Part shown: one piece after another, positions 1 through 64,000 of the stretch
Layout: every line of letters starts with the position of its first letter
How positions within the stretch are numbered: the stretch's first letter is position 1
Assembly (NCBI GenBank): GCA_903920145.1
Contig: CAIXKV010000139.1
Coordinates: 1-64,000 of the forward strand
Direction: 5' to 3'
Source of the DNA: an uncultured Rhodospirillales bacterium
Lineage (GTDB): Bacteria; Pseudomonadota; Alphaproteobacteria; Azospirillales; Azospirillaceae
Length of the DNA stretch: 64,000 bases
Notes under the pieces: model-generated
Seen by the model: the letters and a program-made list of their open reading frames with translations, nothing else
Told to the model about the DNA's origin: nothing
The model's database searches: none
Made by a program: the position numbers and the translations under genes

Positions 1-240
1 AGGGAGGCATGGCCTCCCTCCGTCAGGACCAAACCCCATCATGGGGTGGTCTACTATCGGGCCTTGATGGTGATTCATCAAGGCTGCCCTCAAACGCCGG
101 GCGGGCGCATCCGCGCCCCCTAGAGTCCACACACGGGGGCTTCGCGTCCACGAGGACGCGGGGCCGCCGTCGCGGCCCGAGGACCGGCGATGTGTCAGTA
201 TCAGGGCTCGCCGGTATAACACTGACACAGTGCCGGTATC
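1..240. repeat. Composite palindromic intergenic repeat cluster
   Basis: A gene-free stretch made of consecutive hairpins: agggaggc/gcctccct (1-8/12-19), accccat/atggggt around 34-48, gccttgatg/catcaaggc (61-69/76-84), gggcgc/gcgccc (about 102-117), cgcgtcc/ggacgcg (143-149/154-160), gggccgc/gcggccc (161-167/172-178) and accggcga/tcgccggt (183-190/208-215). The last overlaps a second inverted repeat, tgtgtcagt/actgacaca (191-199/221-229). The 61-117 module recurs at 36.1 and 59.0 kb, and the 183-217 module recurs inverted at 20.47 kb. No coding sequence is supported here. Function unknown. Confidence 0.8.
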
Positions 241-268
241 GCCCGTAAGTCTCCGCCCTCCACAGCTT

Positions 269-1282
269 TCAGCGTTCGGGAACTGTCAGAACAATTTTGC
301 CGATATGGGCACTGCTTTCCATCAAACGATGGGCTTCGGCGGCTTCGGTCAAGGGGAAGGTTCGGTGCATCACCACCTTGACCGTGCGATTCGCCAGCAG
401 CGGCCAAACCCTGTCACGCAGCACATCGGCAATCCGGCCTTTCTCCGCCACCGGACGGGCACGCAAAGTCGAACCGGTCAAGGTCTGGCGCTTCAACATC
501 ACCGGCATCAAATTCAAAGTCACCTTGGCTCCGCGCAGGAAGGCGATGCTGACATGACGGCCATCGGCGGCCAAGCAGTCCAGATTGCGAGGTATGTAAT
601 CACCGCCCACCATATCCAGGACGACGTCAACCCCTCTGCCTCGGGTCAAGTCCTTGACCACCGCCACGAAATCCTCGTCACGGTAATGAATGGCGCGCTC
701 GGCCCCCAACTCCAGGCAAACCCGGCACTTGTCCGCATCGCCCGCCGTGGTGAACACCCGAGCCCCAAACGCGCGGCCCAACTGAATGGCCGTGGTCCCA
801 ATGCCGCTCGACCCGCCATGAACCAGTAGGGTCTCGCCGGGTTGCAGGGCGCCCCGCTCAAAGACATTGTGCCAAACGGTAAAAAAGGTCTCGGGAGCCG
901 CCGCCGCTTCCACCAACGACAGCGTCGCCGGAATTGGCAAACACTGCACCGCAGGCGCCACGCAATACTCGGCATACCCACCGCCGGTCAGCAGCGCGCA
1001 CACCTCATCCCCCAGGGCCACGCCAACAACCCCTTCGCCCAACGCAACAACTCGACCCGAAACTTCCAATCCGGGAATGTCCGAAGCACCGGGGGGCGGC
1101 GCATAATGACCAAGGCGCTGAATCACATCTGGACGATTGACCCCTGCCGCCGCAACCTCGATGAGAACGTCACCAGCCCGAGGCACTGGCATCGGTCGTG
1201 TGGTCGGACGGAGCTGCTCGGGACCACCCGGAGCTGTGATCTCGATGGCGGTCATGGTGGCAGGAAGCGGAGCGGTGGTCAT
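269..1282 (-). CDS. NAD(P)H:quinone oxidoreductase, zinc-independent MDR family
   Basis: Predicted medium-chain dehydrogenase/reductase of the quinone oxidoreductase (QOR, PIG3-like) branch, which reduces quinones or enones with NAD(P)H in the cytoplasm. An N-terminal GroES-like fold contains the GVNRPDV segment, followed by a Rossmann domain with the dinucleotide loop HGGSSGIGTTAIQ. The structural-zinc cysteines of alcohol dehydrogenases are absent. The reading frame is open upstream to 1384, but the start at 1282 has an AAAGAGG-like ribosome binding site, and family members begin near the MTAIEI segment (1255 is the alternative). It is monocistronic and diverges from the GGDEF/EAL gene. The substrate cannot be told from sequence. 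Confidence 0.85.
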   Translation of the reverse strand: MTTAPLPATMTAIEITAPGGPEQLRPTTRPMPVPRAGDVLIEVAAAGVNRPDVIQRLGHYAPPPGASDIPGLEVSGRVVALGEGVVGVALGDEVCALLTGGGYAEYCVAPAVQCLPIPATLSLVEAAAAPETFFTVWHNVFERGALQPGETLLVHGGSSGIGTTAIQLGRAFGARVFTTAGDADKCRVCLELGAERAIHYRDEDFVAVVKDLTRGRGVDVVLDMVGGDYIPRNLDCLAADGRHVSIAFLRGAKVTLNLMPVMLKRQTLTGSTLRARPVAEKGRIADVLRDRVWPLLANRTVKVVMHRTFPLTEAAEAHRLMESSAHIGKIVLTVPER

Positions 1283-1574
1283 CGGGAGGGGGGCCTCTTT
1301 CCAGGACAAAAGGGACAGCCCAAGCGGGACAGGCAACGGCGAACGGCAAACGGCGGTAACAAACGGCAAATGCCGCCCCGCCACAGCCTCGGGACCGCTT
1401 GCGGTCTGAGCGAAACAGAGGTTATCTTAAACAAACATTATGGTTTTACCAGGATCATCAACCACACAAACCTTTATTCGCAGGACTGGATAGGAACGGT
1501 CAATGCACGGTTCGGTGGCGTGACAGGTCCATCAATATGACTTGCAACCCTATTAAGGAACGGATGGGCGGCCG

Positions 1575-3692
1575 ATGACTGTCGACGAGAGCCCTGATCG
1601 ACCGAACGCTGGGCGCATTCTGGTGGTCGACGACACGCCGGAAAATCTGGCGATTCTGACGCAGCTCTTACGCAGCCAGAACTACCATGTCCGTTCCGCC
1701 CTTAGTGGAAAACGCGCATTACAGCTCGCCTTACACGAGGCGCCTGACTTGATGCTGCTTGATATCCGCATGCCGGAAATCGACGGCTACGAGGTTTGCC
1801 GTCAGTTCAAAGAGCGTCCGGAACTCAAAGGCATTCCAATCATTTTTATCAGCGCCATGACCGACACCGAGGTCAAGGTCAGGACTTTTACCACCGGCGG
1901 GGTTGACTTTATCTCCAAGCCGTTCGAGGCCGAGGAGGTCTTGGCGCGCGTCCGAACCCACTTGGCCCTACACGCCATCGAGCAGGAGTTGGAGCGGCGC
2001 TTGGGCGTCCGCACACGGGAATTAGCCGAAAGCGAGACCCGTTACCGCACCCTGATCGAAAAATCGCCCAATCTGATTTATTCCATGTCGCCAGGACGCG
2101 GTCATCTCTACGCCAATCGGCGCTTTAAAGAGGTCTTAGGAATCGGCGCCGAGTGGTTTCGGGAGCATCCCGAACGGTGGTGGGTTCGGATTCACCCCGA
2201 GGACCGTTTACGAGTCGAAGCCGCTATGACTCAAGCCCCAGAGCGGGGGCGGCATTACGACCTGGAGTATCGCATCCTGGACGCGGGCGGGCAATGGCGC
2301 TGGTTCCACGACCGCAGCATTGACATCCGCACCGGCCCCGATGGGGTGATCGTCGATAGTTTGGCCACGGACATCACCGACCTGCGGAAACAACAGGCTG
2401 AGATGGAACATCTCGCCTATCATGATCTGCTCACCGACTTAGCCAATCGGAAGAAATTGCTAGCCTCCCTTGATCTTCGGATCACCGCTGGCGAGCCCTT
2501 CGCCCTGCTGTTGCTGGACATCGACCGCTTTAAGGACATCAACGACGCCCTTGGCCACGCTGCCGGCGACCTGTTGCTGCTGCAAGTGGCGCGCCGCTTG
2601 CAGGTTCAGGCGGCAGGCCCGGCGGATCTGGTGGCACGGTTGGGTGGCGACGAATTTGCGTTATGCCTTGGGGATGCCAGCTTGGCGACCGCCCGAGAGG
2701 TTGCCGCCAAAGTCCTGGCGGGGTTCGATCAGCCGTTCAGCCTGGAAGGTCTGCGGGTTAAGGTCGGGGCCAGCATCGGCATCGTCGCCCACCCCACCGA
2801 CGAAGGCGCCGCCGCCGAGTTGCTGATGCGGGCCGATGTGGCCATGTATGCCGCCAAACGACGCCTGGGCGGTTATGCTTGCTATACGTCGGATTCCGGA
2901 CGTCACTCGGCGTTCCGATTGGAGCTGCTGTCTGAGTTCAGCGAAGCCATCGATCAAGGGCAACTGGTTCTCCATTACCAGCCGAAAATCCGACTCCACG
3001 ATAATTCCGTATCGGGAGTCGAAGCCCTGGTTCGGTGGCAACATCCTCGGCATGGCCTGCTGCCGCCGGGCGAATTTTTACCCATGGTCGAGACCAGCGA
3101 CGTGATTGGCAAACTCACCCATTGGGTGATCACCGCCGCCGCGATTCAATTGCGATCCTGGTATGATCAGGGGCTACGGATTCCCATCGCGGTGAATCTG
3201 TCGGCGCGGAATCTGGTCGATGACAGCTTGCCCGGATGGGTGGCCCAAGTCCTTGAAAAATATCAGGTGCCACTGGGCGGAATGGAGTTCGAGATCACCG
3301 AGACGGCCATGATGGTGGATATCGAACGCACCCTGACCACTCTGGCCTCCATCGCCCGATTGAATGTCGGCTTTGCCATTGATGATTTCGGCACCGGCTT
3401 TTCGTCCTTCTCCTTCGTCCGACGCCTGCCGCACTTGGCTTCGCTCAAGATCGACCGCTCGTTTGTGGCGCCAATGCGGACCAACCCGGTCGACGCGGTG
3501 GTGGTCAACTCGATGATCTCGCTGGCCCTTGGCCTTGGCGTCACCGCCATCGCCGAAGGAGTCGAAGATCAGGAGACCTTGACGGCTCTGCGGGTGGCTG
3601 GCTGTCCCGAGGCCCAAGGCTATTTCATCGCCCGCCCCATGCCGGCGCCCCAGGCCGAGCAGTGGCTTTTGGAAAAAACCGCTGGGTCATAA
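1575..3692 (+). CDS. Response regulator with REC-PAS-GGDEF-EAL (c-di-GMP turnover)
   Basis: A cytoplasmic 705-residue protein joining a phosphoacceptor receiver domain (residues about 13-130, with D19/D20, phosphosite D63, S93 and K115), a PAS domain (about 152-270), a diguanylate cyclase domain with an intact GGDEF at 357-361, and a phosphodiesterase domain with EAL at 483-485. The EAL half keeps NLSARN, EITETA, DDFGTG, KIDRSF and AEGVED, so both catalytic halves look competent. The product-inhibition RxxD motif before GGDEF is replaced by GPAD, so classical I-site feedback is probably lost. No partner kinase is adjacent. The start follows AAGGAACGG. Confidence 0.93.
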   Translation: MTVDESPDRPNAGRILVVDDTPENLAILTQLLRSQNYHVRSALSGKRALQLALHEAPDLMLLDIRMPEIDGYEVCRQFKERPELKGIPIIFISAMTDTEVKVRTFTTGGVDFISKPFEAEEVLARVRTHLALHAIEQELERRLGVRTRELAESETRYRTLIEKSPNLIYSMSPGRGHLYANRRFKEVLGIGAEWFREHPERWWVRIHPEDRLRVEAAMTQAPERGRHYDLEYRILDAGGQWRWFHDRSIDIRTGPDGVIVDSLATDITDLRKQQAEMEHLAYHDLLTDLANRKKLLASLDLRITAGEPFALLLLDIDRFKDINDALGHAAGDLLLLQVARRLQVQAAGPADLVARLGGDEFALCLGDASLATAREVAAKVLAGFDQPFSLEGLRVKVGASIGIVAHPTDEGAAAELLMRADVAMYAAKRRLGGYACYTSDSGRHSAFRLELLSEFSEAIDQGQLVLHYQPKIRLHDNSVSGVEALVRWQHPRHGLLPPGEFLPMVETSDVIGKLTHWVITAAAIQLRSWYDQGLRIPIAVNLSARNLVDDSLPGWVAQVLEKYQVPLGGMEFEITETAMMVDIERTLTTLASIARLNVGFAIDDFGTGFSSFSFVRRLPHLASLKIDRSFVAPMRTNPVDAVVVNSMISLALGLGVTAIAEGVEDQETLTALRVAGCPEAQGYFIARPMPAPQAEQWLLEKTAGS

Positions 3693-3973
3693 GCCCCAAT
3701 CCGGTTCGCGGACCTGCTTCGGGTGAGGGGTGGAGATCAAAATTCCCATCATCTCCCAATTACTCCAAATGAGAAGCAGGATGGGGTTTCCTTGGCCGGA
3801 CTTTCGTGGCACAATACCAAAAGTCAGGAATGTTGGCCCTGCGGATCGACGTCTTGAACGAGCCGGCGGCCAGGGAAGAAGCAGTGCCTGTGCCTTATCG
3901 TCGCAAGACGATCACCTGAAGCTGACCTGCGATGCATTTGGTGTCGTACAGCTTGTAACATTTGGAGAATAGG

Positions 3974-4183
3974 ATGCCGTCTGGCACCGTAAAGTGGTTT
4001 AACAGCACCAAGGGTTTCGGCTTCATTGCACCTGATGAAGGCGGTGCCGACGTTTTCGTGCATATTTCGGCTGTGGAGCGAGCCGGCATCCGGACCTTGA
4101 ATGAAGGCCAACGGGTTTCCTACGAACTCCGGCACGACCCGAAGAAGGGTAAGTCGTCGGCTGACGATCTGAGGGCTATCTAA
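3974..4183 (+). CDS. Cold-shock domain protein (CspA family)
   Basis: A 69-residue single cold-shock domain that binds RNA or single-stranded DNA. It begins [10 protein letters not shown], has the RNP1 motif KGFGFI and the RNP2 motif DVFVHIS, and matches the usual family length. A TTG twelve bases upstream is in frame, but ATG at 3974 sits 6 nt after GGAG and fits the family start. About 280 nt separate it from the previous gene, room for the long structured leader common in csp genes, though no specific leader motif was identified. A possible terminator follows at 4198-4228. Confidence 0.95.
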
Positions 4184-4197
4184 GCAAGACCCCAGGT

Positions 4198-4228
4198 GCC
4201 AGGGGGCGCGTTTCGCGGGCTCCCTGGC
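4198..4228 (+). terminator. Hairpin after the cold-shock gene
   Basis: Stem gccaggg (4198-4204) pairs with ccctggc (4222-4228) 15 nt after the csp stop. There is no clear T run, so termination by this hairpin is only probable. Confidence 0.45.
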
Positions 4229-4254
4229 GCTTGGATATCTGGGTGTTGGTCATT

Positions 4255-4302
4255 TCAGAACAACCCGAAACTCAGAACGACCCGAAACGAGCCGGCGTTT
4301 CG
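4255..4302. repeat. 17-bp tandem duplication plus small inverted repeat
   Basis: Two adjacent 17-bp units, tcagaacRacccgaaac, occupy 4255-4271 and 4272-4288 with one mismatch. The second runs into an inverted repeat cgaaac/gtttcg (4283-4288/4297-4302). It lies between the convergent ends of csp and the small minus-strand gene and could act as the latter's terminator. Confidence 0.6.
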
Positions 4303-4303
4303 G

Positions 4304-4528
4304 TTATTGGCCAGGGGATCGGGTAATGCTCTTGATCCGCCCGCGCCGCATGCCGGACATCTCGGTAATTTTGTGATCCTGGTCCTCGATGACCCCTCGT
4401 GCGGGCGCGTCGCCGTCCAAGCCGCCCAACAGGTTGCTGGGGACTTTGCGGTTTGAGGTACGGGCGCCGTCCTCATAGACGATATCGAACAGTACGAATG
4501 CACTGTCGGTCGGCTTCTTCCGGGCCAC
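4304..4528 (-). CDS. Small conserved-looking protein of unknown function
   Basis: A 74-residue basic cytoplasmic protein beginning MARKKPTDSAFVLFD. The start is GTG at 4528, preceded by GGAG at 7 nt. The frame is open further upstream to an ATG at 4573, but that extension has no good binding site. The charged C-terminal part (EDQDHKITEMSG, then RGRIKS) resembles small uncharacterised proteins I recall from other Rhodospirillales. No catalytic motif, membrane segment or signal peptide is visible. Function not assigned. Confidence 0.65.
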   Translation of the reverse strand: MARKKPTDSAFVLFDIVYEDGARTSNRKVPSNLLGGLDGDAPARGVIEDQDHKITEMSGMRRGRIKSITRSPGQ

Positions 4529-4678
4529 GTCTCGTCTCCATGAAAAAGTCGGGGCCCAAAAAGGAATAACCAACGAAGCCCCGAGCAGGCAGCCGCCTGA
4601 TCCTGCGGTTGGTACACGGGAGAACGCTCGGGCGTCAACCCGCTTACGCAGGTGATGCCAGCAAGCCTTGATAATGAG

Positions 4679-4721
4679 ACCGGCGGCCTTGATGAGTCAA
4701 CGTCAAGGCCCCCTCGATGGT
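4679..4721. repeat. Interspersed palindromic repeat (module A/C copy)
   Basis: Hairpin ggccttga/tcaaggcc (4685-4692/4703-4710), followed directly by ccctcgatggtat. Both parts belong to the family seen at 61, 29300, 36170 and 58960. It lies just downstream of the pentapeptide-repeat gene and might serve as its transcript end. Confidence 0.7.
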
Positions 4722-4762
4722 ATCCCTAAACGCTCCCTTGCCCCTGCACCACCGTTCCAACT

Positions 4763-5298
4763 TTAATTGCACTGTCCAACCGAAGCGGCGGCACAGACTC
4801 GGACACCGTCAACCCAGGTCGCCCCGCCCAGTATAGCGTTGCGCAGATCCGACCGTTCCAGCCGGGCGCCGGTCAGATTGGCATTGTGCAGATTGGCATT
4901 ATCGAACTTAGCACCGCGCAAGTCGGCGCCGCGTAACGACGCCCCGGTGAGATCCGCGCGGGTAAAATCAGCATCCAGCAAACGGGTTCCGTCCAGCACC
5001 GTCCCCAGCATCTTGGCACTGAAGAATTTAGCCCGATAGGCGTCGGCGTTAGCGAGGGTGGCGCCGCTGAGGTCCGAGCGCAGGAAGGTCGCCTCCCGCA
5101 ACTCGGCGCCGCTCAGATCGACCTTGGTCAAATCCCGGTCATCCTGAAGGCAGCGGTGCCAATTCACCTTTGACACCGCGTTGTCGGTGCAGTCGGCATA
5201 AGCCAACGGCACCCCGCCCACCAGAATCACCATCAGGGCGGTGAGCACCGCACGGGGGCCGGCGGTGGACAATACGCGCACCAGCGCCGCCCCCCGCC

Positions 5299-5302
<4 letters not shown>
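4763..5302 (-). CDS. Exported pentapeptide-repeat protein
   Basis: A 179-residue protein with an N-terminal Sec-type signal (arginines, then a hydrophobic stretch ending near ALPLAYA-like residues 30-36). A run of pentapeptide repeats of the A(D/N)LxX type follows from about residue 60 to 160 (for example [27 protein letters not shown]), which should fold as a right-handed quadrilateral beta-helix. Four cysteines lie outside the repeats (two near the mature N terminus, two near the C terminus) and could form disulfides in the periplasm. Its ATG overlaps the ettA stop codon (ATGA), so the two are probably translationally coupled. Molecular role unknown. Confidence 0.85.
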
Positions 5303-6981
<1,679 letters not shown>

Positions 6982-7251
6982 GGCGCCCGTCCCTCCTGAA
7001 ACCAGTCACAACGGATTTGTAGCCTATTCGGCCCCCGGAGGCGAACCCAAACCGCAACGCCTCGCGCGCGCCAAAGCCGGCCCTGGCTCGGTTCATGTCG
7101 GCAGCGGTCTCCTCAAGCCGCCGACAGCAACCTTTAGTTCAGCAACACCCCGCTCGATATGGCCGAGTCGCGCAGCGGTTTCCGGATTCGTAACGGGCCC
7201 CCCCTCGACCGTCCCATCCATCCGCCGACGGAACGCCACCCTGAGCGACCA

Positions 7252-7827
7252 CTACGCGTGCCCGGCTTCTCCTGACAACATGGACAACCGAACCCCGAGC
7301 TTGGCAATGGAGCGTTCCCATTTGGTGTCGAGATCAGCATCAAACATCAGGGCCTCGTCGGAAGCAGCGGTGAGCCAGCCGTTGGCCTGCATCTCGGCAT
7401 CAAGCTGCCCCGGCCCCCAGCCGGCATAGCCAAGCGCCAACAGACTCCGGCGCGGCCCCCGACCATCGGCGATAGCACGAAGAATATCGACGGTAGCGGT
7501 CACGGCCACATCGTCATCGACCATCATGGTCCCTTCGCGGACGAAATCGGTGGAGTGCAGAACCAGCCCCCGACCGGACTCCACCGGACCACCATAATGC
7601 ACCCGTAAATCCACCACGGACCGGGTGGGCTTAATCTCTAGTTGTTCCAGCAAATCGCCAAAGGAAATGGAACCGAACAGGCGGTTGATCACCAACCCCA
7701 TGGCCCCTTCGGCATTATGGGCGCACATATAGACAACGGTGCGCTGGAAACGCGGATCGGGCATGCCGGGCATAGCCATCAGTAGTTGGCCGGTCAAATA
7801 CTGGGGCGTTTTCGGCAAATAGGGCAT
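7252..7827 (-). CDS. YqgE/AlgH family protein (UPF0301)
   Basis: A 191-residue protein of the UPF0301 family, whose biochemical role is unsettled. It carries the family blocks LTGQLLMAMPGM, the RTVVYMCAHN strand, GAMGLVINR and VHYGGPV, followed by ALGYAGWGPGQL near the C terminus. The frame stays open far upstream into the divergent gene, but family members start at this point. The ribosome binding site is weak. It is divergent from the DsbD-like gene, with 341 nt between them. Confidence 0.93.
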   Translation of the reverse strand: MPYLPKTPQYLTGQLLMAMPGMPDPRFQRTVVYMCAHNAEGAMGLVINRLFGSISFGDLLEQLEIKPTRSVVDLRVHYGGPVESGRGLVLHSTDFVREGTMMVDDDVAVTATVDILRAIADGRGPRRSLLALGYAGWGPGQLDAEMQANGWLTAASDEALMFDADLDTKWERSIAKLGVRLSMLSGEAGHA

Positions 7828-8168
7828 GCGCGGCAACCTGTTGCTGGGGGGCTGCGGCCCTTGGGCGCGATCCTTCGCCCGACCGCATCCACCCCGATTC
7901 CCCATCCCTTGACACCCAAGGCGACCAGGACAACCGGGATGATGGCTCCGAGTTTGGCACCGACGCCCAATTTTTTCCACTTCAATCATGATATGAAAGG
8001 GGCAGAGACCAGGGCGAACGCACGAGACCGGCAAGCCATGAACAACGACACGCTGCCGGTCACTGCCGGTCTTTGGGCTACGACTCCGGCCCCGCCCCAG
8101 CAAGGCTCGAGAGTATGAGCAAGGCTCGATGGTATGAGGGCGTAAAGCTCGATGGTATGGAGGACCGG
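7828..8168. other. Divergent gene-free region between yqgE and the DsbD-like gene
   Basis: A 341-nt spacer that should contain promoters for both genes. No convincing -35/-10 pair was picked out. Its right end (8102-8168) consists of three 'gctcgatggtatgag'-type repeat units. A short direct repeat, tgccggtc, lies near 8055-8075. No coding sequence is supported. Confidence 0.6.
8102..8168 (+). repeat. Three tandem module-C repeats providing a Shine-Dalgarno
   Basis: Three degenerate units, aaggctcgagagtatgag (8102-8119), aaggctcgatggtatgag (8121-8138) and aaagctcgatggtatgg (8144-8160). The last continues as aggaccgg, the same continuation found after the repeat at 29339-29360. GGAGG at 8159-8163 lies 5 nt before the ATG at 8169, so the repeat apparently supplies the ribosome binding site. 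Confidence 0.75.
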
Positions 8169-10430
8169 ATGAAGAGAGAATGGCGAGCCCGCCTTTCACA
8201 TGTCCTGTTGCTGTTGGCCGGAATATCCCTGGTCGGAGTGCCCACTGCGGGATGGGCTGCCGCAAGCGAACCGGGTCAAACCGATGCGGTTTCGGCGCGG
8301 TTAGTGGCGGCGGTGGATTCGTTGGGCGCCGACCTGACCGTCGCACTTGGTTTGGAGATTCACCTTCAACCGGGCTGGAAAACCTACTGGCGCGCCCCCG
8401 GAGATGCCGGGTTGGCGCCGCAAATCGACTGGTCAGGCTCGGATGGTCTGGCGACGGCGAGTATCGCTTGGCCAGCACCGCTCCGCTTCAGCCAATTCGG
8501 ACTGGAAACCTTCGGATACCAGGATGAAGTGGTTCTGCCGATCACCATCCACCGCAGCGACGCGAATCACCCCCTGCTTGTCCATGCCGGAGTCGACCTG
8601 CTGGTCTGTCATGATCTTTGTGTCCCGGCCCATTTTGACCTGACTTTGTCCCTCCCCCTTGGGTCTGCCCCCGGTTCTGCGTCTCCATCCGCCACGCCCA
8701 GCGCCGAAGCCCCCCTGATCGCATCCTACAGCCGACGGGTTCCGGGCGATGGCGCAACGGCAGGCTTGACTCTCGAAGCGGTGCGCAGTGCCAACCCAGG
8801 CGACGCTCTGGAGGTGGAAGCGTCCGCCCGCGAACCGTTCCAGGCTCCCGACCTCATCATTGAAAGTACGCCTCCCCAGGTCTTTGCCCCCCCCAGCCTC
8901 AGCCTGGACCATGACGGCCATCATCTGACGGCCCGGTTGGCGCCGGCAGCAGCCATCGGCGCCACTCCATCGGCGGCTTCGGCTTCAGCACCGGCCTCAA
9001 CGTCGCTGGTCGGCAGCACCGTGACTGTTACATTGGTGGATGGCGAACGGTCTCTAGAGTCCACCGTCACCGTCACGCCTCCAGCGACGGCCCCAACATC
9101 TGCCGTTTCGGACCTGCCCCGACCACCACTCCCGCCGCCAAACAGCCTCGCTTGGCCGATAGCCTTAGCCTTTGCCCTGCTGGGAGGGCTGATCTTAAAT
9201 CTGATGCCGTGCGTGCTGCCGGTGTTGTCCATGAAGCTCCTGGCGGTGGTCAGCCATGGCGGCGGCGACCCCCGCTTAGTACGCGCCGGATTCCTGGCCA
9301 CCGCCGGAGGGATTCTGGCATCGTTTCTGGCGCTGGCCTGCGTAATGATCATCCTCAAATCCGCCGGAACCGCCGTAGGCTGGGGGCTTCAATTCCAACA
9401 ACCGGCCTTTCTGGCGGGAATGGCGGTGGTGGTATCGCTGTTCGCCTGCAATCTATGGGGAGCCTTTGAGATTCCCCTACCCCGGATCATCGCCGACGCG
9501 GCGGCTCGCCCGACATCGGCCCCCCCCAACAGCCACAGCTCTCTGATCGGAGCGTTTATCACCGGCGTGTTTGCAACCCTGCTGGCCACGCCCTGTTCGG
9601 CTCCTTTCCTGGGAACCGCCATCGGCTTCGCCTTGGCCCGTGGCCCCGAAGACATTCTAGCCGTGTTCACAATGTTGGGAATCGGGCTGGCCCTGCCCTA
9701 TCTGGTGGTGGCCACCTTTCCCCGGATGGCCACCGCCCTGCCCCGCCCTGGACGCTGGATGATCGGGTTACGGCGCCTCTTGGGCTTTGCCCTGGCCGGA
9801 ACCGCGTTGTGGTTGTTGTGGCTGCTCGGGATTCGAAATCTGACCACCGGCTTGACGGTTGCCACGCTGATTGTCGGCCTGACCGCCGCTTTGGCTCTCC
9901 GCGCGCGCCTGCCAACGCGGGGCCGTCGAGTGGCCGTTACAATCGCCGCGATCCTGGCCCTAACGGCGGTAACAACGCCGTGGGCCTTGGATCTGTTGGC
10001 GGGCCCCTCTCTTGCCGCCGCTCAGACGACGACGCCAACACCCGGCCCCTGGCGCACCTTCGATCTGGCGGCTCTTCGCCAAGAGGTCGCCGCTGGCCAT
10101 CGGGTGTTCGTGGACGTCACCGCCGACTGGTGCCTAACCTGTCAAGCCAACCAACGCTTGGTCCTGGACCGTCCCGAGATTGCCGAACGCCTCTTGAATC
10201 CCGCCAACGGTGTGGTGGCAATGCGAGCAGACTGGACCCGCCCCAACCCAGAGGTCACCCGTTATCTGGCCCATTTTGGCCGCTATGGCATCCCCTTTAA
10301 CGTGATCTACGGCCCCGCCGCCCCTGACGGCTTGGTTCTGCCCGAACTGTTAAGTCCGTCCGTCGTCCTGGCTGGGTTGGAGCAAGCGGCCAAAAGTCCA
10401 TTGCCGGAGGCTAGCCGTTCAGCCCATTGA
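8169..10430 (+). CDS. DsbD/ScsB-like thiol:disulfide interchange protein
   Basis: A 753-residue inner-membrane protein expected to carry electrons from cytoplasmic thioredoxin to periplasmic thiol proteins. After a signal peptide come an N-terminal periplasmic domain with a cysteine pair VCHDLC (about residues 147 and 151), then a multi-helix CcdA-like membrane core whose cysteines sit in NLMPCVLPV and ATPCSAPF, then a C-terminal thioredoxin-like domain with WCLTC (about 655-658). This is the ScsB-type three-domain layout. ATG at 8169 has GGAGG 5 nt upstream; the frame is open to 8073. A Prx5 gene follows by 117 nt, suggesting a shared envelope redox theme. Confidence 0.92.
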   Translation: MKREWRARLSHVLLLLAGISLVGVPTAGWAAASEPGQTDAVSARLVAAVDSLGADLTVALGLEIHLQPGWKTYWRAPGDAGLAPQIDWSGSDGLATASIAWPAPLRFSQFGLETFGYQDEVVLPITIHRSDANHPLLVHAGVDLLVCHDLCVPAHFDLTLSLPLGSAPGSASPSATPSAEAPLIASYSRRVPGDGATAGLTLEAVRSANPGDALEVEASAREPFQAPDLIIESTPPQVFAPPSLSLDHDGHHLTARLAPAAAIGATPSAASASAPASTSLVGSTVTVTLVDGERSLESTVTVTPPATAPTSAVSDLPRPPLPPPNSLAWPIALAFALLGGLILNLMPCVLPVLSMKLLAVVSHGGGDPRLVRAGFLATAGGILASFLALACVMIILKSAGTAVGWGLQFQQPAFLAGMAVVVSLFACNLWGAFEIPLPRIIADAAARPTSAPPNSHSSLIGAFITGVFATLLATPCSAPFLGTAIGFALARGPEDILAVFTMLGIGLALPYLVVATFPRMATALPRPGRWMIGLRRLLGFALAGTALWLLWLLGIRNLTTGLTVATLIVGLTAALALRARLPTRGRRVAVTIAAILALTAVTTPWALDLLAGPSLAAAQTTTPTPGPWRTFDLAALRQEVAAGHRVFVDVTADWCLTCQANQRLVLDRPEIAERLLNPANGVVAMRADWTRPNPEVTRYLAHFGRYGIPFNVIYGPAAPDGLVLPELLSPSVVLAGLEQAAKSPLPEASRSAH

Positions 10431-10453
10431 TCCTATATGGTTCGATCGTGACC

Positions 10454-10470
10454 CGTTGCGGCAGCGCAAC
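10454..10470 (+). other. Small hairpin between dsbD-like and prx genes
   Basis: gttgcg/cgcaac (10455-10460/10465-10470) with a 4-nt loop. It has no T tail and could be a weak attenuator or mRNA stabiliser. Confidence 0.3.
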
Positions 10471-10547
10471 AGATACGGCTGCGGGCAACGGCGCGTGGCG
10501 CCCCTCAAGGTGCACACTCTTTTTGACCAAGGGAAAGAGGTAGGGTG

Positions 10548-11030
10548 ATGGCGATCAAGGTAGGTGATAGCATTCCGTCGGTTACGCTCAAACACCTGAC
10601 TCGTGACGGCATGCAGGAGATTTCGACCGACAGCCTTTTTAAGGGAAAGAAGGTCGTGTTGTTTGCCGTTCCTGGGGCATTCACCCCGGTCTGTTCGGCC
10701 AAGCACCTTCCGGGTTTCATTCAGCAGGCCGACGCCTTTGCAGCCAAGGGCATCGATCAAATCATTTGCATGGCGGTCAACGACCCCTTTGTGATGAAGG
10801 CTTGGGGCGAAAACCAGAATGCTGGCGACAAGGTGTTGATGTTACCCGACGGTAACGGCGCTCTGACCCGCGAACTGGGCTTGGAGTTGGATGCCCGTGG
10901 CAACGGCCTCGGCATCCGCAGCCAGCGGTTCGCCCTGGTCGCTCAGGATGGCGTCGTGACGGCTTTGGCTGTGGACGCGCCTGGCACCTTTGACCTGACC
11001 AGCGCCGAGGCGGTTTTAAGCGCCCTTTAG
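10548..11030 (+). CDS. Peroxiredoxin, Prx5 family
   Basis: A 160-residue thiol peroxidase that reduces H2O2, organic peroxides or peroxynitrite. The peroxidatic cysteine lies in PGAFTPVCSAKHLPGF (about residue 48), the signature of the Prx5/type II group, and length is typical. It has no fused glutaredoxin domain, so an external glutaredoxin or thioredoxin would recycle it. ATG at 10548 follows AAAGAGG; a GTG three bases earlier is also in frame. It is probably cytoplasmic, with no signal peptide. Confidence 0.94.
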   Translation: MAIKVGDSIPSVTLKHLTRDGMQEISTDSLFKGKKVVLFAVPGAFTPVCSAKHLPGFIQQADAFAAKGIDQIICMAVNDPFVMKAWGENQNAGDKVLMLPDGNGALTRELGLELDARGNGLGIRSQRFALVAQDGVVTALAVDAPGTFDLTSAEAVLSAL

Positions 11031-11074
11031 TCCCGAGTCCCCCCAGCCTCGTGGGACTTGATCCATACCCAAAA

Positions 11075-11103
11075 CAGGCCCAGCCCCCAAGGGGCCGGGC
11101 CTG
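11075..11103 (-). terminator. Terminator between convergent genes
   Basis: A 12-pair hairpin with one mismatch: caggccc (11075-11081) with gggcctg (11097-11103), and inner gcccc/ggggc. On the minus strand it is followed by TTTTGGG, so it best serves the small exported protein gene, while it could also stop prx transcription. Confidence 0.6.
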
Positions 11104-11122
11104 AATTACGGTCGCGACCCGA

Positions 11123-11500
11123 TTACTCGGTGGTGGCGCTGGTGGTGTCGGTGCTTTTGTTGTAGTGGATATGAATCTTGTTGATTGAGCAGATGTCGAA
11201 CCCGGTCCAAACCGCAGAGCTGCCATCGTCAGCATAAACGACTTTCAGATCCCACTTGCAACCTGGGGTATCACGATGGAAGGTGATGTCAACGCTCTCG
11301 CCGTCATCGAGCACGTCACGTCCCAGGACATCGCTTTCCCAATCGTCACTGGCCGTGGGAGACACGAATACTTTGTCGATCCGATAGCCGGTCTGATTGA
11401 CTAGCGTAAAATCTTGCTTTCCTTCAGCCAGGGCAGCCCCGCCTGGGATAACCAAACCGATCAGCAGAGCGAAAAACGCAGCGGTGAAAATATTTCTCAT
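11123..11500 (-). CDS. Small exported protein of unknown function
   Basis: A 125-residue protein with a clear Sec signal peptide (MRNIF, then a hydrophobic core, cleavage likely after ALA near residue 25). The mature part is beta-rich and contains two cysteines (PGCKWDLKV and FDICSIN) that could pair in the periplasm. ATG at 11500 is preceded by AGAAGAGG, and an upstream in-frame TTG is less likely. It resembles small periplasmic proteins of Rhodospirillaceae and other alphaproteobacteria that I cannot link to a function. It lies convergent to the peroxiredoxin gene. Confidence 0.75.
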   Translation of the reverse strand: MRNIFTAAFFALLIGLVIPGGAALAEGKQDFTLVNQTGYRIDKVFVSPTASDDWESDVLGRDVLDDGESVDITFHRDTPGCKWDLKVVYADDGSSAVWTGFDICSINKIHIHYNKSTDTTSATTE

Positions 11501-11801
11501 AGCCTCTTCTCCCAACTTCTTTCAGATGAAGGCTTCCCGACCAACCAAGTGTCGCGATGGCCACGAACCGACCGACCGCGTCTACACACCCGCTCCCGGC
11601 GATAGCCCGATCGAGTAACCTTCTGTTACATTACGGTAGCACGCGATTGCTTGAAAGCAAATAAAGTGGCGACTGGCATCAATCTGCCTCGTCACCAGCT
11701 CTTCCAAGCCCTATCGGCACAGAACTCTTCCCAATCCCGGCTTAAACAAAGAGGGAGAGTCTTCAACTCCCCCTCCTCATATCCGATCCGATCCGATCCA
11801 A
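11501..11801. other. Gene-free region with a pentamer repeat
   Basis: This 301-nt gap upstream of the small exported protein holds no supported gene. At 11781-11799 there is a simple repeat, atccg x3 plus atcca. Next to it is an imperfect gaggga.../...ccctc inverted repeat (about 11750-11775) that may terminate the hydroxyacid dehydrogenase transcript. Confidence 0.5.
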
Positions 11802-12791
11802 TCAGAGCATTGCTTCCAACACCCGATCCGGCGGCGCGTGGCCATCGGAGAAGGTCTTGATATTAATGATCACCTTTTCGCCCATATCGACCCGGCCTTC
11901 GATGGTGGCCGACCCCATGTGGGGCAACAGCACCACATTGTTAAGGCTCAACAACCTAGGATTGATCGCAGGCTCGTGTTCAAACACATCCAACCCGGCC
12001 CCGGCCAGCTCGCCCCGCTCCAGCATCCGGGTTAAGGCATTCTCGTCGATAATTTCACCGCGCGAAGTGTTAACGATGATGCAATGCGGACGCAGCAATT
12101 GCAGCCGGCGCGCCGACAACAGGTGGAAGGTTCCCGGCGTGTGCGGACAGTTGACCGAGATCATGTCCATCCGCATCAACATCTGGTCGAGGCTCTCCCA
12201 GTAGGTCGCCTCGAGTTCATTTTCGATGTCCAAATGGACACGCCGACGATTGTGATAATGGATCGACAGGCCAAAGCCCCTGGCCCGACGAGCCAACGCC
12301 TGACCAATTCGGCCCAAACCGATCACACCCAACCGCTTGCCCCACAACCGATGGCCAAGCATGGTGGTCGGTCCCCAGCCCTTCCACTCGCCCGCGCGCA
12401 CCTGGCGCTCCCCTTCTCCAAGACGGCGAGCCACCGCCAGAATCAGGGTCATGGCCATATCGGCGGTATCATCGGTCAATACGCCCGGCGTATTGGTAAC
12501 GGTGATCCCCCGCTGCCGAGCGGTTTTCAGGTCGATATGATCAACGCCGGTGCCAAATGACGCGATCAGGCGCAACTGCGGCCCGGCCTGGGACAACACG
12601 CGGGCGTCGATACGATCGGTGACGGTGGGAACCAGCACCTCGGCCACCTTGACCGCTTCGATCAACTCGAGCTGACTCATCGGCGTATCGTCCGGATTGA
12701 GCCGCGTATCGAACAGCTCCATCATCCGGGTCTCGATGACGTCCGGGAGTTTTCGAGTGACCACGACCAGTGTTTTCTTCTTGTCAGGCAT
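11802..12791 (-). CDS. D-isomer-specific 2-hydroxyacid dehydrogenase (glyoxylate/hydroxypyruvate reductase-like)
   Basis: A 329-residue NAD(P)-dependent dehydrogenase that should reduce a 2-keto acid such as glyoxylate or hydroxypyruvate. The Rossmann loop GLGRIGQ is followed by the catalytic residues: Arg in NTSRGE, Glu in DVFEHEP and His in LLPHMGS. The start at 12791 has AGAGGG 7 nt upstream; an ATG at 12821 and longer frame openings lack this. It diverges from the exported SH3 gene with about 127 nt between. Exact substrate uncertain. Confidence 0.9.
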   Translation of the reverse strand: MPDKKKTLVVVTRKLPDVIETRMMELFDTRLNPDDTPMSQLELIEAVKVAEVLVPTVTDRIDARVLSQAGPQLRLIASFGTGVDHIDLKTARQRGITVTNTPGVLTDDTADMAMTLILAVARRLGEGERQVRAGEWKGWGPTTMLGHRLWGKRLGVIGLGRIGQALARRARGFGLSIHYHNRRRVHLDIENELEATYWESLDQMLMRMDMISVNCPHTPGTFHLLSARRLQLLRPHCIIVNTSRGEIIDENALTRMLERGELAGAGLDVFEHEPAINPRLLSLNNVVLLPHMGSATIEGRVDMGEKVIINIKTFSDGHAPPDRVLEAML

Positions 12792-12918
12792 CCGGTAGCC
12801 CTCTGCATTGATGTGCTTCATGCCATACCAAGCGGAGCGCCGCCTTGTCCACAAGCGCGTACCCCCGGCCCGGCTTTGGCGCCAATCACCTTGACCGACA
12901 CCGGCCATCATCCCTTAT

Positions 12919-13566
12919 ATGCCTTCGGCGCAACTCATTGCCATGATCGGACGGAATCAAATGTTGGTCGGTCTCCGCCGCAGGTCCGCCCAGGCCGTCG
13001 GCGCCTGGGTTTTCGCCCTTTCGCTGCTGGCGATACCGCTGGTGATGCCGTCGTTTGCCTGTGCCGAGGGAAACACCGAGCCCCCCGACGAGGCGCCCGC
13101 CCCAGCCGCGCCCTCCGGTGCCTCCCCTCAGACTCAAAGCGCCATCAAGACCAGTGGCCTACCAGTCCCGCGCTTTGTCTCGATCCGCTCCAACGCGGTC
13201 AACGCCCATTCGGGGCCATCGACCAAATACCCGATCGAATGGGTGTTTTCCCGGCGCGGCATGCCGGTGGAAGTGGTGGCCGAGTTCGACACCTGGCGTC
13301 GTATCCGCGATCCCGAGGGCACCGAAGGCTGGGTGCTGCAAGGCATGCTATCAGCCAAACGCTCGATTATCATTACCGGCGCCGTTCGCCCCCTCCGCCG
13401 CGACCCTTCTCTCACCAGCCGCCCGGTGGCCAATGCCGAACCAGGAGTGATTGGCCAACTGCTCCATTGCCATGACAATTGGTGCGAAGTGGACGCGGGC
13501 GGTTATCGGGGCTGGCTCCAGCAAAGCGAGATGTGGGGCGTCTATCCCAACGAGCGACTCGAATAG
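12919..13566 (+). CDS. Exported bacterial SH3-domain protein
   Basis: A 215-residue protein with a signal-anchor or signal peptide (hydrophobic core about residues 28-48), a Pro/Ala-rich linker, and two SH3-like beta-barrel segments from about residue 85. These contain the repeated elements VNAHSGPSTKYPI and the GTEGWVLQGML / YRGWLQQSEMWGV pair typical of the SH3_4 family, which often binds cell wall. Start choice is uncertain (12919, 12943 or 12961, none with a strong binding site). It is divergent from the hydroxyacid dehydrogenase and convergent with comM. Confidence 0.85.
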   Translation: MPSAQLIAMIGRNQMLVGLRRRSAQAVGAWVFALSLLAIPLVMPSFACAEGNTEPPDEAPAPAAPSGASPQTQSAIKTSGLPVPRFVSIRSNAVNAHSGPSTKYPIEWVFSRRGMPVEVVAEFDTWRRIRDPEGTEGWVLQGMLSAKRSIIITGAVRPLRRDPSLTSRPVANAEPGVIGQLLHCHDNWCEVDAGGYRGWLQQSEMWGVYPNERLE

Positions 13567-13584
13567 ATCGGTGCGCGGGCGGTC

Positions 13585-15141
13585 TCAACGATTGGGAGCA
13601 ATACGGCGGTAACTGAGGGCTTCGGCGATGTGGACACGACGCACGGCATCCCCCCCTTCCAAATCCGCCAAGGTGCGGGCGACTCGCAACACCCGGTGAT
13701 AACCACGCGCCGATAGACGCAAATGCTCGGCGGCTTTGGTCAACAGCTCTCGACCGGAAGCATCGGGTGACGCCACCTGTTCCAGCAATTCACCGTCAAC
13801 ATCGGCATTGGTGCGAACCGGCGTCCGGCCCTCGGCGCGCAGGGTCCGCAGCATGGCGGCGCCATGGGTAGCCGGGCGATAGCGGTCTGTCTGAATTTCG
13901 CGGGCGCGCAGAACCCGAGCCGCGACATCGGCGCTGCCTTCAGCCGGCGGCGGCAGGCTGAGATCGGCGGGCGTCACCGCTGGCACATCGATATGACAAT
14001 CGATTCGATCGAACAACGGGCCAGAAATTTTCGACTGATAATCGGCACCACATTTGGGCGCCCGAGCGCAAGCTTGGGCGGGATCGTCCAGATGACCGCA
14101 CCGGCACGGGTTCATGGCGGCGATCAATTGGACGCGCGCCGGATAGGTGATGTGATGATTGGCCCGCGCCACCGTGGCCCGCCCGGTTTCCAAGGGCTGG
14201 CGCAACGCTTCCAGGGTTTGGCGCGGAAATTCGGGGAGTTCGTCTAGGAACAGCACGCCCTGGTGAGCCAACGAAATCTCGCCGGGCCGGGCACGGCTGC
14301 CGCCGCCAACCAGGGCCGGCAGCGAGGCCGAGTGATGCGGATCGCGAAACGGTCGGCGACGCAGCAACCGCCCGTCTTCCAGCAATCCGGCGACACTGTG
14401 GATCATCGAGACCTCCAGAGCCTCGGCAGGCGCGAGGGGCGGCAGCAGTCCGGGCAGACGAGCCGCCAGCATCGACTTGCCGGACCCCGGCGGCCCGATC
14501 ATCAGCAGATTATGGGCCCCCGCTGCGGCCACCTCCAGCGCCCGTTTGGCGGTCTCCTGGCCCTTAACATCCCGCAAGTCCGGGCCGTCGCCGCTCGACT
14601 CCGCCAGACGCGCCGAGGGCGGCGATAGCACCTGCGTACCCTTGAAGTGGTTGATTAAGGCCAAAAGATTGATGGGCGCCAGAACATCGAGATCACCGGC
14701 CCAGGCCGCCTCGCCGCCGCATGCCGCCGGGCAGATCAGACCGCGCTCCTGAGCCGCCGCATTCACCGCCGCCGGCAGGACTCCAGCCACGGCGGTCAAG
14801 GCGCCGTCCAACGCCAACTCCCCCAACGCCACATACCGGGCGATCTCGTCCCCCGGCAGCACGCCCATCACGGTCAACAGCCCCAGCGCAATCGGCAAGT
14901 CGAAATGGCTGCCTTCCTTGAGGACGTCGGCGGGCGCCAAATTTACCGTGATCCGTTTCGGCGGCAGCCCCAGTCCCAGCGCATGCAAAGATGCCCGCAC
15001 CCGCTCTCGGCTCTCGGCAACGGCCTTGTCGGGCAGCCCCACCACATTGAACGCGACGATACCCCCGGACATTTGCACTTGAACGTCAATATCCAGGACA
15101 TCGATACCCTGAAACGCCACCGTCCGAACCCGCGCAACCAC
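13585..15141 (-). CDS. comM: YifB/ComM family Mg-chelatase-like AAA+ ATPase
   Basis: A 518-residue ATPase of the ComM (YifB) family, a hexameric helicase that promotes branch migration during natural transformation. The N-terminal Lon-protease-like segment (VVGLPDKAVAESRERV) precedes the Walker A GPPGSGKSM, Walker B LFLDELPEF, the MNPCRCGH zinc/cysteine segment and the C-terminal MgChl domain (SARGYHRVLRVARTLADL). It starts with GTG at 15141 after AAAAGGGG. Length is normal for the family. The end is 18 nt from the convergent SH3 gene. Confidence 0.96.
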   Translation of the reverse strand: MVARVRTVAFQGIDVLDIDVQVQMSGGIVAFNVVGLPDKAVAESRERVRASLHALGLGLPPKRITVNLAPADVLKEGSHFDLPIALGLLTVMGVLPGDEIARYVALGELALDGALTAVAGVLPAAVNAAAQERGLICPAACGGEAAWAGDLDVLAPINLLALINHFKGTQVLSPPSARLAESSGDGPDLRDVKGQETAKRALEVAAAGAHNLLMIGPPGSGKSMLAARLPGLLPPLAPAEALEVSMIHSVAGLLEDGRLLRRRPFRDPHHSASLPALVGGGSRARPGEISLAHQGVLFLDELPEFPRQTLEALRQPLETGRATVARANHHITYPARVQLIAAMNPCRCGHLDDPAQACARAPKCGADYQSKISGPLFDRIDCHIDVPAVTPADLSLPPPAEGSADVAARVLRAREIQTDRYRPATHGAAMLRTLRAEGRTPVRTNADVDGELLEQVASPDASGRELLTKAAEHLRLSARGYHRVLRVARTLADLEGGDAVRRVHIAEALSYRRIAPNR

Positions 15142-15284
15142 AGCCGCCCCTTTTGCCGTCGGTCATTTGCATGCGAGTGTAGGTGGCGACTGGGCGAGAC
15201 GCCAGCGGAGATATCGGGAATCGGCCCCTGAATTGAGTATCCAGACCACAGAAACACACGGCCCTGCCCCGCATCTGGCTATGA

Positions 15285-16796
15285 TTATTGTATCGGCGCC
15301 CCTTCCACCATCGTTCCCTGCCGCACCCTCGCCCCCGTCAACAGGGCGCCTAGCAAGAAGCCGATGGTGCAGACCAACACGCCGTACAGATTGACGCCAA
15401 GGTCAAGGGCATATCGACCGCTTCCAACCGCAAGCTCGGGTGGAAAGATCGACACTTTCGCGAAGGTTTCGACGGCACGGGTTACGCCAATGATCAATCC
15501 TGGCCAGAATGCCAGATGAAAGCTCAGTGTCCCGGCCGAACGCAGCCAACCCAGCAAAAAGATCGGCGCCAACCCAATCACCATGGTTCCGCTGATGGTG
15601 GTTGCGGCAATCACCGCCGGGCCGATGCGATCTCCCAAATAGAGGGTCAGCAAGGGCAAATTACCAACGATGGCGACGACCAGAACCGCCACGCGCCCAA
15701 TTCGCAAATGCGATGCCGTTGGATCATCCACGGCATTTCGCCAATCGCGAGCCGCCAACTTGGCAACACTCGTAAAGGTCGAATCAATGGTCGAACCCCC
15801 GGACAGCAGCATCATGCCATTGAACAGCATGAGCATCAGCAGCCCGAACGACGCCGGGACACTGACCGTAGCCTGACCCGACAGGCCGAACGCCCGACCG
15901 TAAAGCCCAATCAGCCCAAATAACAGAATGAAACCACCGCTCAACACGGCCGCCAGTAAAAAGCTTTGCAGCATTTGCCGGGGAGAATTAAGAAAGCCGC
16001 GATCCGTCAACACCGGATCGTGGAACGGATAACTCCAGATTTGCACCAGAGCCAACAAACAAAAGGTCATGCCAGCGGCTTCGGTATCTGCCGGGACCGG
16101 CGGCAATCCATGGCTTTGTAAACCAGGAAGCAGCACCGCCAACACCACTCCCAACAGGACAAAGATCAGCAATGTTTGCAAGCGGTCGGTCATCAAGCTC
16201 GCCCGCATGCCGCCGGACCACGCATAAGCCAACGTATAGAGCGTCACGGCAGCGGCGGCCAACCAATAGGCGGTGCTGCCCTCGGGGCCGAAATACAGCG
16301 CCATCACTTTGGTGTTGGACCAAACTTCGTTCAACAGACGAAAGCCGACCACCAATAGAAAGAGTCGGGCCGCGATCCCGCCATATTTATCCACCAGATA
16401 ATGCATCAAGGATCGATAGCCGCCGCGCACCCGCAACAGATAGATGGTGACGCCGGCAACCACGAAACTGAGATAATAAATGGTATAGCCAATGGCTCCG
16501 GTCGGGCCGAACGTCAAGGACAGGTCCGAAACATTGACGATGGACTTGGCAAAAATCCAGGTGATGGCGGCACTGGCCGCGACCAGCCACACACCGGGCG
16601 CCGCCCCGTTGCCGGCCCCCCCGTTGAAAAATTGTTGAACGCCAACCCGTCGTGGAATCGCCAACGTGGTTACGATGCCGTAGACCGCAAAGACGACCCA
16701 CGGAGCCAGGGAATCCCAAGTCATGACCACGGATGCCTTCCAACCGATGACGCCAAGCGCAACTAGGCAGAACACCAACCCGCTGTCCAATGACAT
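15285..16796 (-). CDS. Sodium:solute symporter family transporter
   Basis: A 503-residue polytopic inner-membrane protein of the SSS family (LeuT fold) with about 13 predicted helices. Visible landmarks are AITWIFAKSIVNVSDL in the second helix, YLLRVRGGYRSLMHYL, and the SGGSTIDSTFTSVAKLAARD segment, which resembles the Na2 site region of SSS proteins. The substrate cannot be deduced. It is divergent, almost end to end, with the metallophosphoesterase at 16798, so the two promoters must lie inside each other's coding sequence or the metallophosphoesterase start is slightly downstream. Confidence 0.88.
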   Translation of the reverse strand: MSLDSGLVFCLVALGVIGWKASVVMTWDSLAPWVVFAVYGIVTTLAIPRRVGVQQFFNGGAGNGAAPGVWLVAASAAITWIFAKSIVNVSDLSLTFGPTGAIGYTIYYLSFVVAGVTIYLLRVRGGYRSLMHYLVDKYGGIAARLFLLVVGFRLLNEVWSNTKVMALYFGPEGSTAYWLAAAAVTLYTLAYAWSGGMRASLMTDRLQTLLIFVLLGVVLAVLLPGLQSHGLPPVPADTEAAGMTFCLLALVQIWSYPFHDPVLTDRGFLNSPRQMLQSFLLAAVLSGGFILLFGLIGLYGRAFGLSGQATVSVPASFGLLMLMLFNGMMLLSGGSTIDSTFTSVAKLAARDWRNAVDDPTASHLRIGRVAVLVVAIVGNLPLLTLYLGDRIGPAVIAATTISGTMVIGLAPIFLLGWLRSAGTLSFHLAFWPGLIIGVTRAVETFAKVSIFPPELAVGSGRYALDLGVNLYGVLVCTIGFLLGALLTGARVRQGTMVEGAPIQ

Positions 16797-16797
16797 G

Positions 16798-17655
16798 ATG
16801 CCGCATGCAATAATGGAGGTCGGGACACCGAAGGACGGGCCAATTTTGGTTTTTGGCGGGCCCTATAGCAACCAAGAGGCGACTAAAGCGATTTTGAACG
16901 AAGCCCGACGTCAGGGCATTCCCACCGAGCGGATTCTCTGTACCGGCGATGTGGTGGCCTATGGTCCCGATCCGGTCGAAACCGTGGCGAGGCTCCGGGA
17001 CGCCCGCGTCACGGTCATCATGGGCAATTGTGAAGAAGCGTTCGGCTGGCAGCGTCCTGATTGCGGGTGCGGGTTCACAACGGCCAGCACCTGCGACCGG
17101 CTGTCAAGCGCCTGGTATGCCTACGCCGATGCTCGCCTGACCGCCGCCGATCGCGCCTGGATGCGCGCCCTCCCCAGACGACTTGACCTCCGGTTGCCGG
17201 AGAACCGCCGTCTTGCGGTGGTCCATGGCTCACCCCAACGCCTCAATCACTTTGTTTTTGCTTCCGATCCTTGGGTGGACAAGGCGGCCCATATCCACGC
17301 CGCCGGCTGTGTCGGTATCATCGCCGGCCATAGCGGCCTGCCCTTCACCCAGAGCCACGACGGCCTGCTTTGGCACAACGCCGGAGCCATCGGCATGCCC
17401 GCCAATGACGGCACCCCCCGAGTCTGGTACAGCCTGCTGACCCCTCATCCGGCGGGCCTCGACATTCACACCCACGCCCTCACCTACGACCACGCCACCA
17501 CGGCCCGCAAAATGCGCGCCGCCGGCCTCCCACCCGGCTATGCCGATGCCCTGGAAACCGGACGATGGCCAAGCCTAGACAGCCTCCCGCCCACCGAAGC
17601 CTCGGCGATCGGTCGGCCTCTGGTGGCGGAACACAGGCGATGGAGGTTCCTGTAA
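16798..17655 (+). CDS. Metallophosphoesterase-like protein lacking the first metal motif
   Basis: A 285-residue protein aligning by eye to the calcineurin-type MJ0936/diadenosine-tetraphosphatase group. It keeps CTGDVVAYGPDPVE (D51), IMGNCEE (N77), VVHGSPQ, the GHSGLPF segment and NAGAIGMP. Where the family has S-D-x-H-G-N, this protein has GGPYSN (20-25), losing both metal-binding Asp and His; the later GHxH also reads GHSG. It may be a pseudoenzyme or use altered chemistry. The frame is open to 16723; starts at 16798 or 16813 avoid overlap with the divergent symporter. Confidence 0.75.
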   Translation: MPHAIMEVGTPKDGPILVFGGPYSNQEATKAILNEARRQGIPTERILCTGDVVAYGPDPVETVARLRDARVTVIMGNCEEAFGWQRPDCGCGFTTASTCDRLSSAWYAYADARLTAADRAWMRALPRRLDLRLPENRRLAVVHGSPQRLNHFVFASDPWVDKAAHIHAAGCVGIIAGHSGLPFTQSHDGLLWHNAGAIGMPANDGTPRVWYSLLTPHPAGLDIHTHALTYDHATTARKMRAAGLPPGYADALETGRWPSLDSLPPTEASAIGRPLVAEHRRWRFL

Positions 17656-17674
17656 TGCCATCAAAGATAAGTCG

Positions 17675-18007
17675 TTATGGGATGCGCAACACCCGCTCCA
17701 CCAGCATAGCCGTTCCATAGGCCAGAAACTCATTCATGGAGCCGCCGATTTCCGATGAATCCAGGCGCATCATGACGATGGCGTTGGCGCCGATGGCCTT
17801 GGCATTGAGGATCATCCGTTCGAGGGCCAGTCGCCGCCCTTCTTCCAGCATTTCGGTATATTCCCGAATCTCGCCGCCGAAGATCGACCGGAACGACGCC
17901 ACCACGTTACCGCCAACCCCCCGGCTGCGAACGGCCACGCCAAACACATGGCCTCTGACCGCAAGAACCCGATAGCCCGGCAGATTTTCAGTGGTAACCA
18001 CGAGCAT
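17675..18007 (-). CDS. UPF0145 / YbjQ-like heavy-metal-binding-domain protein
   Basis: A 110-residue YbjQ-family protein with the family core: MLVVTTENLPGY at the N terminus, a GHVFGVAVRSRGVGGNV strand, then the RMILNAKAIGANAIVMMRLD helix-strand, and AYGTAML at the end. Members form pentameric barrels; 'heavy-metal binding' is an annotation name, and the actual role is unclear. ATG at 18007 follows AAAGGG; an upstream open frame to 18091 is unlikely to be translated. It is the last gene of a minus-strand group that includes the DUF683 gene and pfp. Confidence 0.88.
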   Translation of the reverse strand: MLVVTTENLPGYRVLAVRGHVFGVAVRSRGVGGNVVASFRSIFGGEIREYTEMLEEGRRLALERMILNAKAIGANAIVMMRLDSSEIGGSMNEFLAYGTAMLVERVLRIP

Positions 18008-18119
18008 AGCCGACCCTTTGGTGATGACCGAGACCGGCACGGCGACGCCCCCGACTGACTCAGACCAACAGGTTTTGACGTGACATATCAAGACCTGTTG
18101 GGATCACCGCCGCCGATCG

Positions 18120-18317
18120 TCACGCTTCCAGCGCCTTCAACCGTTGGCGGGCCTCGGTCAAGCGAGCATACAGATCATGGGCACGTTGAGCGACGTCGGG
18201 GATTCGCTCCCAGCCAACCGGCAAGTCTTCGGACAAATCATGCAGATCCATCTTGGCTTGGGTGGCCTGGGCATTCAGCTTTTTAACTTCGGCTTTGACC
18301 GTATCCACGTCGCTCAT
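18120..18317 (-). CDS. CCE_0567 / DUF683 family metalloprotein (nif-associated)
   Basis: A 65-residue, all-helical coiled-coil protein with the diagnostic segment AKMDLHDLSEDLP, followed by GWERIPDVAQRAH. In diazotrophs this family (Rop-like, PF05082) is normally encoded beside nifX, a DUF269 gene and a ferredoxin, and Cyanothece CCE_0567 binds metal. Here it sits between UPF0145 and a phosphofructokinase gene, not in a nif cluster, although an Isc-type ferredoxin gene lies two genes upstream. ATG at 18317 follows GGGGAATAG. Role here unknown; it suggests the organism, or an ancestor, fixes nitrogen. Confidence 0.8.
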   Translation of the reverse strand: MSDVDTVKAEVKKLNAQATQAKMDLHDLSEDLPVGWERIPDVAQRAHDLYARLTEARQRLKALEA

Positions 18318-18356
18318 GTCTATTCCCCGCCCGCTCAAAGGTCCGATACCGGCTCC

Positions 18357-19517
18357 TTAATACATAAACATCGGCTTGCCCAATGGATTGCGGATCCGGG
18401 GCCGATATCCTTCGGAATCATAAAGTGACCCGACATCGACCCGTTTTTGGCCGGTGATGCAGGTATCCGCTGGCACCGTGGTATAAACGCCGTGCCGCAA
18501 AGCCGCCATCACGCCAAAATGGCCGAGTTCCAATTGGTGAATCGCGACATTGGCAAAGGAATTGGCTGCCATCCGATCCATGGAATCCGGCGCCCCGGCC
18601 CGCATCAGATAGGCCAACTGCTGGTTGACGATATCGACGCCGGTCAACGCCTTAAGAGCCTCGCCGGTGATCTGGCCGATGCCCCCTAATTTTTTGTGAC
18701 CGTAGGCGTCTTCCTGGCCATACTCGACCACTTGGCCGCCGATCATGGCCGCACCTTCGGAAATCACCACCAAGGCGTATTTGCTGGGGTTGCGCTCGCG
18801 ATCGTCCACCAACAGCCGGGCCAGACGCTCGACATCGAACGGGACTTCGCTGATCACGGCGCGGTCGGCATCGGACAGATAGGCCGACACCAGCGCCGTT
18901 TCGCCGCTGTTGCGCCCGAACAGTTCGATCACGGCAATCCGCTCGTGACTGCCGGTGGGGGTCCGCAGGGCGTGGATAAACTCGATGCTCCGCGTCACCG
19001 CCGTGCTGAAACCGATGCAATAGTCAGTTCCAAACACGTCATTATCCATGGTCTTGGGGATCGAGACCACTCGCACGCCTTCCTGATGCAGGCGCACGCC
19101 ATAGGACAGGGTATCGTCACCGCCGATGGGAATCATGGTGTCGATTCCCAACCGCTCCAACACCTTCAACACATGCCCGGTGCAATCGACCGTTTTGGCC
19201 TGGGGATCAGCCAATCCCAGGCTCTTGAGGGCCGCCGGCAAATCCTGGGGCCGAACCCGTCCCGGATGAGTTCGCGAGGTATGCAGGAACGTCCCGCCGG
19301 CCCGGTCGACAGTTCGCACCCGTTCCGGGGTCAGAGGCCAAACGCAGGCGTCGTTTTCCTCCACCGAAGCATCGAGATTATAGTTCAGCAACCCGGCCCA
19401 TCCCCGGCGGATGCCGACCACTTCCCAGCCATTTTCCGCCGCCCGCGAAACCACGGTTTTAATGCAGGGATTGAGACCCGGAACGTCGCCGCCGCCGGTC
19501 AGGATACCGATTCGCAT
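18357..19517 (-). CDS. pfp: 6-phosphofructokinase, probably pyrophosphate-dependent
   Basis: A 386-residue PFK-family enzyme converting fructose-6-phosphate to the 1,6-bisphosphate. The N-terminal loop is GGGDVPGLN. The phosphoryl-donor motif is GGDD (132-135) rather than GGDG, and the catalytic loop is PKTMDND (154-160) with Lys instead of the Gly of ATP enzymes. These two substitutions are the established markers of pyrophosphate-dependent PFK, giving a reversible reaction usable in both glycolysis and gluconeogenesis. It is about 9 nt downstream of the ferredoxin gene and upstream of the DUF683 and UPF0145 genes, probably one transcript. Confidence 0.9.
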
Positions 19518-19526
19518 AAGCCGTCC

Positions 19527-19859
19527 TCAGCCATCAAGCAGGTTACGGGTTCCCGTGGGCAAAGTGACCACCAATCCGTCTAATTCTTCGGTCATTCGGA
19601 TCTGGCAGCCCAGGCGGGAAGTCTTGGCTAAACCGAAGGCGAGGTCAAGCATATCTTCCTCATCCTCGGTGGCATCCGGCAACAGTTCGTACCAGTCTGG
19701 CGCGACGATGACGTGACAGGTGGAACAGGCCAGCGAGCCCTCGCACGCGCCTTCCAGTTCGACATCGTGACGGTGGGCGATCTCCATCACGGACAGCCCC
19801 AGCGGCGCATCCACTTCCCGGCGAGTTCCGTCTCTTTCGATGAAGGTCATCTTTGCCAT
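19527..19859 (-). CDS. fdx: Adrenodoxin-type [2Fe-2S] ferredoxin
   Basis: A 110-residue ferredoxin with cysteines C39, C45, C48 and C85 in the C-x5-C-x2-C...C spacing (segments [11 protein letters not shown] and RLGCQIR). It belongs to the vertebrate/Isc type that passes electrons for Fe-S cluster assembly or to monooxygenases. The acidic stretch [11 protein letters not shown] is typical of this class. ATG at 19859 is preceded by AGGGACG; an in-frame TTG at 19880 is not preferred. Other isc genes are not nearby. First gene of the pfp/DUF683 group. Confidence 0.94.
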
Positions 19860-20023
19860 CTTCGTCCCTATCCTATTCAAAAATCACAACCCGCCAACAG
19901 GCATGCCACGGCCCCTAAAATAGGCCCGCGCCGATGGGAGAGCAACACGCTTTCGAGGCCCTATTGCATCGGCCTTCCGCGTCAAGACGCGATGGTATCC
20001 TGTATGTCCGGGGCCAACAGCCT

Positions 20024-20359
20024 TTAAAGGATATAGACCAACAGCACCAACACGGCGCCGAGCAGAATATACAAAATTGTTTCGGCGGCATCGCTCTTGG
20101 CACTTTCAATGATCCATAATCCGCCGAAGACAATCAATCCAGAAAGAACCCAGACACCCACAAATGATAAAATCAACGTATCCGATTCAGCAATACCCAG
20201 AAAAACCGGCACCACAACTTTCATTAATGAAAAAAACAACCCATACCATAGGGCACACCAGGCGGCCTGCTGGCTTTGCTGGTGAGCAACACTCAGAACC
20301 TTGATCGATGAAAATATAACAATAGAAAGAATGAAGGTATCATCAAAGATTGAATCCAT
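20024..20359 (-). CDS. Small membrane protein of unknown function
   Basis: A 111-residue, strongly hydrophobic protein with three likely transmembrane helices (about residues 32-58, 62-86 and 92-111) and a short N-terminal amphipathic part. A good AAAGGGG binding site precedes ATG at 20359. It is visibly more AT-rich than neighbouring genes, as is the plus-strand gene at 20607, and together they look like an insert between fdx and ligA. No family recognised. Confidence 0.65.
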   Translation of the reverse strand: MDSIFDDTFILSIVIFSSIKVLSVAHQQSQQAAWCALWYGLFFSLMKVVVPVFLGIAESDTLILSFVGVWVLSGLIVFGGLWIIESAKSDAAETILYILLGAVLVLLVYIL

Positions 20360-20468
20360 AGCGATCCCCTTTAATCAACGACATCCTTGTCAAGGCGCGC
20401 CGATATCACAATCCAACAACCGCAACGGCATCACTCCCCAACATCGCCCCTAACCGACCGCCCACGAA

Positions 20469-20508
20469 TGATACCGGCGAGCCCTGATACTGACACATCG
20501 CCGGTATA
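20469..20508. repeat. Module B palindromic repeat
   Basis: Perfect 10-bp inverted repeat ataccggcga/tcgccggtat (20471-20480/20498-20507) around a 17-nt centre, gccctgatactgacaca. Reversed, it matches 183-217 over 35 nt without a difference. Degenerate copies lie near 29205 and 59065. It sits upstream of the AT-rich gene at 20607. Confidence 0.85.
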
Positions 20509-20606
20509 AACCCCTTGGGTGAGACATGATAGCAGCGAATTCAGGGGACTAAATTCCTTAAATAGCGTCAGCGTTGGGGCTTATTGGAGAATAGGAGAGT
20601 GATGAT

Positions 20607-20972
20607 ATGCCTAGAAAGATAACAGATCATGAGTCCAAATTGGTCATGAAACTCGTTGGAGACGAATTTCCAGACTTGATCGTACTCAGATATCAATTAA
20701 AAACTTGTCGTATAATCGATTTATCTGGGAACAGGGGTCTTGAGTTTGAGATCGTATCCCCACAACGATTTATGGTTCCAGAAAAAACCCTTGGTGAAGG
20801 TTGCTTTTATGATGCCGATGGCGTCCCAATAATATTAACCCTACTCCAAAGAAAAGGATGCTTATGGCATCTGGATGTTTATCGTGCCGACAATCGACCT
20901 ATGAAAACAAGCGTCGATCAAAATAAAGTAAAATCACTTGGTTATGGCCAAGGCTTGACCCTTGAATATTAA
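20607..20972 (+). CDS. AT-rich gene for a small soluble protein of unknown function
   Basis: A 121-residue soluble protein beginning MPRKITDHESKLVMKLVGDE. An initial helix is followed by beta-strand-rich sequence (FEIVSPQRFMVPEK, then ADGVPIILTLLQRKG, then LWHLDVYRAD). The overall look recalls the DUF6984-type small domain, but I cannot confirm it. The binding site is clear (GGAGAATAGGAG before ATG). Codon use is far more AT-rich than in ligA next door, pointing to recent transfer. It is convergent with ligA. Confidence 0.65.
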   Translation: MPRKITDHESKLVMKLVGDEFPDLIVLRYQLKTCRIIDLSGNRGLEFEIVSPQRFMVPEKTLGEGCFYDADGVPIILTLLQRKGCLWHLDVYRADNRPMKTSVDQNKVKSLGYGQGLTLEY

Positions 20973-21017
20973 TCATTCTGGAATTCATGGCACTTCATGA
21001 GCCCCCAAAATTCAGTA

Positions 21018-23126
<2,109 letters not shown>

Positions 23127-23157
23127 TCACTTGACATGGTGTCGGGGACGCAACACG

Positions 23158-25872
23158 TCACCCGGTGGCCAGAGTCCGCAACACATACGGCAAAATCCCC
23201 CCGTGCCGGAAGTACTCGATCTCGTCCAGAGTATCGATCCGGCACAGCAGCGACAGCCGCCGCAAGCCGCCATCGGCGCCCATCACGGTTAAGGTAACAT
23301 CCTGACGCGGCTCCAACCCCGCCTCGATGCCGGTGATATCGAACAGCTCGTGACCATCCAACACCAGATCATGACGAGTCACGCCATCTTTGAACTGAAG
23401 CGGCAAAATCCCCATGCCCACCAGATTTGAACGATGAATCCGCTCGAAACTCTCGGCAATGACCGCCCGAATTCCCAGCAAACGCGGCCCCTTGGCGGCC
23501 CAATCCCGAGAAGAACCTGTGCCATATTCTTTACCCGCAATGACCACCAACGGTACGTCATCGGCCTGATAGCGCAAAGCAGCGGTATAGACCGGCATCT
23601 TTTCGCCGGTCGGAATATAGAGAGTATCGCCGCCCTCGACGCCGCCCAACAGTTCATTGCGAAGGCGGATATTGGCAAAGGTACCACGCGCCATCACCTC
23701 GTGATTGCCGCGCCGGGCTCCATACGAGTTGAAATCCTGGGGCTTGACGCCATGACGGATCAGATACTCACCGGCAGGGCTGGCTTTCTTGATCGAGCCG
23801 GCGGGCGAAATATGGTCGGTGGTGATACTGTCCCCCAGCACCAGCAAGGCCCGAGCCCCCTTCACGTCCCGTAAAGGCGCCGGAGTCATGGTCAGGCCCT
23901 CGAACAAAGTCGGAGCCTTAACGTAAGTGGACCCCTCCCGCCAGTCATAGGTCAATCCTTCGGCACTGGCGATCGCCTGCCACTGGGGCGGGCCGGTAAA
24001 AACAGCCGCATAGCGATCGCGAAACATCGCCGGGGTCAAGGTCCGCAGAGTCTCGGCAATTTCGGCATCGCGGGGCCAGATGTCGCGCAGATAAACCGGC
24101 ACCCCATCGCTGCCGACCCCGATCGGTTCCCGGCCAAAATCACGGGTGACGGTTCCGGCCAGGGCGTAAGCCACACATAATGGCGGCGAAGCCAAATAGT
24201 TGGCACGGGTGTGTGGATTGATCCGGCCTTCAAAATTGCGGTTACCCGATAGAACCGCCGCAACCACCAAATCTCCCTCCTCGATCGCAGCGCCGATGGC
24301 GTCGGGCAACGGCCCAGAATTGCCGATGCAGGTGGTGCAGCCATAACCGACCAACGCGAATCCCAAACGCTCCAAATAGGGCATCAGCCCCGCCGCCGTC
24401 AGATAGGCGGTCACCACCTGGGAGCCTGGCGCCAGCGAGGTCTTGACCCAGGGCTGGGTCGCCAGTCCCTTTTCGACCGCCTTTTTGGCCAGCAAACCGG
24501 CGGCAATCAGGACGCTAGGATTCGAGGTGTTGGTACACGAGGTCATGGCCGCGATCACCACCGCTCCATGCGTCAAAGCATAATCGGTGCCCGCCACCGG
24601 CACCGCCCGCCCACGTGCCTCGCTGGGACTCTTGAAGCCCTGCTCCAACTCGGTCGCAAAAGCCCCGGCCATGTCGGCCAAAGTCACGCGGTCCTGGGGC
24701 CGGCGAGGACCGGCCAGCGACGGCTGAACCGTGGCCATGTCCAGCGTCAAAGTCTCGGTGAACAGCGGATCCAGCGACATGGAATCGCGCCAGAACCCCT
24801 GGGCCTTGGCATAGGCTTCCACCAGCGCCACCTGTTCAGGATCGCGGCCCGTGAAGCGCAGATAAGCGATGGTCTCGGCATCGATGGGGAAGATGCCGCA
24901 GGTGGCACCATATTCGGGCGCCATGTTGGCAAGGGTCGCGCGATCTGGCAGCGCCAAAGTGTCCAATCCGGAGCCGAAGAATTCGACGAATTTGCCGACC
25001 ACGCCCTTCTTGCGCAAGGCTTCGGTCACGGTCAACACCAGATCGGTGGCGGTCGCGCCTTCGGGCAGCCGGCCGACAAGCCGGCATCCCATCACTTCGG
25101 GGATCAGCATGGAAATTGGCTGCCCCAACATCGCCGCCTCGGCCTCGATGCCGCCCACACCCCATCCAAGCACCCCCAAGCCATTGACCATGGTGGTGTG
25201 ACTGTCGGTGCCAACCACCGTGTCGGGGTAGGCGACCAGCGGCCTGTCGCCACCGTTGGAACTGCCGCCGTGATCGCGCTCACTCCAAACCACTTGCGCC
25301 AGATATTCAAGATTGACCTGATGACAAATGCCGGTTCCAGGCGGCACCACCCGAAACGACTTTAATGCCCGCTGTCCCCAACGTAAGAAGGCGTAACGCT
25401 CGCCGTTGCGGGCGAATTCCAAGGCAACATTGGCTTGGAAGGCTTCAGGCGTGCCGTAATAGTCAACCGTCACCGAGTGATCGATCACCAGATCACATGG
25501 CACAAGCGGATTGATCTTACGGGGATCGCCGCCCAAGCCAACCATGGCCTCGCGCATTGCCGCAAGATCGGCCACCGCTGGCACGCCGGTAAAATCCTGC
25601 ATCAAGACGCGGGCCGGTCGGAAGGCGATCTCGCGTTGGCTGATCCGGGTTTCCAGCCAAGCCGGAATCGCGGCAATATCCTCCACCGTCACCGAGCGGC
25701 CATCTTCGCAGCGCAGCAGGTTTTCCAGAAGAACCTTCAGCGAGAAAGGCAGTCGGGTCAGATCGCCGAGCCCTGCGGCCCCTGCCGCCGCCAAACTGAA
25801 ATAGTCATAGCGGCGATCGCCCACCGTCAGGGTGCGGCGAGTCTTCAGGCTGTCTTGTCCGGTTGTGGTCAC
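23158..25872 (-). CDS. acnA: Aconitate hydratase AcnA
   Basis: A 904-residue monomeric [4Fe-4S] aconitase of the AcnA/IRP type, converting citrate to isocitrate in the TCA cycle. Cluster cysteines are in [14 protein letters not shown] and [13 protein letters not shown]; the family blocks [33 protein letters not shown] and [13 protein letters not shown] are intact. The start is GTG at 25872 with GGAG 8 nt upstream, giving the usual family length; a longer open frame to 25947 runs through an intergenic hairpin and is rejected. The leader contains an 8-bp hairpin at 25895-25917. Confidence 0.97.
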
Positions 25873-25894
25873 CGCGCGATCTCCTCGGTCAGTT

Positions 25895-25917
25895 ATACCA
25901 TCGGGCCTTGATGGTAT
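25895..25917 (-). repeat. Hairpin in the acnA leader (repeat module C)
   Basis: ataccatc (25895-25902) pairs with gatggtat (25910-25917), 23 to 45 nt upstream of the acnA GTG and about 11 nt before its GGAG. The sequence atcgggccttgatgg in it is shared with the repeat at 57-71. Confidence 0.6.
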
Positions 25918-26192
25918 CCATGTGGGGTCGCTTCCCGCGCACGGCAAACCGGGACGCCCCTAACCGCCCCGCGTTCCTTTCAAAAAGAGCCGGCCTCTAA
26001 AAAGAACCGGGATGAGGATCATCGATACGCCAGCGGGGGCGGCGCCGCACCTCTGACAAGGCGCAGGACTCGAAGGGGCCTCATCCCGGCCAAGGGTGAT
26101 CGTCGATTGGATCGACACCAAACGAAAACGCCGAACAGAAGACCACTCTGCCATCAACGGCGCGACAACCCCGATGGTCGCCGCACCTCACC

Positions 26193-26228
26193 TCCGAACG
26201 ATCAGTCCGGTCCGAACGATCAGTCCGG
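26193..26228. repeat. Exact 18-bp tandem duplication
   Basis: tccgaacgatcagtccgg occurs twice without spacer (26193-26210 and 26211-26228). Each unit begins tccg and ends ccgg, giving partial dyad symmetry. It is about 320 nt upstream of acnA and 85 nt past the response-regulator stop. Confidence 0.8.
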
Positions 26229-26312
26229 ATGACTCGAGTGTAGCCGTTCGAGGGCGCAGGGCAGCCTGCCAACCTATACAGTTACAGTGGGTCATCCGTC
26301 CGATGACGTGGG

Positions 26313-26909
26313 TCAGGAGGGAATCAGCCCAGCGATGCTGGCCTTGACCGCAGCTTGGATCCGGGTGGCGACGCCGAGCTTACGCATGGCGTTGGTGATG
26401 TGAAAATTAACCGTGCGTTCCGAAACATTCATCAGAACCGCAATATCGGTGGAGGACTTACCTTGAGCCGACCAGGACAGGGCTTCGATTTCCCGCTCGG
26501 TCAGGCTAACTTTGGGCGGCGGTGTCCGGTTCTGGCTGGCACGGGCGAGTCGAGCCTTAATGATCTCGACCAACATTTCAAAATCGATGGGCTTGGTGAC
26601 ATAATCATCGGCCCCCAACCGGCGACCTTTCAGCACATCAACCCGATCATTAAGCGCCGACAGGAAAATAAATGGAACTGAAGCGATTCGATCCGTGCGA
26701 GCCCGAATCTGTTCCAATAAATCGAAGCCCGACGGCGGAGGCATCATGATATCGCAGACCACCAATTGGGGGTCGAAGGTTAATATCTCGTTGACGGCCT
26801 TGGCACTGACGGTGAGTCCCCGAACCTCAAACCCATGATCGGTCAGATCCTCGAGCAAAAGATCGAGGATGCGTTGTTCGTCGTCGATGCAGAGCAATCT
26901 TGCCGCCAC
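26313..26909 (-). CDS. NarL/LuxR-type response regulator
   Basis: A 198-residue two-component regulator: receiver domain (residues 3-120; acidic D9/D10, phosphosite D53, K106) and a LuxR-type helix-turn-helix (about 132-195, SLTEREIEALSWSAQGKSSTDIA, with VSERTVNFHITNAMRKL as recognition region). It should bind DNA when phosphorylated. It is divergent from the membrane histidine kinase at 27173 with a 263-nt shared promoter region carrying an accttaac direct repeat; the two very likely form a pair. Confidence 0.92.
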   Translation of the reverse strand: MAARLLCIDDEQRILDLLLEDLTDHGFEVRGLTVSAKAVNEILTFDPQLVVCDIMMPPPSGFDLLEQIRARTDRIASVPFIFLSALNDRVDVLKGRRLGADDYVTKPIDFEMLVEIIKARLARASQNRTPPPKVSLTEREIEALSWSAQGKSSTDIAVLMNVSERTVNFHITNAMRKLGVATRIQAAVKASIAGLIPS

Positions 26910-26950
26910 AGTGGCCTCTCGCCTATCCTGTAATCGTTATTGTGGAGCTT

Positions 26951-26974
26951 ACCTTAACCGGACGTGACCTTAAC
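26951..26974. promoter_or_regulatory. Direct repeat in the divergent regulator/kinase promoter region
   Basis: accttaac occurs at 26951-26958 and 26967-26974, 16 bp apart start to start, 42 nt upstream of the regulator start. It is a candidate binding site for the adjacent LuxR-type regulator; nothing but position and repetition supports this. Confidence 0.35.
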
Positions 26975-27172
26975 GCATTTTTTCCGTTGGTGCGAGCAAT
27001 CTGGAAACAGCAAGGACTCAGGCGCCGACACAGTGGCGGTATTAGGGCGAGGGTACGCCCACCCGGTATTGGGGGGGGGCCGCTTTGATGTCTGAACATC
27101 AGGGCTCGATGGGGTAAGACGAGGGCGGTTATGGGAGCAATAGAACCGCGCGGCTGAACGGGATTATCGGCA

Positions 27173-28219
27173 ATGATGAACACGGTGGTTGGACTCGAGT
27201 GGTTTTTTGCAACGATCGCTGCCGATATCGCAATATTTTTCTTGGATGTCAGCATCAGAGAAGACAACGTATCGATAGGTTTTTTTTATATATTACCAGT
27301 ATTGATGGGATTTTTTGTTAAAGATCAAATCTTGCAAGCTACCGTTGTTGGTATTTCGATTATTTTAATTATTATCGGCTGCTTTTTGCCATTGCCGGTG
27401 AATGACAATCTAGCGGTGTTTGTAGCCAATCGAATTTTATCTGTATTTACCGTATTGATTACAGGGGTAATGGTTTATTTCCGGGTTCGCCTTGAGAAAA
27501 CCCTGGGCGACGCTTTGGCCAATGAGAAAAATGCATCGGCAACCCAGCGCGCCTTTGTCTCTATGGTATCCCATGAATTCCGAACACCTTTGACGATTAT
27601 CGATGGCGAAGCCTATCGATTGATAAAAATAAAGGATATTATATCTCAAAATGATATAGAAAAAAGAGCAAATTCCATTCGTTACTCTGTGACACGAATG
27701 ATCAACTTGATTGAAGGCGTACTATATTCATCAAGAGCACAAGAGAACAAAATTATTTTACATTTACAGACATTTGATTTTTCTGGATTGGTCCGCGCTG
27801 CTTGCCATCGACAAATACAAGTCGCTTATCGACATTTTATCGACTATGATGTCAGTGGATTACCTATTTCGATGAGAGCTGATCCCAACTTATTAACATA
27901 TGTATTTGATAATTTATTGACCAATGCCATTAAGTACTCTGCGGAAGGAAGCACCGTGTCGGTTGGCGGACATATTGCCGATGGCTATGCGGTGGTCACA
28001 ATTCGGGATCGCGGAATCGGCGTGCCTGCCGAAGATCTGCCCAAGCTGTTCGAACCTTATTTTCGGGCCAGCAACGCCTCCAGCTTTTCCGGGAGCGGTG
28101 TCGGCCTGTATATAGTGCAAACCTTCATTAAGCTGCATGGGGGCCGGGTTACGGTGGAGAGCGAGGTTGGGCGGGGATCCGTATTTACGGTCCATCTGCC
28201 GGTCGACGGCCCCACCTGA
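27173..28219 (+). CDS. Membrane sensor histidine kinase
   Basis: A 348-residue kinase with four or five N-terminal transmembrane helices (residues about 7-105) and almost no periplasmic loop, so it probably senses a membrane or cytoplasmic signal. HisKA has SHEFRTPL with phosphoacceptor H134. HATPase has the N-box DNLLTNAIKYS, the G1 box DRGIGVP and the G2 box GSGVGLYI. ATGs at 27173 and 27176 are both possible. The first 800 nt are AT-rich while the ATPase end is GC-rich. It is divergently paired with the LuxR-type regulator. Confidence 0.92.
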   Translation: MMNTVVGLEWFFATIAADIAIFFLDVSIREDNVSIGFFYILPVLMGFFVKDQILQATVVGISIILIIIGCFLPLPVNDNLAVFVANRILSVFTVLITGVMVYFRVRLEKTLGDALANEKNASATQRAFVSMVSHEFRTPLTIIDGEAYRLIKIKDIISQNDIEKRANSIRYSVTRMINLIEGVLYSSRAQENKIILHLQTFDFSGLVRAACHRQIQVAYRHFIDYDVSGLPISMRADPNLLTYVFDNLLTNAIKYSAEGSTVSVGGHIADGYAVVTIRDRGIGVPAEDLPKLFEPYFRASNASSFSGSGVGLYIVQTFIKLHGGRVTVESEVGRGSVFTVHLPVDGPT

Positions 28220-28285
28220 TTCGGACGAGTCCGGATTCGGGCTTGGTCAAGGAACCGTATGAGTTTGGCACGTGATTGAGGAGCG

Positions 28286-29194
28286 GTGAGAGTGGCATCC
28301 CAGCAATGGCGAGTGGCGGTGACAGTGACCGGAGCGGCAGCGGTCGAGGCGTTCGCCGAAGCGGTGGGCGACGGGGCGTTAGCGGTTTCAACCTTCGAAG
28401 CGTCCGAAGATGACCGCGATTGGTTGATCGAAGCCACTTGGGGCTCGGAACCGGACCATGCCCGATTGGCGGCGCGAGTGGCGGTCTTGTCCCAAGCCAT
28501 GGCCATCCCTGAACCGGCGTTGACGGTGGAGCCTTTGCCCGCCATCGATTGGGTGACGCGCTGCTACGAGGGCTTCCCCCCCTTGCGCGCCGGGCGTTAT
28601 TTCGTTTATGGCTCACACTTCCAAGGAACGGCTCCGGCTGGAACCGTCGCGATGAAGATCGATGCCGCCACCGCCTTCGGGACGGGAGAGCATGGCTCGA
28701 CTCGCGGTTGCCTGTTGGCGCTCGATGCTTTGGTCAAGCGGTCACGCAACCGAGGACGGCGGCGATTGGGGCAGGTTCTTGATCTTGGGTGTGGTTCGGG
28801 TATCCTGGGGTTGGCGGTGGCCAAAACTTGGCGAGTGCCGGTCTTGGCGGTGGATCTGGATGACGAATCTGTCCGGGTTGCCGCGATCAATGCCCGGATT
28901 AATGGGGCTGCCGGATTCGTTCGAACCGGGCGGGGGGATGGGTATCGCGTCGGCGCCGCGCGCAAGCATCGCCCCTGTCGGTTGATTTTGGCGAATATTC
29001 TGGCTCGGCCTTTGGCTCGGTTGGCGCCTGGGTTGCGTCGGCATCTGGCCCCTGGAGGAGTGGCGGTATTGTCGGGATTGCTGGCGCGTCAGGAGCGGTT
29101 GGTACTAGCAGCCCATCGGGCTCAAAAACTGGTTCTGCGGCAGCGGGTGACCGTTGGAGAGTGGCGGACGTTGGTTGTGGCGCGGCGGGGATGA
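28286..29194 (+). CDS. prmA: Ribosomal protein L11 methyltransferase
   Basis: A 302-residue SAM-dependent enzyme that trimethylates ribosomal protein L11. It shows the PrmA substrate-recognition half, then the motif AFGTGEHGSTRGCLLALD-like stretch (about residues 128-146), SAM motif I DLGCGSGILGLA, and the NPPF-type catalytic segment here as ILANILARPL. The start is GTG at 28286 with GAGGAGC directly upstream; a second GTG two codons on is possible. Basic residues are unusually frequent between motif I and the C terminus. Confidence 0.93.
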   Translation: MRVASQQWRVAVTVTGAAAVEAFAEAVGDGALAVSTFEASEDDRDWLIEATWGSEPDHARLAARVAVLSQAMAIPEPALTVEPLPAIDWVTRCYEGFPPLRAGRYFVYGSHFQGTAPAGTVAMKIDAATAFGTGEHGSTRGCLLALDALVKRSRNRGRRRLGQVLDLGCGSGILGLAVAKTWRVPVLAVDLDDESVRVAAINARINGAAGFVRTGRGDGYRVGAARKHRPCRLILANILARPLARLAPGLRRHLAPGGVAVLSGLLARQERLVLAAHRAQKLVLRQRVTVGEWRTLVVARRG

Positions 29195-29504
29195 TTGAGA
29201 CTGAGGATCGGCGAGCCCTGACAATGACACGCCGGCTCTCGGGAGCGTGACTGCGGGCCCGCACGCTCATGCACCCGCTCGGTGCTTGGCGTCTAAGGGC
29301 GGCCTTGATAAGTCAACATCAAGACTCGATGATACGAGGACTCGATGGTATGAGGACCGGGGCACGCAGGGCGTGGGTTGGCTCTGCGTTTAACGGGATC
29401 TATTCACCGTATTGAGTGTGGACTGAAGGGCATTGGGGTTCGACACGATATGCTCTGAGGGTGCCGTCGCTCGGTTTATCTTTTTCGTCTGGAGAAGTTT
29501 AGCT
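29195..29504. repeat. Gene-free region filled with interspersed repeat modules
   Basis: From left to right: a degenerate module B (29203-29236, cggcgagccctgacaatgacacgccgg), a GC-rich hairpin region, module A-like ggccttgataagtcaacatcaag (about 29300-29322), then two tandem module C units, gactcgatgatacgag (29323-29338) and gactcgatggtatgag (29339-29354), followed by gaccgg as at 8164. No coding sequence is supported until 29505. Confidence 0.75.
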
Positions 29505-29726
29505 ATGACCGCACGTCACCAGGTTGCTGTTGGCGATCAGTTCATTCGCACGGGTCAGCCGCACAAGGTCTATGTCGTGACTCGTATCGATGAACGGCCC
29601 CACCATCCGCCCCATGCTCGGCTGGTCGCGTCGACGCCGAGCGGAGATCAGATTACCATTGCCGTCGGAACCTTGACCGATCGCCGCTATTTTATGCTGG
29701 CGCCATCCTCGTCCGTGACAGGGTAA
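29505..29726 (+). CDS. Small soluble protein of unknown function
   Basis: A 73-residue protein (MTARHQVAVGDQF...) with a GGAGAAG binding site 7 nt before ATG. The sequence alternates short strands (HKVYVVTRID, ARLVAS, QITIAVGTL, RRYFML), suggesting a small beta-barrel such as an SH3- or KOW-like fold. The frame extends upstream to 29433 without a binding site. Function not assigned. The PAP2 gene follows by 118 nt. Confidence 0.6.
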   Translation: MTARHQVAVGDQFIRTGQPHKVYVVTRIDERPHHPPHARLVASTPSGDQITIAVGTLTDRRYFMLAPSSSVTG

Positions 29727-29844
29727 GGGAGATTTCTCGATCCGTGGAGCTGGTGCGGCCTATTCTTTGAGTTTGGCCGTCAGCGTCCAGAACCATCGAG
29801 CGCAAGACTGCTCGTGGCCGAACGAAGCTGAAGGAGTTCGATGG

Positions 29845-30561
29845 GTGTCGGAAAAGTGGTTGTGGCGCTGGGTCGGTGCGATTGGTCTCGCGCTGATCAT
29901 TTTTCCCGGTATTGACCTCTTCACCTCACGGCAGTTTTATTTGAGCGATATCACCGATCGTTCAGCTAATTTTGTATTGGCCAGCGTGCCCGCCGCGATT
30001 TTCGGGCACGAAGTGGTGATGCGCTCGTTCCAGGCTCTGGCCGTGATCTTGGTTTTGGGGCTGCTGTATTCTGCGATTCGGCTCCGTCCACTGTTGGGCC
30101 TGGGTGCCATGAAATGGTTGTTCCTGGCACTGGCGTTGGCGGTCGGGCCGGGGTTGGTGGCGAATGTCTGGTTCAAAGAAACCTGGGATCGGGCAAGGCC
30201 GTTTCAGATCGAAGAGTTCGGCGGTCCGTTGGAATTCACACCACCATTGGTCTTAAGTAATCAATGTCATCATAACTGTTCGTTCGTATCGGGAGATGCG
30301 GCAGCGGGCTTTTTCCTCCATTCTTTCGCCTATGTTGCCCGACGACGTCAGCGAGCACTCTTTTATGGTGGTCTTGGCGTTGGTTTATTGGTGGGCTTGA
30401 TGCGAATCGCTCAAGGAGCCCATTTCCTCAGTGATGTTCTGTATGCCGGCGCCTTTATGGTGGCAACAACAGCGGCTATTCATGCGCTCCTTTATGGACG
30501 TGCGGCGACGACGGCTTGGTGGCGGTGTCACATTTTGCGCGCGCCCGCGACAAATCCGTGA
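29845..30561 (+). CDS. PAP2-family membrane phosphatase
   Basis: A 238-residue membrane phosphatase of the PAP2 superfamily, which acts on lipid phosphates at the periplasmic face (lipid A, phosphatidylglycerophosphate or undecaprenyl diphosphate). Motif C1 is K111-x6-R118-P119, motif C3 is R187-x5-H193-x3-D197, both intact. Motif C2 reads VSGDAAAG (149-151) instead of PSGH, replacing the usual His with Asp. Five to six helices are apparent. GTG at 29845 follows GGAG at 9 nt; the frame opens from 29767. Confidence 0.85.
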   Translation: MSEKWLWRWVGAIGLALIIFPGIDLFTSRQFYLSDITDRSANFVLASVPAAIFGHEVVMRSFQALAVILVLGLLYSAIRLRPLLGLGAMKWLFLALALAVGPGLVANVWFKETWDRARPFQIEEFGGPLEFTPPLVLSNQCHHNCSFVSGDAAAGFFLHSFAYVARRRQRALFYGGLGVGLLVGLMRIAQGAHFLSDVLYAGAFMVATTAAIHALLYGRAATTAWWRCHILRAPATNP

Positions 30562-30734
30562 TGTTGTGATTCCAGATGGCTACTCTGTTTGCGTGCAGTG
30601 ATCGGTTCTGGTAATCAGGTGCGGCGGGATGGCGGGCAGACGGGCGCTTTTGGTGACGTCCCGGTCGGTACCGTCGTTGTGTTCACGATGAGCCCAGTGA
30701 TGGAAATCGGGCATTCGGCGACCTTTGGGCGACC

Positions 30735-32333
30735 ATGGCCACACTGATCGACCTTTTGAGCGTTCTGGCTGTCCCATGGGCGGGACTGTCGATGGTCGTC
30801 CTGGCCTTCACGGTCGGCGGCATCGTTTTTCTGGGCGCGCTGGCCCGGCCCCTGACGGAAATCCTGGGGGCAACAGGCCGTGACATTGCGCGACGGACCC
30901 GGCAGATTCTGATTCTCAGCGCATTGGGGTTGCTCCTGGCTGCCGGTGGCCGGATCCTGCTGGAGATGTACCGGCTGGCCACAGCCAGCGGTTTGCCCTT
31001 GGCCGATGTTTGGGCCGATCTGTGGGCGGGATCGTCGGTGCGCGCTGAAGGCGTGTTGGGAAGCGCCGCCATTATGACAATGGGGATTGTCGGAACCCGC
31101 TGGGACCAGCGCCGCCCCATCTTGCTGTCACTGGTCGCCTGCGTCATTCTGGGAGCGGCGGCGCTGTCGGTTCAAGGCGGCTCCTGGCCGGGCGGGAATC
31201 GCTGGCCGCTGGTGGCGCTGGCCTTTGTTCATGGGGCGGCGGTGTCAATTTGGTTGGGCGGCTTACCTTACTATCTGGGCGCCTTGGCGTTATCGAAGGA
31301 CCATGTGGCCGGCTACCGAGTCAGCGCCCGTTTTGCCGCACTGGCCGGCGGCGCGATGCTGGCAACGGTGATCAGTGGCGTGGGCTTGGCCTATGGCCAT
31401 ATCGAGTCTCCGGGCGGGCTCTACCAGACCGCTTACGGCGTCATGCTGCTGGCGAAGGGGCTGCTGTTTTTGGTCCTGGTCGGCCTTAGCTGCGGAGCGG
31501 TCCTGATCATCCAGCGGTTACGGCGCTCTCCCGATGCGCCGATGCTGGTGCTGCGTCGTTTGACCGAAGCGGCATTGGGGGTTGGGGTTACGGTGTTCGT
31601 GGCCTCGGCTTGGCTATCCCTGCTCCCGGTTGCTCCCCAATTCCCGTTCACCCCGGACCTAAAAGGCGGTGGGGCGGCGGCGTGGGATCATTGGGTAGAG
31701 CAGGTGGCATCAACCTTCCCCCGTCTGGTCGCCCCTGACCCGACCGGAGAAACCGTATCCTCCGATGCCGCCACGCGGGCCTGGTCCGAGGTCACCCACC
31801 ACTGGGCGGGTGTCCTGGTTATGGTTATGGGCCTACTGGCACTGTTGGAACGCTGGCGTCCGCTCCTGTTGGTGCGGCATTGGCCGCTGCTGTTTCTGGG
31901 TTTGGCCGCATGGGTAGGAATCCGTGCCGATCCAGAAAGCTGGCCCCTCGGCACTCTCGGCTTCTGGGAGACTATGCGCGATCCTGGAGTGGCGTGGCAT
32001 CGCCTCCTGATCCTCGTGCTGATCGGTTTGGGGCTGGTCGAATGGGGGGGCCGAATCGGTCTTTTCGCATCCCGCACAGCCCTGGTCTTTCCGATCCTGA
32101 TGGCTACCGGGGGAACGCTGATCTTTGCCGATCCCCAGGCTGGGGGGACGCTTCAACGGGAACTGTTGTTCGAATGGACCTATAGTCCGATCGCGCTGCT
32201 GGCGGTTGTCGGGGCCTGGGCGCGGTGGCTGGAGCTACGCCTATCGTCGCCGGTTGGTCGGCTTGCCGGGTGGCTGTGGCCAGTCGCCTTTGTGTTAATT
32301 GGTTTGATCTTGTTGATGGATCGGGAATTTTAG
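30735..32333 (+). CDS. CopD-domain membrane protein
   Basis: A 532-residue polytopic protein with about 13 helices. It carries the CopD-like core (FVHGAAVSIWLGGLPY, ALSKD, FAALAGGAMLATVISGV, YGVMLLAKGLLFLVLV), related to copper-resistance inner-membrane proteins. A large periplasmic loop follows (about residues 295-340) and a second helical bundle contains conserved-looking His residues (EVTHHWAGVL, VAWHRLLIL). Copper transport is the family role; no CopC or regulator is adjacent, so the function here is tentative. It precedes hpnN on the same strand by 187 nt. Confidence 0.8.
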   Translation: MATLIDLLSVLAVPWAGLSMVVLAFTVGGIVFLGALARPLTEILGATGRDIARRTRQILILSALGLLLAAGGRILLEMYRLATASGLPLADVWADLWAGSSVRAEGVLGSAAIMTMGIVGTRWDQRRPILLSLVACVILGAAALSVQGGSWPGGNRWPLVALAFVHGAAVSIWLGGLPYYLGALALSKDHVAGYRVSARFAALAGGAMLATVISGVGLAYGHIESPGGLYQTAYGVMLLAKGLLFLVLVGLSCGAVLIIQRLRRSPDAPMLVLRRLTEAALGVGVTVFVASAWLSLLPVAPQFPFTPDLKGGGAAAWDHWVEQVASTFPRLVAPDPTGETVSSDAATRAWSEVTHHWAGVLVMVMGLLALLERWRPLLLVRHWPLLFLGLAAWVGIRADPESWPLGTLGFWETMRDPGVAWHRLLILVLIGLGLVEWGGRIGLFASRTALVFPILMATGGTLIFADPQAGGTLQRELLFEWTYSPIALLAVVGAWARWLELRLSSPVGRLAGWLWPVAFVLIGLILLMDREF

Positions 32334-32357
32334 GAACGGTTGAGGGAGGGTTTTCCT

Positions 32358-32440
32358 AGGCTTTCGTGGGCTCCTTTGAGGTCAAGGAGGCCGTATCTTT
32401 TTGCGGGTGCGAGGTAGCCCTGCGAAAGTCAAGGGAACGG
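32358..32440. repeat. Repeat D copy upstream of hpnN
   Basis: ctttcgtgggctc (32361-32373), then gaggtcaaggagg (32378-32390), tgcgggtgcg and tgcgaaag (32402-32428). The same ordered set of elements appears after hpnK at 37880-38015. A short tandem, gcgccttagtgccttagcgcc, follows around 32451-32472. Confidence 0.55.
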
Positions 32441-32520
32441 TGCTACCCTAGCGCCTTAGTGCCTTAGCGCCTATGCGGTGCCTCCCCCTTAGTGAAGCAT
32501 TCTTTGGATTTGTCAGTATG

Positions 32521-35163
32521 AAACGGATTGACCGCCTTTTGGACCAGTTGGCGCTGGCACTGGTCGAAAACAGCCGGCGTTTTGCTGCTCTGGTGGTGTT
32601 GATGAGCCTGCTCGGTGCGGGCGGCCTGGGCTGGGTGGCGGCAACCCGGCTGGGGATGGACACCGATTTGGATAAGCTGCTGTCGGCCAATGAGCCCTGG
32701 CGCCAGCAAGAAATCGTGTTTGACCGAACATTCCCCCAGTTCGACGATGTGCTCGTGGCGGTGATCGACGGCGATACGCCGGAGGCTGCCGAGGACGGCG
32801 CGGCGTCATTGGCGCAACGGTTGGAGCCGCGCCGGGATTTGTTTTTGAGCGTTCGCCGGCCCGATGACGACCCTTTGTTTCGGCGCGACGGATTGTTGTT
32901 CCTGCCAACGTCCGAAGTGGCAGCCATCACCGAGCGAATCATCGATTCTCAGGCTTTTATTGGATCATTAGCGGCAGATCCCAGTTTGCGCGGTCTTTTT
33001 GGAACCTTGACTCTGGCTCTGGACGGCGTCATTCACGGCGATGCGGCCTTTTCCCGACTGGAAGTTCCCTTGGCAACCATTTCCGATGCCGTTGCTGCCA
33101 GTTTAGCCGGTCATGGTCGAACATTGTCCTGGTCCAGTCTGTTGACCGGCGAAAAGCCGCGCGCCGAAGAAATGCGCCGCTTTGTGATGCTGAAGGTTGT
33201 CCGAAATTTTGGCGAACTGGCCGCCGGAGACGATGCTGTTGCGGCGGTTCGTCAAGCGATCACTGACCTGGGCCTGACTACGGACCACGGTGTGCGGGTG
33301 CGCCTAACCGGGTCGGTGGCCATCGAGAATGACGAATTACAAACCCTGTCAAAGGGCGCCGGGGTTTCGGTGATGCTCTCTTTGGGGTTGGTGTGTTTGG
33401 TGTTGTTTGCCGCCTTGCGCTCGATCCGGTTGATCGTACCAATTTTCATCACCCTGATTGTCGGATTGATTGGAACAGCCGGCTTTGCGGCCCTAGCGGT
33501 TGGCACACTCAACCCAATTTCAGTGGCGTTCGCGGTGCTGTTTATTGGCCTTGCCGTGGATTTCAGCATCCAGTTTACCGTGCGCTATCGCGAAGAGCGG
33601 TATTTGTCCCCGGACCCCGCCGAGGCGCTGCGCGGGACGGCCCGGAACATCAGCAGGGCACTGTTTTTGGCGGCGGCAGCGACCGCCCTGGGTTTTCTCT
33701 CTTTTTTACCAACGGCCTATATCGGCGTATCCCAACTGGGACTGATTGCCGGTGTCGGCATGTTCATTGCTGTGGCTCTGAATTTTACCTTACTGCCGGC
33801 TTTGCTAACCCTGTTTCGACCCCGAGGCGAACCCGCATCGGTGGGGTTCGCCGGGGCTGCTCCCCTGGATCGTTTCTTGATCGAACGGGGACGCTGGGTT
33901 CTGGCCGTGGCGGCGGGAGTGGCGGCCCTTGGGCTCGCCGTGATGCCGTTGTTGCGCTTTGACTTCAATCCGATGGATTTGCGCGACCCCAAGACCGAAT
34001 CGGTAGCGACGGCGCTGGACTTGATGGCCAACCCCGACACCTCGCCCTTCACGGCGGAAATTCTGGTCAAATCGGTGGCGGATGTTCCAGTCTTGCTCGA
34101 CCGGCTGGAGGCTCTCCCGGACGTTCATCGGGCGTTAGCCATCACCCGTTTCGTCCCGGAAGACCAAGCTCCCAAATTGGCGCTGATCTCCGACGCCGAG
34201 GCCCTGTTGGGGCCGACGTTGACGCCGGTGGCGGTGGCGTCGCCCCCCGATGCTGCCGCAATCCGCTCGACCATGGCGGCAACGGTGCAGCGGTTGCGCG
34301 TCCTGGATAGCCAACAACCGGGGGCGCATCGGCTGGCCGATCTGTTGGATCAGGTGCGGGGCCGCAACGACGCCTTTTTTGCCACATTGAGTCGCTCTTT
34401 GCTGTCGGGGTGGCCGCTGCAATTGGGAGCGTTACGCGATGCGCTGTCGGCGAAGCCGGTGGTTTTGGGCCATCTATCCGAGACCATGACCCGAGACTGG
34501 GTCGCTCCCGATGGGAGCGCTCGGATTCAAGTGTTTCCGGCGGGGCGGATCGGCGACACGGCGGTGATGGGGCGCTTTGTCGATGCCGTGCAGAGCGTGG
34601 CGCCTGGAGCCACCGGCCCCGTCGTGACGGTGCGAGAGTCGGCAGCGACGATTATTCGGGCCTTTGTCGAGGCCGGAGGGTTGGCGCTAGCGGCCATCGC
34701 GCTGCTGTTGTGGCTGGTGTTGCGGCGGATTGAGGATGTGGCCTTGGTCCTCGCACCGTTACTGTTGTCGTCCTTGATGACTGTCATCACCAGCGTAACC
34801 CTGGGGCCGGTATTGAATTTTGCCAACGTGATCGCGTTGCCGCTGCTGCTGGGGATCGGGGTCGCTTTTAACATCTATTTTGTTGTCAATTGGCGGCGAG
34901 GGTTGATTGGGCCTTTGCAGTCGAGTACCGCTCGGGCCGTCGTGTTCAGTGCATTGACCACGACGGTTGCGTTCGGCAGTCTCGCGTTATCGAATCATCC
35001 GGGAACGGCATCCATGGGGGTGTTGTTGGTCATTTCCCTAGGGTTCACGCTGTTAAATACCCTGGTGACGTTGCCAGCACTGCTGGGCTGGATGGACCGG
35101 ATGGCCTTGAAGCGATCGCATAGGATACCCGGAGAGCCGCCAGCACAGGACGCAGCGTCTTGA
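32521..35163 (+). CDS. hpnN: HpnN, RND-family hopanoid/lipid transporter
   Basis: An 880-residue MMPL/RND inner-membrane protein with two periplasmic loops and 12 helices. RND blocks are evident: TRLGMDTDLDKLL after helix 1, FIGLAVDFSIQFTVRYREE (Asp in helix 4), ATALGFLSFLPTAYIGVSQLG, and repeat-half equivalents LPLLLGIGVAFNIYFV and TTTVAFGSLALSNH. HpnN moves hopanoids toward the outer membrane in Rhodopseudomonas and Burkholderia. The neighbouring mlaA, hpnM and hpnK fit this role. ATG at 32521 starts MKRIDRLLDQLALAL; an upstream ATG at 32473 is less likely. Confidence 0.93.
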   Translation, partial: KRIDRLLDQLALALVENSRRFAALVVLMSLLGAGGLGWVAATRLGMDTDLDKLLSANEPWRQQEIVFDRTFPQFDDVLVAVIDGDTPEAAEDGAASLAQRLEPRRDLFLSVRRPDDDPLFRRDGLLFLPTSEVAAITERIIDSQAFIGSLAADPSLRGLFGTLTLALDGVIHGDAAFSRLEVPLATISDAVAASLAGHGRTLSWSSLLTGEKPRAEEMRRFVMLKVVRNFGELAAGDDAVAAVRQAITDLGLTTDHGVRVRLTGSVAIENDELQTLSKGAGVSVMLSLGLVCLVLFAALRSIRLIVPIFITLIVGLIGTAGFAALAVGTLNPISVAFAVLFIGLAVDFSIQFTVRYREERYLSPDPAEALRGTARNISRALFLAAAATALGFLSFLPTAYIGVSQLGLIAGVGMFIAVALNFTLLPALLTLFRPRGEPASVGFAGAAPLDRFLIERGRWVLAVAAGVAALGLAVMPLLRFDFNPMDLRDPKTESVATALDLMANPDTSPFTAEILVKSVADVPVLLDRLEALPDVHRALAITRFVPEDQAPKLALISDAEALLGPTLTPVAVASPPDAAAIRSTMAATVQRLRVLDSQQPGAHRLADLLDQVRGRNDAFFATLSRSLLSGWPLQLGALRDALSAKPVVLGHLSETMTRDWVAPDGSARIQVFPAGRIGDTAVMGRFVDAVQSVAPGATGPVVTVRESAATIIRAFVEAGGLALAAIALLLWLVLRRIEDVALVLAPLLLSSLMTVITSVTLGPVLNFANVIALPLLLGIGVAFNIYFVVNWRRGLIGPLQSSTARAVVFSALTTTVAFGSLALSNHPGTASMGVLLVISLGFTLLNTLVTLPALLGWMDRMALKRSHRIPGEPPAQDAAS

Positions 35164-35210
35164 CCGGAACAGTAAACCACGCAAATTATGGATGAGGGGT
35201 CGCGATTCCC

Positions 35211-36080
35211 ATGACACGGACACAGACAATGACAATCGTTCGAGCAGAGGTGGTCAATTCGGGTGGCATTCCTGAACGTCAGACCCCGAGGCGACAGGGT
35301 GTCAGCGGGGGGCCGCTTTTGGGTCTGGTCATGGCCGGAGTGGTGACGGCATCGGTGCTTGGTTGCGCAACCCCGCCCGCCGATCCTGCGGCCAAGGCCG
35401 AGTTCGAGCAAAACAACGATCCGCTGGAACCCGCCAATCGTTACGTCTTTGAAGTCAATCGGTTCGTCGATTTTCTGGTGATCAAGCCCTGGGCCGACAC
35501 CTATCGTCGGGTTGTTCCTGACTATGGGCGCGCGCGGGTCCATAATATCCTGGGGAACATGGGCCAGCCGCTGGATTTGGGTAACGAACTCCTGCAAGGC
35601 CGGTTCTCCGATGGCGTTACCACCACCGGACGGTTCCTGGTCAATTCGACGTTGGGGGTCGGCGGCATCTTTGACGTTGCAACGGATTTTGGCTTGCCGG
35701 ACAAAGACGGCGACTTTGGGCAGACCCTGTATAGCTGGGGCGTGCCGGATGGCCCTTATCTGGTTCTGCCGCTGTTTGGTCCCTCTAATCCCCGTGATGC
35801 GGTCGGCCTAGGGGTTGATGCTTACGGCGATCCGGTCGGCTTCGGCTTCAGTTACGGCAAGCTGGCGCTGGCCAATGACGCCCATTTCCTAGCTGCGGCC
35901 ACCGACCAACGCGCCGAGTATATCGAGCCATTGGAAGCGTTGGAAAAGTCGTCCATCGACTTTTACGCTCAAGAACGCAGTATGGCCCGACAGCATCGGG
36001 CTAAAGAGTTGGGGCAGCCGATGGTGGATACGCCATACCCCAGTTACGACTCAGACGATCAGGCCAAACCAGCCAAGTAA
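35211..36080 (+). CDS. mlaA: MlaA/VacJ family outer-membrane lipoprotein
   Basis: A 289-residue lipoprotein with an unusually long N-terminal tail before a signal and lipobox VLGC (Cys about residue 47), then the VacJ domain: NDPLEPANRYVFEVNRFVDF, GRARVHNILGNMGQPLDLGNELLQG, RFLVNSTLGVGGIFDVA, GVPDGPYLVLPLFGPSN. MlaA-type proteins sit in the outer membrane and take part in phospholipid trafficking; here the partner genes are hopanoid-type hpnN and hpnM. A bidirectional terminator follows at 36089-36114. Confidence 0.94.
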   Translation: MTRTQTMTIVRAEVVNSGGIPERQTPRRQGVSGGPLLGLVMAGVVTASVLGCATPPADPAAKAEFEQNNDPLEPANRYVFEVNRFVDFLVIKPWADTYRRVVPDYGRARVHNILGNMGQPLDLGNELLQGRFSDGVTTTGRFLVNSTLGVGGIFDVATDFGLPDKDGDFGQTLYSWGVPDGPYLVLPLFGPSNPRDAVGLGVDAYGDPVGFGFSYGKLALANDAHFLAAATDQRAEYIEPLEALEKSSIDFYAQERSMARQHRAKELGQPMVDTPYPSYDSDDQAKPAK

Positions 36081-36088
36081 TACCGTCG

Positions 36089-36114
36089 CGCTTTAATGTT
36101 AACATATTAAAGCG
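36089..36114. terminator. Terminator hairpin after mlaA
   Basis: Perfect 9-bp stem cgctttaat/attaaagcg (36089-36097/36106-36114) with an 8-nt loop, 9 nt past the mlaA stop. The T/A-rich stem base makes it usable from both sides of this convergent junction. Confidence 0.6.
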
Positions 36115-36119
36115 ACCTC

Positions 36120-36205
36120 CAAATGCCTGGTGGGCGCGTCCGCGCCCGCCCGGCGTCTGAGGGCAGCCTTGATGAGTCACCATCAAGGCTCGAGGGTATC
36201 ACAGC
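36120..36205 (-). repeat. Interspersed palindromic repeat (module A, inverted)
   Basis: The reverse complement runs from ataccctcgagccttgatgg through the gactcatcaaggctgccctc segment to gcccggcg. It matches 58949-59018 almost base for base over more than 50 nt, and 61-117 closely. Hairpin arms: agccttgatg/catcaaggct. It lies between the convergent mlaA and hpnM. Confidence 0.85.
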
Positions 36206-36224
36206 CCGATACCGGCGAAAGCCG

Positions 36225-36911
36225 CTATTTCTTGGCGGCCAAGGCTTGAGTTTTGGCTTCCAGGGTTTCGTAAAGGGCTTGAGCACCACCGCGATTCAGC
36301 ACCGAGCTGAACTCTGAGCGGCGGCCTGCCATTTCACTGATCGTGCCGTTGACGAAAATGTCGAGCACCCGGAGTCCGTCTGAGCCGACGCGCAACAGGT
36401 AATTCATCTGAACCGGGTCACCGGCGCTAGGCGTGAGTTGGCTCTCAACGATAACGCCGCCGCCAGTACCGGGGGCTGGCACTTCTCCCGAGATGTCGAA
36501 ACGCTCTCCGTTGTAGCTGTCGAAGTTAGCGGCGTAGTTAGCGATGCTAAAGCGGCTGAAAGCGTCGATGAGACGACGCTGCTCGTCGGCTGCCAAGGTC
36601 GGCCATACGGCACCGGCAGCCAAGCGGGTCATGGCCGGGAAGTCGAAGGTGCGGGTGAGCGAGGGAGTCAGGCGCGCAACCCGGCCTTCGAAGCCCAAGG
36701 CTGCCCCCTCTTTCATGGTGGCCAGCAGAGTGGCATAGAAGGCCCCAATCATCGAGGCCGCTTGCTGGGTCTCGGCGGCGGTCGGGGGGCTGGACTCGGC
36801 GCGAACAGGACTCAAGGCGAACGGCGCCACGGTCAGCACGAAAGCAAGCCCGGCCACGGCGACGGCTCGCATGGGCCGCAGAGTCGGGCGGAAAACGGGG
36901 AAAAAACGCAA
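36225..36911 (-). CDS. hpnM: HpnM / MlaC-like periplasmic lipid carrier
   Basis: A 228-residue exported protein of the Ttg2D/MlaC superfamily, HpnM branch. The signal peptide ends near SPVRAE (residue 38). The mature part carries family signatures LTRTFDFPAMTRLAAG, WPTLAADEQRRLIDAFSRFSIANYA and YLLRVGSDGLRVLDIFVNGTISE. It is thought to shuttle lipid (hopanoid or phospholipid) between membranes with HpnN and MlaA. The start is TTG at 36911 with GGAGG 9 nt upstream; an ATG at 36872 (MRAVAV) is the alternative. It is divergent from hpnK. Confidence 0.92.
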   Translation of the reverse strand: MRFFPVFRPTLRPMRAVAVAGLAFVLTVAPFALSPVRAESSPPTAAETQQAASMIGAFYATLLATMKEGAALGFEGRVARLTPSLTRTFDFPAMTRLAAGAVWPTLAADEQRRLIDAFSRFSIANYAANFDSYNGERFDISGEVPAPGTGGGVIVESQLTPSAGDPVQMNYLLRVGSDGLRVLDIFVNGTISEMAGRRSEFSSVLNRGGAQALYETLEAKTQALAAKK

Positions 36912-37019
36912 GGAAAAGACCTCCGGCGGTGGCGTGAGGCGCCGACGGCGGCCATAGAGGGTGGTCGGCGGCGCGAGTGGGAGATATACGAGCAGCGGGG
37001 TTGGGGGGCAAGGAAGGCC

Positions 37020-37865
37020 ATGGATAGCATGAAACGCGTGATCATTACCGCCGATGACTTTGGTCTGGCGGTGGCCGTCAACGAGGCCGTGGAGATGGCA
37101 TGCCGGGACGGGGTGTTAACCACCGCCAGCCTGATGGTGGGTGCCGAGGCGGCAAACGATGCCATTGAGCGAGCCCGCCATTTGCCGCAGTTACGAGTCG
37201 GTTTGCATGTCGTTCTGGTGGATGGCCGTCCGATGCTACCGCCAGAGCAGATTCCCGCTTTGGTCGGGGCCGATGGCTGTTTCCGGCGGGATTTGGTCGC
37301 GGCGGGGATTCGGTGTTTCTTTACGCCCGGAGCCCGTCGCCAGATCGAAGCGGAGTTGCGCGCCCAATTCTCAGCCTTCGCCGCCACCGGCCTGCCGCTG
37401 GATCATGTCAATGCTCACAATCACTTCCATCTTCATCCGACGGTTTTGGGATTGATCCTCAAGGTGGGCCGGGCCTTTGGGATGCGGGCCATCCGGCTGC
37501 CGCGAGAACCTCGCGCCATCGGGCCGGGAGGCTTGGCGCTGGCGCCCTGGACCGCCCTGATGCGCCTTCGGCTGCGTCTGGCCGGCATCCGGTGCAACGA
37601 TCATGTGCTTGGTTTGAGCCAAACCGGCGCCATGACCGAGTCGGCGGTCCTGGCGCTGCTGGATCGTGCCGATACGTTGCCCCAAGGAAGCGTATCGGAA
37701 CTCTACTTTCATCCGGCAACCCGACGCTGTCCCGAGCTAACCCGGACCATGCCCGACTATGACCACCAGGGCGAGTTGCAGGCTCTACTCAGTCCTCGGG
37801 TCCGCGCCGCGTTGGAAGAGCGCGGATTGAGGCCGATCGCTTTCAGCGATCTTTCAGCCTCATAA
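37020..37865 (+). CDS. hpnK: HpnK, ChbG/YdjC-type deacetylase
   Basis: A 281-residue carbohydrate deacetylase-like protein of the YdjC fold. TADDFG (D12/D13), VGLHVVL and the VNAHNHFHLHP histidine cluster are the metal-binding sites; YFHPA lies near the C terminus. HpnK genes are found in hopanoid clusters and are presumed to modify the hopanoid head-group sugar, although the exact reaction is not proven. ATG at 37020 follows AAGGAAGG; a second ATG is at 37029. The frame is open far upstream across hpnM, which is not coding on this strand. Confidence 0.92.
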   Translation: MDSMKRVIITADDFGLAVAVNEAVEMACRDGVLTTASLMVGAEAANDAIERARHLPQLRVGLHVVLVDGRPMLPPEQIPALVGADGCFRRDLVAAGIRCFFTPGARRQIEAELRAQFSAFAATGLPLDHVNAHNHFHLHPTVLGLILKVGRAFGMRAIRLPREPRAIGPGGLALAPWTALMRLRLRLAGIRCNDHVLGLSQTGAMTESAVLALLDRADTLPQGSVSELYFHPATRRCPELTRTMPDYDHQGELQALLSPRVRAALEERGLRPIAFSDLSAS

Positions 37866-37879
37866 GGGGGGGCTAAAGC

Positions 37880-38015
37880 TTTCGTGGGCTCTGCCCACAC
37901 ACACCCGCAAAGGGCCGGTCGGCCCTTTGAATCCTGGACGTTTTCCCCATAACGTCCCGAGGTCACGGAGGGTATGCCTCCTTGCGGGTTGTCGGGCGGA
38001 ACCTTACGAAGCCTC
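37880..38015. repeat. Repeat D copy after hpnK, containing a terminator hairpin
   Basis: ctttcgtgggctc (37880-37892) and, after an insertion, gaggtcacggagg (37959-37971), ccttgcgggttg and cttacgaag (about 37980-38011) repeat the element order of 32358-32428. Inside lies a perfect stem aaagggcc/ggcccttt (37909-37916/37921-37928), a likely bidirectional terminator between hpnK and ppdK. Confidence 0.55.
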
Positions 38016-38018
38016 CCC

Positions 38019-40712
38019 TCACTTCGCAGCGTGCGCCAACGCCGCCTGGGCTGCCGCCAGCCGGGCAATCGGTACCCGATACGGCGAGCACGACACATAG
38101 TCGAGGCCAACCTTCTCGCAGAAGTGAATCGAAGCGGGATCGCCGCCATGTTCGCCGCAAATCCCCAGCTTCAGCGATGGCCGAATCCCGCGCCCTCGCT
38201 GAACGGCGAGTGCAATCAACTCCCCAACGCCTTCCGCATCCAGGGTCGCAAAAGGATCCTGTTCGAACACCCCCAGCCGCCGATAGTCGGGAAGGAAGCT
38301 GCCGGCATCGTCGCGACTGATTCCCAGAGTCGTTTGGGTCAGATCATTGGTGCCGAAACTGAAGAACTGCGCAAACTCGGCGATCTCGGCGGCCCGTAGC
38401 GCGGCCCGCGGCAGTTCAATCATGGTGCCAACCAGATATGTGAGGTCAACACCGACAGCCGAGATGGTCTCGGCGGCCACCTGATCGATCAACTGTTTGA
38501 AAATTTCCAACTCTCGGCGGGACAGGATCAAGGGCACCATGATTTCCGGGATCACCGGCTTACCCCCGCTCCGCGTTACGTCCGCAGCGGCTTGGAAGAT
38601 CGCCCGAACCTGCATTTCGTAAATTTCGGGGTAGGTGATGCCGAGTCGGCAGCCGCGATGCCCCAACATCGGATTGGCTTCATGAAGTTGAAGCGAACGC
38701 TGGCGCACCCTCAACGGATCGGTGCCAGCCGCCCGCGCCACCTCATCCATTTCGTCGTCGCTGTTGGGCAGAAACTCGTGCAACGGCGGGTCCAGCAACC
38801 GGATCGTTACCGGCAAGCCTTCCATGATTTGGAACAGCTCGACAAAATCCTTCTGCTGCATGGGCAGGATTTTATCCAACGCCGCTCGACGCCCGGCCTC
38901 GCTCTCGGCCAGGATCATTTCTCGGACCGCAACAATCCGGTCGGCATCAAAGAACATATGCTCGGTTCGACACAGGCCGATCCCCTCGGCCCCGAACCGA
39001 CGGGCAGTACGGGCATCCAACGGGGTTTCGGCGTTCGCCCGCACCCGCAACCGCCGCAACCCGTCGGCCCACTCCATCAGTTGGGCGAAATCGCCGGAAA
39101 GCTCGGGCTGAATGGTCGGCACGGCACCTAGCATGACTTCGCCGGTCGAACCATCGATGGTGATGACTTCGCCAGCCCGGATGCGATTGGGTCCGATCAG
39201 GATTTGCTGGTTTTTGTAATCAACCCGCAACTCGCCGGCGCCTGCGACGCAGGCCCGGCCCATCCCACGCGCCACCACGGCGGCGTGGCTGGTCATGCCG
39301 CCCCGAGCGGTCAAAATGCCGCGCGCCACCGCCATACCATGAATGTCTTCGGGGCTGGTCTCGATCCGCACCAGAATGACCGCTTCACCCAAACCGGCCA
39401 AAGTCACAGCCTCTTCGGCGGTGAACACCACCTTGCCCGAAGCCGCCCCCGGTGAAGCCGGTAACCCGCGCGCCACCACCTTACGATGAGCTTTCGGGTC
39501 CAAGGTCGGGTGTAACAACTGATCCAGGGAACCGGGTTCGATGCGCTGAACCGCTTCGGCCTGGGTGATCAGCCCTTCCGCCACCATATCCACCGCGATT
39601 TTCAGCGCGGCTGGGGCCGTGCGCTTGCCGGTGCGGGTCTGGAGCATATACAGCTTGCCCTGCTGCACCGTGAATTCGATGTCCTGCATGTCGCGGTAAT
39701 GCCGCTCCAGCTTGATCCGCACCTGATCGAGCTGAACAAACACTTCGGGCATGACCTCTTCCATTGCGGGCAAATCCGAGTGATTCGCCTGCTTGCCGGC
39801 CATGGTCAAGTGCTGGGGCGTCCGAATGCCGGCCACCACGTCTTCGCCTTGGGCATTGACCAGATATTCGCCATAAAAAGCGTTTTCTCCGGTGGACGGA
39901 TTCCGGGTGAAGGCGACGCCCGTGGCGCAGTCCTGGCCCATATTGCCGAAAACCATGGCCTGAACATTCACCGCAGTTCCCCAATCACCGGGAATCTCAT
40001 GAAGACGGCGATACGTGATGGCCCTGGGATTCATCCAGGATCCGAACACAGCGCCGATGGCGCCCCATAATTGCTGGACAACGTCCTGGGGAAAAGGCGC
40101 GCCCAACTCCCGCTCAATCATCTCGTGGTAGCCGGAAATCACGGCTTTCCAGTCATCCGCGACCATATCGGTATCGAGTGAGCGCCGGTTCTGGTGCTTG
40201 AAGTCCTCGAGGATTTCTTCGAACAAATGATGATCGACGCCAAGCACCACATTTCCGTACATCTGGATAAAGCGGCGATAACTGTCGTAGGCAAAACGAG
40301 AATCGCCACTGCGGGCGATCAAACCTTCCACCGTCTTATCGTTCAGGCCAAGATTCAGCACGGTATCCATCATGCCCGGCATCGACGCCCGAGATCCCGA
40401 GCGCACCGATACCAGCAACGGATTATCAACATCGCCAAAACGAGCGCCAACCCGCTGTTCCACTTCGGCCAACGCCGCCGTCACGGCGGTTTTAAGGTCC
40501 GCCGGATAGTTCTGATCATGGGCGTAATAGTAGGTGCAAACTTCGGTGGTGATGGTGAAACCCGGCGGCACCGGCAGCCCCAGGCTGCTCATTTCGGCAA
40601 GATTGGCTCCCTTGCCACCCAATAGGTTCTTCATGGCGGCGCTGCCCTCGGCGGTCCCGTCACCGAACCCATAGACCCACTTGGTGTTGCCTTGGCTGCT
40701 CATCTTATCCAT
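38019..40712 (-). CDS. ppdK: Pyruvate, phosphate dikinase
   Basis: An 897-residue PPDK interconverting pyruvate + ATP + Pi and phosphoenolpyruvate + AMP + PPi. The N-terminal ATP-grasp half has GGKGANLAEM, the central phosphohistidine domain has GGMTSHAAVVARGMGRACV (catalytic His), and the C-terminal PEP/pyruvate TIM barrel has CRTEHMFFD, GTMIELPRAALRA and SFGTNDLTQTTLG with a late Cys in LGICGEHGGDP. ATG at 40712 follows GAGGAGCG; a GTG at 40730 lacks a site. It makes pyrophosphate, which can feed the PPi-type PFK at 18.4 kb. Confidence 0.98.
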   Translation of the reverse strand: MDKMSSQGNTKWVYGFGDGTAEGSAAMKNLLGGKGANLAEMSSLGLPVPPGFTITTEVCTYYYAHDQNYPADLKTAVTAALAEVEQRVGARFGDVDNPLLVSVRSGSRASMPGMMDTVLNLGLNDKTVEGLIARSGDSRFAYDSYRRFIQMYGNVVLGVDHHLFEEILEDFKHQNRRSLDTDMVADDWKAVISGYHEMIERELGAPFPQDVVQQLWGAIGAVFGSWMNPRAITYRRLHEIPGDWGTAVNVQAMVFGNMGQDCATGVAFTRNPSTGENAFYGEYLVNAQGEDVVAGIRTPQHLTMAGKQANHSDLPAMEEVMPEVFVQLDQVRIKLERHYRDMQDIEFTVQQGKLYMLQTRTGKRTAPAALKIAVDMVAEGLITQAEAVQRIEPGSLDQLLHPTLDPKAHRKVVARGLPASPGAASGKVVFTAEEAVTLAGLGEAVILVRIETSPEDIHGMAVARGILTARGGMTSHAAVVARGMGRACVAGAGELRVDYKNQQILIGPNRIRAGEVITIDGSTGEVMLGAVPTIQPELSGDFAQLMEWADGLRRLRVRANAETPLDARTARRFGAEGIGLCRTEHMFFDADRIVAVREMILAESEAGRRAALDKILPMQQKDFVELFQIMEGLPVTIRLLDPPLHEFLPNSDDEMDEVARAAGTDPLRVRQRSLQLHEANPMLGHRGCRLGITYPEIYEMQVRAIFQAAADVTRSGGKPVIPEIMVPLILSRRELEIFKQLIDQVAAETISAVGVDLTYLVGTMIELPRAALRAAEIAEFAQFFSFGTNDLTQTTLGISRDDAGSFLPDYRRLGVFEQDPFATLDAEGVGELIALAVQRGRGIRPSLKLGICGEHGGDPASIHFCEKVGLDYVSCSPYRVPIARLAAAQAALAHAAK

Positions 40713-40778
40713 CGCTCCTCGAAGCGTCACACCCGCCGCCGGACGTTCCCGGTCGGCGTCTTTCCCGATCTTCGGTTT

Positions 40779-42926
40779 TTAGCCCTCAATTCGGGAAAAA
40801 TCGGCGATACTGTTCATGGTCTCTCTTATCTTATTGAGTAACCGCAAACGGTTCGCCCTCAACTGAAGATCGTCACTATTAACCGTTACCTTATCGAAGA
40901 AGGCATCCCCCGGACTCCGTAGCCGAGCCAACGCAGCCATGGCACCGGCAAAGTCCTCGGCCTCTAAGCGTGGCCGCGCCGCATCGTCCACCGCCCGCAG
41001 CGCCGCTTCCAGAGTCCGTTCTTCGTCCGCCCCCAACAGCGCGGTCAGGGGCGCACCGTCATAACGAACCCCGTCCTTCTTTTCTTCGATTCTGACGATA
41101 TTGGCGGCGCGGCGATAGGCGATCAGCAGATTGGCGCCGTCGTCAGTGGCCAAAAACGCTCCCAGAGCCTCGACCCGAGCCAACAGGCGCACCAGATCGT
41201 CCTCGCTGCCCAACGCGAACACCGCGTCGATCAGATCATGACGAACACCGCGATCCCGCAGAACCACCTTCAAGCGATCGGCGCAAAAGTCCAACACCTG
41301 TTCGGCCACGACATCGGCGGCAGCCAGCCCATCCACCCGATAGCCCGCGTGAGCCTGCCGGAACACGCTCCGCAATGGGAGCCGCAGCCGGTTTTCCAGC
41401 ACCAAACGAATGATCCCCAGGGCGGCCCGGCGCAGGGCGTAGGGATCTTTGGAGCCGGTCGGCTTCTCGTCGATGGCAAAAAAGCCAACCAAACTGTCCA
41501 GCTTGTCGGCCAACGCCACGACGATGCTGATCGGCAAGGTCGGGCATCCATCGGTGGGGCCGAGCGGTTTGTAATGTTCCGCGACGGCCTGGGCGACGGC
41601 GGCATCCTCGCCATCATACCGGGCATAGTATCGCCCCATCACGCCTTGCAACTCTGGGAACTCGCCAACCATGCCGGTGGTCAAATCGGCTTTGCACAGC
41701 GTGGCCGCCCGCCGGGCTGCGTCGGCATCGGCTCCGGCGATCAACGGCGCCAGAGCCCCGGCCAGCCCGACCATCCGCTCCACCTTGTCGTGAACGGTCC
41801 CCAATCGGGCATGGAAGGTCACAGCCTTCAGCGCGTCGACCCGATGATCCAGGCGCAGCTTGCGATCCTGATCCCAAAAGAATTGCGCGTCACTCAATCG
41901 GGCTCGCAAGACCCGTTGATTCCCGGCCACCACGGCCAAGCCGCCATCATCGGTGACCATGTTTGCCACCACAATAAAGCGCGGCCCCAAGGCGCCGTCG
42001 GGCTTCAGGGTGGCAAAGTATTTTTGATGGGTCCGCATCGAAGTGATCAGCACTTCAGCGGGAACGCCCATGAATTGCGGATCGATGGTGCCGAGCAGAA
42101 CCACCGGCCATTCCACCAGCCCGGCCACTTCCTCCAGCAACGCGTCGTCGGGAGCAACGGTCAAGTCTTCGGCGGCCACCAACCGGGCGGACTCGCTGGC
42201 GATCCAGCTTTTGCGGGCCTCCCGGTCGAGCCGCACGAACGCGCCGGCCAATTTCTCCTGGTAATCCGCGAACGACGTCACCTCGAAGCTGGCCGGAGCC
42301 AAAAACCGATGGCCGCGCGTGGTGGCACCAAAAGGCAACCGGGTTGCAGTCAACGCCCCGGCCAAACACAGGTTGGCGTCGTCATCGGTACGCGGCGGCG
42401 CTTCCCGAGCCGCCACGGTCAAACCTCCGACCAAAGGCTGACCATCAAACAGGGCAATGATAGAATGAAGCGGACGAACCCAGCGGAAATGGGTGTCGGC
42501 CCAACGCATCGACTTTGGCCAAACCAAGTCCCGGATGGCGGATTCGATCAGATCCGGCAAAACCTGTGCGGTGGCGCGTCCCGGTTTTTCGATCACCGCG
42601 AACCAAAACACCCCTTTGCCGGTGTCACGGTGTTCGCACTGGTCCAGAGACGCTAAACCGGCTCCTTTCAAAAAGCCCTGAACCGCCGCATCAGGAGCCC
42701 CAACCCGTGGTCCCCGGCGCTCTTCGCGCACGTCGGGTTGGGCCAAAGGCAGGCCGTCCACCACCAGCGCCAACCGACGCGGCGTAGATTGGGCCTGGGC
42801 CGAGGTCAAGACCAGCCCAGCCGCCGCCAATTTATCGGTCACCAACCGTTTAAAATCGTCGGCTGCCCGCACCTGCATGCGGGCCGGAATATCTTCGGAG
42901 AAGAGTTCGACGAAAAGCTCGGCCAT
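40779..42926 (-). CDS. glyS: Glycyl-tRNA synthetase beta subunit
   Basis: A 715-residue subunit of the bacterial alpha2-beta2 glycyl-tRNA synthetase; it carries tRNA binding and editing-type domains. It begins [18 protein letters not shown] and has the beta signature LPKSMRW-like [19 protein letters not shown], an HD-like domain ([18 protein letters not shown]), and a C-terminal DALR anticodon-binding-type region. GGCGGAGAC precedes ATG. glyQ is upstream on the same strand, leaving a 173-nt spacer that holds no supported gene. Confidence 0.97.
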
Positions 42927-43099
42927 GTCTCCGCCCTGTTCTCAAGATCGGGACGGCACCGCCTCCCGAACCTTCGTTATGTCTTGCCGCACGTCGGTAA
43001 CACCAACAGCCCCCGAACGGCGCCGCTCTGTCACCCTCGACGCCCGCCAGCAACCGTCACGGTCCTGATTTTGCCGGTTGATTCGGAAGGAGGCACGGA

Positions 43100-44002
43100 T
43101 CAGCCCCCACCCCCTCCAGCCAACCAGCCCTCGCAGCACGCCTTGGCCAAAGCCCGCACGCGACCGATATAGGCCGCCCGCTCGACCACGCTGATGACCC
43201 CACGCGCATCCAGCAGATTGAACAGATGGCTGGCTTTAATGCACTGATCATAGGCCGGTAGCGCCAATTTCTGCTCAAGCAGAGCTTGGCATTCGCCCTC
43301 GGCATCTTTGAAATGCTGAAGGAGGATGGCGGTATTGGCATGTTCGAAATTGAAGGCCGAATACTCTTTCTCGGCCCGCAGGAAAACATCACCGTAACTT
43401 ACGCCGGCGCCATTAAAATCCAGGTTATAGACATTCTCCACCCCCTGGACATACATGGCCAACCGTTCGAGGCCATAGGTTAATTCGACTGCGACCGGAT
43501 CGCACTCGATGCCGCCCACCTGCTGGAAGTAGGTGAATTGGGTCACTTCCATCCCGTCGCACCAAACCTCCCATCCCAGCCCCCACGCGCCCAAGGTTGG
43601 GCTTTCCCAATCGTCTTCCACGAAGCGGATATCGTGGTGACGGGGATCAATGCCGAGCATGCGCAGGCTGTCCAGATAGAGCGCCTGGCTATCGGGCGGC
43701 GACGGCTTGAGAATCACCTGGAACTGGTAATAATGCTGAAGCCGGTTGGGGTTCTCGCCATAGCGGCCATCCTTGGGCCGCCGGGATGGCTGAACATAGG
43801 CCGCGCGCCAAGGCTGCGGTCCTAGCGCCCGCAAGGTGGTGGCGGGATGAAAGGTTCCCGCGCCCACCTCCATGTCATAGGGCTGGAGCACAACACAGCC
43901 CTGCTCGGCCCAATACGTCTGGAGCTTGAGAATGAGTGCCTGAAAACTCAGAGGACCCATATGTTTGGTCGTCGACCCAGTCGGCGCCATGGCAGTTCCC
44001 AT
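43100..44002 (-). CDS. glyQ: Glycyl-tRNA synthetase alpha subunit
   Basis: A 300-residue class II synthetase catalytic subunit. Family blocks are nearly invariant: [80 protein letters not shown] and [14 protein letters not shown]1 at 44002 and M5 at 43990 are both possible; the latter has GGGAA upstream. It ends in a run of glycines. Upstream lies a T-rich stretch and the divergent cyclase-like gene. Confidence 0.98.
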
Positions 44003-44210
44003 GACTGTTTTTTTTCAGGGGGAACGATACTAGCCCATGCCCCCCGAAGCAAGCGCCACCCGCCGGAGGAAGCGCGGCTGTTCGCCGCCCCTCCCCCTCC
44101 CCGAACGGCCTTGTCTGCGGCAAGGCCAACTTCGTAAAAGGGTGGGCTGGCCGTAATCTTGTCAGCCGTGAGTTCCGCACCCCTGGCCTAATCCACAGAG
44201 ACATTCGACC

Positions 44211-45344
44211 ATGACGCAACCTCGGAACAATCCTTATTTACAGAATGTCTCTAAGAATTATCTGCTCCAGAATTTTAAGGCCGATGAGGCGGTTTCTTTG
44301 AAACGGATCAGCGATACTCTGGAAAATATCCGGGATTGCGGACGAAATACGGTGATTGGCTGGACTCATGACAGCGTTCATGTGGATATTTGCTATGCCC
44401 CAGTTGAGGTCGCCATCAAGGGCTATGAGAAATTCCCGAGAGTTTTCCAAGGAAACCGCTTGATTAGTGCAAAAACCTTTGACGCTATTGCAACCGGCCT
44501 TGATATCCCACGGGTTCGCGTCAAAATGACTGGAACCATTGGAATCGCCCGCTACCATATCAATGTCAATACTCTTAACAACTTAATAAAACGTTATTGC
44601 ATAAGCTATACCGCCAATCGCGCTGTTATTCTTTTCGATATCGTCAAATTCTCCCTAAAATCCCCAACTGAGCAACTCTGTCAGCTTAAGATCTTGGAAT
44701 ATTATATTGATAAAGCCGCCCTTTTGATGGCCAACAATAACATGCCGGTGGATTTGCATCGATCAACCACCGGAGATGGTTACTATATTTGGAATAATAA
44801 TGTCGGATACGAACATAGCATCCGCACTTACATCGCACTGACCCTGATCTTGACCTTGAACGCGGTCAGTGACAGCAGCATTCCCTTGCGCTCGGCCTTC
44901 GCCATTGGCTCACACTTCACTTATCACCATGTCGATACGGTTCCACGCGGCATTGAATATATTGTCGGTGATGTCACCATCAAATTATCAAGAATTGTCA
45001 ATTCCTGTGCCGAGAATCAGCTTTTGATCAGTTGTCAGGTTAATGAAAATGTTGATATTATCGGGTTTATGGCAGATTGCCAGGAATTGATTGATGGAAT
45101 GAGTCAGCTTCGCATTGAAAGTAAATCAATTATTGATATTAGAACCTATCTAACCGGCTATAAAGGTCAAAATGGCTTTGAAGTTCAACATTATTGTATC
45201 ACAGATAAGCATGGATTGGCTCATATTGTCTGTAATATCAAGTTAAATGTCTATTTTTATGGCAATCATTCGGTCAGAATCGGTAAAATGACCCAAGAGC
45301 TTCACGACATGAACCACCTAATCCCGGTCCAAACGCCGGCATGA
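44211..45344 (+). CDS. Divergent class III nucleotide-cyclase-like protein
   Basis: A 377-residue soluble protein, AT-rich compared with its neighbours. The middle resembles a class III adenylate/guanylate cyclase catalytic domain: FDIVKFS with putative metal Asp D143, TTGDGYY with D189, a RSAFAIGSHF strand (228-236) and IVGDVTIKLSR (251-261) followed by the ENQLLIS strand. The transition-state Arg (R261) is retained, but the usual Asn four residues earlier (VNxAxR) is Ile. The N-terminal 130 residues and C-terminal 90 match nothing I recognise. It may make a cyclic nucleotide or be a binding-only relative. No membrane segment. Confidence 0.7.
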   Translation: MTQPRNNPYLQNVSKNYLLQNFKADEAVSLKRISDTLENIRDCGRNTVIGWTHDSVHVDICYAPVEVAIKGYEKFPRVFQGNRLISAKTFDAIATGLDIPRVRVKMTGTIGIARYHINVNTLNNLIKRYCISYTANRAVILFDIVKFSLKSPTEQLCQLKILEYYIDKAALLMANNNMPVDLHRSTTGDGYYIWNNNVGYEHSIRTYIALTLILTLNAVSDSSIPLRSAFAIGSHFTYHHVDTVPRGIEYIVGDVTIKLSRIVNSCAENQLLISCQVNENVDIIGFMADCQELIDGMSQLRIESKSIIDIRTYLTGYKGQNGFEVQHYCITDKHGLAHIVCNIKLNVYFYGNHSVRIGKMTQELHDMNHLIPVQTPA

Positions 45345-45349
45345 TGTCA

Positions 45350-45724
45350 TCACCGGCTTTGCTGTCGGGACGAAGCCGCTGCCCGCACGAAGGCCCGAGC
45401 GGCCTTGGCCACGCTGTCGTCGGCGTGCTGCCCGCAGTATGTCGCCAGCCAATCCCGGACTCCGTTCAGGTCCAGAGTCCCCTTGATGTCGTAAGTTTCG
45501 CCTTCGATAAAATTCACCCCGGTCAAATAGCCGGCCAACCAATCCCCGAACCCGGAATCATCAACCCGATGGTTCCCGTAAGACGCCACATAGTCATCGC
45601 AGTGATACGAGCCATAACCGATCACCTTATAGCGCCCCTGACCATCGGCGCTGAAAGCTGGTGTCGTCGTCATAGCCATCCCGAGCGAAGCCATGACCAC
45701 CACAATGGACGCGTTCTGGATCAT
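45350..45724 (-). CDS. Small exported protein, paralog of the next gene
   Basis: A 124-residue periplasmic protein: Sec signal (cleavage near AFSADG, residue 26), then VIGYGSYHCDDYV, FGDWLAGYLTGVN and a C-terminal WLATYCGQHADDSVAKAARAFV helix. Two cysteines, about 55 residues apart, probably pair. The layout (Cys, a Y/W-L-x-G-Y segment, Cys followed by H-x-D and an Ala-rich helix) recalls the Rap1a/Tai-type or HdeA-like small helical proteins, but only loosely. Its ATG overlaps the stop of the gene at 45721. Last gene of a minus-strand group. Confidence 0.8.
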   Translation of the reverse strand: MIQNASIVVVMASLGMAMTTTPAFSADGQGRYKVIGYGSYHCDDYVASYGNHRVDDSGFGDWLAGYLTGVNFIEGETYDIKGTLDLNGVRDWLATYCGQHADDSVAKAARAFVRAAASSRQQSR

Positions 45725-46080
45725 GGCTCCCTCCGTTGGGATGAGGCCTGGACCTTCACAAACGCCGAAGCTGCCGTGGCCACGCCGTCATTAGGATGGC
45801 TTGAACAATAGCTATAAATCCAGTCCACAACTCCATCCAGATCCTGGTCACCCTTAAGATCATAGACGCCATCATATAACTGATTGATTGCGGTCAAATA
45901 GCCTGCCACCCAATTGGCAACACCGGCATCGATATCTTGGCTGAGACTCGAACAGGCATAGCTGCCATAACCGACAATGGCGTAATCACCATTTCGATCT
46001 CCGGCCCAACCTGCCGCTGGCCCTCCGACCACCAGGGCCATTCCCAGTCCCGCCCTTATTCCCCAATGTCTGGACATCAC
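45721..46080 (-). CDS. Small exported protein, paralog of the previous gene
   Basis: A 119-residue protein with signal peptide (to about AAGWAGD, residue 26). Its mature part parallels the neighbour: IVGYGSYACSSL, VANWVAGYLTAIN, YDLKGDQDLDGVVDWIYSYCSSHPNDGVATAASAFV. Shared features are GYGSY, (D/N)W-x-AGYLT-x-N, YD-x-KG, DL-x-GV-x-DW and YC. The pair is clearly a tandem duplication that has diverged, translated in series through an ATGA overlap. Function unknown; Rap1a/Tai-like immunity is one idea without effector evidence. Confidence 0.8.
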   Translation of the reverse strand: MMSRHWGIRAGLGMALVVGGPAAGWAGDRNGDYAIVGYGSYACSSLSQDIDAGVANWVAGYLTAINQLYDGVYDLKGDQDLDGVVDWIYSYCSSHPNDGVATAASAFVKVQASSQRREP

Positions 46081-46155
46081 CCGGCCCCCTGCTTCATCCC
46101 GGAGAACACGCGCGTCCAGTCTTGGCCGCGCGGCCCCGAAAAATCAACTGGCGAC

Positions 46156-47184
46156 CTACGGATTCGCCAACCGCCGCAAGACCTCGGCGATGGCGTCGCG
46201 ATCCTTGTCTGCGGCCTCTTCCTCCGGTGCTTCATGGAAGAACACCTGGAGCAAACCGCCCCGCCCCAGATCAAAGGTCAGGGCCACATGAACCGCCCCC
46301 GAAGACCGCTGACACCGGATCTCGCTGGTTCGGATCGAGGCCACCGGCAGATTTTCGGGCTCTCCCCATTTGACATCGAAGTCATCACCGCATTGGGGCT
46401 TCAAGCGAGCCACATAAGCCTCACTCAGGCTACTCAGGGTATCGCCGGGCAGTTTGTTAGAGGTGGCAATGCCACTGAGAACAGGCCCCACCCGCCACAG
46501 CGTACTGACATTGCCGTGCCCAGGCGGGACCGACGACAACGGCAACAGGTCAATTTTTCGGAATCCCGCCTGATTCAGCAACTCCTTGAGCAGTGGCGGC
46601 AATTGGGGAGCAGAGCTTCCCCCCAGCCGCCCCAAAGGCGTCACCGGCTGCCCGTCGCGGGCTCGTTCGACGCAACTGCGGAGATCACGTAACGCCGTCC
46701 CCGTCCCCTTCAGTTGAAAGCGAATGGTGTCGGACGGCGCAACGACGGTCAACTCGGTCCCATGAGTGATCGCTTCATATAAATCATTGTCGGCGCCATT
46801 GGCGATCACCAGCATATCCGGGTCAGCCGCCACTGCCTGACGATCCCGTTTCACGCTGCCATCCACCACCACCTGAACCGGCCAAGCGGCGCCTTTCTTT
46901 AAATTCGCCTCGGGCATGCCCACGGCCAGATTAAATTCATCCTTGGGACTGCGACCAATCACCAAGCTGGTGCCGTTGGTAAAGCGCGCTTCGGCGATAC
47001 AATACACGAATGCCCCATCCTTGTTGACCACCGGCCCCACCCGCCACTCTCCCAACGGCGGCGTCGCCCCGGCCCCGTCGCCCTCGCTAGCCGACGTTGC
47101 AAACCCGACCGATGGCGTCAGAAACAGCACCGCACCCACGGCAACAGCCATGGCCGCAAGGCCCGACAATGGGCGATACCTCAT
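46156..47184 (-). CDS. Exported protein of unknown function with two WRVGPV segments
   Basis: A 342-residue protein with a signal peptide (cleavage about residue 29-34). WRVGPV occurs at residues 47-52 and again at 230-235, suggesting two related halves. The first, with VYCIAEARFTNGTSLVIGR, is faintly like invasion-associated locus B proteins (IalB). The second half is shorter and contains two cysteines (KPQCGDD and IRCQRSS). It is 75 nt upstream of the tandem paralogs and 24 nt downstream of the oxygenase gene, so probably in the same transcript. Confidence 0.7.
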   Translation of the reverse strand: MRYRPLSGLAAMAVAVGAVLFLTPSVGFATSASEGDGAGATPPLGEWRVGPVVNKDGAFVYCIAEARFTNGTSLVIGRSPKDEFNLAVGMPEANLKKGAAWPVQVVVDGSVKRDRQAVAADPDMLVIANGADNDLYEAITHGTELTVVAPSDTIRFQLKGTGTALRDLRSCVERARDGQPVTPLGRLGGSSAPQLPPLLKELLNQAGFRKIDLLPLSSVPPGHGNVSTLWRVGPVLSGIATSNKLPGDTLSSLSEAYVARLKPQCGDDFDVKWGEPENLPVASIRTSEIRCQRSSGAVHVALTFDLGRGGLLQVFFHEAPEEEAADKDRDAIAEVLRRLANP

Positions 47185-47207
47185 GAATTGGGCTCCGTCA
47201 GCGTCGT

Positions 47208-47849
47208 TTATAGGGTGTCAGTCCGACGGGTTGCCCCGCCGCTCAGTGTCTTGGCCCAAGAGCCCAGACGATGGCGCCATTGCTCCAGCCAAATATAGCG
47301 CCGTCCCTTAACCCAATTCATCTGGATAGCCCGGCGCGGCCCTTCGAAGGATTCGTGACCGTGCCACGATGTATCGGTACGCCGAAAAGCCAGCAATGTC
47401 CCCTGATTGGGTGGCACCTCTACCACGAAATCGTCAAGCCGGGGCGAGCGTAAAACACGTAATCGCCCGCCCGAGGCTTCCCATGGTGGATTCATGTAGA
47501 CCAAAACCGTGACGACCTTGCTGGCGGAATCCGGATGGATTTTACCATCACCGGCCCGACAGCGCCCCCGCACCGTAAACATTTGCGGATATCTTCGCAG
47601 ATCCAGCCCAAACTTCTCTCCGAACGCCGCCACCAAAGCCGGGCTTTGCAACGCGTCGATCAGGTTTTGAAACGCCGGGCCATGGGGAAAAATGCCCAAG
47701 GGGATGCTGCCGGCTTGATCCAATTGAGGATAATCGCGGTTGATCGCATCCAGGGCGTCGGCCCGGATAAATCCCGGAACGCACACAAAGTCAAACGGAT
47801 CGGTTGCCAGCGGCGCCGCCCGGAACGCCTCGAGATCAATGGCCGACAT
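47208..47849 (-). CDS. 2-oxoglutarate/Fe(II)-dependent oxygenase-like protein
   Basis: A 213-residue enzyme with the facial triad H105-x-D107 in GKIHPDSASK and a distal His in SWHGHESF (H163 or H165), followed by RRAIQMN where Arg would hold 2-oxoglutarate. This matches the prolyl-hydroxylase-like 2OG-FeII superfamily; the substrate is unknown (protein, sugar or lipid). The start is placed at the ATG at 47849 after AAGGAG; a GTG at 47852 and an upstream opening to 47885 are alternatives. It heads the run of exported-protein genes. Confidence 0.8.
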   Translation of the reverse strand: MSAIDLEAFRAAPLATDPFDFVCVPGFIRADALDAINRDYPQLDQAGSIPLGIFPHGPAFQNLIDALQSPALVAAFGEKFGLDLRRYPQMFTVRGRCRAGDGKIHPDSASKVVTVLVYMNPPWEASGGRLRVLRSPRLDDFVVEVPPNQGTLLAFRRTDTSWHGHESFEGPRRAIQMNWVKGRRYIWLEQWRHRLGSWAKTLSGGATRRTDTL

Positions 47850-47921
47850 CACCCAGGGCTCCTTGTGGACATCACCCACGGGCACCCTAGTCCGCCATCT
47901 GGTCCCGGAGCAAGCCCGGCT

Positions 47922-49754
47922 TCAGCCCAGCCGCTTTGCAGCCATGTGCCGGGGGGCTTGTTTGGCGCCTTTCTTGAGGATGGCAATCGCATCACCCAAA
48001 TCATCCACCGTGACCGTGCGAGCCCCCGCCGGAATTTCGACCAGTGCCGCACTGCATGTCAGTAGCGGGAAATGCTGCGTCACACCATCGCGATTTCGCC
48101 CCACGATGTAACCGCGTTGGCGAGAATCGGCGTCATGGAAACTCTCGACATCCCGCCGGAAGGTCGCCAACAGCGTCTCGACACGATCGCTCACATCATT
48201 CGGCGGCAAATCCCGGAAGCTCGCAAAGAAGTCGTCTCCGCCGATATGGCCGAGGAAAATCTGATTGGCGCTCAGATGACTCCGCATCAGATCGGAAAAG
48301 AGCAGAATCGCCCGATCCCCTTGTCGAAACCCATAGCGATCATTGAACGGTTTAAAATTATCAAGATCAAAATAGACGAAGGTCCAACAGCTATCGACAC
48401 TCTCGAGCGCCGAAACCAGATGATCAGCAATACAACTGTTCCCCGGTAAACGGGTTAAAGGATTCTGATCGCGCGCCAAGGCAAGATTTTTTTCGTTAAT
48501 AACCCTCAACAGTGAGGCGGCGCTGAGGACACCGACATATTTAAATTCATCAACCAGCAAAATTCCCGGAGGATTTGATGCCTGGGAGAAAGTCTCCAAT
48601 ATTTTTTCTGCCTCAGTATTGATATCACAGACGGGACAAGGCCGAATAAAATCCAAAAGCCCTCGATATAACGCCTTATTATGAAGCAAATCTTTTCCAT
48701 ATCGGGAATAAATGACATCTTTTAAATCAAACTCTCGAATAATACCGACTGGCTGGGAACGGTCATCGACAATCGGCAAAAAATCATGGTTCTTTTCGGC
48801 TCGAAAAGCCTGGAATACGGTAGACATCGGATCGCCGACGGACAGCGGGACAACCAGAGACAATTCATCTCTTAATAGCTTCTGATCTCCGCGCCGCTCC
48901 CGCCGCTCCCGCCGGGACGCATCGGCCACCACACTATAAGACCTGTTGAATATCTCTGAAATATCCATAGGCTGACTGACGAAATCACCCTGGACAAGAT
49001 CACAGCCAATTTGTTTGCAGGCTAAGAAATCTTTTTCACAATTAACACCATCTGCAATAACGACAATTCCTAGAACATGAGCTAAATCAACAACAGTCGA
49101 TACGAACAATTTCTTACGCTCATTATCGCCAATTCCCACAATAAAATAGCGATCAATGCGAATAACGTTGGGCTGATATTCATATATAGCCTTCAAGCCT
49201 GCCGTACCGCTGCCAAATCGATCAAGAATAAATAAGCAGGATTGCCTTCGATAGCCGTCTATGACGGATTTAACGGCACGTCCTTCTCGCCCGATTTCCA
49301 CCGATAGCAAATTTTCAGAAACGGCGATGCACAAAGCGGTCGGATTGAGACCAAAATGACTAAAGATATCAACTGTCTGCTCTGAAATATCACCCAGTGA
49401 AAGTTGCATAATATGATCAAGACTGAGCAATAAACGCTCGCCACGCACCGAAAAAGCCGAGAAATCGCGTGCGACCTTCTCGCGCAAGGTCAAAATCGAA
49501 GATGACGCCCCGCCGGCCAAATGGGCGTGGTCATAAAGTGCCGACACGGTTGCAAATCCAAGCCCGCCTTGACCTTGCGGCTGTGCCTCATAGCCAAAAC
49601 AAAGGCCCGAATAGGCGCTTACAATGGGCTGATACGTGAAATGAACCTCACGCCGCACCGCATCCAACAGCGGATCGACACTGCGCCCGGCGAGCATTGG
49701 CCGATCCTTGATAGTCTTCACACTCGTTAACATATCGTTGCCTGGCTCCGCCAT
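47922..49754 (-). CDS. Degenerate EAL - CBS pair - GGDDF signalling protein
   Basis: A 610-residue cytoplasmic protein. The N-terminal EAL-type domain has lost key residues: EAL reads EAQ (56-58), DDFGTG reads LDRFGSG, and AEGVE reads ADGVN, so hydrolysis is unlikely. A pair of CBS domains (about 300-425, with LPIVDDRSQPVGIIREFDLKD) could bind adenosyl ligands. The C-terminal GGDEF domain has GGDDF (505-509) with no RxxD I-site. It resembles regulators that bind rather than make c-di-GMP. An AT-rich middle contrasts with GC-rich ends. It is 72 nt upstream of the oxygenase gene. Confidence 0.88.
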   Translation of the reverse strand: MAEPGNDMLTSVKTIKDRPMLAGRSVDPLLDAVRREVHFTYQPIVSAYSGLCFGYEAQPQGQGGLGFATVSALYDHAHLAGGASSSILTLREKVARDFSAFSVRGERLLLSLDHIMQLSLGDISEQTVDIFSHFGLNPTALCIAVSENLLSVEIGREGRAVKSVIDGYRRQSCLFILDRFGSGTAGLKAIYEYQPNVIRIDRYFIVGIGDNERKKLFVSTVVDLAHVLGIVVIADGVNCEKDFLACKQIGCDLVQGDFVSQPMDISEIFNRSYSVVADASRRERRERRGDQKLLRDELSLVVPLSVGDPMSTVFQAFRAEKNHDFLPIVDDRSQPVGIIREFDLKDVIYSRYGKDLLHNKALYRGLLDFIRPCPVCDINTEAEKILETFSQASNPPGILLVDEFKYVGVLSAASLLRVINEKNLALARDQNPLTRLPGNSCIADHLVSALESVDSCWTFVYFDLDNFKPFNDRYGFRQGDRAILLFSDLMRSHLSANQIFLGHIGGDDFFASFRDLPPNDVSDRVETLLATFRRDVESFHDADSRQRGYIVGRNRDGVTQHFPLLTCSAALVEIPAGARTVTVDDLGDAIAILKKGAKQAPRHMAAKRLG

Positions 49755-50156
49755 CGGCCCCGCGTCACCCCCGGTGAGACCCGAATGGCCCAGCGGGTCA
49801 GGACAGACTGTTTAGAGAGAATATCAATAAAATTGGTGTCATTTTGATGACAACAGCGATTGTCAAAAAAAATTCGTGCTTGCCCCCCATTGTCGACAAT
49901 AGGCCGGGAATCGTCGGATGGAATTTCCAGCACGATTCTGGCGCCAAGACCTCGTCTCGGTCCTTTTCCCCGACACAGAACAGAGCCGTTGTCATTGCGG
50001 CACTCGCAAAAACCAACGATTTGGCTCAAAAGCTGCCCACGGTAAGGATGCTGGTCTTTTGCTGGGATCCTGGGCATAATTGACCGGATAAACAAAAAAA
50101 ATATTCCAGGGACGGAATCGGACAAAAACACCCGCCGCTCTGGGGAGGAAACCAAG
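49755..50156. other. 402-nt divergent region with no supported gene
   Basis: It separates the EAL-CBS-GGDDF gene from the chemoreceptor. Reading frames on both strands are open in parts (minus-strand 49727-50395, plus-strand 49844-50083), but they overlap real genes or lack binding sites. A possible sigma70 promoter for the chemoreceptor is TTGACC (50080-50085), 16 nt, TATTCC (50102-50107). Confidence 0.45.
50080..50107 (+). promoter_or_regulatory. Possible sigma70 promoter of the globin chemoreceptor
   Basis: TTGACC and TATTCC separated by 16 nt, about 50 nt before the start codon, in an A-rich context. Only sequence similarity supports it. Confidence 0.3.
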
Positions 50157-52424
50157 ATGGACACATACGCTTCGCTGAGAGCCTCAGCGACACCATCACG
50201 CCAAAGAACAGCGATGAAAGACTCAGGACTCAAGGGCTCCGGGACAGGCAACACCAACTCATCCTCCAGCGACCCCATGAATGAAGTGGTCACGATTGGA
50301 TATGATTCGGCCCTGTGGCGGCTTGATGGAGCCACGGAAAGCACCCTGAAAGGACTTTGGCCGGGTGTCAGTGCCGACCTTGATTCAATTCTCAATGAAT
50401 TCTACCGATTTATGGGCAATTTTCCTGAAAATGCCCCCCATCTTGCCAATAAAGGAAAGATAGATTGCCTTAGGCTCTTGCAAAAAGAGCATTGGCAGAT
50501 TTTTTTTCGCGGCGACTTTAACCAAGATTACATCGATCGAGTCCATAGAATTGGCTCGGCCCATGCTAAAATTGGCCTTCCCACTCGCTATGTGCTTGCC
50601 GGCTATTCCTTCCTTTTGGAACAACTAATCCAATCGGTTTTCCGCCAGCATCGCCGTCGCCCTGCCGAAGCCGAGACTCGGATCATCTCCTTGATTCGCG
50701 CCGTGCTGATGGAAGCCTACATTGCCAGCGAGGTTTACACCGAAACCACCAATAAACGGCAAATGCTCTTGAACATGCAGGAGTTGGCCGAGACGTTTGA
50801 AAATGAGTTGGATCAGGCGGTCCAATTCGTTCGCCGCAGCGCCACCGACATGGAAACGGCCTCTGATGCTGTGTTGCAGGCGGCGCAGCGGGTAGCCGAA
50901 GACAGCGAAAGGGCCGCCGAGGCTTCCGAAAACGCCGACGCCAATGCTCAAGCCATTGCCGCCGGTGCTGAAGAATTATCGGCCTCCATTGCCGAAATCT
51001 CTCGCCAGGTGGAGTATTCGACCACAGCCGCCCAGAATGCCGCCCAGCAGTCGCAGAGCGCCAAGGTCTTGGCCGAGAACCTCAATACAGTCTCTCATCG
51101 GATTGGCTCGATTGTTCAACTGATCGAGAAAATCTCCAAAGAAACCCGACTGCTCGCCCTGAACGCCAATATCGAAGCGGCTCGTGCAGGTGACGCCGGG
51201 CGAGGCTTTGCGGTGGTTGCAAATGAAGTCAAGATGTTGGCCGACCAAACCAATCGCGCCACAGGTGAGATTCGCTCGGAAATCCAGGCCATGCAGGCCG
51301 TAATTCGCAACACCGCTGAAGCCATCGGCAGTGTTGCTGCAAAGGTTGAGTTTGCTACCGGGAACATTTCAGGGATCGCCGGAGCCGTTACCGAACAAGA
51401 GGCCGTTACACGCGAAATCGCGCAAAGTGCGGCTAAGACGGCCGACAGTATCCATATCGTTCATGATCGTATTTCCAGCGTCTCTGATCAGGCCGAAGCC
51501 AGCAATCGTGAAACCACCCGGTTCCAACAAGATACCCATGGCCTAGTTGATCAAGTGGTGGGGATCAAAAGGCGGGTGATTGCTACATTAAGAAACACTC
51601 ACTTTGCCGATCGCCGCCGGGAAATTCGAGTCGCTGTTGATCGGCCGGCCAAAGTCAATGTGAATGGGCGCAGTTGGTCATGTCGTACCGATAATTTATC
51701 CATGGGTGGTGTCCAATTGCGCTCACAGGATCTTGCCCGCGCGATCATCGGAGATAATGTTCCAATCCTTCTGGACATTGCCGAGATTGGCGAACTCCAC
51801 GCCAGCGTCGTCAATGTCGAAGCGGATGCCCTTCATGTTCGCTTTGATCGGCAAGAAGCGGTGGTCGAGCGACGCCTCAGCGATGTGGTCGATAGCTGCC
51901 GTCGGGCCGACGCCGAAATTGTCGCACTTGCCAAAGAGACGGCGGCTCATATCGGTCATTTATTCGAAGAGGCGATTGATCGAAAAGAAATTACCTGGGA
52001 TCAGCTTTGGGATGTTGACTATCGGATCATCAAGGATACCGATCCTCCCCAATATACAACTAAATTCTTAACCCTTTGTGATCGTATTCTTCCCAATCTT
52101 CAGGAGCCATTGCTAACGAAAAATGATCGTATTTCGTTTGCTGTCACGGTTGATCGTAATGGCTATTTGCCAACTCATAACAAAACCTATTCTCAACCCC
52201 AGCGCCCCGGCGACAAAGTTTGGAATACCGCCCACTGTCGGAACCGTCGAATCTTTGACGATCGCACCGGCTTGTCGGCGGCCCGCAATCGACAGCCGAT
52301 CCTCGTTCAAACCTACCGCCGGGATATGGGCGGCGATCAATTCGTCAGCATGAAAGATGTTTCAGCGCCGGTCATGGTGCGAGGCCAACATTGGGGAGGG
52401 TTCCGCATCGGTGCCCGCACCTGA
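50157..52424 (+). CDS. Soluble globin-coupled chemoreceptor with PilZ and C-terminal sensory domain
   Basis: A 755-residue methyl-accepting chemotaxis protein without membrane segments. An N-terminal protoglobin-like domain (about 50-200) has the proximal His H136 in [14 protein letters not shown], suggesting heme and oxygen sensing. The signalling domain (about 230-470) has the canonical hairpin tip [19 protein letters not shown] PilZ domain follows (R487-x3-R491, then DNLSMGG), a c-di-GMP binding signature. The last 150 residues form a conserved-looking domain with [26 protein letters not shown] and HWGGFR, seen at the end of other alphaproteobacterial receptors. GGAGG lies 8 nt before ATG. 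Confidence 0.9.
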
Positions 52425-52497
52425 CACTTGGAAGAAGACGCCCTTTCCCATGACAGAAAGAGAAACGACAGATCACAAAAACATGACTCTATACCCC

Positions 52498-53445
52498 TCA
52501 GCCGTTAGGCCCGCCTGACTGATAGTCGGATAAGGCTCCGTTAATATGCTCGGCTAGCAATTGGAATTCTGCTGGCCGAGGCGCCGAGTGGCGCCACCCC
52601 AGAGCTAACGTCCGCACACCGGCATCAACCAACGGCTTCGCCACCAGATCGGTTCCGCCAAGAATGCCGGCATCCACAGCAAGTCGTGGCAGCAAAGTTA
52701 ACCCCAACCCCCCGGCAACCATCTGCACAATGGTATGCAGGCTGGTGCCGTGGACGGCGGCCCGGCTGCCGGCGCCGCCAAAACCAGGCACCCCAAGTCG
52801 GCACGCCGCCAAGGCGTGACTGGTCAGGCAATGACCTTCCTCCAATAAAATCAGCTCACCTTCGGGCAATTCACTCGGCTTGACGGCGTCATGGCCAGCC
52901 AAACGGTGGTCTGATGGACAAACCAGCAGGAACGGATCTTGCCCCAACTCCTTGAATTCCAGGTCACCGTTGTAGGGTAACGCCAGAATCACCGCATCCA
53001 GGTCTCCGGAATCTAATTGATCGAGCAAGCGAGCCGAAAGGTCTTCGCGCAGGAACATCCGCAATTGGGGAAATTCGTGCCGTAATCTTGGCAGGATAGC
53101 CGGCAGCAGAAACGGCCCGATCGTAGGAATGACTCCTAGCCGCAACGGGCCACTGAGCGGTGCAGCGGCGCTGCGGGCCAACTCGACCATTTCCTCTGCG
53201 GTTCGCATCAATTCACGCCCCCGCGCGGCAATGACTCGGCCTAATGGCGTCAGATGAACCCGCCGCTTGGTTCGCTCCACCAACGTCACCCCCAACACCG
53301 CCTCTAGCTCCTGAAGACCCGCGCTGAGGGTTGATTGGGTGACGAAACAGGCATCGGCGGCTCGCCCAAAATGGCGATGCTGAACGAGAGCGATGAGATA
53401 GCCGACTTGGCGAAGGGTCGGTAAAGGGCGCATGGGATATCCCAT
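52498..53445 (-). CDS. oxyR: OxyR-type LysR peroxide sensor
   Basis: A 315-residue LysR regulator with N-terminal winged HTH (residues 8-65, FGRAADACFVTQSTLSAGL). The effector domain has redox cysteines C206 (EEGHCLTSH) and C215 (LAACRLG), spaced nine apart like C199/C208 of E. coli OxyR. Peroxide should oxidise them to a disulfide, activating transcription. It is divergent from ahpC, its expected target, across a 162-nt region with a 10-bp inverted repeat. M1 and MRPLPTL (53433) are both possible starts. Confidence 0.95.
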   Translation of the reverse strand: MGYPMRPLPTLRQVGYLIALVQHRHFGRAADACFVTQSTLSAGLQELEAVLGVTLVERTKRRVHLTPLGRVIAARGRELMRTAEEMVELARSAAAPLSGPLRLGVIPTIGPFLLPAILPRLRHEFPQLRMFLREDLSARLLDQLDSGDLDAVILALPYNGDLEFKELGQDPFLLVCPSDHRLAGHDAVKPSELPEGELILLEEGHCLTSHALAACRLGVPGFGGAGSRAAVHGTSLHTIVQMVAGGLGLTLLPRLAVDAGILGGTDLVAKPLVDAGVRTLALGWRHSAPRPAEFQLLAEHINGALSDYQSGGPNG

Positions 53446-53466
53446 TTGATCCAGGCCTGGAGATTA

Positions 53467-53520
53467 ATCGATAAATTCGATTTCTGAAATGATGATAACT
53501 CGTTTGATCGATTTATCGAT
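53467..53520. promoter_or_regulatory. Candidate OxyR operator between oxyR and ahpC
   Basis: A perfect 10-bp inverted repeat, atcgataaat (53467-53476) and atttatcgat (53511-53520), brackets 34 nt that contain further cgat/atcg elements (near 53478 and 53507). The extent and half-site repetition suit an OxyR tetramer contacting four major grooves, as at other oxyR-ahpC intergenic regions. The exact consensus for this organism is unknown. Confidence 0.5.
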
Positions 53521-53607
53521 AGGCCCTATGTTGAGGGTGTGGCGGTTGATCACTCAAGTAAGACCGCCGAAACGAGACCCTACCGACAGAGACCAGGAGT
53601 CAGACAT

Positions 53608-54147
53608 ATGTTGACCGTTGGCGCGACTTTTCCACCTTTTAGCCTGAAATCCGTCAGCTCCAGCAAGGCGCCGGCGGCCTTTGAGGTGCTGACCGAGCAA
53701 AGCTTCCCCGGAAAGTGGAAGGTTTACTTCTTCTGGCCCAAAGATTTCACCTTTGTCTGCCCAACTGAAATTGTTGCGTTTTCCCAGCTTGACGGGGAGT
53801 TCCGGGACCGCGATACGGTTGTCATCGGCGCCAGCACCGACTCCGATTTCGTACACTTAGCGTGGCGGCAAAGCCGTGAGGATCTCGGCAAAGTCACGCA
53901 ACCGTGGCTGTCGGATATCAAGCGGGAATTGTCAGAAACTCTGGGCATTCTCGACCGGAACGAAGGCGTCGCGCTGCGGGCAACCTTTATCGTCGATCCC
54001 GAGAATGTGATCCGCTTCGTATCGGTCAATGACCTCAGCGTTGGCCGCAATCCGCAAGAGGTTTTGCGCGTCCTCGATGCTCTGCAAACCGACGAGCTGT
54101 GCCCGTGTAACTGGAAGCCGGGTGAAGAGACCATCAAAGTCGCGTAA
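53608..54147 (+). CDS. ahpC: Alkyl hydroperoxide reductase subunit C (2-Cys peroxiredoxin)
   Basis: A 179-residue peroxiredoxin reducing H2O2 and organic hydroperoxides. Peroxidatic C51 is in FTFVCPTE and the resolving cysteine is C165 in ELCPCNW, with an extra C167, the pattern of AhpC enzymes recycled by AhpD rather than AhpF (as in Mycobacterium). ATG at 53608 follows AGGAG; a longer frame from 53539 covers the promoter region. It is transcribed with ahpD and divergent from oxyR. Confidence 0.97.
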   Translation: MLTVGATFPPFSLKSVSSSKAPAAFEVLTEQSFPGKWKVYFFWPKDFTFVCPTEIVAFSQLDGEFRDRDTVVIGASTDSDFVHLAWRQSREDLGKVTQPWLSDIKRELSETLGILDRNEGVALRATFIVDPENVIRFVSVNDLSVGRNPQEVLRVLDALQTDELCPCNWKPGEETIKVA

Positions 54148-54152
54148 TATCC

Positions 54153-54178
54153 GGCGGCGGAGTCTCTGCTCCGCCGCC
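54153..54178 (+). terminator. Strong hairpin between ahpC and ahpD
   Basis: A 10-bp GC stem ggcggcggag/ctccgccgcc (54153-54162/54169-54178) with a 6-nt loop follows the ahpC stop by 5 nt, and then a pyrimidine-rich accttccttcctt tail. It is likely an attenuator making ahpC more abundant than ahpD, or an mRNA 3'-end stabiliser. Confidence 0.5.
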
Positions 54179-54225
54179 ACCTTCCTTCCTTCATCCCGTC
54201 CGTTTTTCTTCTCGGAGTCTGAGTG

Positions 54226-54759
54226 ATGAGCGTCGAAAGCTTGAAAGAACGCCTTCCTGATTATGCTCGCGATCTGAAGTTGAATTTGTCATCCATAGCC
54301 ACTGAGCCTGGATTGACTGAACAACAGCGTTGGGGTGCCATGTTGGCCTCGGCCCTTGCCAGTCGCGAGGCCACGGTCATCACCGCCATCACGCACGAAG
54401 CCAGCCAACATCTGAGCCCCGAGGCGATGACCGCCGCCAAAACCGCCGCCTCGATTATGGCGATGAATAACATTTATTATCGTTTTCTGCATTTGGTTAG
54501 CCAGCCAGACTATAAAACCATGCCGGCCAGGCTTCGTATGAATGCTCTATCTAAGCCCGGCGTTGATAAGGCCGATTTTGAGCTATGGTCTTTGGCAGTC
54601 TCTGCCATCAATGGCTGTGGCATGTGTCTGGAAGCCCACGAGCACGAAGTGCGCAAGGCGGGCCTTGGAACAGCGGCCATCCAAAATGCTGTGCGGATCG
54701 CCGCTGTTATTCACGCGGTTTCAGTGACACTGGAAAACGAAGCTGCGACGGCTGTTTGA
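54226..54759 (+). CDS. ahpD: Alkyl hydroperoxide reductase AhpD
   Basis: A 177-residue AhpD (carboxymuconolactone decarboxylase fold) that passes electrons to AhpC. The catalytic CxxC motif is CGMC in [19 protein letters not shown], followed by the conserved His residues. Length matches Mycobacterium AhpD (about 177). ATG at 54226 is preceded by GGAG; an overlapping GTG at 54223 is also in frame. It is 78 nt downstream of ahpC, and a small hairpin ccaaagg/cctttgg (54765-54771/54779-54785) follows. Confidence 0.97.
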
Positions 54760-54764
54760 ACCGA

Positions 54765-54785
54765 CCAAAGGCCAAAGACCTTTGG
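54765..54785 (+). terminator. Hairpin after ahpD
   Basis: Stem ccaaagg/cctttgg (54765-54771/54779-54785) with a 7-nt loop, just past the ahpD stop and before the convergent DMT gene. No T tail. Confidence 0.4.
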
Positions 54786-54797
54786 AAACCATGACGC

Positions 54798-55748
54798 TTA
54801 AGCCGGTTGGCTCCGGGTCTCACGGTATAAAATATAGAGACCGGAGCCAATCACCAAAGCCCCGCCACAAGCCACGGCCCAGTTGGGAGAGTCCCCAAAC
54901 AGAAAAAACCCGGCCAGGACTCCCCAAATCATTTGGCTGTATTGGAATGGCGCGAGAGCCGCCGCTGGCGCCCGACCAAAGGCGGCAAAGATGCATAGCA
55001 ACGCCGTCCCCATGCCGATGCCGCTCACCGCAAACAGAACCAGATCTGGTCGACTCGGAAGCGTCGGGGACGACAAAAACAGGCCGGCTCCCCCCACCAT
55101 CACCAACGCCCCATAGAAACCGAAGGCCACAGCCTGCTCCCGCTCGCCCATACGGCGGACCAGCAGCACCGAACAGGCGTAACAAACGGAACCGGCAAGG
55201 ACAGCCAACGTCCCCAACCCAACGTCCCCGGAGCCCGGTCGAACCATCACCAAAACACCGATAAACCCCACACCGACCGCTAACCAGCGTTGTCGACATA
55301 CCCATTCGCCCGCAATTAAGGCTGAAAATGCGGTAATAAAGAGCGGTGCTGTAAAGACCATCGCGTAAAAATCGGCCAATGGCATATGGCCAATGGCATA
55401 ATACCCGCACATATAGCCAATAAAGCCAATAGTTCCCCGTAATAGATGCAAGCCCGGACGTGCTGTCGCCAATATCACCGGACCGCCGCCCGCCATCACC
55501 GCCGCAACCATTGGCAACAGAGAGAACAACGCGGTAAAAAAGACCACCTGAGATGCAGAATACCCTCCGCTCAGGTATTTAACAGCAACATCACTGATAG
55601 ATGATAAGAAATAGCCGGAAATCACCAACGCGATTCCGATTACCGTAGCGGTTCTCCGCTGCGGATGATGAGGCAATGTCAAAGTCCCTCCAAGTATGAT
55701 TAGAAAGCCATCGGTTATGATGACCGATCCCTGAAAACAAGGCGGCAT
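54798..55748 (-). CDS. EamA/DMT-superfamily membrane exporter
   Basis: A 316-residue inner-membrane protein with ten helices arranged as two EamA halves (first with LLRGTIGFIGYMCGYYAIGHMPLADFYAM, second with PFQYSQMIWGVLAGFFLFGDSP). Such proteins export small metabolites; the cargo is unknown. The N terminus before residue 25 is odd, and a TTG start near 55676, preceded by GGAGGG, would give MPHHPQRR and a more usual N terminus. It is convergent with ahpD and divergent from the LysE gene. Confidence 0.85.
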   Translation of the reverse strand: MPPCFQGSVIITDGFLIILGGTLTLPHHPQRRTATVIGIALVISGYFLSSISDVAVKYLSGGYSASQVVFFTALFSLLPMVAAVMAGGGPVILATARPGLHLLRGTIGFIGYMCGYYAIGHMPLADFYAMVFTAPLFITAFSALIAGEWVCRQRWLAVGVGFIGVLVMVRPGSGDVGLGTLAVLAGSVCYACSVLLVRRMGEREQAVAFGFYGALVMVGGAGLFLSSPTLPSRPDLVLFAVSGIGMGTALLCIFAAFGRAPAAALAPFQYSQMIWGVLAGFFLFGDSPNWAVACGGALVIGSGLYILYRETRSQPA

Positions 55749-56008
55749 TCTATCTGTTTTCCGTCCCTTTGCCTATAAGACCGGCACAGCCCAGCCGATT
55801 CGCCGCGTTTTCCCTGCGCCGCAAGCCGGCCTGACCCCACCGTCGCGCCGACCGCATTGCAACCGGCTCGGTAACAGGCTGTCGATGCCTGATTGACGGA
55901 GACTTTGCGGAAAACCTTGGAATTGGCGATCAAATGTTGATAACAGAGCGACAGAGTCGGGGGTGCCGGCCCGGTGCAACACCGGGAGCAGGCCGGGAGG
56001 ATCAACGG

Positions 56009-56665
56009 GTGATCAGTGGCGTTGTGGTGTGGTTCCAGGGTTTTCTCCTCGGCGTCGCCATTGCGGCTCCGGTCGGTCCCATCGGGCTGCTCTGTATCCG
56101 CCGAACCTTAGAGCATGGCCAACTTTTGGGCTTTGCCACCGGCATGGGCGCAGCGGTGGCCGATACCATTTACGGCGCGATTGCCGCATTCGGAGTCAGT
56201 GCCGCTCTGGTGTTTCTGACTGGCCACGAGAGTACCTTCCGTTTGTTGGGGGGCCTGTTCCTTCTGGCGGTAGCGCTGCGGACCTATTTGTCCAAACCGC
56301 CGGTTGCCGAGGATGATCCGCCTGGCGCCAAAACCTGGGTGAGCGGTTTTGTCACTGGCTTGACCTTGACCCTGACCAATCCCGTGACGATTCTGGCCTT
56401 CATCGGTTTGTTTGCTGGCGTCGGCATCACCGGAACCCTCAGCTTTGACAATGCGCTGCTGTTGGTCCTGGGCGTCTTCTTCGGGTCCGCGACATGGTGG
56501 CTGACCCTCAGTTCCGGCGTTGCCCTGGTCCGCCACCGGATCTCTGAAGATCGCTTGGTTCTGATCAACCACTGCACGGCTGTTGCGTTGGCCCTCTTCG
56601 GAACATGGGCGGTGGTCAGCTCCCTGGCTGGCGGCCCGAGCTTCGGATTCCCGATGTCTTTCTAA
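56009..56665 (+). CDS. LysE/RhtB family exporter
   Basis: A 218-residue inner-membrane exporter with six helices. LysE hallmarks are the N-terminal GVAIAAPVGPIGLLCIRRTLEHG, the FATGMGAAVADTIYGAIAAFG segment and the central LTLTNPVTILAFIGLF. Family members export amino acids; the specific cargo is not predictable. The start is GTG at 56009, with GGGAGG 9 nt upstream; the frame opens from 55934. It lies 225 nt upstream of hslV. Confidence 0.9.
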   Translation: MISGVVVWFQGFLLGVAIAAPVGPIGLLCIRRTLEHGQLLGFATGMGAAVADTIYGAIAAFGVSAALVFLTGHESTFRLLGGLFLLAVALRTYLSKPPVAEDDPPGAKTWVSGFVTGLTLTLTNPVTILAFIGLFAGVGITGTLSFDNALLLVLGVFFGSATWWLTLSSGVALVRHRISEDRLVLINHCTAVALALFGTWAVVSSLAGGPSFGFPMSF

Positions 56666-56819
56666 CCCCAGAAACGGTAACGGGTTCGAAGAGCCTTTGG
56701 AAACAGGAGACCCGCCCCCAGATGCCGGGCCGCAGTCGCGGTCCGAGGGTCGGCGGTCAGTCATTGCCATGGCTCGCCGGCATCACTCCCGATCCTTCCC
56801 GGATTCTCGCGAGGCAAGC

Positions 56820-56847
56820 CTTGACCCGGAGGCATAATTTCCCACAT
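56820..56847 (+). promoter_or_regulatory. Candidate RpoH (sigma32) promoter of hslVU
   Basis: CTTGACC (56820-56826), 14 nt, CCCACAT (56841-56847) closely follows the heat-shock consensus CTTGAAA-N(11-16)-CCCATNT, about 44 nt before hslV. Heat-shock control of hslVU is established in other proteobacteria. Confidence 0.55.
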
Positions 56848-56890
56848 AGCGGGGGCGTAATCGCGATCACATGGGAAGTACCGTCAACCG

Positions 56891-57469
56891 ATGACCATCG
56901 ACCATCGCCCGTCGTCTCCGCCGGCACCGTGGCACGGCACCACTATCTTATCGGTTCGCAAGCGTGGTGAGGTGGTGATCGCCGGAGACGGCCAGGTCAC
57001 CATGGGCCAGACCATCATGAAGTCGAACGCCCGCAAGGTTCGCCGCCTGGGTTCGTCGGGGCAGGTGATCGCAGGCTTTGCCGGAGCCACCGCCGACGCG
57101 CTGGCCTTGTTTGAACGTCTGGAGGCCAAGCTGGAGCAGCATCCGGGGCAGCTTGCCCGTGCCTGCGTCGAGATGGCCAAAGACTGGCGCACGGATCGCT
57201 ATTTGCGCCGCCTGGAAGCCATGATGGCGGTGGCGGATCGTTCGGTCAGTTTGGTGATCACCGGAACCGGCGACGTGCTGGAGCCGGAAGATGGTCTGAT
57301 CGCGATTGGCTCGGGTGGGCCGTTTGCTCTGGCTGCTGCCCGTGCCCTGATCGACATCGACGAGATGGAAGCCGAAGCCATCGCCCGCAAAGCCATCACC
57401 ATTGCCGCCGGAATTTGCGTCTATACCAACCTGTCCATTACCGTGGAAAAGGTGCCGACTGCGTCGTGA
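56891..57469 (+). CDS. hslV: ATP-dependent protease subunit HslV
   Basis: A 192-residue proteasome-like peptidase of the HslUV complex. Autocleavage before T17 ([11 protein letters not shown]) would expose the catalytic threonine, leaving a 16-residue propeptide. Downstream blocks [22 protein letters not shown] and [17 protein letters not shown] are family-typical. It is followed by hslU after 80 nt and preceded by a probable sigma32 promoter. Confidence 0.98.
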
Positions 57470-57549
57470 GGCCGGTTGGTTTGGCGCTGCGACAGTGATG
57501 TGAAAAAGAACCGCGCGGCTTGGCCGCTCCAGGGAGAAGACTGCCCCTC

Positions 57550-58863
57550 ATGAATTCCTTCAGCCCCCGCGAGATCGTTTCCGAGCTTGACCGCTACATC
57601 GTGGGTCAGCTCGAGGCCAAGCGCGCCGTTGCCATCGCCCTTCGTAATCGCTGGCGGCGGCTGCAATTGCCCGAGGAATTGCGCGACGAAGTGCTGCCCA
57701 AAAACATTCTGATGATCGGGCCGACCGGCGTCGGTAAAACCGAGATCGCCAGGCGGTTGGCCAAACTGGCCCAGGCTCCTTTCCTCAAAGTCGAAGCCAC
57801 CAAATTCACCGAGGTCGGCTATGTGGGCCGGGATGTCGAGCAGATCATTCGGGATTTGGTGGAAATCGCCATTACTATGACGCGCGACCGTCTGCGCAAA
57901 GAAGTTGCGGCCAAGGCCGAGTTGCGCGCCGAAGAACGGGTGCTGACCGCGTTGGTCGGAGAGCAGGCCAGCGCCGACACGCGGGCCAAGTTCCGCAAGA
58001 AGTTGCGTGAAGGCACCATTGACGATCAGGAGATCGAGATTCAGGTCTCCGAGTCCGGGGCGGGTTCGCTGCCGACCTTCGAGATTCCGGGCATGCCCGG
58101 CGCTCAGATGGGCATGTTGAACCTGAATGACATCTTTTCCAAGGCCATGGGCGGTCGGACCAAGACCCGGCGAATGACCGTTCGCGAGTCCTATACCGTG
58201 TTGATAGCCGAAGAATCCGACAAGCTGTTGGATCAGGAAAAGGTCGTCAGCGAGGCCATTGCCACCGCCGAGCAAAACGGCATCGTCTTTATCGACGAAA
58301 TCGACAAAATCACCGCCCGCACCGAGTTTCGCGGGGGGGCCGACGTCAGTCGCGAAGGCGTTCAGCGTGACCTGTTGCCGCTGATCGAAGGCACGAGCGT
58401 TGCAACCAAACATGGCGCGGTCAAGACCGACCATATCCTGTTCATCGCGTCGGGTGCCTTTCACGCCGCCAAGCCGTCGGACCTGTTGCCCGAGCTTCAG
58501 GGGCGACTGCCGATCCGGGTTGAACTGAAAGCCCTGACCCGCGATGACCTGAAGCGCATCCTGCTGGAGCCCGAGCATAGCCTGATCAAGCAATACAAGG
58601 CCCTGCTTGCGACGGAAGAGGTAACGCTGAACTTCCCCGATGAAGCCATCGACGAGCTGGCCACCTTGGCTGCTGAAATCAACACCAATGTTGAAAATAT
58701 CGGGGCGCGTCGTTTGCACACCGTGATTGAGCGGCTGCTAGAGGAAATCAGCTTCTCCGCCAGTGACCGGCCCGGTACGACCGTTGATATCTCGGCCGAT
58801 TATGTTCGGGAACAGGTCGGAAGTTTGGCCAAGAACGCCGACTTGTCGAAATTTATCTTGTAG
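57550..58863 (+). CDS. hslU: ATP-dependent protease ATPase subunit HslU
   Basis: A 437-residue AAA+ unfoldase feeding substrates to HslV. Walker A GPTGVGKT is at residues 57-64 and the GYVGRDVE pore motif follows; the I domain occupies about 110-245, Walker B is [10 protein letters not shown], and the C-terminal sensor region ends NADLSKFIL, the tail that docks into HslV. ATG at 57550 gives the standard N terminus [20 protein letters not shown]; the open frame extends ten codons upstream. A perfect 16-bp hairpin follows the stop. Confidence 0.98.
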
Positions 58864-59205
58864 TGCGACCCTGGACCGGCCAAAGGCCCAATGGCCTTTG
58901 GCCGGTCCGAAGGCGTCTTGATCGCGCGCGACCGTCCGGACGGATCCGTCATACCCTCGAGCCTTGATGGTGACTCATCAAGGCTGCCCTCAGACGCCGG
59001 GCGGGCGCATCCGCGCCCTTGGCTTCGCGCGCATGGGCGCGCGGGGCCGTCGTCGCGGCCCGATACCGGCAGCGTGTCATCGTTATAGCTCGCCGGTATC
59101 AGACGCCGGGCGGGCGCATCCGCGCCCCCGAGAGTCCACACACTGGGGCTTCGCGTCCACGAGGACGCGGCCCCGCCCATCCGGGTGGGGCCGTTTGCCT
59201 TTTGA
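58864..59205. repeat. Gene-free region: terminator hairpin plus two repeat copies
   Basis: After hslU comes a perfect 16-bp hairpin (58873-58908). From 58949 to 59018 there is a nearly complete module A copy (hairpin agccttgatg/catcaaggct, then ccctcagacgccgggcgggc). A degenerate module B follows, ataccggc...tcgccggtat, about 59062-59100. A second partial module A (59100-59185) repeats the segment found at 95-170 including tccacacac and cgcgtccacgaggacgcg. The convergent hybrid kinase ends at 59206. No gene is supported. Confidence 0.8.
58873..58908 (+). terminator. Perfect 16-bp hairpin after hslU
   Basis: ggaccggccaaaggcc (58873-58888) pairs without mismatch with ggcctttggccggtcc (58893-58908) around loop caat, 9 nt past the hslU stop. 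There is no T run after it. Confidence 0.6.
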
Positions 59206-62200
59206 TCACGCAGCGGCGCGGCGTCCATTGGCAAGGGCCGCCAACAGCGGCGCCAATTCGGCGTCAAGACGATCCAATAACATCGCCATGGCCGCCACAT
59301 CCTGTTCCTTGAAAGCCACTTCCAATTCCTGGGCAACCCCAGCAATGCCAACCGCCGCCATGTTGCTGCACGCGCCGCGTAAGGAATGGGCTTGGGCGGC
59401 GGCCTCGTTGAACCGTCCATCATCCCGCGCTTCACGCAGACGCTGGGCGACATCGGCATATTGAGTCAGAAACATATCCAGCAGGGTCGCGAACAACTCT
59501 TCGTCATAGCCAATGCGCCGAAGAACCTGTTCCCGATCGATGCCGGGAAGGCCTGAGGCCGAAGCTGGCGCCGCTGCCGGCTCGGGAACCGGAGATTCGG
59601 GGGGAGGCGGGACTGAAGGCAGAGCCGACAGAATCGGCTGCGTCGGCGCAACCGACACAGCCGATACGGCAGACGAGTGTATCCGCAGCGCGTTGGCCAC
59701 GCGCCGGAGTTGGCGTTTAATGGCTTCGACCATTCTATTCACATCAAAAGGTTTCGAGATAAAGTCGTCCATGCCGACCCCCAACGCCCGCTCCCGCTCG
59801 GACTGAAAAGCTCCTGCCGTCAGTGCGATGATCGGCAGGCCAACCAGTCCCAATTCCCGACGAATCGCGAGAGTAGCCTGGTAACCATCCATAACCGGCA
59901 TCTGAACATCCATCAGGACGATATCGAATCCCGCCGGCTCTGCCGCCAGATGGTCCACCGCTTGACGACCATCGGCAGCCAAAGAGACCACGGCGCCTTC
60001 GGCCTCGAGAATGTGGCGGGCAATGGTTTGATTCACCGCATTGTCTTCAACGACCAAAATCCGCACATCCCGAAGCCCCTGGGCGGGCTCCTCGTGGACC
60101 CGCATGGCCCCAGCCAAAGCGTGCGGGCCGCCGGCCCGCCGGGCCCGAGCCTCCATCACCGCATTGAACAGAGACGAAGCCGTCACCGGCTTGACCAACA
60201 CCGCATCAATGGCGACAGCATCGGGGGAGTTGACCACGTCTTCCCGGTTATACGCCGTCACCATAATCACGATCGGGAAGGTGCCGGGAGGCGCTTCGTG
60301 CCGAATGGCCTTGCTGGCAGCCAAGCCGTCAATGTCCGGCATCTTCCAATCCAGAATAAGGACATCGTAGGGATGGTCTTTTTCGAGCCGCGCTCGCGTG
60401 TGAACCAGCGCCTCGCCGCCCGATGACACCACGTCCGGGGTCCAACCCAACGCTTCGGCGGTCATTTTCAGCGTTTCGCGGGCAATGTCGTGATCATCGG
60501 CGATCAGGACATCCAACTCGGCCATCGATGCCGTCAGCGCCGCCGCGCCGCGACCAAACGGAATGGTAAACCAAAATTCACTACCCTGACCGGGGATGCT
60601 GATCAGACCAAGATTACCGCCCATCAGATCGACTAGGCGTTTGCAAATGGCCAGCCCCAAACCAGACCCCCCGAACCGACGGGTGGTCGAGGTATCGGCT
60701 TGGGAAAAAGCCGAAAACAGCTTGGCCTGCTGATCGGCTGGAATGCCGATGCCGGTATCACGAATCGAGAATCGCAACACCGCCGACTCGGCTTCGGCGG
60801 AGGCTGCGGCAACCGGCGACAGCAAGTCAACCCGAACCACCACTTCACCGCGTTCGGTGAATTTCAAGGCATTGCCGGTCAGATTGAGAAGAATTTGCTT
60901 CAGCCGCAGCGGATCCCCTTTCAAATTTTCAGGAACCTCCGGGGCTGCTGCAATCACCAATTCAATGTCCTTGGCGCCCGCATTGACCGACATGATCGCC
61001 GCTAAACCGTCCAGAACTTCGCTTAATCGGAAATTGGTGCTCTCGATTTCCAGCCGCCCGGCTTCGATACGCGAAAAATCCAGAATATCATTTAATAGTG
61101 ATAATAAAGAGCGACCGGCAACGCCGATTTTCTCGACAAAATCCCTCTGTTGTTCTCCCAGAGCCGTTCGCCCCAGCAAATGAGTTAAACCCAAAATAGC
61201 ATTCATTGGCGTGCGAATCTCATGACTCATATTGGCCAAAAATTCGCTTTTAGCCCGATTGGCCGCCTCGGCATCGCCCATGGCTTTGCGGAGGGCCAGC
61301 TCGGCTTGGGAACGATCTGTAATATCATCCAAAAGCAGCAGAAGATGCGGCCTGCCGCCAATTGTAGCTGGAATAAAATAGCAATCTATCCAACATTCTC
61401 GATAAAATGTTGAAATAAAATGAGTAGAATGATGAACTATCTCATTTTTAGAGCAGGCATTAAGAGCTGCCTCATACAAGCCAAATTTTTTCCAGGAGTC
61501 GATATTATGATAATTTTGCTTTAATACATCCTCAGTTGAGCTTCCTATTGTCTTACAACTCGCTTCATTGACCAAAATACATTGACCAAATTCATCATAA
61601 ACCTGAATCCCAAAAGGAGATTTGGTGATAATTTTTTGATTTAGCTCGAATAATTCACGATTTTTCTCTTCCGCTACTTTTAACTCTCGCTGTGCCCATT
61701 TACGAGCGGTAATGTCCCTGGACACGGTTAGCGCCAACTGCCGCCCATTCATTTCGAAAAGATGGGCATGAACCTCGACCAAAATTGGGTGACCGTCCTT
61801 GGCGATATGCGTTCGCTCGAGCGCCACCACCCCCTCGGCTCGCAAGCGAGCCGCAAAGAGTCCTGGATCATGGCCAATCTCTGGATCAATATCTGCCGGA
61901 GATAACCGCAACAACTCGTCTCGGCTATAGCCAAGATGACGGCAAGCAGCCGCATTGACCTCTTCGAAGCACGAAGACGCGGCATCATCTCCAAGACCAC
62001 AGACAAAAATAGCATCGCTATTGGCGTCGAAAAGAAGGCGTAGCCGCTCCTGACTTTCCCGTAGCCTTCGCTCATGCACAATAAAACGCCGAACCGTAAA
62101 GAATGTTGCAATAATTAAAATCAACAGCACCCCAACCATGACGGCCGTGTTCCGATACCACACGGCCAACACCTCGGATTCCGCCTGCCCCAAAACCACC

Positions 62201-62979
62201 ACCAAATCCGGGTGACTGGTGACGCGATATACCATCAGGCGCCGCATCCCTTCACTGACCGTGACCTTAACCAAATGCTGGCTACGAGCACCGGATTGTA
62301 AATAGCTAGAAAAGGTTGGGTTTTTGATGTTGGTCTGAAACAAATCATCTTGCGCTGGCGCACGAGCGACAATAGCGCCCGCCCTGCTCACGATTTCGGC
62401 AAAGGCCGACTCTCTGGGAACTATGGAATTTAGCACGCTCGCAAAATAGGCCGGTGTTAAAACCGCAACAACCCCGCCCTCCCACGATCCAAGCACAGAT
62501 GAACGGGGACGCGACAAATACAATAACCAGTCTTGCCCAAAAGCCGCATGAGCAGGGCCACTAACAAATAAATGATCTCTATCAACTGCCCCTTTTAAAT
62601 TAATATACCACTCTCGATGACTGGCATCAAACCCGACAAGAATATCAGTATTAGATACAGCAACTTTTCCTCGGTCGTCAACAACAGACAGGGTTCGCAA
62701 TTCTTCCATTCCAGAAATTCTAGACTTTATATAAGATAGCAATTTCTTTTTGTCATCTTCGGATGAAACCGACTGAGCCTCGCGCGCAACATCTTGAAGC
62801 AGAATGTCGACCGCCCGAAGACTGCCTGAAATCTCACCATCAGCAATGCGCGCTAAATTCTCCAGGCGATCAAAAGCTGCATCCATCGTATCAGTATAGT
62901 CTAAGTAGGCCCGCAAACCTGCTAGGACCATGATCAGGCCGATGATGACGTTCGCCCAAATAATAATGGAGTTTCTCAT
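59206..62979 (-). CDS. Hybrid sensor histidine kinase (Cache-PAS-PAS-HK-REC-REC-HPt)
   Basis: A 1257-residue membrane kinase. The N terminus has a helix (about 5-25), a large periplasmic double-Cache-like sensor, and a second helix (about 275-300). Then come two PAS segments, HisKA with [12 protein letters not shown], HATPase ([20 protein letters not shown]), two receiver domains ([24 protein letters not shown]) and a C-terminal HPt with His in AHSLRGAC. It should run an internal phosphorelay, probably ending on a separate regulator. ATG at 62979 follows AGGGTGGAT; the frame opens from 63039. The sensory half is AT-rich. Confidence 0.92.
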
Positions 62980-63104
62980 ATCCACCCTGCCATACCGGCG
63001 CCCATGATCAGAGCCGCCTTCTTTACAGACTCTATGCACTTTTCAACAAGCCCCCTTAACGTCCAATCTCTAAACTGTCCACCACAGCGCCCATCAGTGC
63101 GGTA

Positions 63105-64000
63105 TTATGCCTCAGGCTGATTCCGTCGCCCCTGGCACGCCAGCCATTCTTCCAGACAGGTAACCCGGTGCGCCCATGTATGATGATCCAGGAACCATCG
63201 AGTCCCGGCTTCGGCAATTTCTTCAATTTTGCCGGGTGCAGTCAAAACATCATCAATCACAGATCCTAAATGATCTCGCTCTAAATCAACCTGAATCAGA
63301 GCATCGGTCGGCGCTTCTCGCGCAAACCAACGGGTTCGACTGGTTAGAGCCGCCGTTCCCAATGCCATGGCACGAAAAACCCGCTCATGACTGCCGTGAT
63401 ACGGCGTACAGGCATTCAGAACCAAGGTTGCCCGCGCCATCACGGTCTCGAGCGCCCTGACATCCCGCGCTGGCGAAAAGATGACACGCGCCCGTGGCCG
63501 ATCCTTTAGGGTTTCGGCCAGAGACTCCCATCCCTCACCAATGACCAACAAAGGATACTCTGCCAAATCACAGACCAATTTCCAACGTTGACGTGCCCTC
63601 AAATATAAATCTAATGTTACAAAGTAAGGATATAGTATCGATGGCTCACGAAGATCGACATCATTGCCAATGGCCTCTAAAATAAGCTGACTTAAAGGAC
63701 GTAATGCAGTATCAGACAGCACTATTTCTAAAATTCGGTTCAAACGATCGACAATCACCGGGCCATGGCGAGACCATTCCGCGCGCATGACATCGGGATG
63801 ACCATTCCCGGTTCCGGCAAAAACCAAAAAGCCCGACCGCCGCCGCCCTCCCCGCACAGGCCGGGGAGCCACGGCATGAGGCAGGTGACGAATCGAAGTC
63901 CCGCCAGGCCTATGAACGCCCCAATATTCAATATCCGTGTCAGCCGTGGTCGTAATCAAACGAGGAGAAATCGGCAGATCGATTTGGTTAGCGTATAGAA
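63105..64000 (-). CDS. Glycosyltransferase family protein, truncated by the window edge
   Basis: The frame has no stop from 63105 to the last base and lacks a clear start, so the gene continues beyond 64000. The C-terminal 300 residues look like a Glyco_trans_1_2 / CgeB-type domain: PLLVIGEGW, a RARVIFSPARDVRALETVMARATLVLNACTPY-like block (strand, acidic-helix, LNACTPYHGSHERVFRAMALG) and a closing TWAHRVTCLEEWL helix. The upstream residues LPISPRLITTTADTDIEYWG fit a family member. Sugar and acceptor unknown. Confidence 0.75.
   Translation of the reverse strand, partial: LYANQIDLPISPRLITTTADTDIEYWGVHRPGGTSIRHLPHAVAPRPVRGGRRRSGFLVFAGTGNGHPDVMRAEWSRHGPVIVDRLNRILEIVLSDTALRPLSQLILEAIGNDVDLREPSILYPYFVTLDLYLRARQRWKLVCDLAEYPLLVIGEGWESLAETLKDRPRARVIFSPARDVRALETVMARATLVLNACTPYHGSHERVFRAMALGTAALTSRTRWFAREAPTDALIQVDLERDHLGSVIDDVLTAPGKIEEIAEAGTRWFLDHHTWAHRVTCLEEWLACQGRRNQPEA

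Follow-up and report, generated by a model that had tools for sequence, protein, structure and literature searches.

A conserved metallophosphoesterase family with half of its metal site replaced and a candidate radical SAM partner

Judged from its sequence, the metallophosphoesterase encoded at positions 16798 to 17655 of the window (the whole 64,000-nucleotide stretch of DNA analyzed here) is a real, conserved and functional variant. Neither a sequencing error nor an ordinary phosphatase fits, because its family is well conserved, half of the metal site is replaced, and the neighbors suggest a radical enzyme as partner. The link of the family to a family of radical SAM enzymes is strong and the type of pathway is moderately supported, while substrate and chemistry are what we infer from the surrounding genes. 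We see about an even chance that the protein belongs to a conserved half-site metallophosphoesterase family working with an ArsS-like radical SAM enzyme in an organometalloid-sugar (arsenosugar-type) pathway, for which arsenic is the best lead and not a result.

The reading frame is open, without stops, across 16798-17655, and the translation confirmed the coordinates and the motifs GGPYSN, GDVVAYGPDP, GNCEE, VHGSP, GHSG and NAGAIG. Pfam matches above the cut-offs (PF12850, 38.2 bits against 27; PF00149, 23.3 against 21.5) place the protein in the calcineurin-like metallophosphoesterase superfamily, and its own genome holds one copy (search at E <= 0.001). An earlier note on this DNA had read the first metal-binding Asp and His as Gly and Tyr, and GHxH as GHSG, exactly as they stand in the frame. 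Beyond these replacements, the His of GNH(D/E) is Cys (GNC), and a Cys motif, C89-x-C91-x7-C99, lies downstream of GNC. The features are given below, with counts from alignment A1, whose 69 rows are the window protein and 68 loci of a contig scan; L043 and L089 were left out of it and of the tree.

16798 to 17655, plus strand: variant metallophosphoesterase gene, 285 amino acids (open reading frame and translation, Pfam, AlphaFold2 model, dN/dS)
16855 to 16872, plus strand: replaced motif I, GGPYSN (residues 20-25) for (S/T/A)DIH(A/S)N; G20, G21 and N25 in 69/69, Y23 in 66/69
16939 to 16950, plus strand: C48-T-G-D51, with the bridging Asp kept and a conserved Cys ahead of it; C48 and D51 in 69/69
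17026 to 17031, plus strand: N77 of metal site 2 kept (69/69), with the catalytic His of GNH replaced by C78 (Cys 67/69, Val 2/69)
17062 to 17094, plus strand: new Cys triad C89-x-C91-x7-C99, all three in 69/69
17224 to 17226, plus strand: H143 of metal site 2 kept (69/69)
17326 to 17337, plus strand: GHSG for GHxH, with H178 kept and the second His replaced by G180 (both 69/69); residue 179 is Cys in 45/69 and Ser in 18/69
15285 to 16796, likely start near 16724, minus strand: divergent sodium/solute symporter-like gene, a recurring neighbor (TIGR00813 sss, 25.8 bits)

Following the usual assignment, we take D51, N77, H143 and H178 to be the ligands of metal site 2, and the altered residues to stand in place of the private ligands of metal site 1 (G21, Y23, G180) and of the catalytic His (C78). 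All four site-2 ligands are present, each in every row of A1. The site-1 ligands, namely DxH and the second His of GHxH, are absent, and the catalytic His of GNH(D/E) is absent throughout. With the catalytic His and one of the two metal sites lost, ordinary two-metal phosphodiesterase activity appears unlikely.

An AlphaFold2 model built from the 69-row alignment (pLDDT 94.5, pTM 0.92) was compared with known structures using Foldseek and VIA-align. The predicted model grouped with 1nnw, 3rqz, 2gju and the Ap4A hydrolase SapH (3qfm/3qfn; Z, 25.6-26.3), the best match being the SapH-like phosphoesterase 3qfm_A (Z, 26.3; rmsd, 2.8; 244 residues aligned). With 3rqz, 1nnw, 2gju and SapH (Spr1479, 3qfm) it shares the fold over most of the chain (215-244 residues aligned), the GD, GN, H and GH motifs and a GxxGxP tail; in contrast to them, the window protein has DxH, the His of GNH and the second His of GHxH replaced, and has an added Cys triad and a longer loop. 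Matches to PP5, calcineurin and Vps29 scored much lower (Z, 17.3 and below). Vps29 has the metallophosphoesterase fold in a nonphosphatase role, in retromer; it is eukaryotic, its fold score is lower (5w8m; Z, 15.7), and we know of no radical SAM link for it.

The fold lies nearest a group to which the asymmetric Ap4A hydrolase SapH belongs, and all four site-2 ligands are invariant; both would suit a protein that remains an active one-metal phosphohydrolase, using the kept site and family-specific residues, with an ordinary nucleotide or sugar phosphate as its substrate. In that case salvage of 5'-deoxyadenosine or MTA, not metalloid chemistry, would account for the link to the radical SAM enzyme. 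The replacement of the catalytic His and of three site-1 ligands speaks against this explanation, to which the MTA-type phosphorylases described below are also relevant.

To see how far the altered motifs extend, homologs were collected in two ways. The contig scan yielded 70 homologous loci with six short peptides of the window protein as queries. Close relatives were therefore favored, and as one query, MGNCEEAF, contains C78, the constancy of that residue is partly selected; motif I, the Cys triad and GHxG are in none of the six peptides. The class sample of 289 Alphaproteobacterial genomes, not selected via those peptides, gave 23 matches, comprising 20 variant members and three canonical ones (G042, G169 and G189) that were dropped from the count.

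The earlier note had raised the possibility that GGPYSN marks a variant family, and the homologs bear this out. Invariant in all 69 rows of A1 are GG, Asn25, Asp51, Asn77, His143, His178, Gly180, Cys48 and the three Cys of the triad; in a 20-row alignment to which seven divergent members were added the triad was still invariant and C48 variable (Asn in L017 and L019). In an 80-row tree a 100/100 branch split 77 variant sequences from three canonical ones (L021 to L023), and all 77 carry GGxx(S/G)N, C-x-C-G-(F/Y)-x5-C and GHxG. Across the full set of 90 variant loci (87 distinct sequences), GGxx(S/G)N and C-x-C-G-(F/Y)-x5-C were each found in 89; the exceptions are L012, with an apparent frame break immediately before the motif, and L013, whose Cys motif reads CACG instead of CGCG. 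By record title the members are mostly Alphaproteobacteria or unplaced Proteobacteria. Others lie on contigs labeled Kiritimatiellota (L084, a complete genome), Betaproteobacteria (L053), Endobugula (L079) and Terriglobia (L035), the last three being metagenome-assembled genomes whose taxon labels may be wrong.

The refuting case named in the earlier note, close homologs with DxH, did not turn up, and the canonical relatives found were distant: L021 to L023 are 27-36% identical, and L162 and L163, outside the tree, score 82 and 75 bits, against at least 317 for true members, and have DIHAN motifs. Five canonical relatives carry DIHAN or DIHSN at motif I, and the Cys triad is missing at its columns in the four canonical rows aligned. 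Local mutation, decay or sequencing error in the window's own genome has a vanishingly small chance of explaining the replacement, given the motif in 77/77 variant tree rows, the open frame and a dN/dS of 0.28 relative to L024, the closest homolog found (70% identical; dS, 0.78; 275 codons). We rejected it, since the homologs share the replaced motif.

The association with a radical SAM enzyme is most direct in 34 of the 70 contig loci, where the phosphoesterase frame runs on into a radical SAM domain. Another 12 have the radical SAM gene separately but nearby, so that 46 loci hold the two fused or near each other. Fused genes occur in the named strains Enhydrobacter aerosaccus ATCC 27094 (L030), Acidocella aquatica (L045) and Ancylobacter dichloromethanicus (L060), and the fused state needs at least five changes on the tree, in which 20 of 77 inner branches are weakly supported. 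Both a separate radical SAM gene and a phosphoesterase-radical SAM fusion were seen in some genomes: in L060 (5025-7803) they are in tandem, and G095 (L130 and L131) also has both. In a Mantel test, protein distances of the two partners were correlated (r, 0.65 for 41 pairs; r, 0.81 for the 12 pairs encoded by separate genes), each with 0/2000 permutations reaching the observed value and with genome relatedness ignored; L043, L049, L052, L057, L070 and L089 were left out of this test.

Frequent fusion, together with the missing site 1 and catalytic His and the presence of Vps29 among the fold matches, is also what might be expected of a catalytically dead, Vps29-like scaffold or regulator that docks the radical SAM enzyme or a transporter. 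However, the site-2 ligands and the Cys triad are invariant in 69/69 rows, beyond what a scaffold would be expected to need, and no regulatory gene stood out among the recurring neighbors of the contig loci. We regard such a role as quite improbable. The earlier note had likewise suggested a regulatory pseudoenzyme, a suggestion that gained no support because the recurring neighbors look biosynthetic or transport-related.

The partner belongs to a radical SAM family different from ArsS. It scored 66.1, 62.8 and 61.3 bits against the ArsS model TIGR04167, below the cut-off of 300, and hhalign related it to ArsS at 98.3% over 152 core columns only. Its best NCBIfam match was the Rv1681 (MoeX) family, NF049973, at 87-96 bits, far under the 380-bit cut-off and limited to the core. 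By eye, five C-terminal Cys are similarly spaced in the partner and in ArsS. The ArsS protein gave tblastn matches of at least 50 bits in 20 of 70 loci, every one of them among the 46 loci with the new radical SAM, and these were taken as cross-matches to it. In several of the regions examined the new family (L094 1474-2445; alignment A3) adjoins TIGR04282/TIGR04283 genes.

Co-occurrence was assessed across the class sample, where the new radical SAM was found in 83 of 289 genomes (E <= 1e-30), the phosphoesterase family in 20, TIGR04283 in 106 (E <= 1e-25; 92 over cut-off) and ArsS in only 2 (E <= 1e-50). The radical SAM was present in 17/20 family genomes versus 83/289 overall (Fisher P, 9e-8), and TIGR04283 in 79/83 radical SAM genomes (P, 6e-42), both tests ignoring genome relatedness. 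As the family accompanies the radical SAM in just 17 of 83 genomes, the radical SAM does without it elsewhere. Alphaproteobacteria may generally use the new radical SAM family as their ArsS-like enzyme.

Three family genomes lack the new radical SAM. G053 has neither enzyme, while G014 and G147 carry a genuine ArsS about 1.5 kb away and are the only two ArsS genomes of the 289. In G014 the family gene is grouped with genes for ArsS, an MTA-type phosphorylase, a TIGR04283-type glycosyltransferase and PhnD/PhnE, and G147 shows the same ArsS, TIGR04283-type, PhnD and PhnE genes; the family's usual partner, in contrast, is of the other radical SAM family. On the tree the two copies (L014 and L015) fall within the family, grouped with copies from Acetobacteraceae and Roseomonadaceae (support, 91/97), and in this group PhnD is often close to the gene. 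Such a placement suggests that ArsS may have replaced the new radical SAM as partner.

A general role in the ArsS pathway was considered and rejected. In a phylum sample of 398 genomes, with up to six first-look candidates scored per genome, the family was found in 0 of 116 ArsS genomes, and the six members found, of which G499 was counted on 317 bits alone, were without ArsS; the family therefore appears to be no general step of that pathway. Two further matches, G306 and G422 (82 and 75 bits), carry the canonical ADIHAN and SDIHAN and were not counted. Genuine ArsS thus occurred in 116/398 genomes of the phylum sample (E <= 1e-50) versus 2/289 of the class sample.

In what is a weak test, ArsM did not track the family. 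With NF008823 (E <= 1e-35), a model that misses the ArsS-bearing control Synechococcus elongatus, it was found among 46 chosen genomes in 3/20 with the family, 1/13 with the radical SAM only and 2/13 with neither; the same search did not detect it in the window's own genome, G014 or G147. In G167 and G116 the new radical SAM has an ArsM-like gene, scoring below curated cut-offs, close by, and an ArsM-like query gave weak matches in 2/70 loci (L066 and L091). We speculate that the lack of association with ArsM might be explained if a PhnCDE-type or SSS-like transporter imported a methylated oxyanion.

The wider neighborhoods of the 70 contig loci were surveyed by tblastn with single example queries. 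The raw counts, for which there was no background set of loci for comparison, were 24 for VTT, 20 for a flavin disulfide reductase, 18 each for TIGR04283 and TIGR04282, 16 for PhnE, 15 for PhnD, 8 for SSS, 5 for DUF547 and 4 for an MTA-type phosphorylase; an MFS transporter was near the gene in 12 loci. At least one listed partner was found in 64/70, and none within the DNA examined around L031, L032, L053, L082, L092 and L093. Some marine loci have unrelated-looking neighbors, ApaG-like and FolE-like (named by eye). Neighbor names were checked on examples with NCBIfam and Pfam, several falling below cut-offs: TIGR04283 was over its cut-off of 182 in L039 and under it in L086 (147.8), L126 (146.6) and L164 (165), and TIGR04282 was over cut-off in L039, L086 and L164. 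The word "arsenosugar" in the names of these two glycosyltransferase families is an NCBI label. A neighbor of the MTA-phosphorylase family was over cut-off in L039, which favors the one-metal hydrolase with a salvage function; against it, an MTA-type phosphorylase is near in just 4/70 loci, and on balance we think that explanation rather unlikely.

A close series of these genes was found on plasmid p546-1 of Roseomonas haemaphysalidis, the sole match among 72,556 plasmid records both for the phosphoesterase family (E <= 1e-20) and for the radical SAM (E <= 1e-30). Genes for TIGR04282, DUF547, a second radical SAM, the radical SAM, PhnD, PhnE, a PhnC-like ATPase and the phosphoesterase lie on one strand, and from the second radical SAM through the phosphoesterase the frames overlap by 1-4 bases, with one gap of 10. 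The second radical SAM (L164 14210-15589), which adjoins the first, is TrsS/Tes-like at 100 and 90 bits, below cut-offs. A similar-looking radical SAM (cluster c31, by eye) is near the family gene in L026, L050 and L078.

In the window's own genome the parts are spread over three contigs: the phosphoesterase is on C139, TIGR04283 on C216, and a radical SAM homolog, 61% identical to the fused domain of L036, on C19 in a row with flavin disulfide reductase, DUF3047, VTT and DUF547 genes. The symporter-like name of the upstream gene is weak, because its 25.8 bits compare with a cut-off of 184 and there is no Pfam match; homologs occur in 8/70 loci, including Kiritimatiellota L084 and Endobugula L079, and also in L131 and L142. 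Within 15285-16872 the symporter-like frame (first start 16796) and the phosphoesterase frame (16798) are divergent, their starts nearly touching, and a symporter start near 16724 would leave a short shared promoter region. L024 (3056-5943) also has a symporter homolog and, like the window (16798-19517), a phosphofructokinase-like gene (by eye) next on the opposite strand.

These observations can be placed beside what is described for arsenosugars. According to PMC12159101, oxo-arsenosugar biosynthesis includes the adenosylation of arsenic by a radical SAM enzyme, and PMC8552651 assigns the first steps in Synechocystis to SsArsS with SsArsM. In the organometalloid-sugar pathway that we favor, an oxyanion or organometalloid would be imported or made, the radical SAM enzyme would attach a deoxyadenosyl-type group, and a phosphorylase would strip adenine to leave a ribose 1-phosphate derivative. 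The half-site phosphoesterase would then bind that phosphorylated or metalloid intermediate. The kept half-site of D51, N77, H143 and H178 may hold one metal, and the Cys triad may stand in for the lost one as a soft-metal or metalloid site; the protein would either hydrolyze a phosphate with one metal or just hold the intermediate and hand it on. In favor of this pathway are the invariance of the altered site, the repeated fusion or adjacency to the radical SAM gene and the neighbors shared across loci; against it weigh the lack of the family in the 116 ArsS genomes of the phylum sample, the ArsM result, the rarity of an MTA-type phosphorylase nearby (4/70 loci) and the scatter of the genes over three contigs in the window's own genome.

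A bolder and previously undescribed version, which we think unlikely to hold in full, is a two-part system, often one polypeptide, in which the new ArsS-like radical SAM and the half-site phosphoesterase domain make a metalloid-ribose compound, the hard two-metal site having given way to a mixed one in which a single metal is joined by a Cys triad, the latter binding the intermediate's trivalent metalloid. Among the literature matches listed (titles and abstract openings), no paper on the variant phosphoesterase family or on its radical SAM fusion was found, an absence that is not proof.

Collectively, these findings show that what looked like an unusual motif marks a family whose role can be tested. 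Some named strains carry the fused gene, which makes a direct search for the pathway and its product possible. Through this family, attention is also drawn to a group of radical SAM enzymes that 83 of 289 class genomes encode and that is tied to "arsenosugar" glycosyltransferases, in a sample with ArsS itself in only 2.

Follow-up and report, generated by a model that had tools for sequence, protein, structure and literature searches.

The window, that is the whole stretch of 64,000 nucleotides analysed here from an uncultured Rhodospirillales bacterium (Azospirillaceae), carries a gene encoding a divergent class III cyclase-like protein, here P0001, whose frame opens with an ATG and is uninterrupted throughout (Table 1). 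As the original prediction had described, it is AT-rich and lies divergent from glyQ (43100-44002, minus strand). Its GC content is 42.6% against 58.7% for the window, the lowest of any kilobase there, and the gap to glyQ is 208 bases; this intergenic region presumably holds a promoter. The gene product is a soluble protein of a single chain. Orthologues are present in two congeneric genomes (83% and 76% identity to P0001), with the N-terminus identical in placement, and a paralogue (34% identity) is found elsewhere in the source genome beside argB; in two of five congeneric genomes, the single copy present is of this second kind. Synonymous change greatly exceeds non-synonymous change (pS 0.82 versus pN 0.11 from the window gene to L003, and an omega of about 0.05 for L003/L004 with dS near saturation). 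Congeneric orthologues, a paralogue in the same genome and an excess of synonymous change together argue that this is not a chance reading frame, and the substitution pattern points to a gene maintained under purifying selection.

Table 1. Features of the cyclase-like locus, with positions in the window. Residue counts refer to 75 family members; the class III register is taken from a profile-profile alignment.
Feature	Positions	Strand	Basis
Divergent class III cyclase-like gene (P0001), 377 aa	44211..45344	+	Open ORF, family of relatives, AF2 model with pLDDT 92
Intergenic region common to the cyclase-like gene and divergent glyQ	44003..44210	.	Coordinates of both ORFs
N-terminal domain, residues 1-128 (long helix 8-41, then small alpha/beta unit)	44211..44594	+	DSSP, conservation
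Core segment between N- and C-terminal domains	44595..45035	+	DSSP, PDB fold search, profile alignment
C-terminal domain, residues 276-377 (helix, then antiparallel beta unit)	45036..45341	+	DSSP
D143, putative first metal-binding Asp, end of strand beta1	44637..44639	+	75/75 conserved, aligned to metal Asp
S185, site of the base-specifying Lys, three residues ahead of the Gly of GD	44763..44765	+	S 55, T 19, A 1 of 75
D189, putative second metal-binding Asp, beta2-beta3 turn (GDG)	44775..44777	+	75/75 conserved
Y250, site of the partner base-specifying residue (Asp/Thr/Cys)	44958..44960	+	Y 61, F 12, D 2 of 75
T256-I257, I257 replacing the ribose-binding Asn	44976..44981	+	T 75/75; I 73 and V 2 of 75
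R261, putative transition-state Arg	44991..44993	+	75/75 conserved
D332-K333-H334-G335 ... N342, motif of the C-terminal domain	45204..45236	+	D, K, N 75/75; H, G 74/75

Regarding the distribution of this protein, 358 confirmed sites encoding relatives were recovered with 11 members as query from a collection of 84,980 species genomes, and the Alpha-, Gamma-, Beta- and Zetaproteobacteria are all represented among the best 80 of these 358. Among other genomes, profile searches not tied to the motifs detect relatives in 4 of 398 drawn from across the phylum and in 18 of 288 sampled from the Alphaproteobacteria; the family is thus widespread yet patchy. Not one of 75 members matches the Pfam cyclase models, including PF00211, above cut-off, and neither NCBIfam nor PADLOC returned anything convincing for these 75. 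The match of residues 310-360 to NCBIfam NF011802 (subtilase cytotoxin B-like; E 0.0012) scores 18.6 bits where the cut-off is 257, concerns only 2 of the 75 members and is attributed to chance; DUF5941, TSGA13 and other Pfam matches are under cut-off or single. This sizeable bacterial family is so far unnamed, none of the curated models used giving it a name.

Fold and active site of the cyclase-like family

The AF2 model built from 75 sequences has a pLDDT of 92.2 and a pTM of 0.88 (0.81 for an earlier model from 11 sequences). By DSSP of this model, the core comprises a strand (132-142), two helices (145-149 and 152-175), two strands (182-187 and 190-195), a helix (200-219), two further strands (228-240 and 248-252) and a final helix (254-264), an order that corresponds in the model to the class III topology. 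The domains on either side were originally described as unrecognised, and indeed neither has a Pfam match or a known family; in the N-terminal one, the conserved positions are W41 (R in the window protein), G44 and W51. In the PDB fold search, the 50 best matches are all class III adenylyl or guanylyl cyclases, or constructs containing one, with a best E of 2e-8 and a TM normalised to the target of up to 0.68. Relative to the query, the normalised TM drops to about 0.35, a low value that is expected if 128 residues at the N-terminus and 100 at the C-terminus are devoid of counterpart. In a viral fold library, nothing closer came up, the named matches that reach significance being cyclase-like or receiver proteins. 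The unrelated fold that would have contradicted the original prediction did not appear. The GGDEF diguanylate cyclases belong to the same broad palm-type superfamily but differ in that GG[DE]EF is absent here, TGDGYY standing at that place, and that no diguanylate cyclase appears among those 50 matches.

At the sequence level, profile-profile alignment against PF00211-type domains of related genomes (E 0.0019) brings FDIV, GDGFY and GDVTIxLAR in register with the first metal Asp, the second metal Asp and the N/R motifs, respectively. The reverse search with the class III set of related genomes retrieved no family member, a PDB sequence search with the 11-sequence profile returned only tags and chance matches, and the same search with 75 sequences gave adenylyl cyclase 9 with the motifs in register at an E of about 1. 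Taken alone, this sequence relationship appears weak; it is the combination of fold, motif register and family-wide conservation of catalytic residues that supports the class III cyclase-like reading first proposed, and conservation and fold together rule out a chance similarity.

In class III cyclases, the base is read by a pair formed of Lys/Glu and Asp/Thr/Cys, which is variable in bacteria, and the ribose by the Asn of the VNxAxR motif, which is itself not kept in all established members. In P0001, D143, D189, I257 and R261 of FDIVKFS, TTGDGYY and GDVTIKLSR were all found in the ORF translation at the positions originally assigned, and in the model D143 and D189 lie where the metal Asp sit in class III enzymes. 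The replacement of Asn by Ile (I257, codon 44979-44981, plus strand) is real and extends to the whole family, with Ile or Val in 75 of 75 members. This part of the original prediction stands but was incomplete, as it had overlooked that the base-specifying pair is changed too (S185 and Y250), that the C-terminal domain bears an equally invariant D-K-H-G...N motif and that the Asn to Ile exchange had already been described in DUF2652. The cluster formed by D332-K333-H334-G335 and N342 may complete the substrate pocket. Members recruited by one search pattern alone still carry the other motif, so that the conservation observed, including that of T256-I257, is not a recruitment bias. In an independent profile-based sample, D189 and R261 are kept in 21 of 21 canonical members and D143 in 20, the exception being L159 with a Gly at this site. 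Four further copies have lost both D143 and R261 (L174 as well as L165, L166 and L167, the latter three with a long insert ahead of the fourth core strand) and look, from their sequences, like degenerate paralogues or dead offshoots. With the metal Asp and Arg kept where the substrate contacts are replaced, the family appears to be under pressure to retain its catalytic residues.

Compared with known systems, the family resembles class III enzymes (PF00211; e.g. Rv1625c, Cya2 and mammalian tmAC/sGC) in its predicted fold, the placement of the two metal Asp and the transition-state Arg, but differs by S/T, Y/F and I/V in place of the Lys, Asp/Thr and Asn contacts, by its additional N- and C-terminal domains and by a score below all curated models. 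Fold, metal Asp and Arg assign it to the class III superfamily; judged by substrate contacts and curated models, it falls outside the canonical membership. In mycobacterial DUF2652 (PF10851) cyclase-like proteins, Asn is likewise replaced by Ile with metal Asp and Arg kept, and cNMP-binding neighbours are reported, but the Lys-Glu pair for the base is retained (PMC4886424), whereas the Lys is absent here. The motif of two DUF2652 sequences reads G-x-D-V-I-x-x-x-R, against G-D-V-T-I-x-L-A-R in the present family; profile alignment with these two sequences yielded no useful match, and PF10851 has no match in the cyclase-like family or in the window genome.

Genomic neighbourhood of the cyclase-like genes

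The most recurrent neighbour is a pentapeptide-repeat protein of ~400 aa, with two runs of pentapeptide repeats and H..W...G..G-type motifs. Among about 75 loci of the first set, 20 have its gene directly beside that of the cyclase; in the independent sample, this is the case for 13 of the 18 alphaproteobacterial loci that are canonical and full-length. The two sets are not fully independent, since they share at least one genome (L008 and L163 are the same gene). The pentapeptide-repeat gene can be upstream on the same strand with short gaps or an overlap, convergent with gaps down to 2 bases or, in two cases, divergent; in L152 its open frame begins 591 bases from the cyclase gene, and in L134 and L159 such a gene is present on either side. 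The source genome contains seven matches to the pentapeptide protein with E below 1e-30, which among about 4,000 genes leads to an estimated chance adjacency of well under 1% per locus. On the tree, the 20 linked copies require 8 changes versus 17.9 expected for shuffled labels; part of the linkage is vertical inheritance. The window gene is placed beside the pentapeptide-linked clade (SH-aLRT 94), a position that is unsure because of the long branches around it. A co-occurrence of the two across relatives was considered and rejected, nearly all Azospirillaceae carrying the pentapeptide protein without the cyclase; it is thus linkage, and not co-occurrence, that constitutes the evidence, and the two proteins are not obligate partners, the pentapeptide protein having an independent role. 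In one such relative (L138), the pentapeptide gene is flanked by mutL and a phosphoglucose isomerase-like gene, and phosphoglucose isomerase is also encountered among the immediate cyclase neighbours in other loci (three Pfam PGI matches).

Besides, in L054, L067 and L089, the gene immediately preceding that of the cyclase on the same strand encodes a cNMP-binding protein (PF00027, E 1e-20 to 3e-22) consisting of a CNBD only, the likely cyclase start in L067 being at most 10 bases from the end of the cNMP-binding gene; as L054 and L089 are sisters on the tree, from which L067 was left out, this linkage may reflect one event. Six gammaproteobacterial copies (L047, L057, L061, L066, L081 and L087) face a convergent gene for an AAA ATPase and FHA domain protein, and in L055 a kinase, HDOD and GAF protein (11137-13521, plus strand) is encoded directly downstream.

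Adjoining the window copy, there is no pentapeptide, cNMP-binding or AAA and FHA gene. Elsewhere, the source genome encodes a homologue of the pentapeptide protein (49% identity to the one of L026) and, about a kilobase from it, a cNMP-binding protein; the window itself contains a short pentapeptide-repeat ORF (4763-5302, minus strand; match 4838-5125), some 39 kb away from the cyclase-like gene. At 45350-45724 and 45721-46080 on the minus strand, a tandem pair of small proteins similar to each other is encoded; both probably have a signal peptide, neither has a Pfam match, and they share the pattern W..GYL..N...yD..G..D..gv..W...YC..H..D. A few genes away from the cyclase-like gene, an EAL-CBS-GGDEF protein (47922-49754, minus strand) with GGDDF in place of GGDEF is possibly a c-di-GMP sensor or enzyme.

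Possible activity, product and partners

Considering these elements, P0001 is best explained as an active class III-type nucleotidyl cyclase, a prediction we regard as reasonably probable, with a specificity that cannot be read from the usual contacts. By analogy with the class III enzymes studied so far, it would form a head-to-tail homodimer in which D143 and D189 of one subunit would hold the two metal ions binding the triphosphate and R261 of the other subunit would stabilise the transition state, the 3'-OH attacking the alpha-phosphate to give a 3',5'-cyclic nucleotide. Base and ribose would be read by other residues, candidates being L141, S185, T187, Y192, Y250 and T256, and perhaps also D332-K333-H334/N342 of the C-terminal domain. 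As the Lys, Asp/Thr and Asn contacts are all replaced, the substrate preference may be broadened or changed. This concerted alteration of three contacts counts against cyclase activity; the absence of the Asn counts for it, being tolerated in established class III cyclases such as Rv1900c, which has a His instead (PMC4886424). In many alphaproteobacteria, the cyclase probably works with the neighbouring pentapeptide-repeat protein and, in some lineages, probably with the cNMP-binding protein, the unlinked state of the window copy counting against such a partnership.

The same loss of all three canonical contacts would suit a catalytically dead nucleotide sensor, binding nucleotide and metal and signalling by conformation, perhaps to the pentapeptide-repeat protein, and the degenerate paralogues, together with L159, show that copies altered at the catalytic residues exist. 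The metal Asp pair and the Arg would not both be required in a sensor, yet they are kept in all 75 members and nearly so in the independent set, and clear-cut degenerate copies are exceptional, which implies that the remaining ones are kept for catalysis; the pseudoenzyme alternative originally put forward is thus disfavoured for the window copy and, in our view, unlikely. Nested in the active-cyclase explanation, and differing from it just by naming the product, is an ordinary adenylyl or guanylyl cyclase reading ATP or GTP with other residues, the product being plain cAMP or cGMP. Production of cAMP or cGMP remains possible in class III cyclases that deviate at these contacts, Rv1900c is devoid of the Asn (PMC4886424), and the cNMP-binding neighbours have an ordinary-looking phosphate-binding cassette; conversely, the pocket bears no positive sign of purine specificity and the host already possesses five canonical PF00211 cyclases, so that we hold this possibility as a serious one, somewhat short of an even chance.

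That P0001 makes cyclic pyrimidines as part of a Pycsar-like anti-phage system appears far less plausible. Pyrimidine cyclases do combine the same metal site with a remodelled base pocket, in which other sets of residues replace the base-specifying ones (PMC11224242), their metal Asp being 44 residues apart compared with 46 here, and EaPycC bears, close to its active site, a C-terminal beta extension reminiscent of the C-terminal beta unit of P0001; the PADLOC PycC model touches 2 of the 75 members, weakly (best E 0.0073). P0001 itself has no PADLOC match, however, and its pocket differs from the PycC sets Y50/D94/R97, F100/R142/Q144 and F60/K104/F109 (PMC11224242). Three immediate neighbours in the family match PADLOC PycTIR (best E 1.9e-8) and three, possibly the same ones, match Pfam cNMP_binding, those of L054, L067 and L089 being of the CNBD-only kind; around the copies inspected, none of the neighbouring genes was recognised as a TIR or transmembrane effector. 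The genes lie among housekeeping genes (glyQ, argB, pgi), and no relative was found in phage and plasmid collections. We hold a Pycsar-like function to be highly improbable.

The interest of this family resides in its size while still unnamed, in the fact that the usual substrate contacts were lost together and in the recurrent pentapeptide-repeat neighbour. The Asn to Ile exchange has a published precedent in DUF2652, and the product could well be ordinary cAMP or cGMP. To our knowledge, a pentapeptide-repeat protein would be without precedent as a cyclase partner, and a literature search on the two together found nothing. Retaining class III chemistry with a rebuilt substrate pocket, the family allows the limits of the Lys/Asp/Asn rule to be tested directly, and is a candidate source of an unrecorded nucleotide signal. 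That it acts outside known phage defence, with a non-cAMP/cGMP product or an unusual substrate and with the two-module pentapeptide-repeat protein as its dedicated partner or receptor, seems quite unlikely at present; if true, such a pentapeptide-partnered cyclase would represent a type of second-messenger circuit that has so far gone undescribed.
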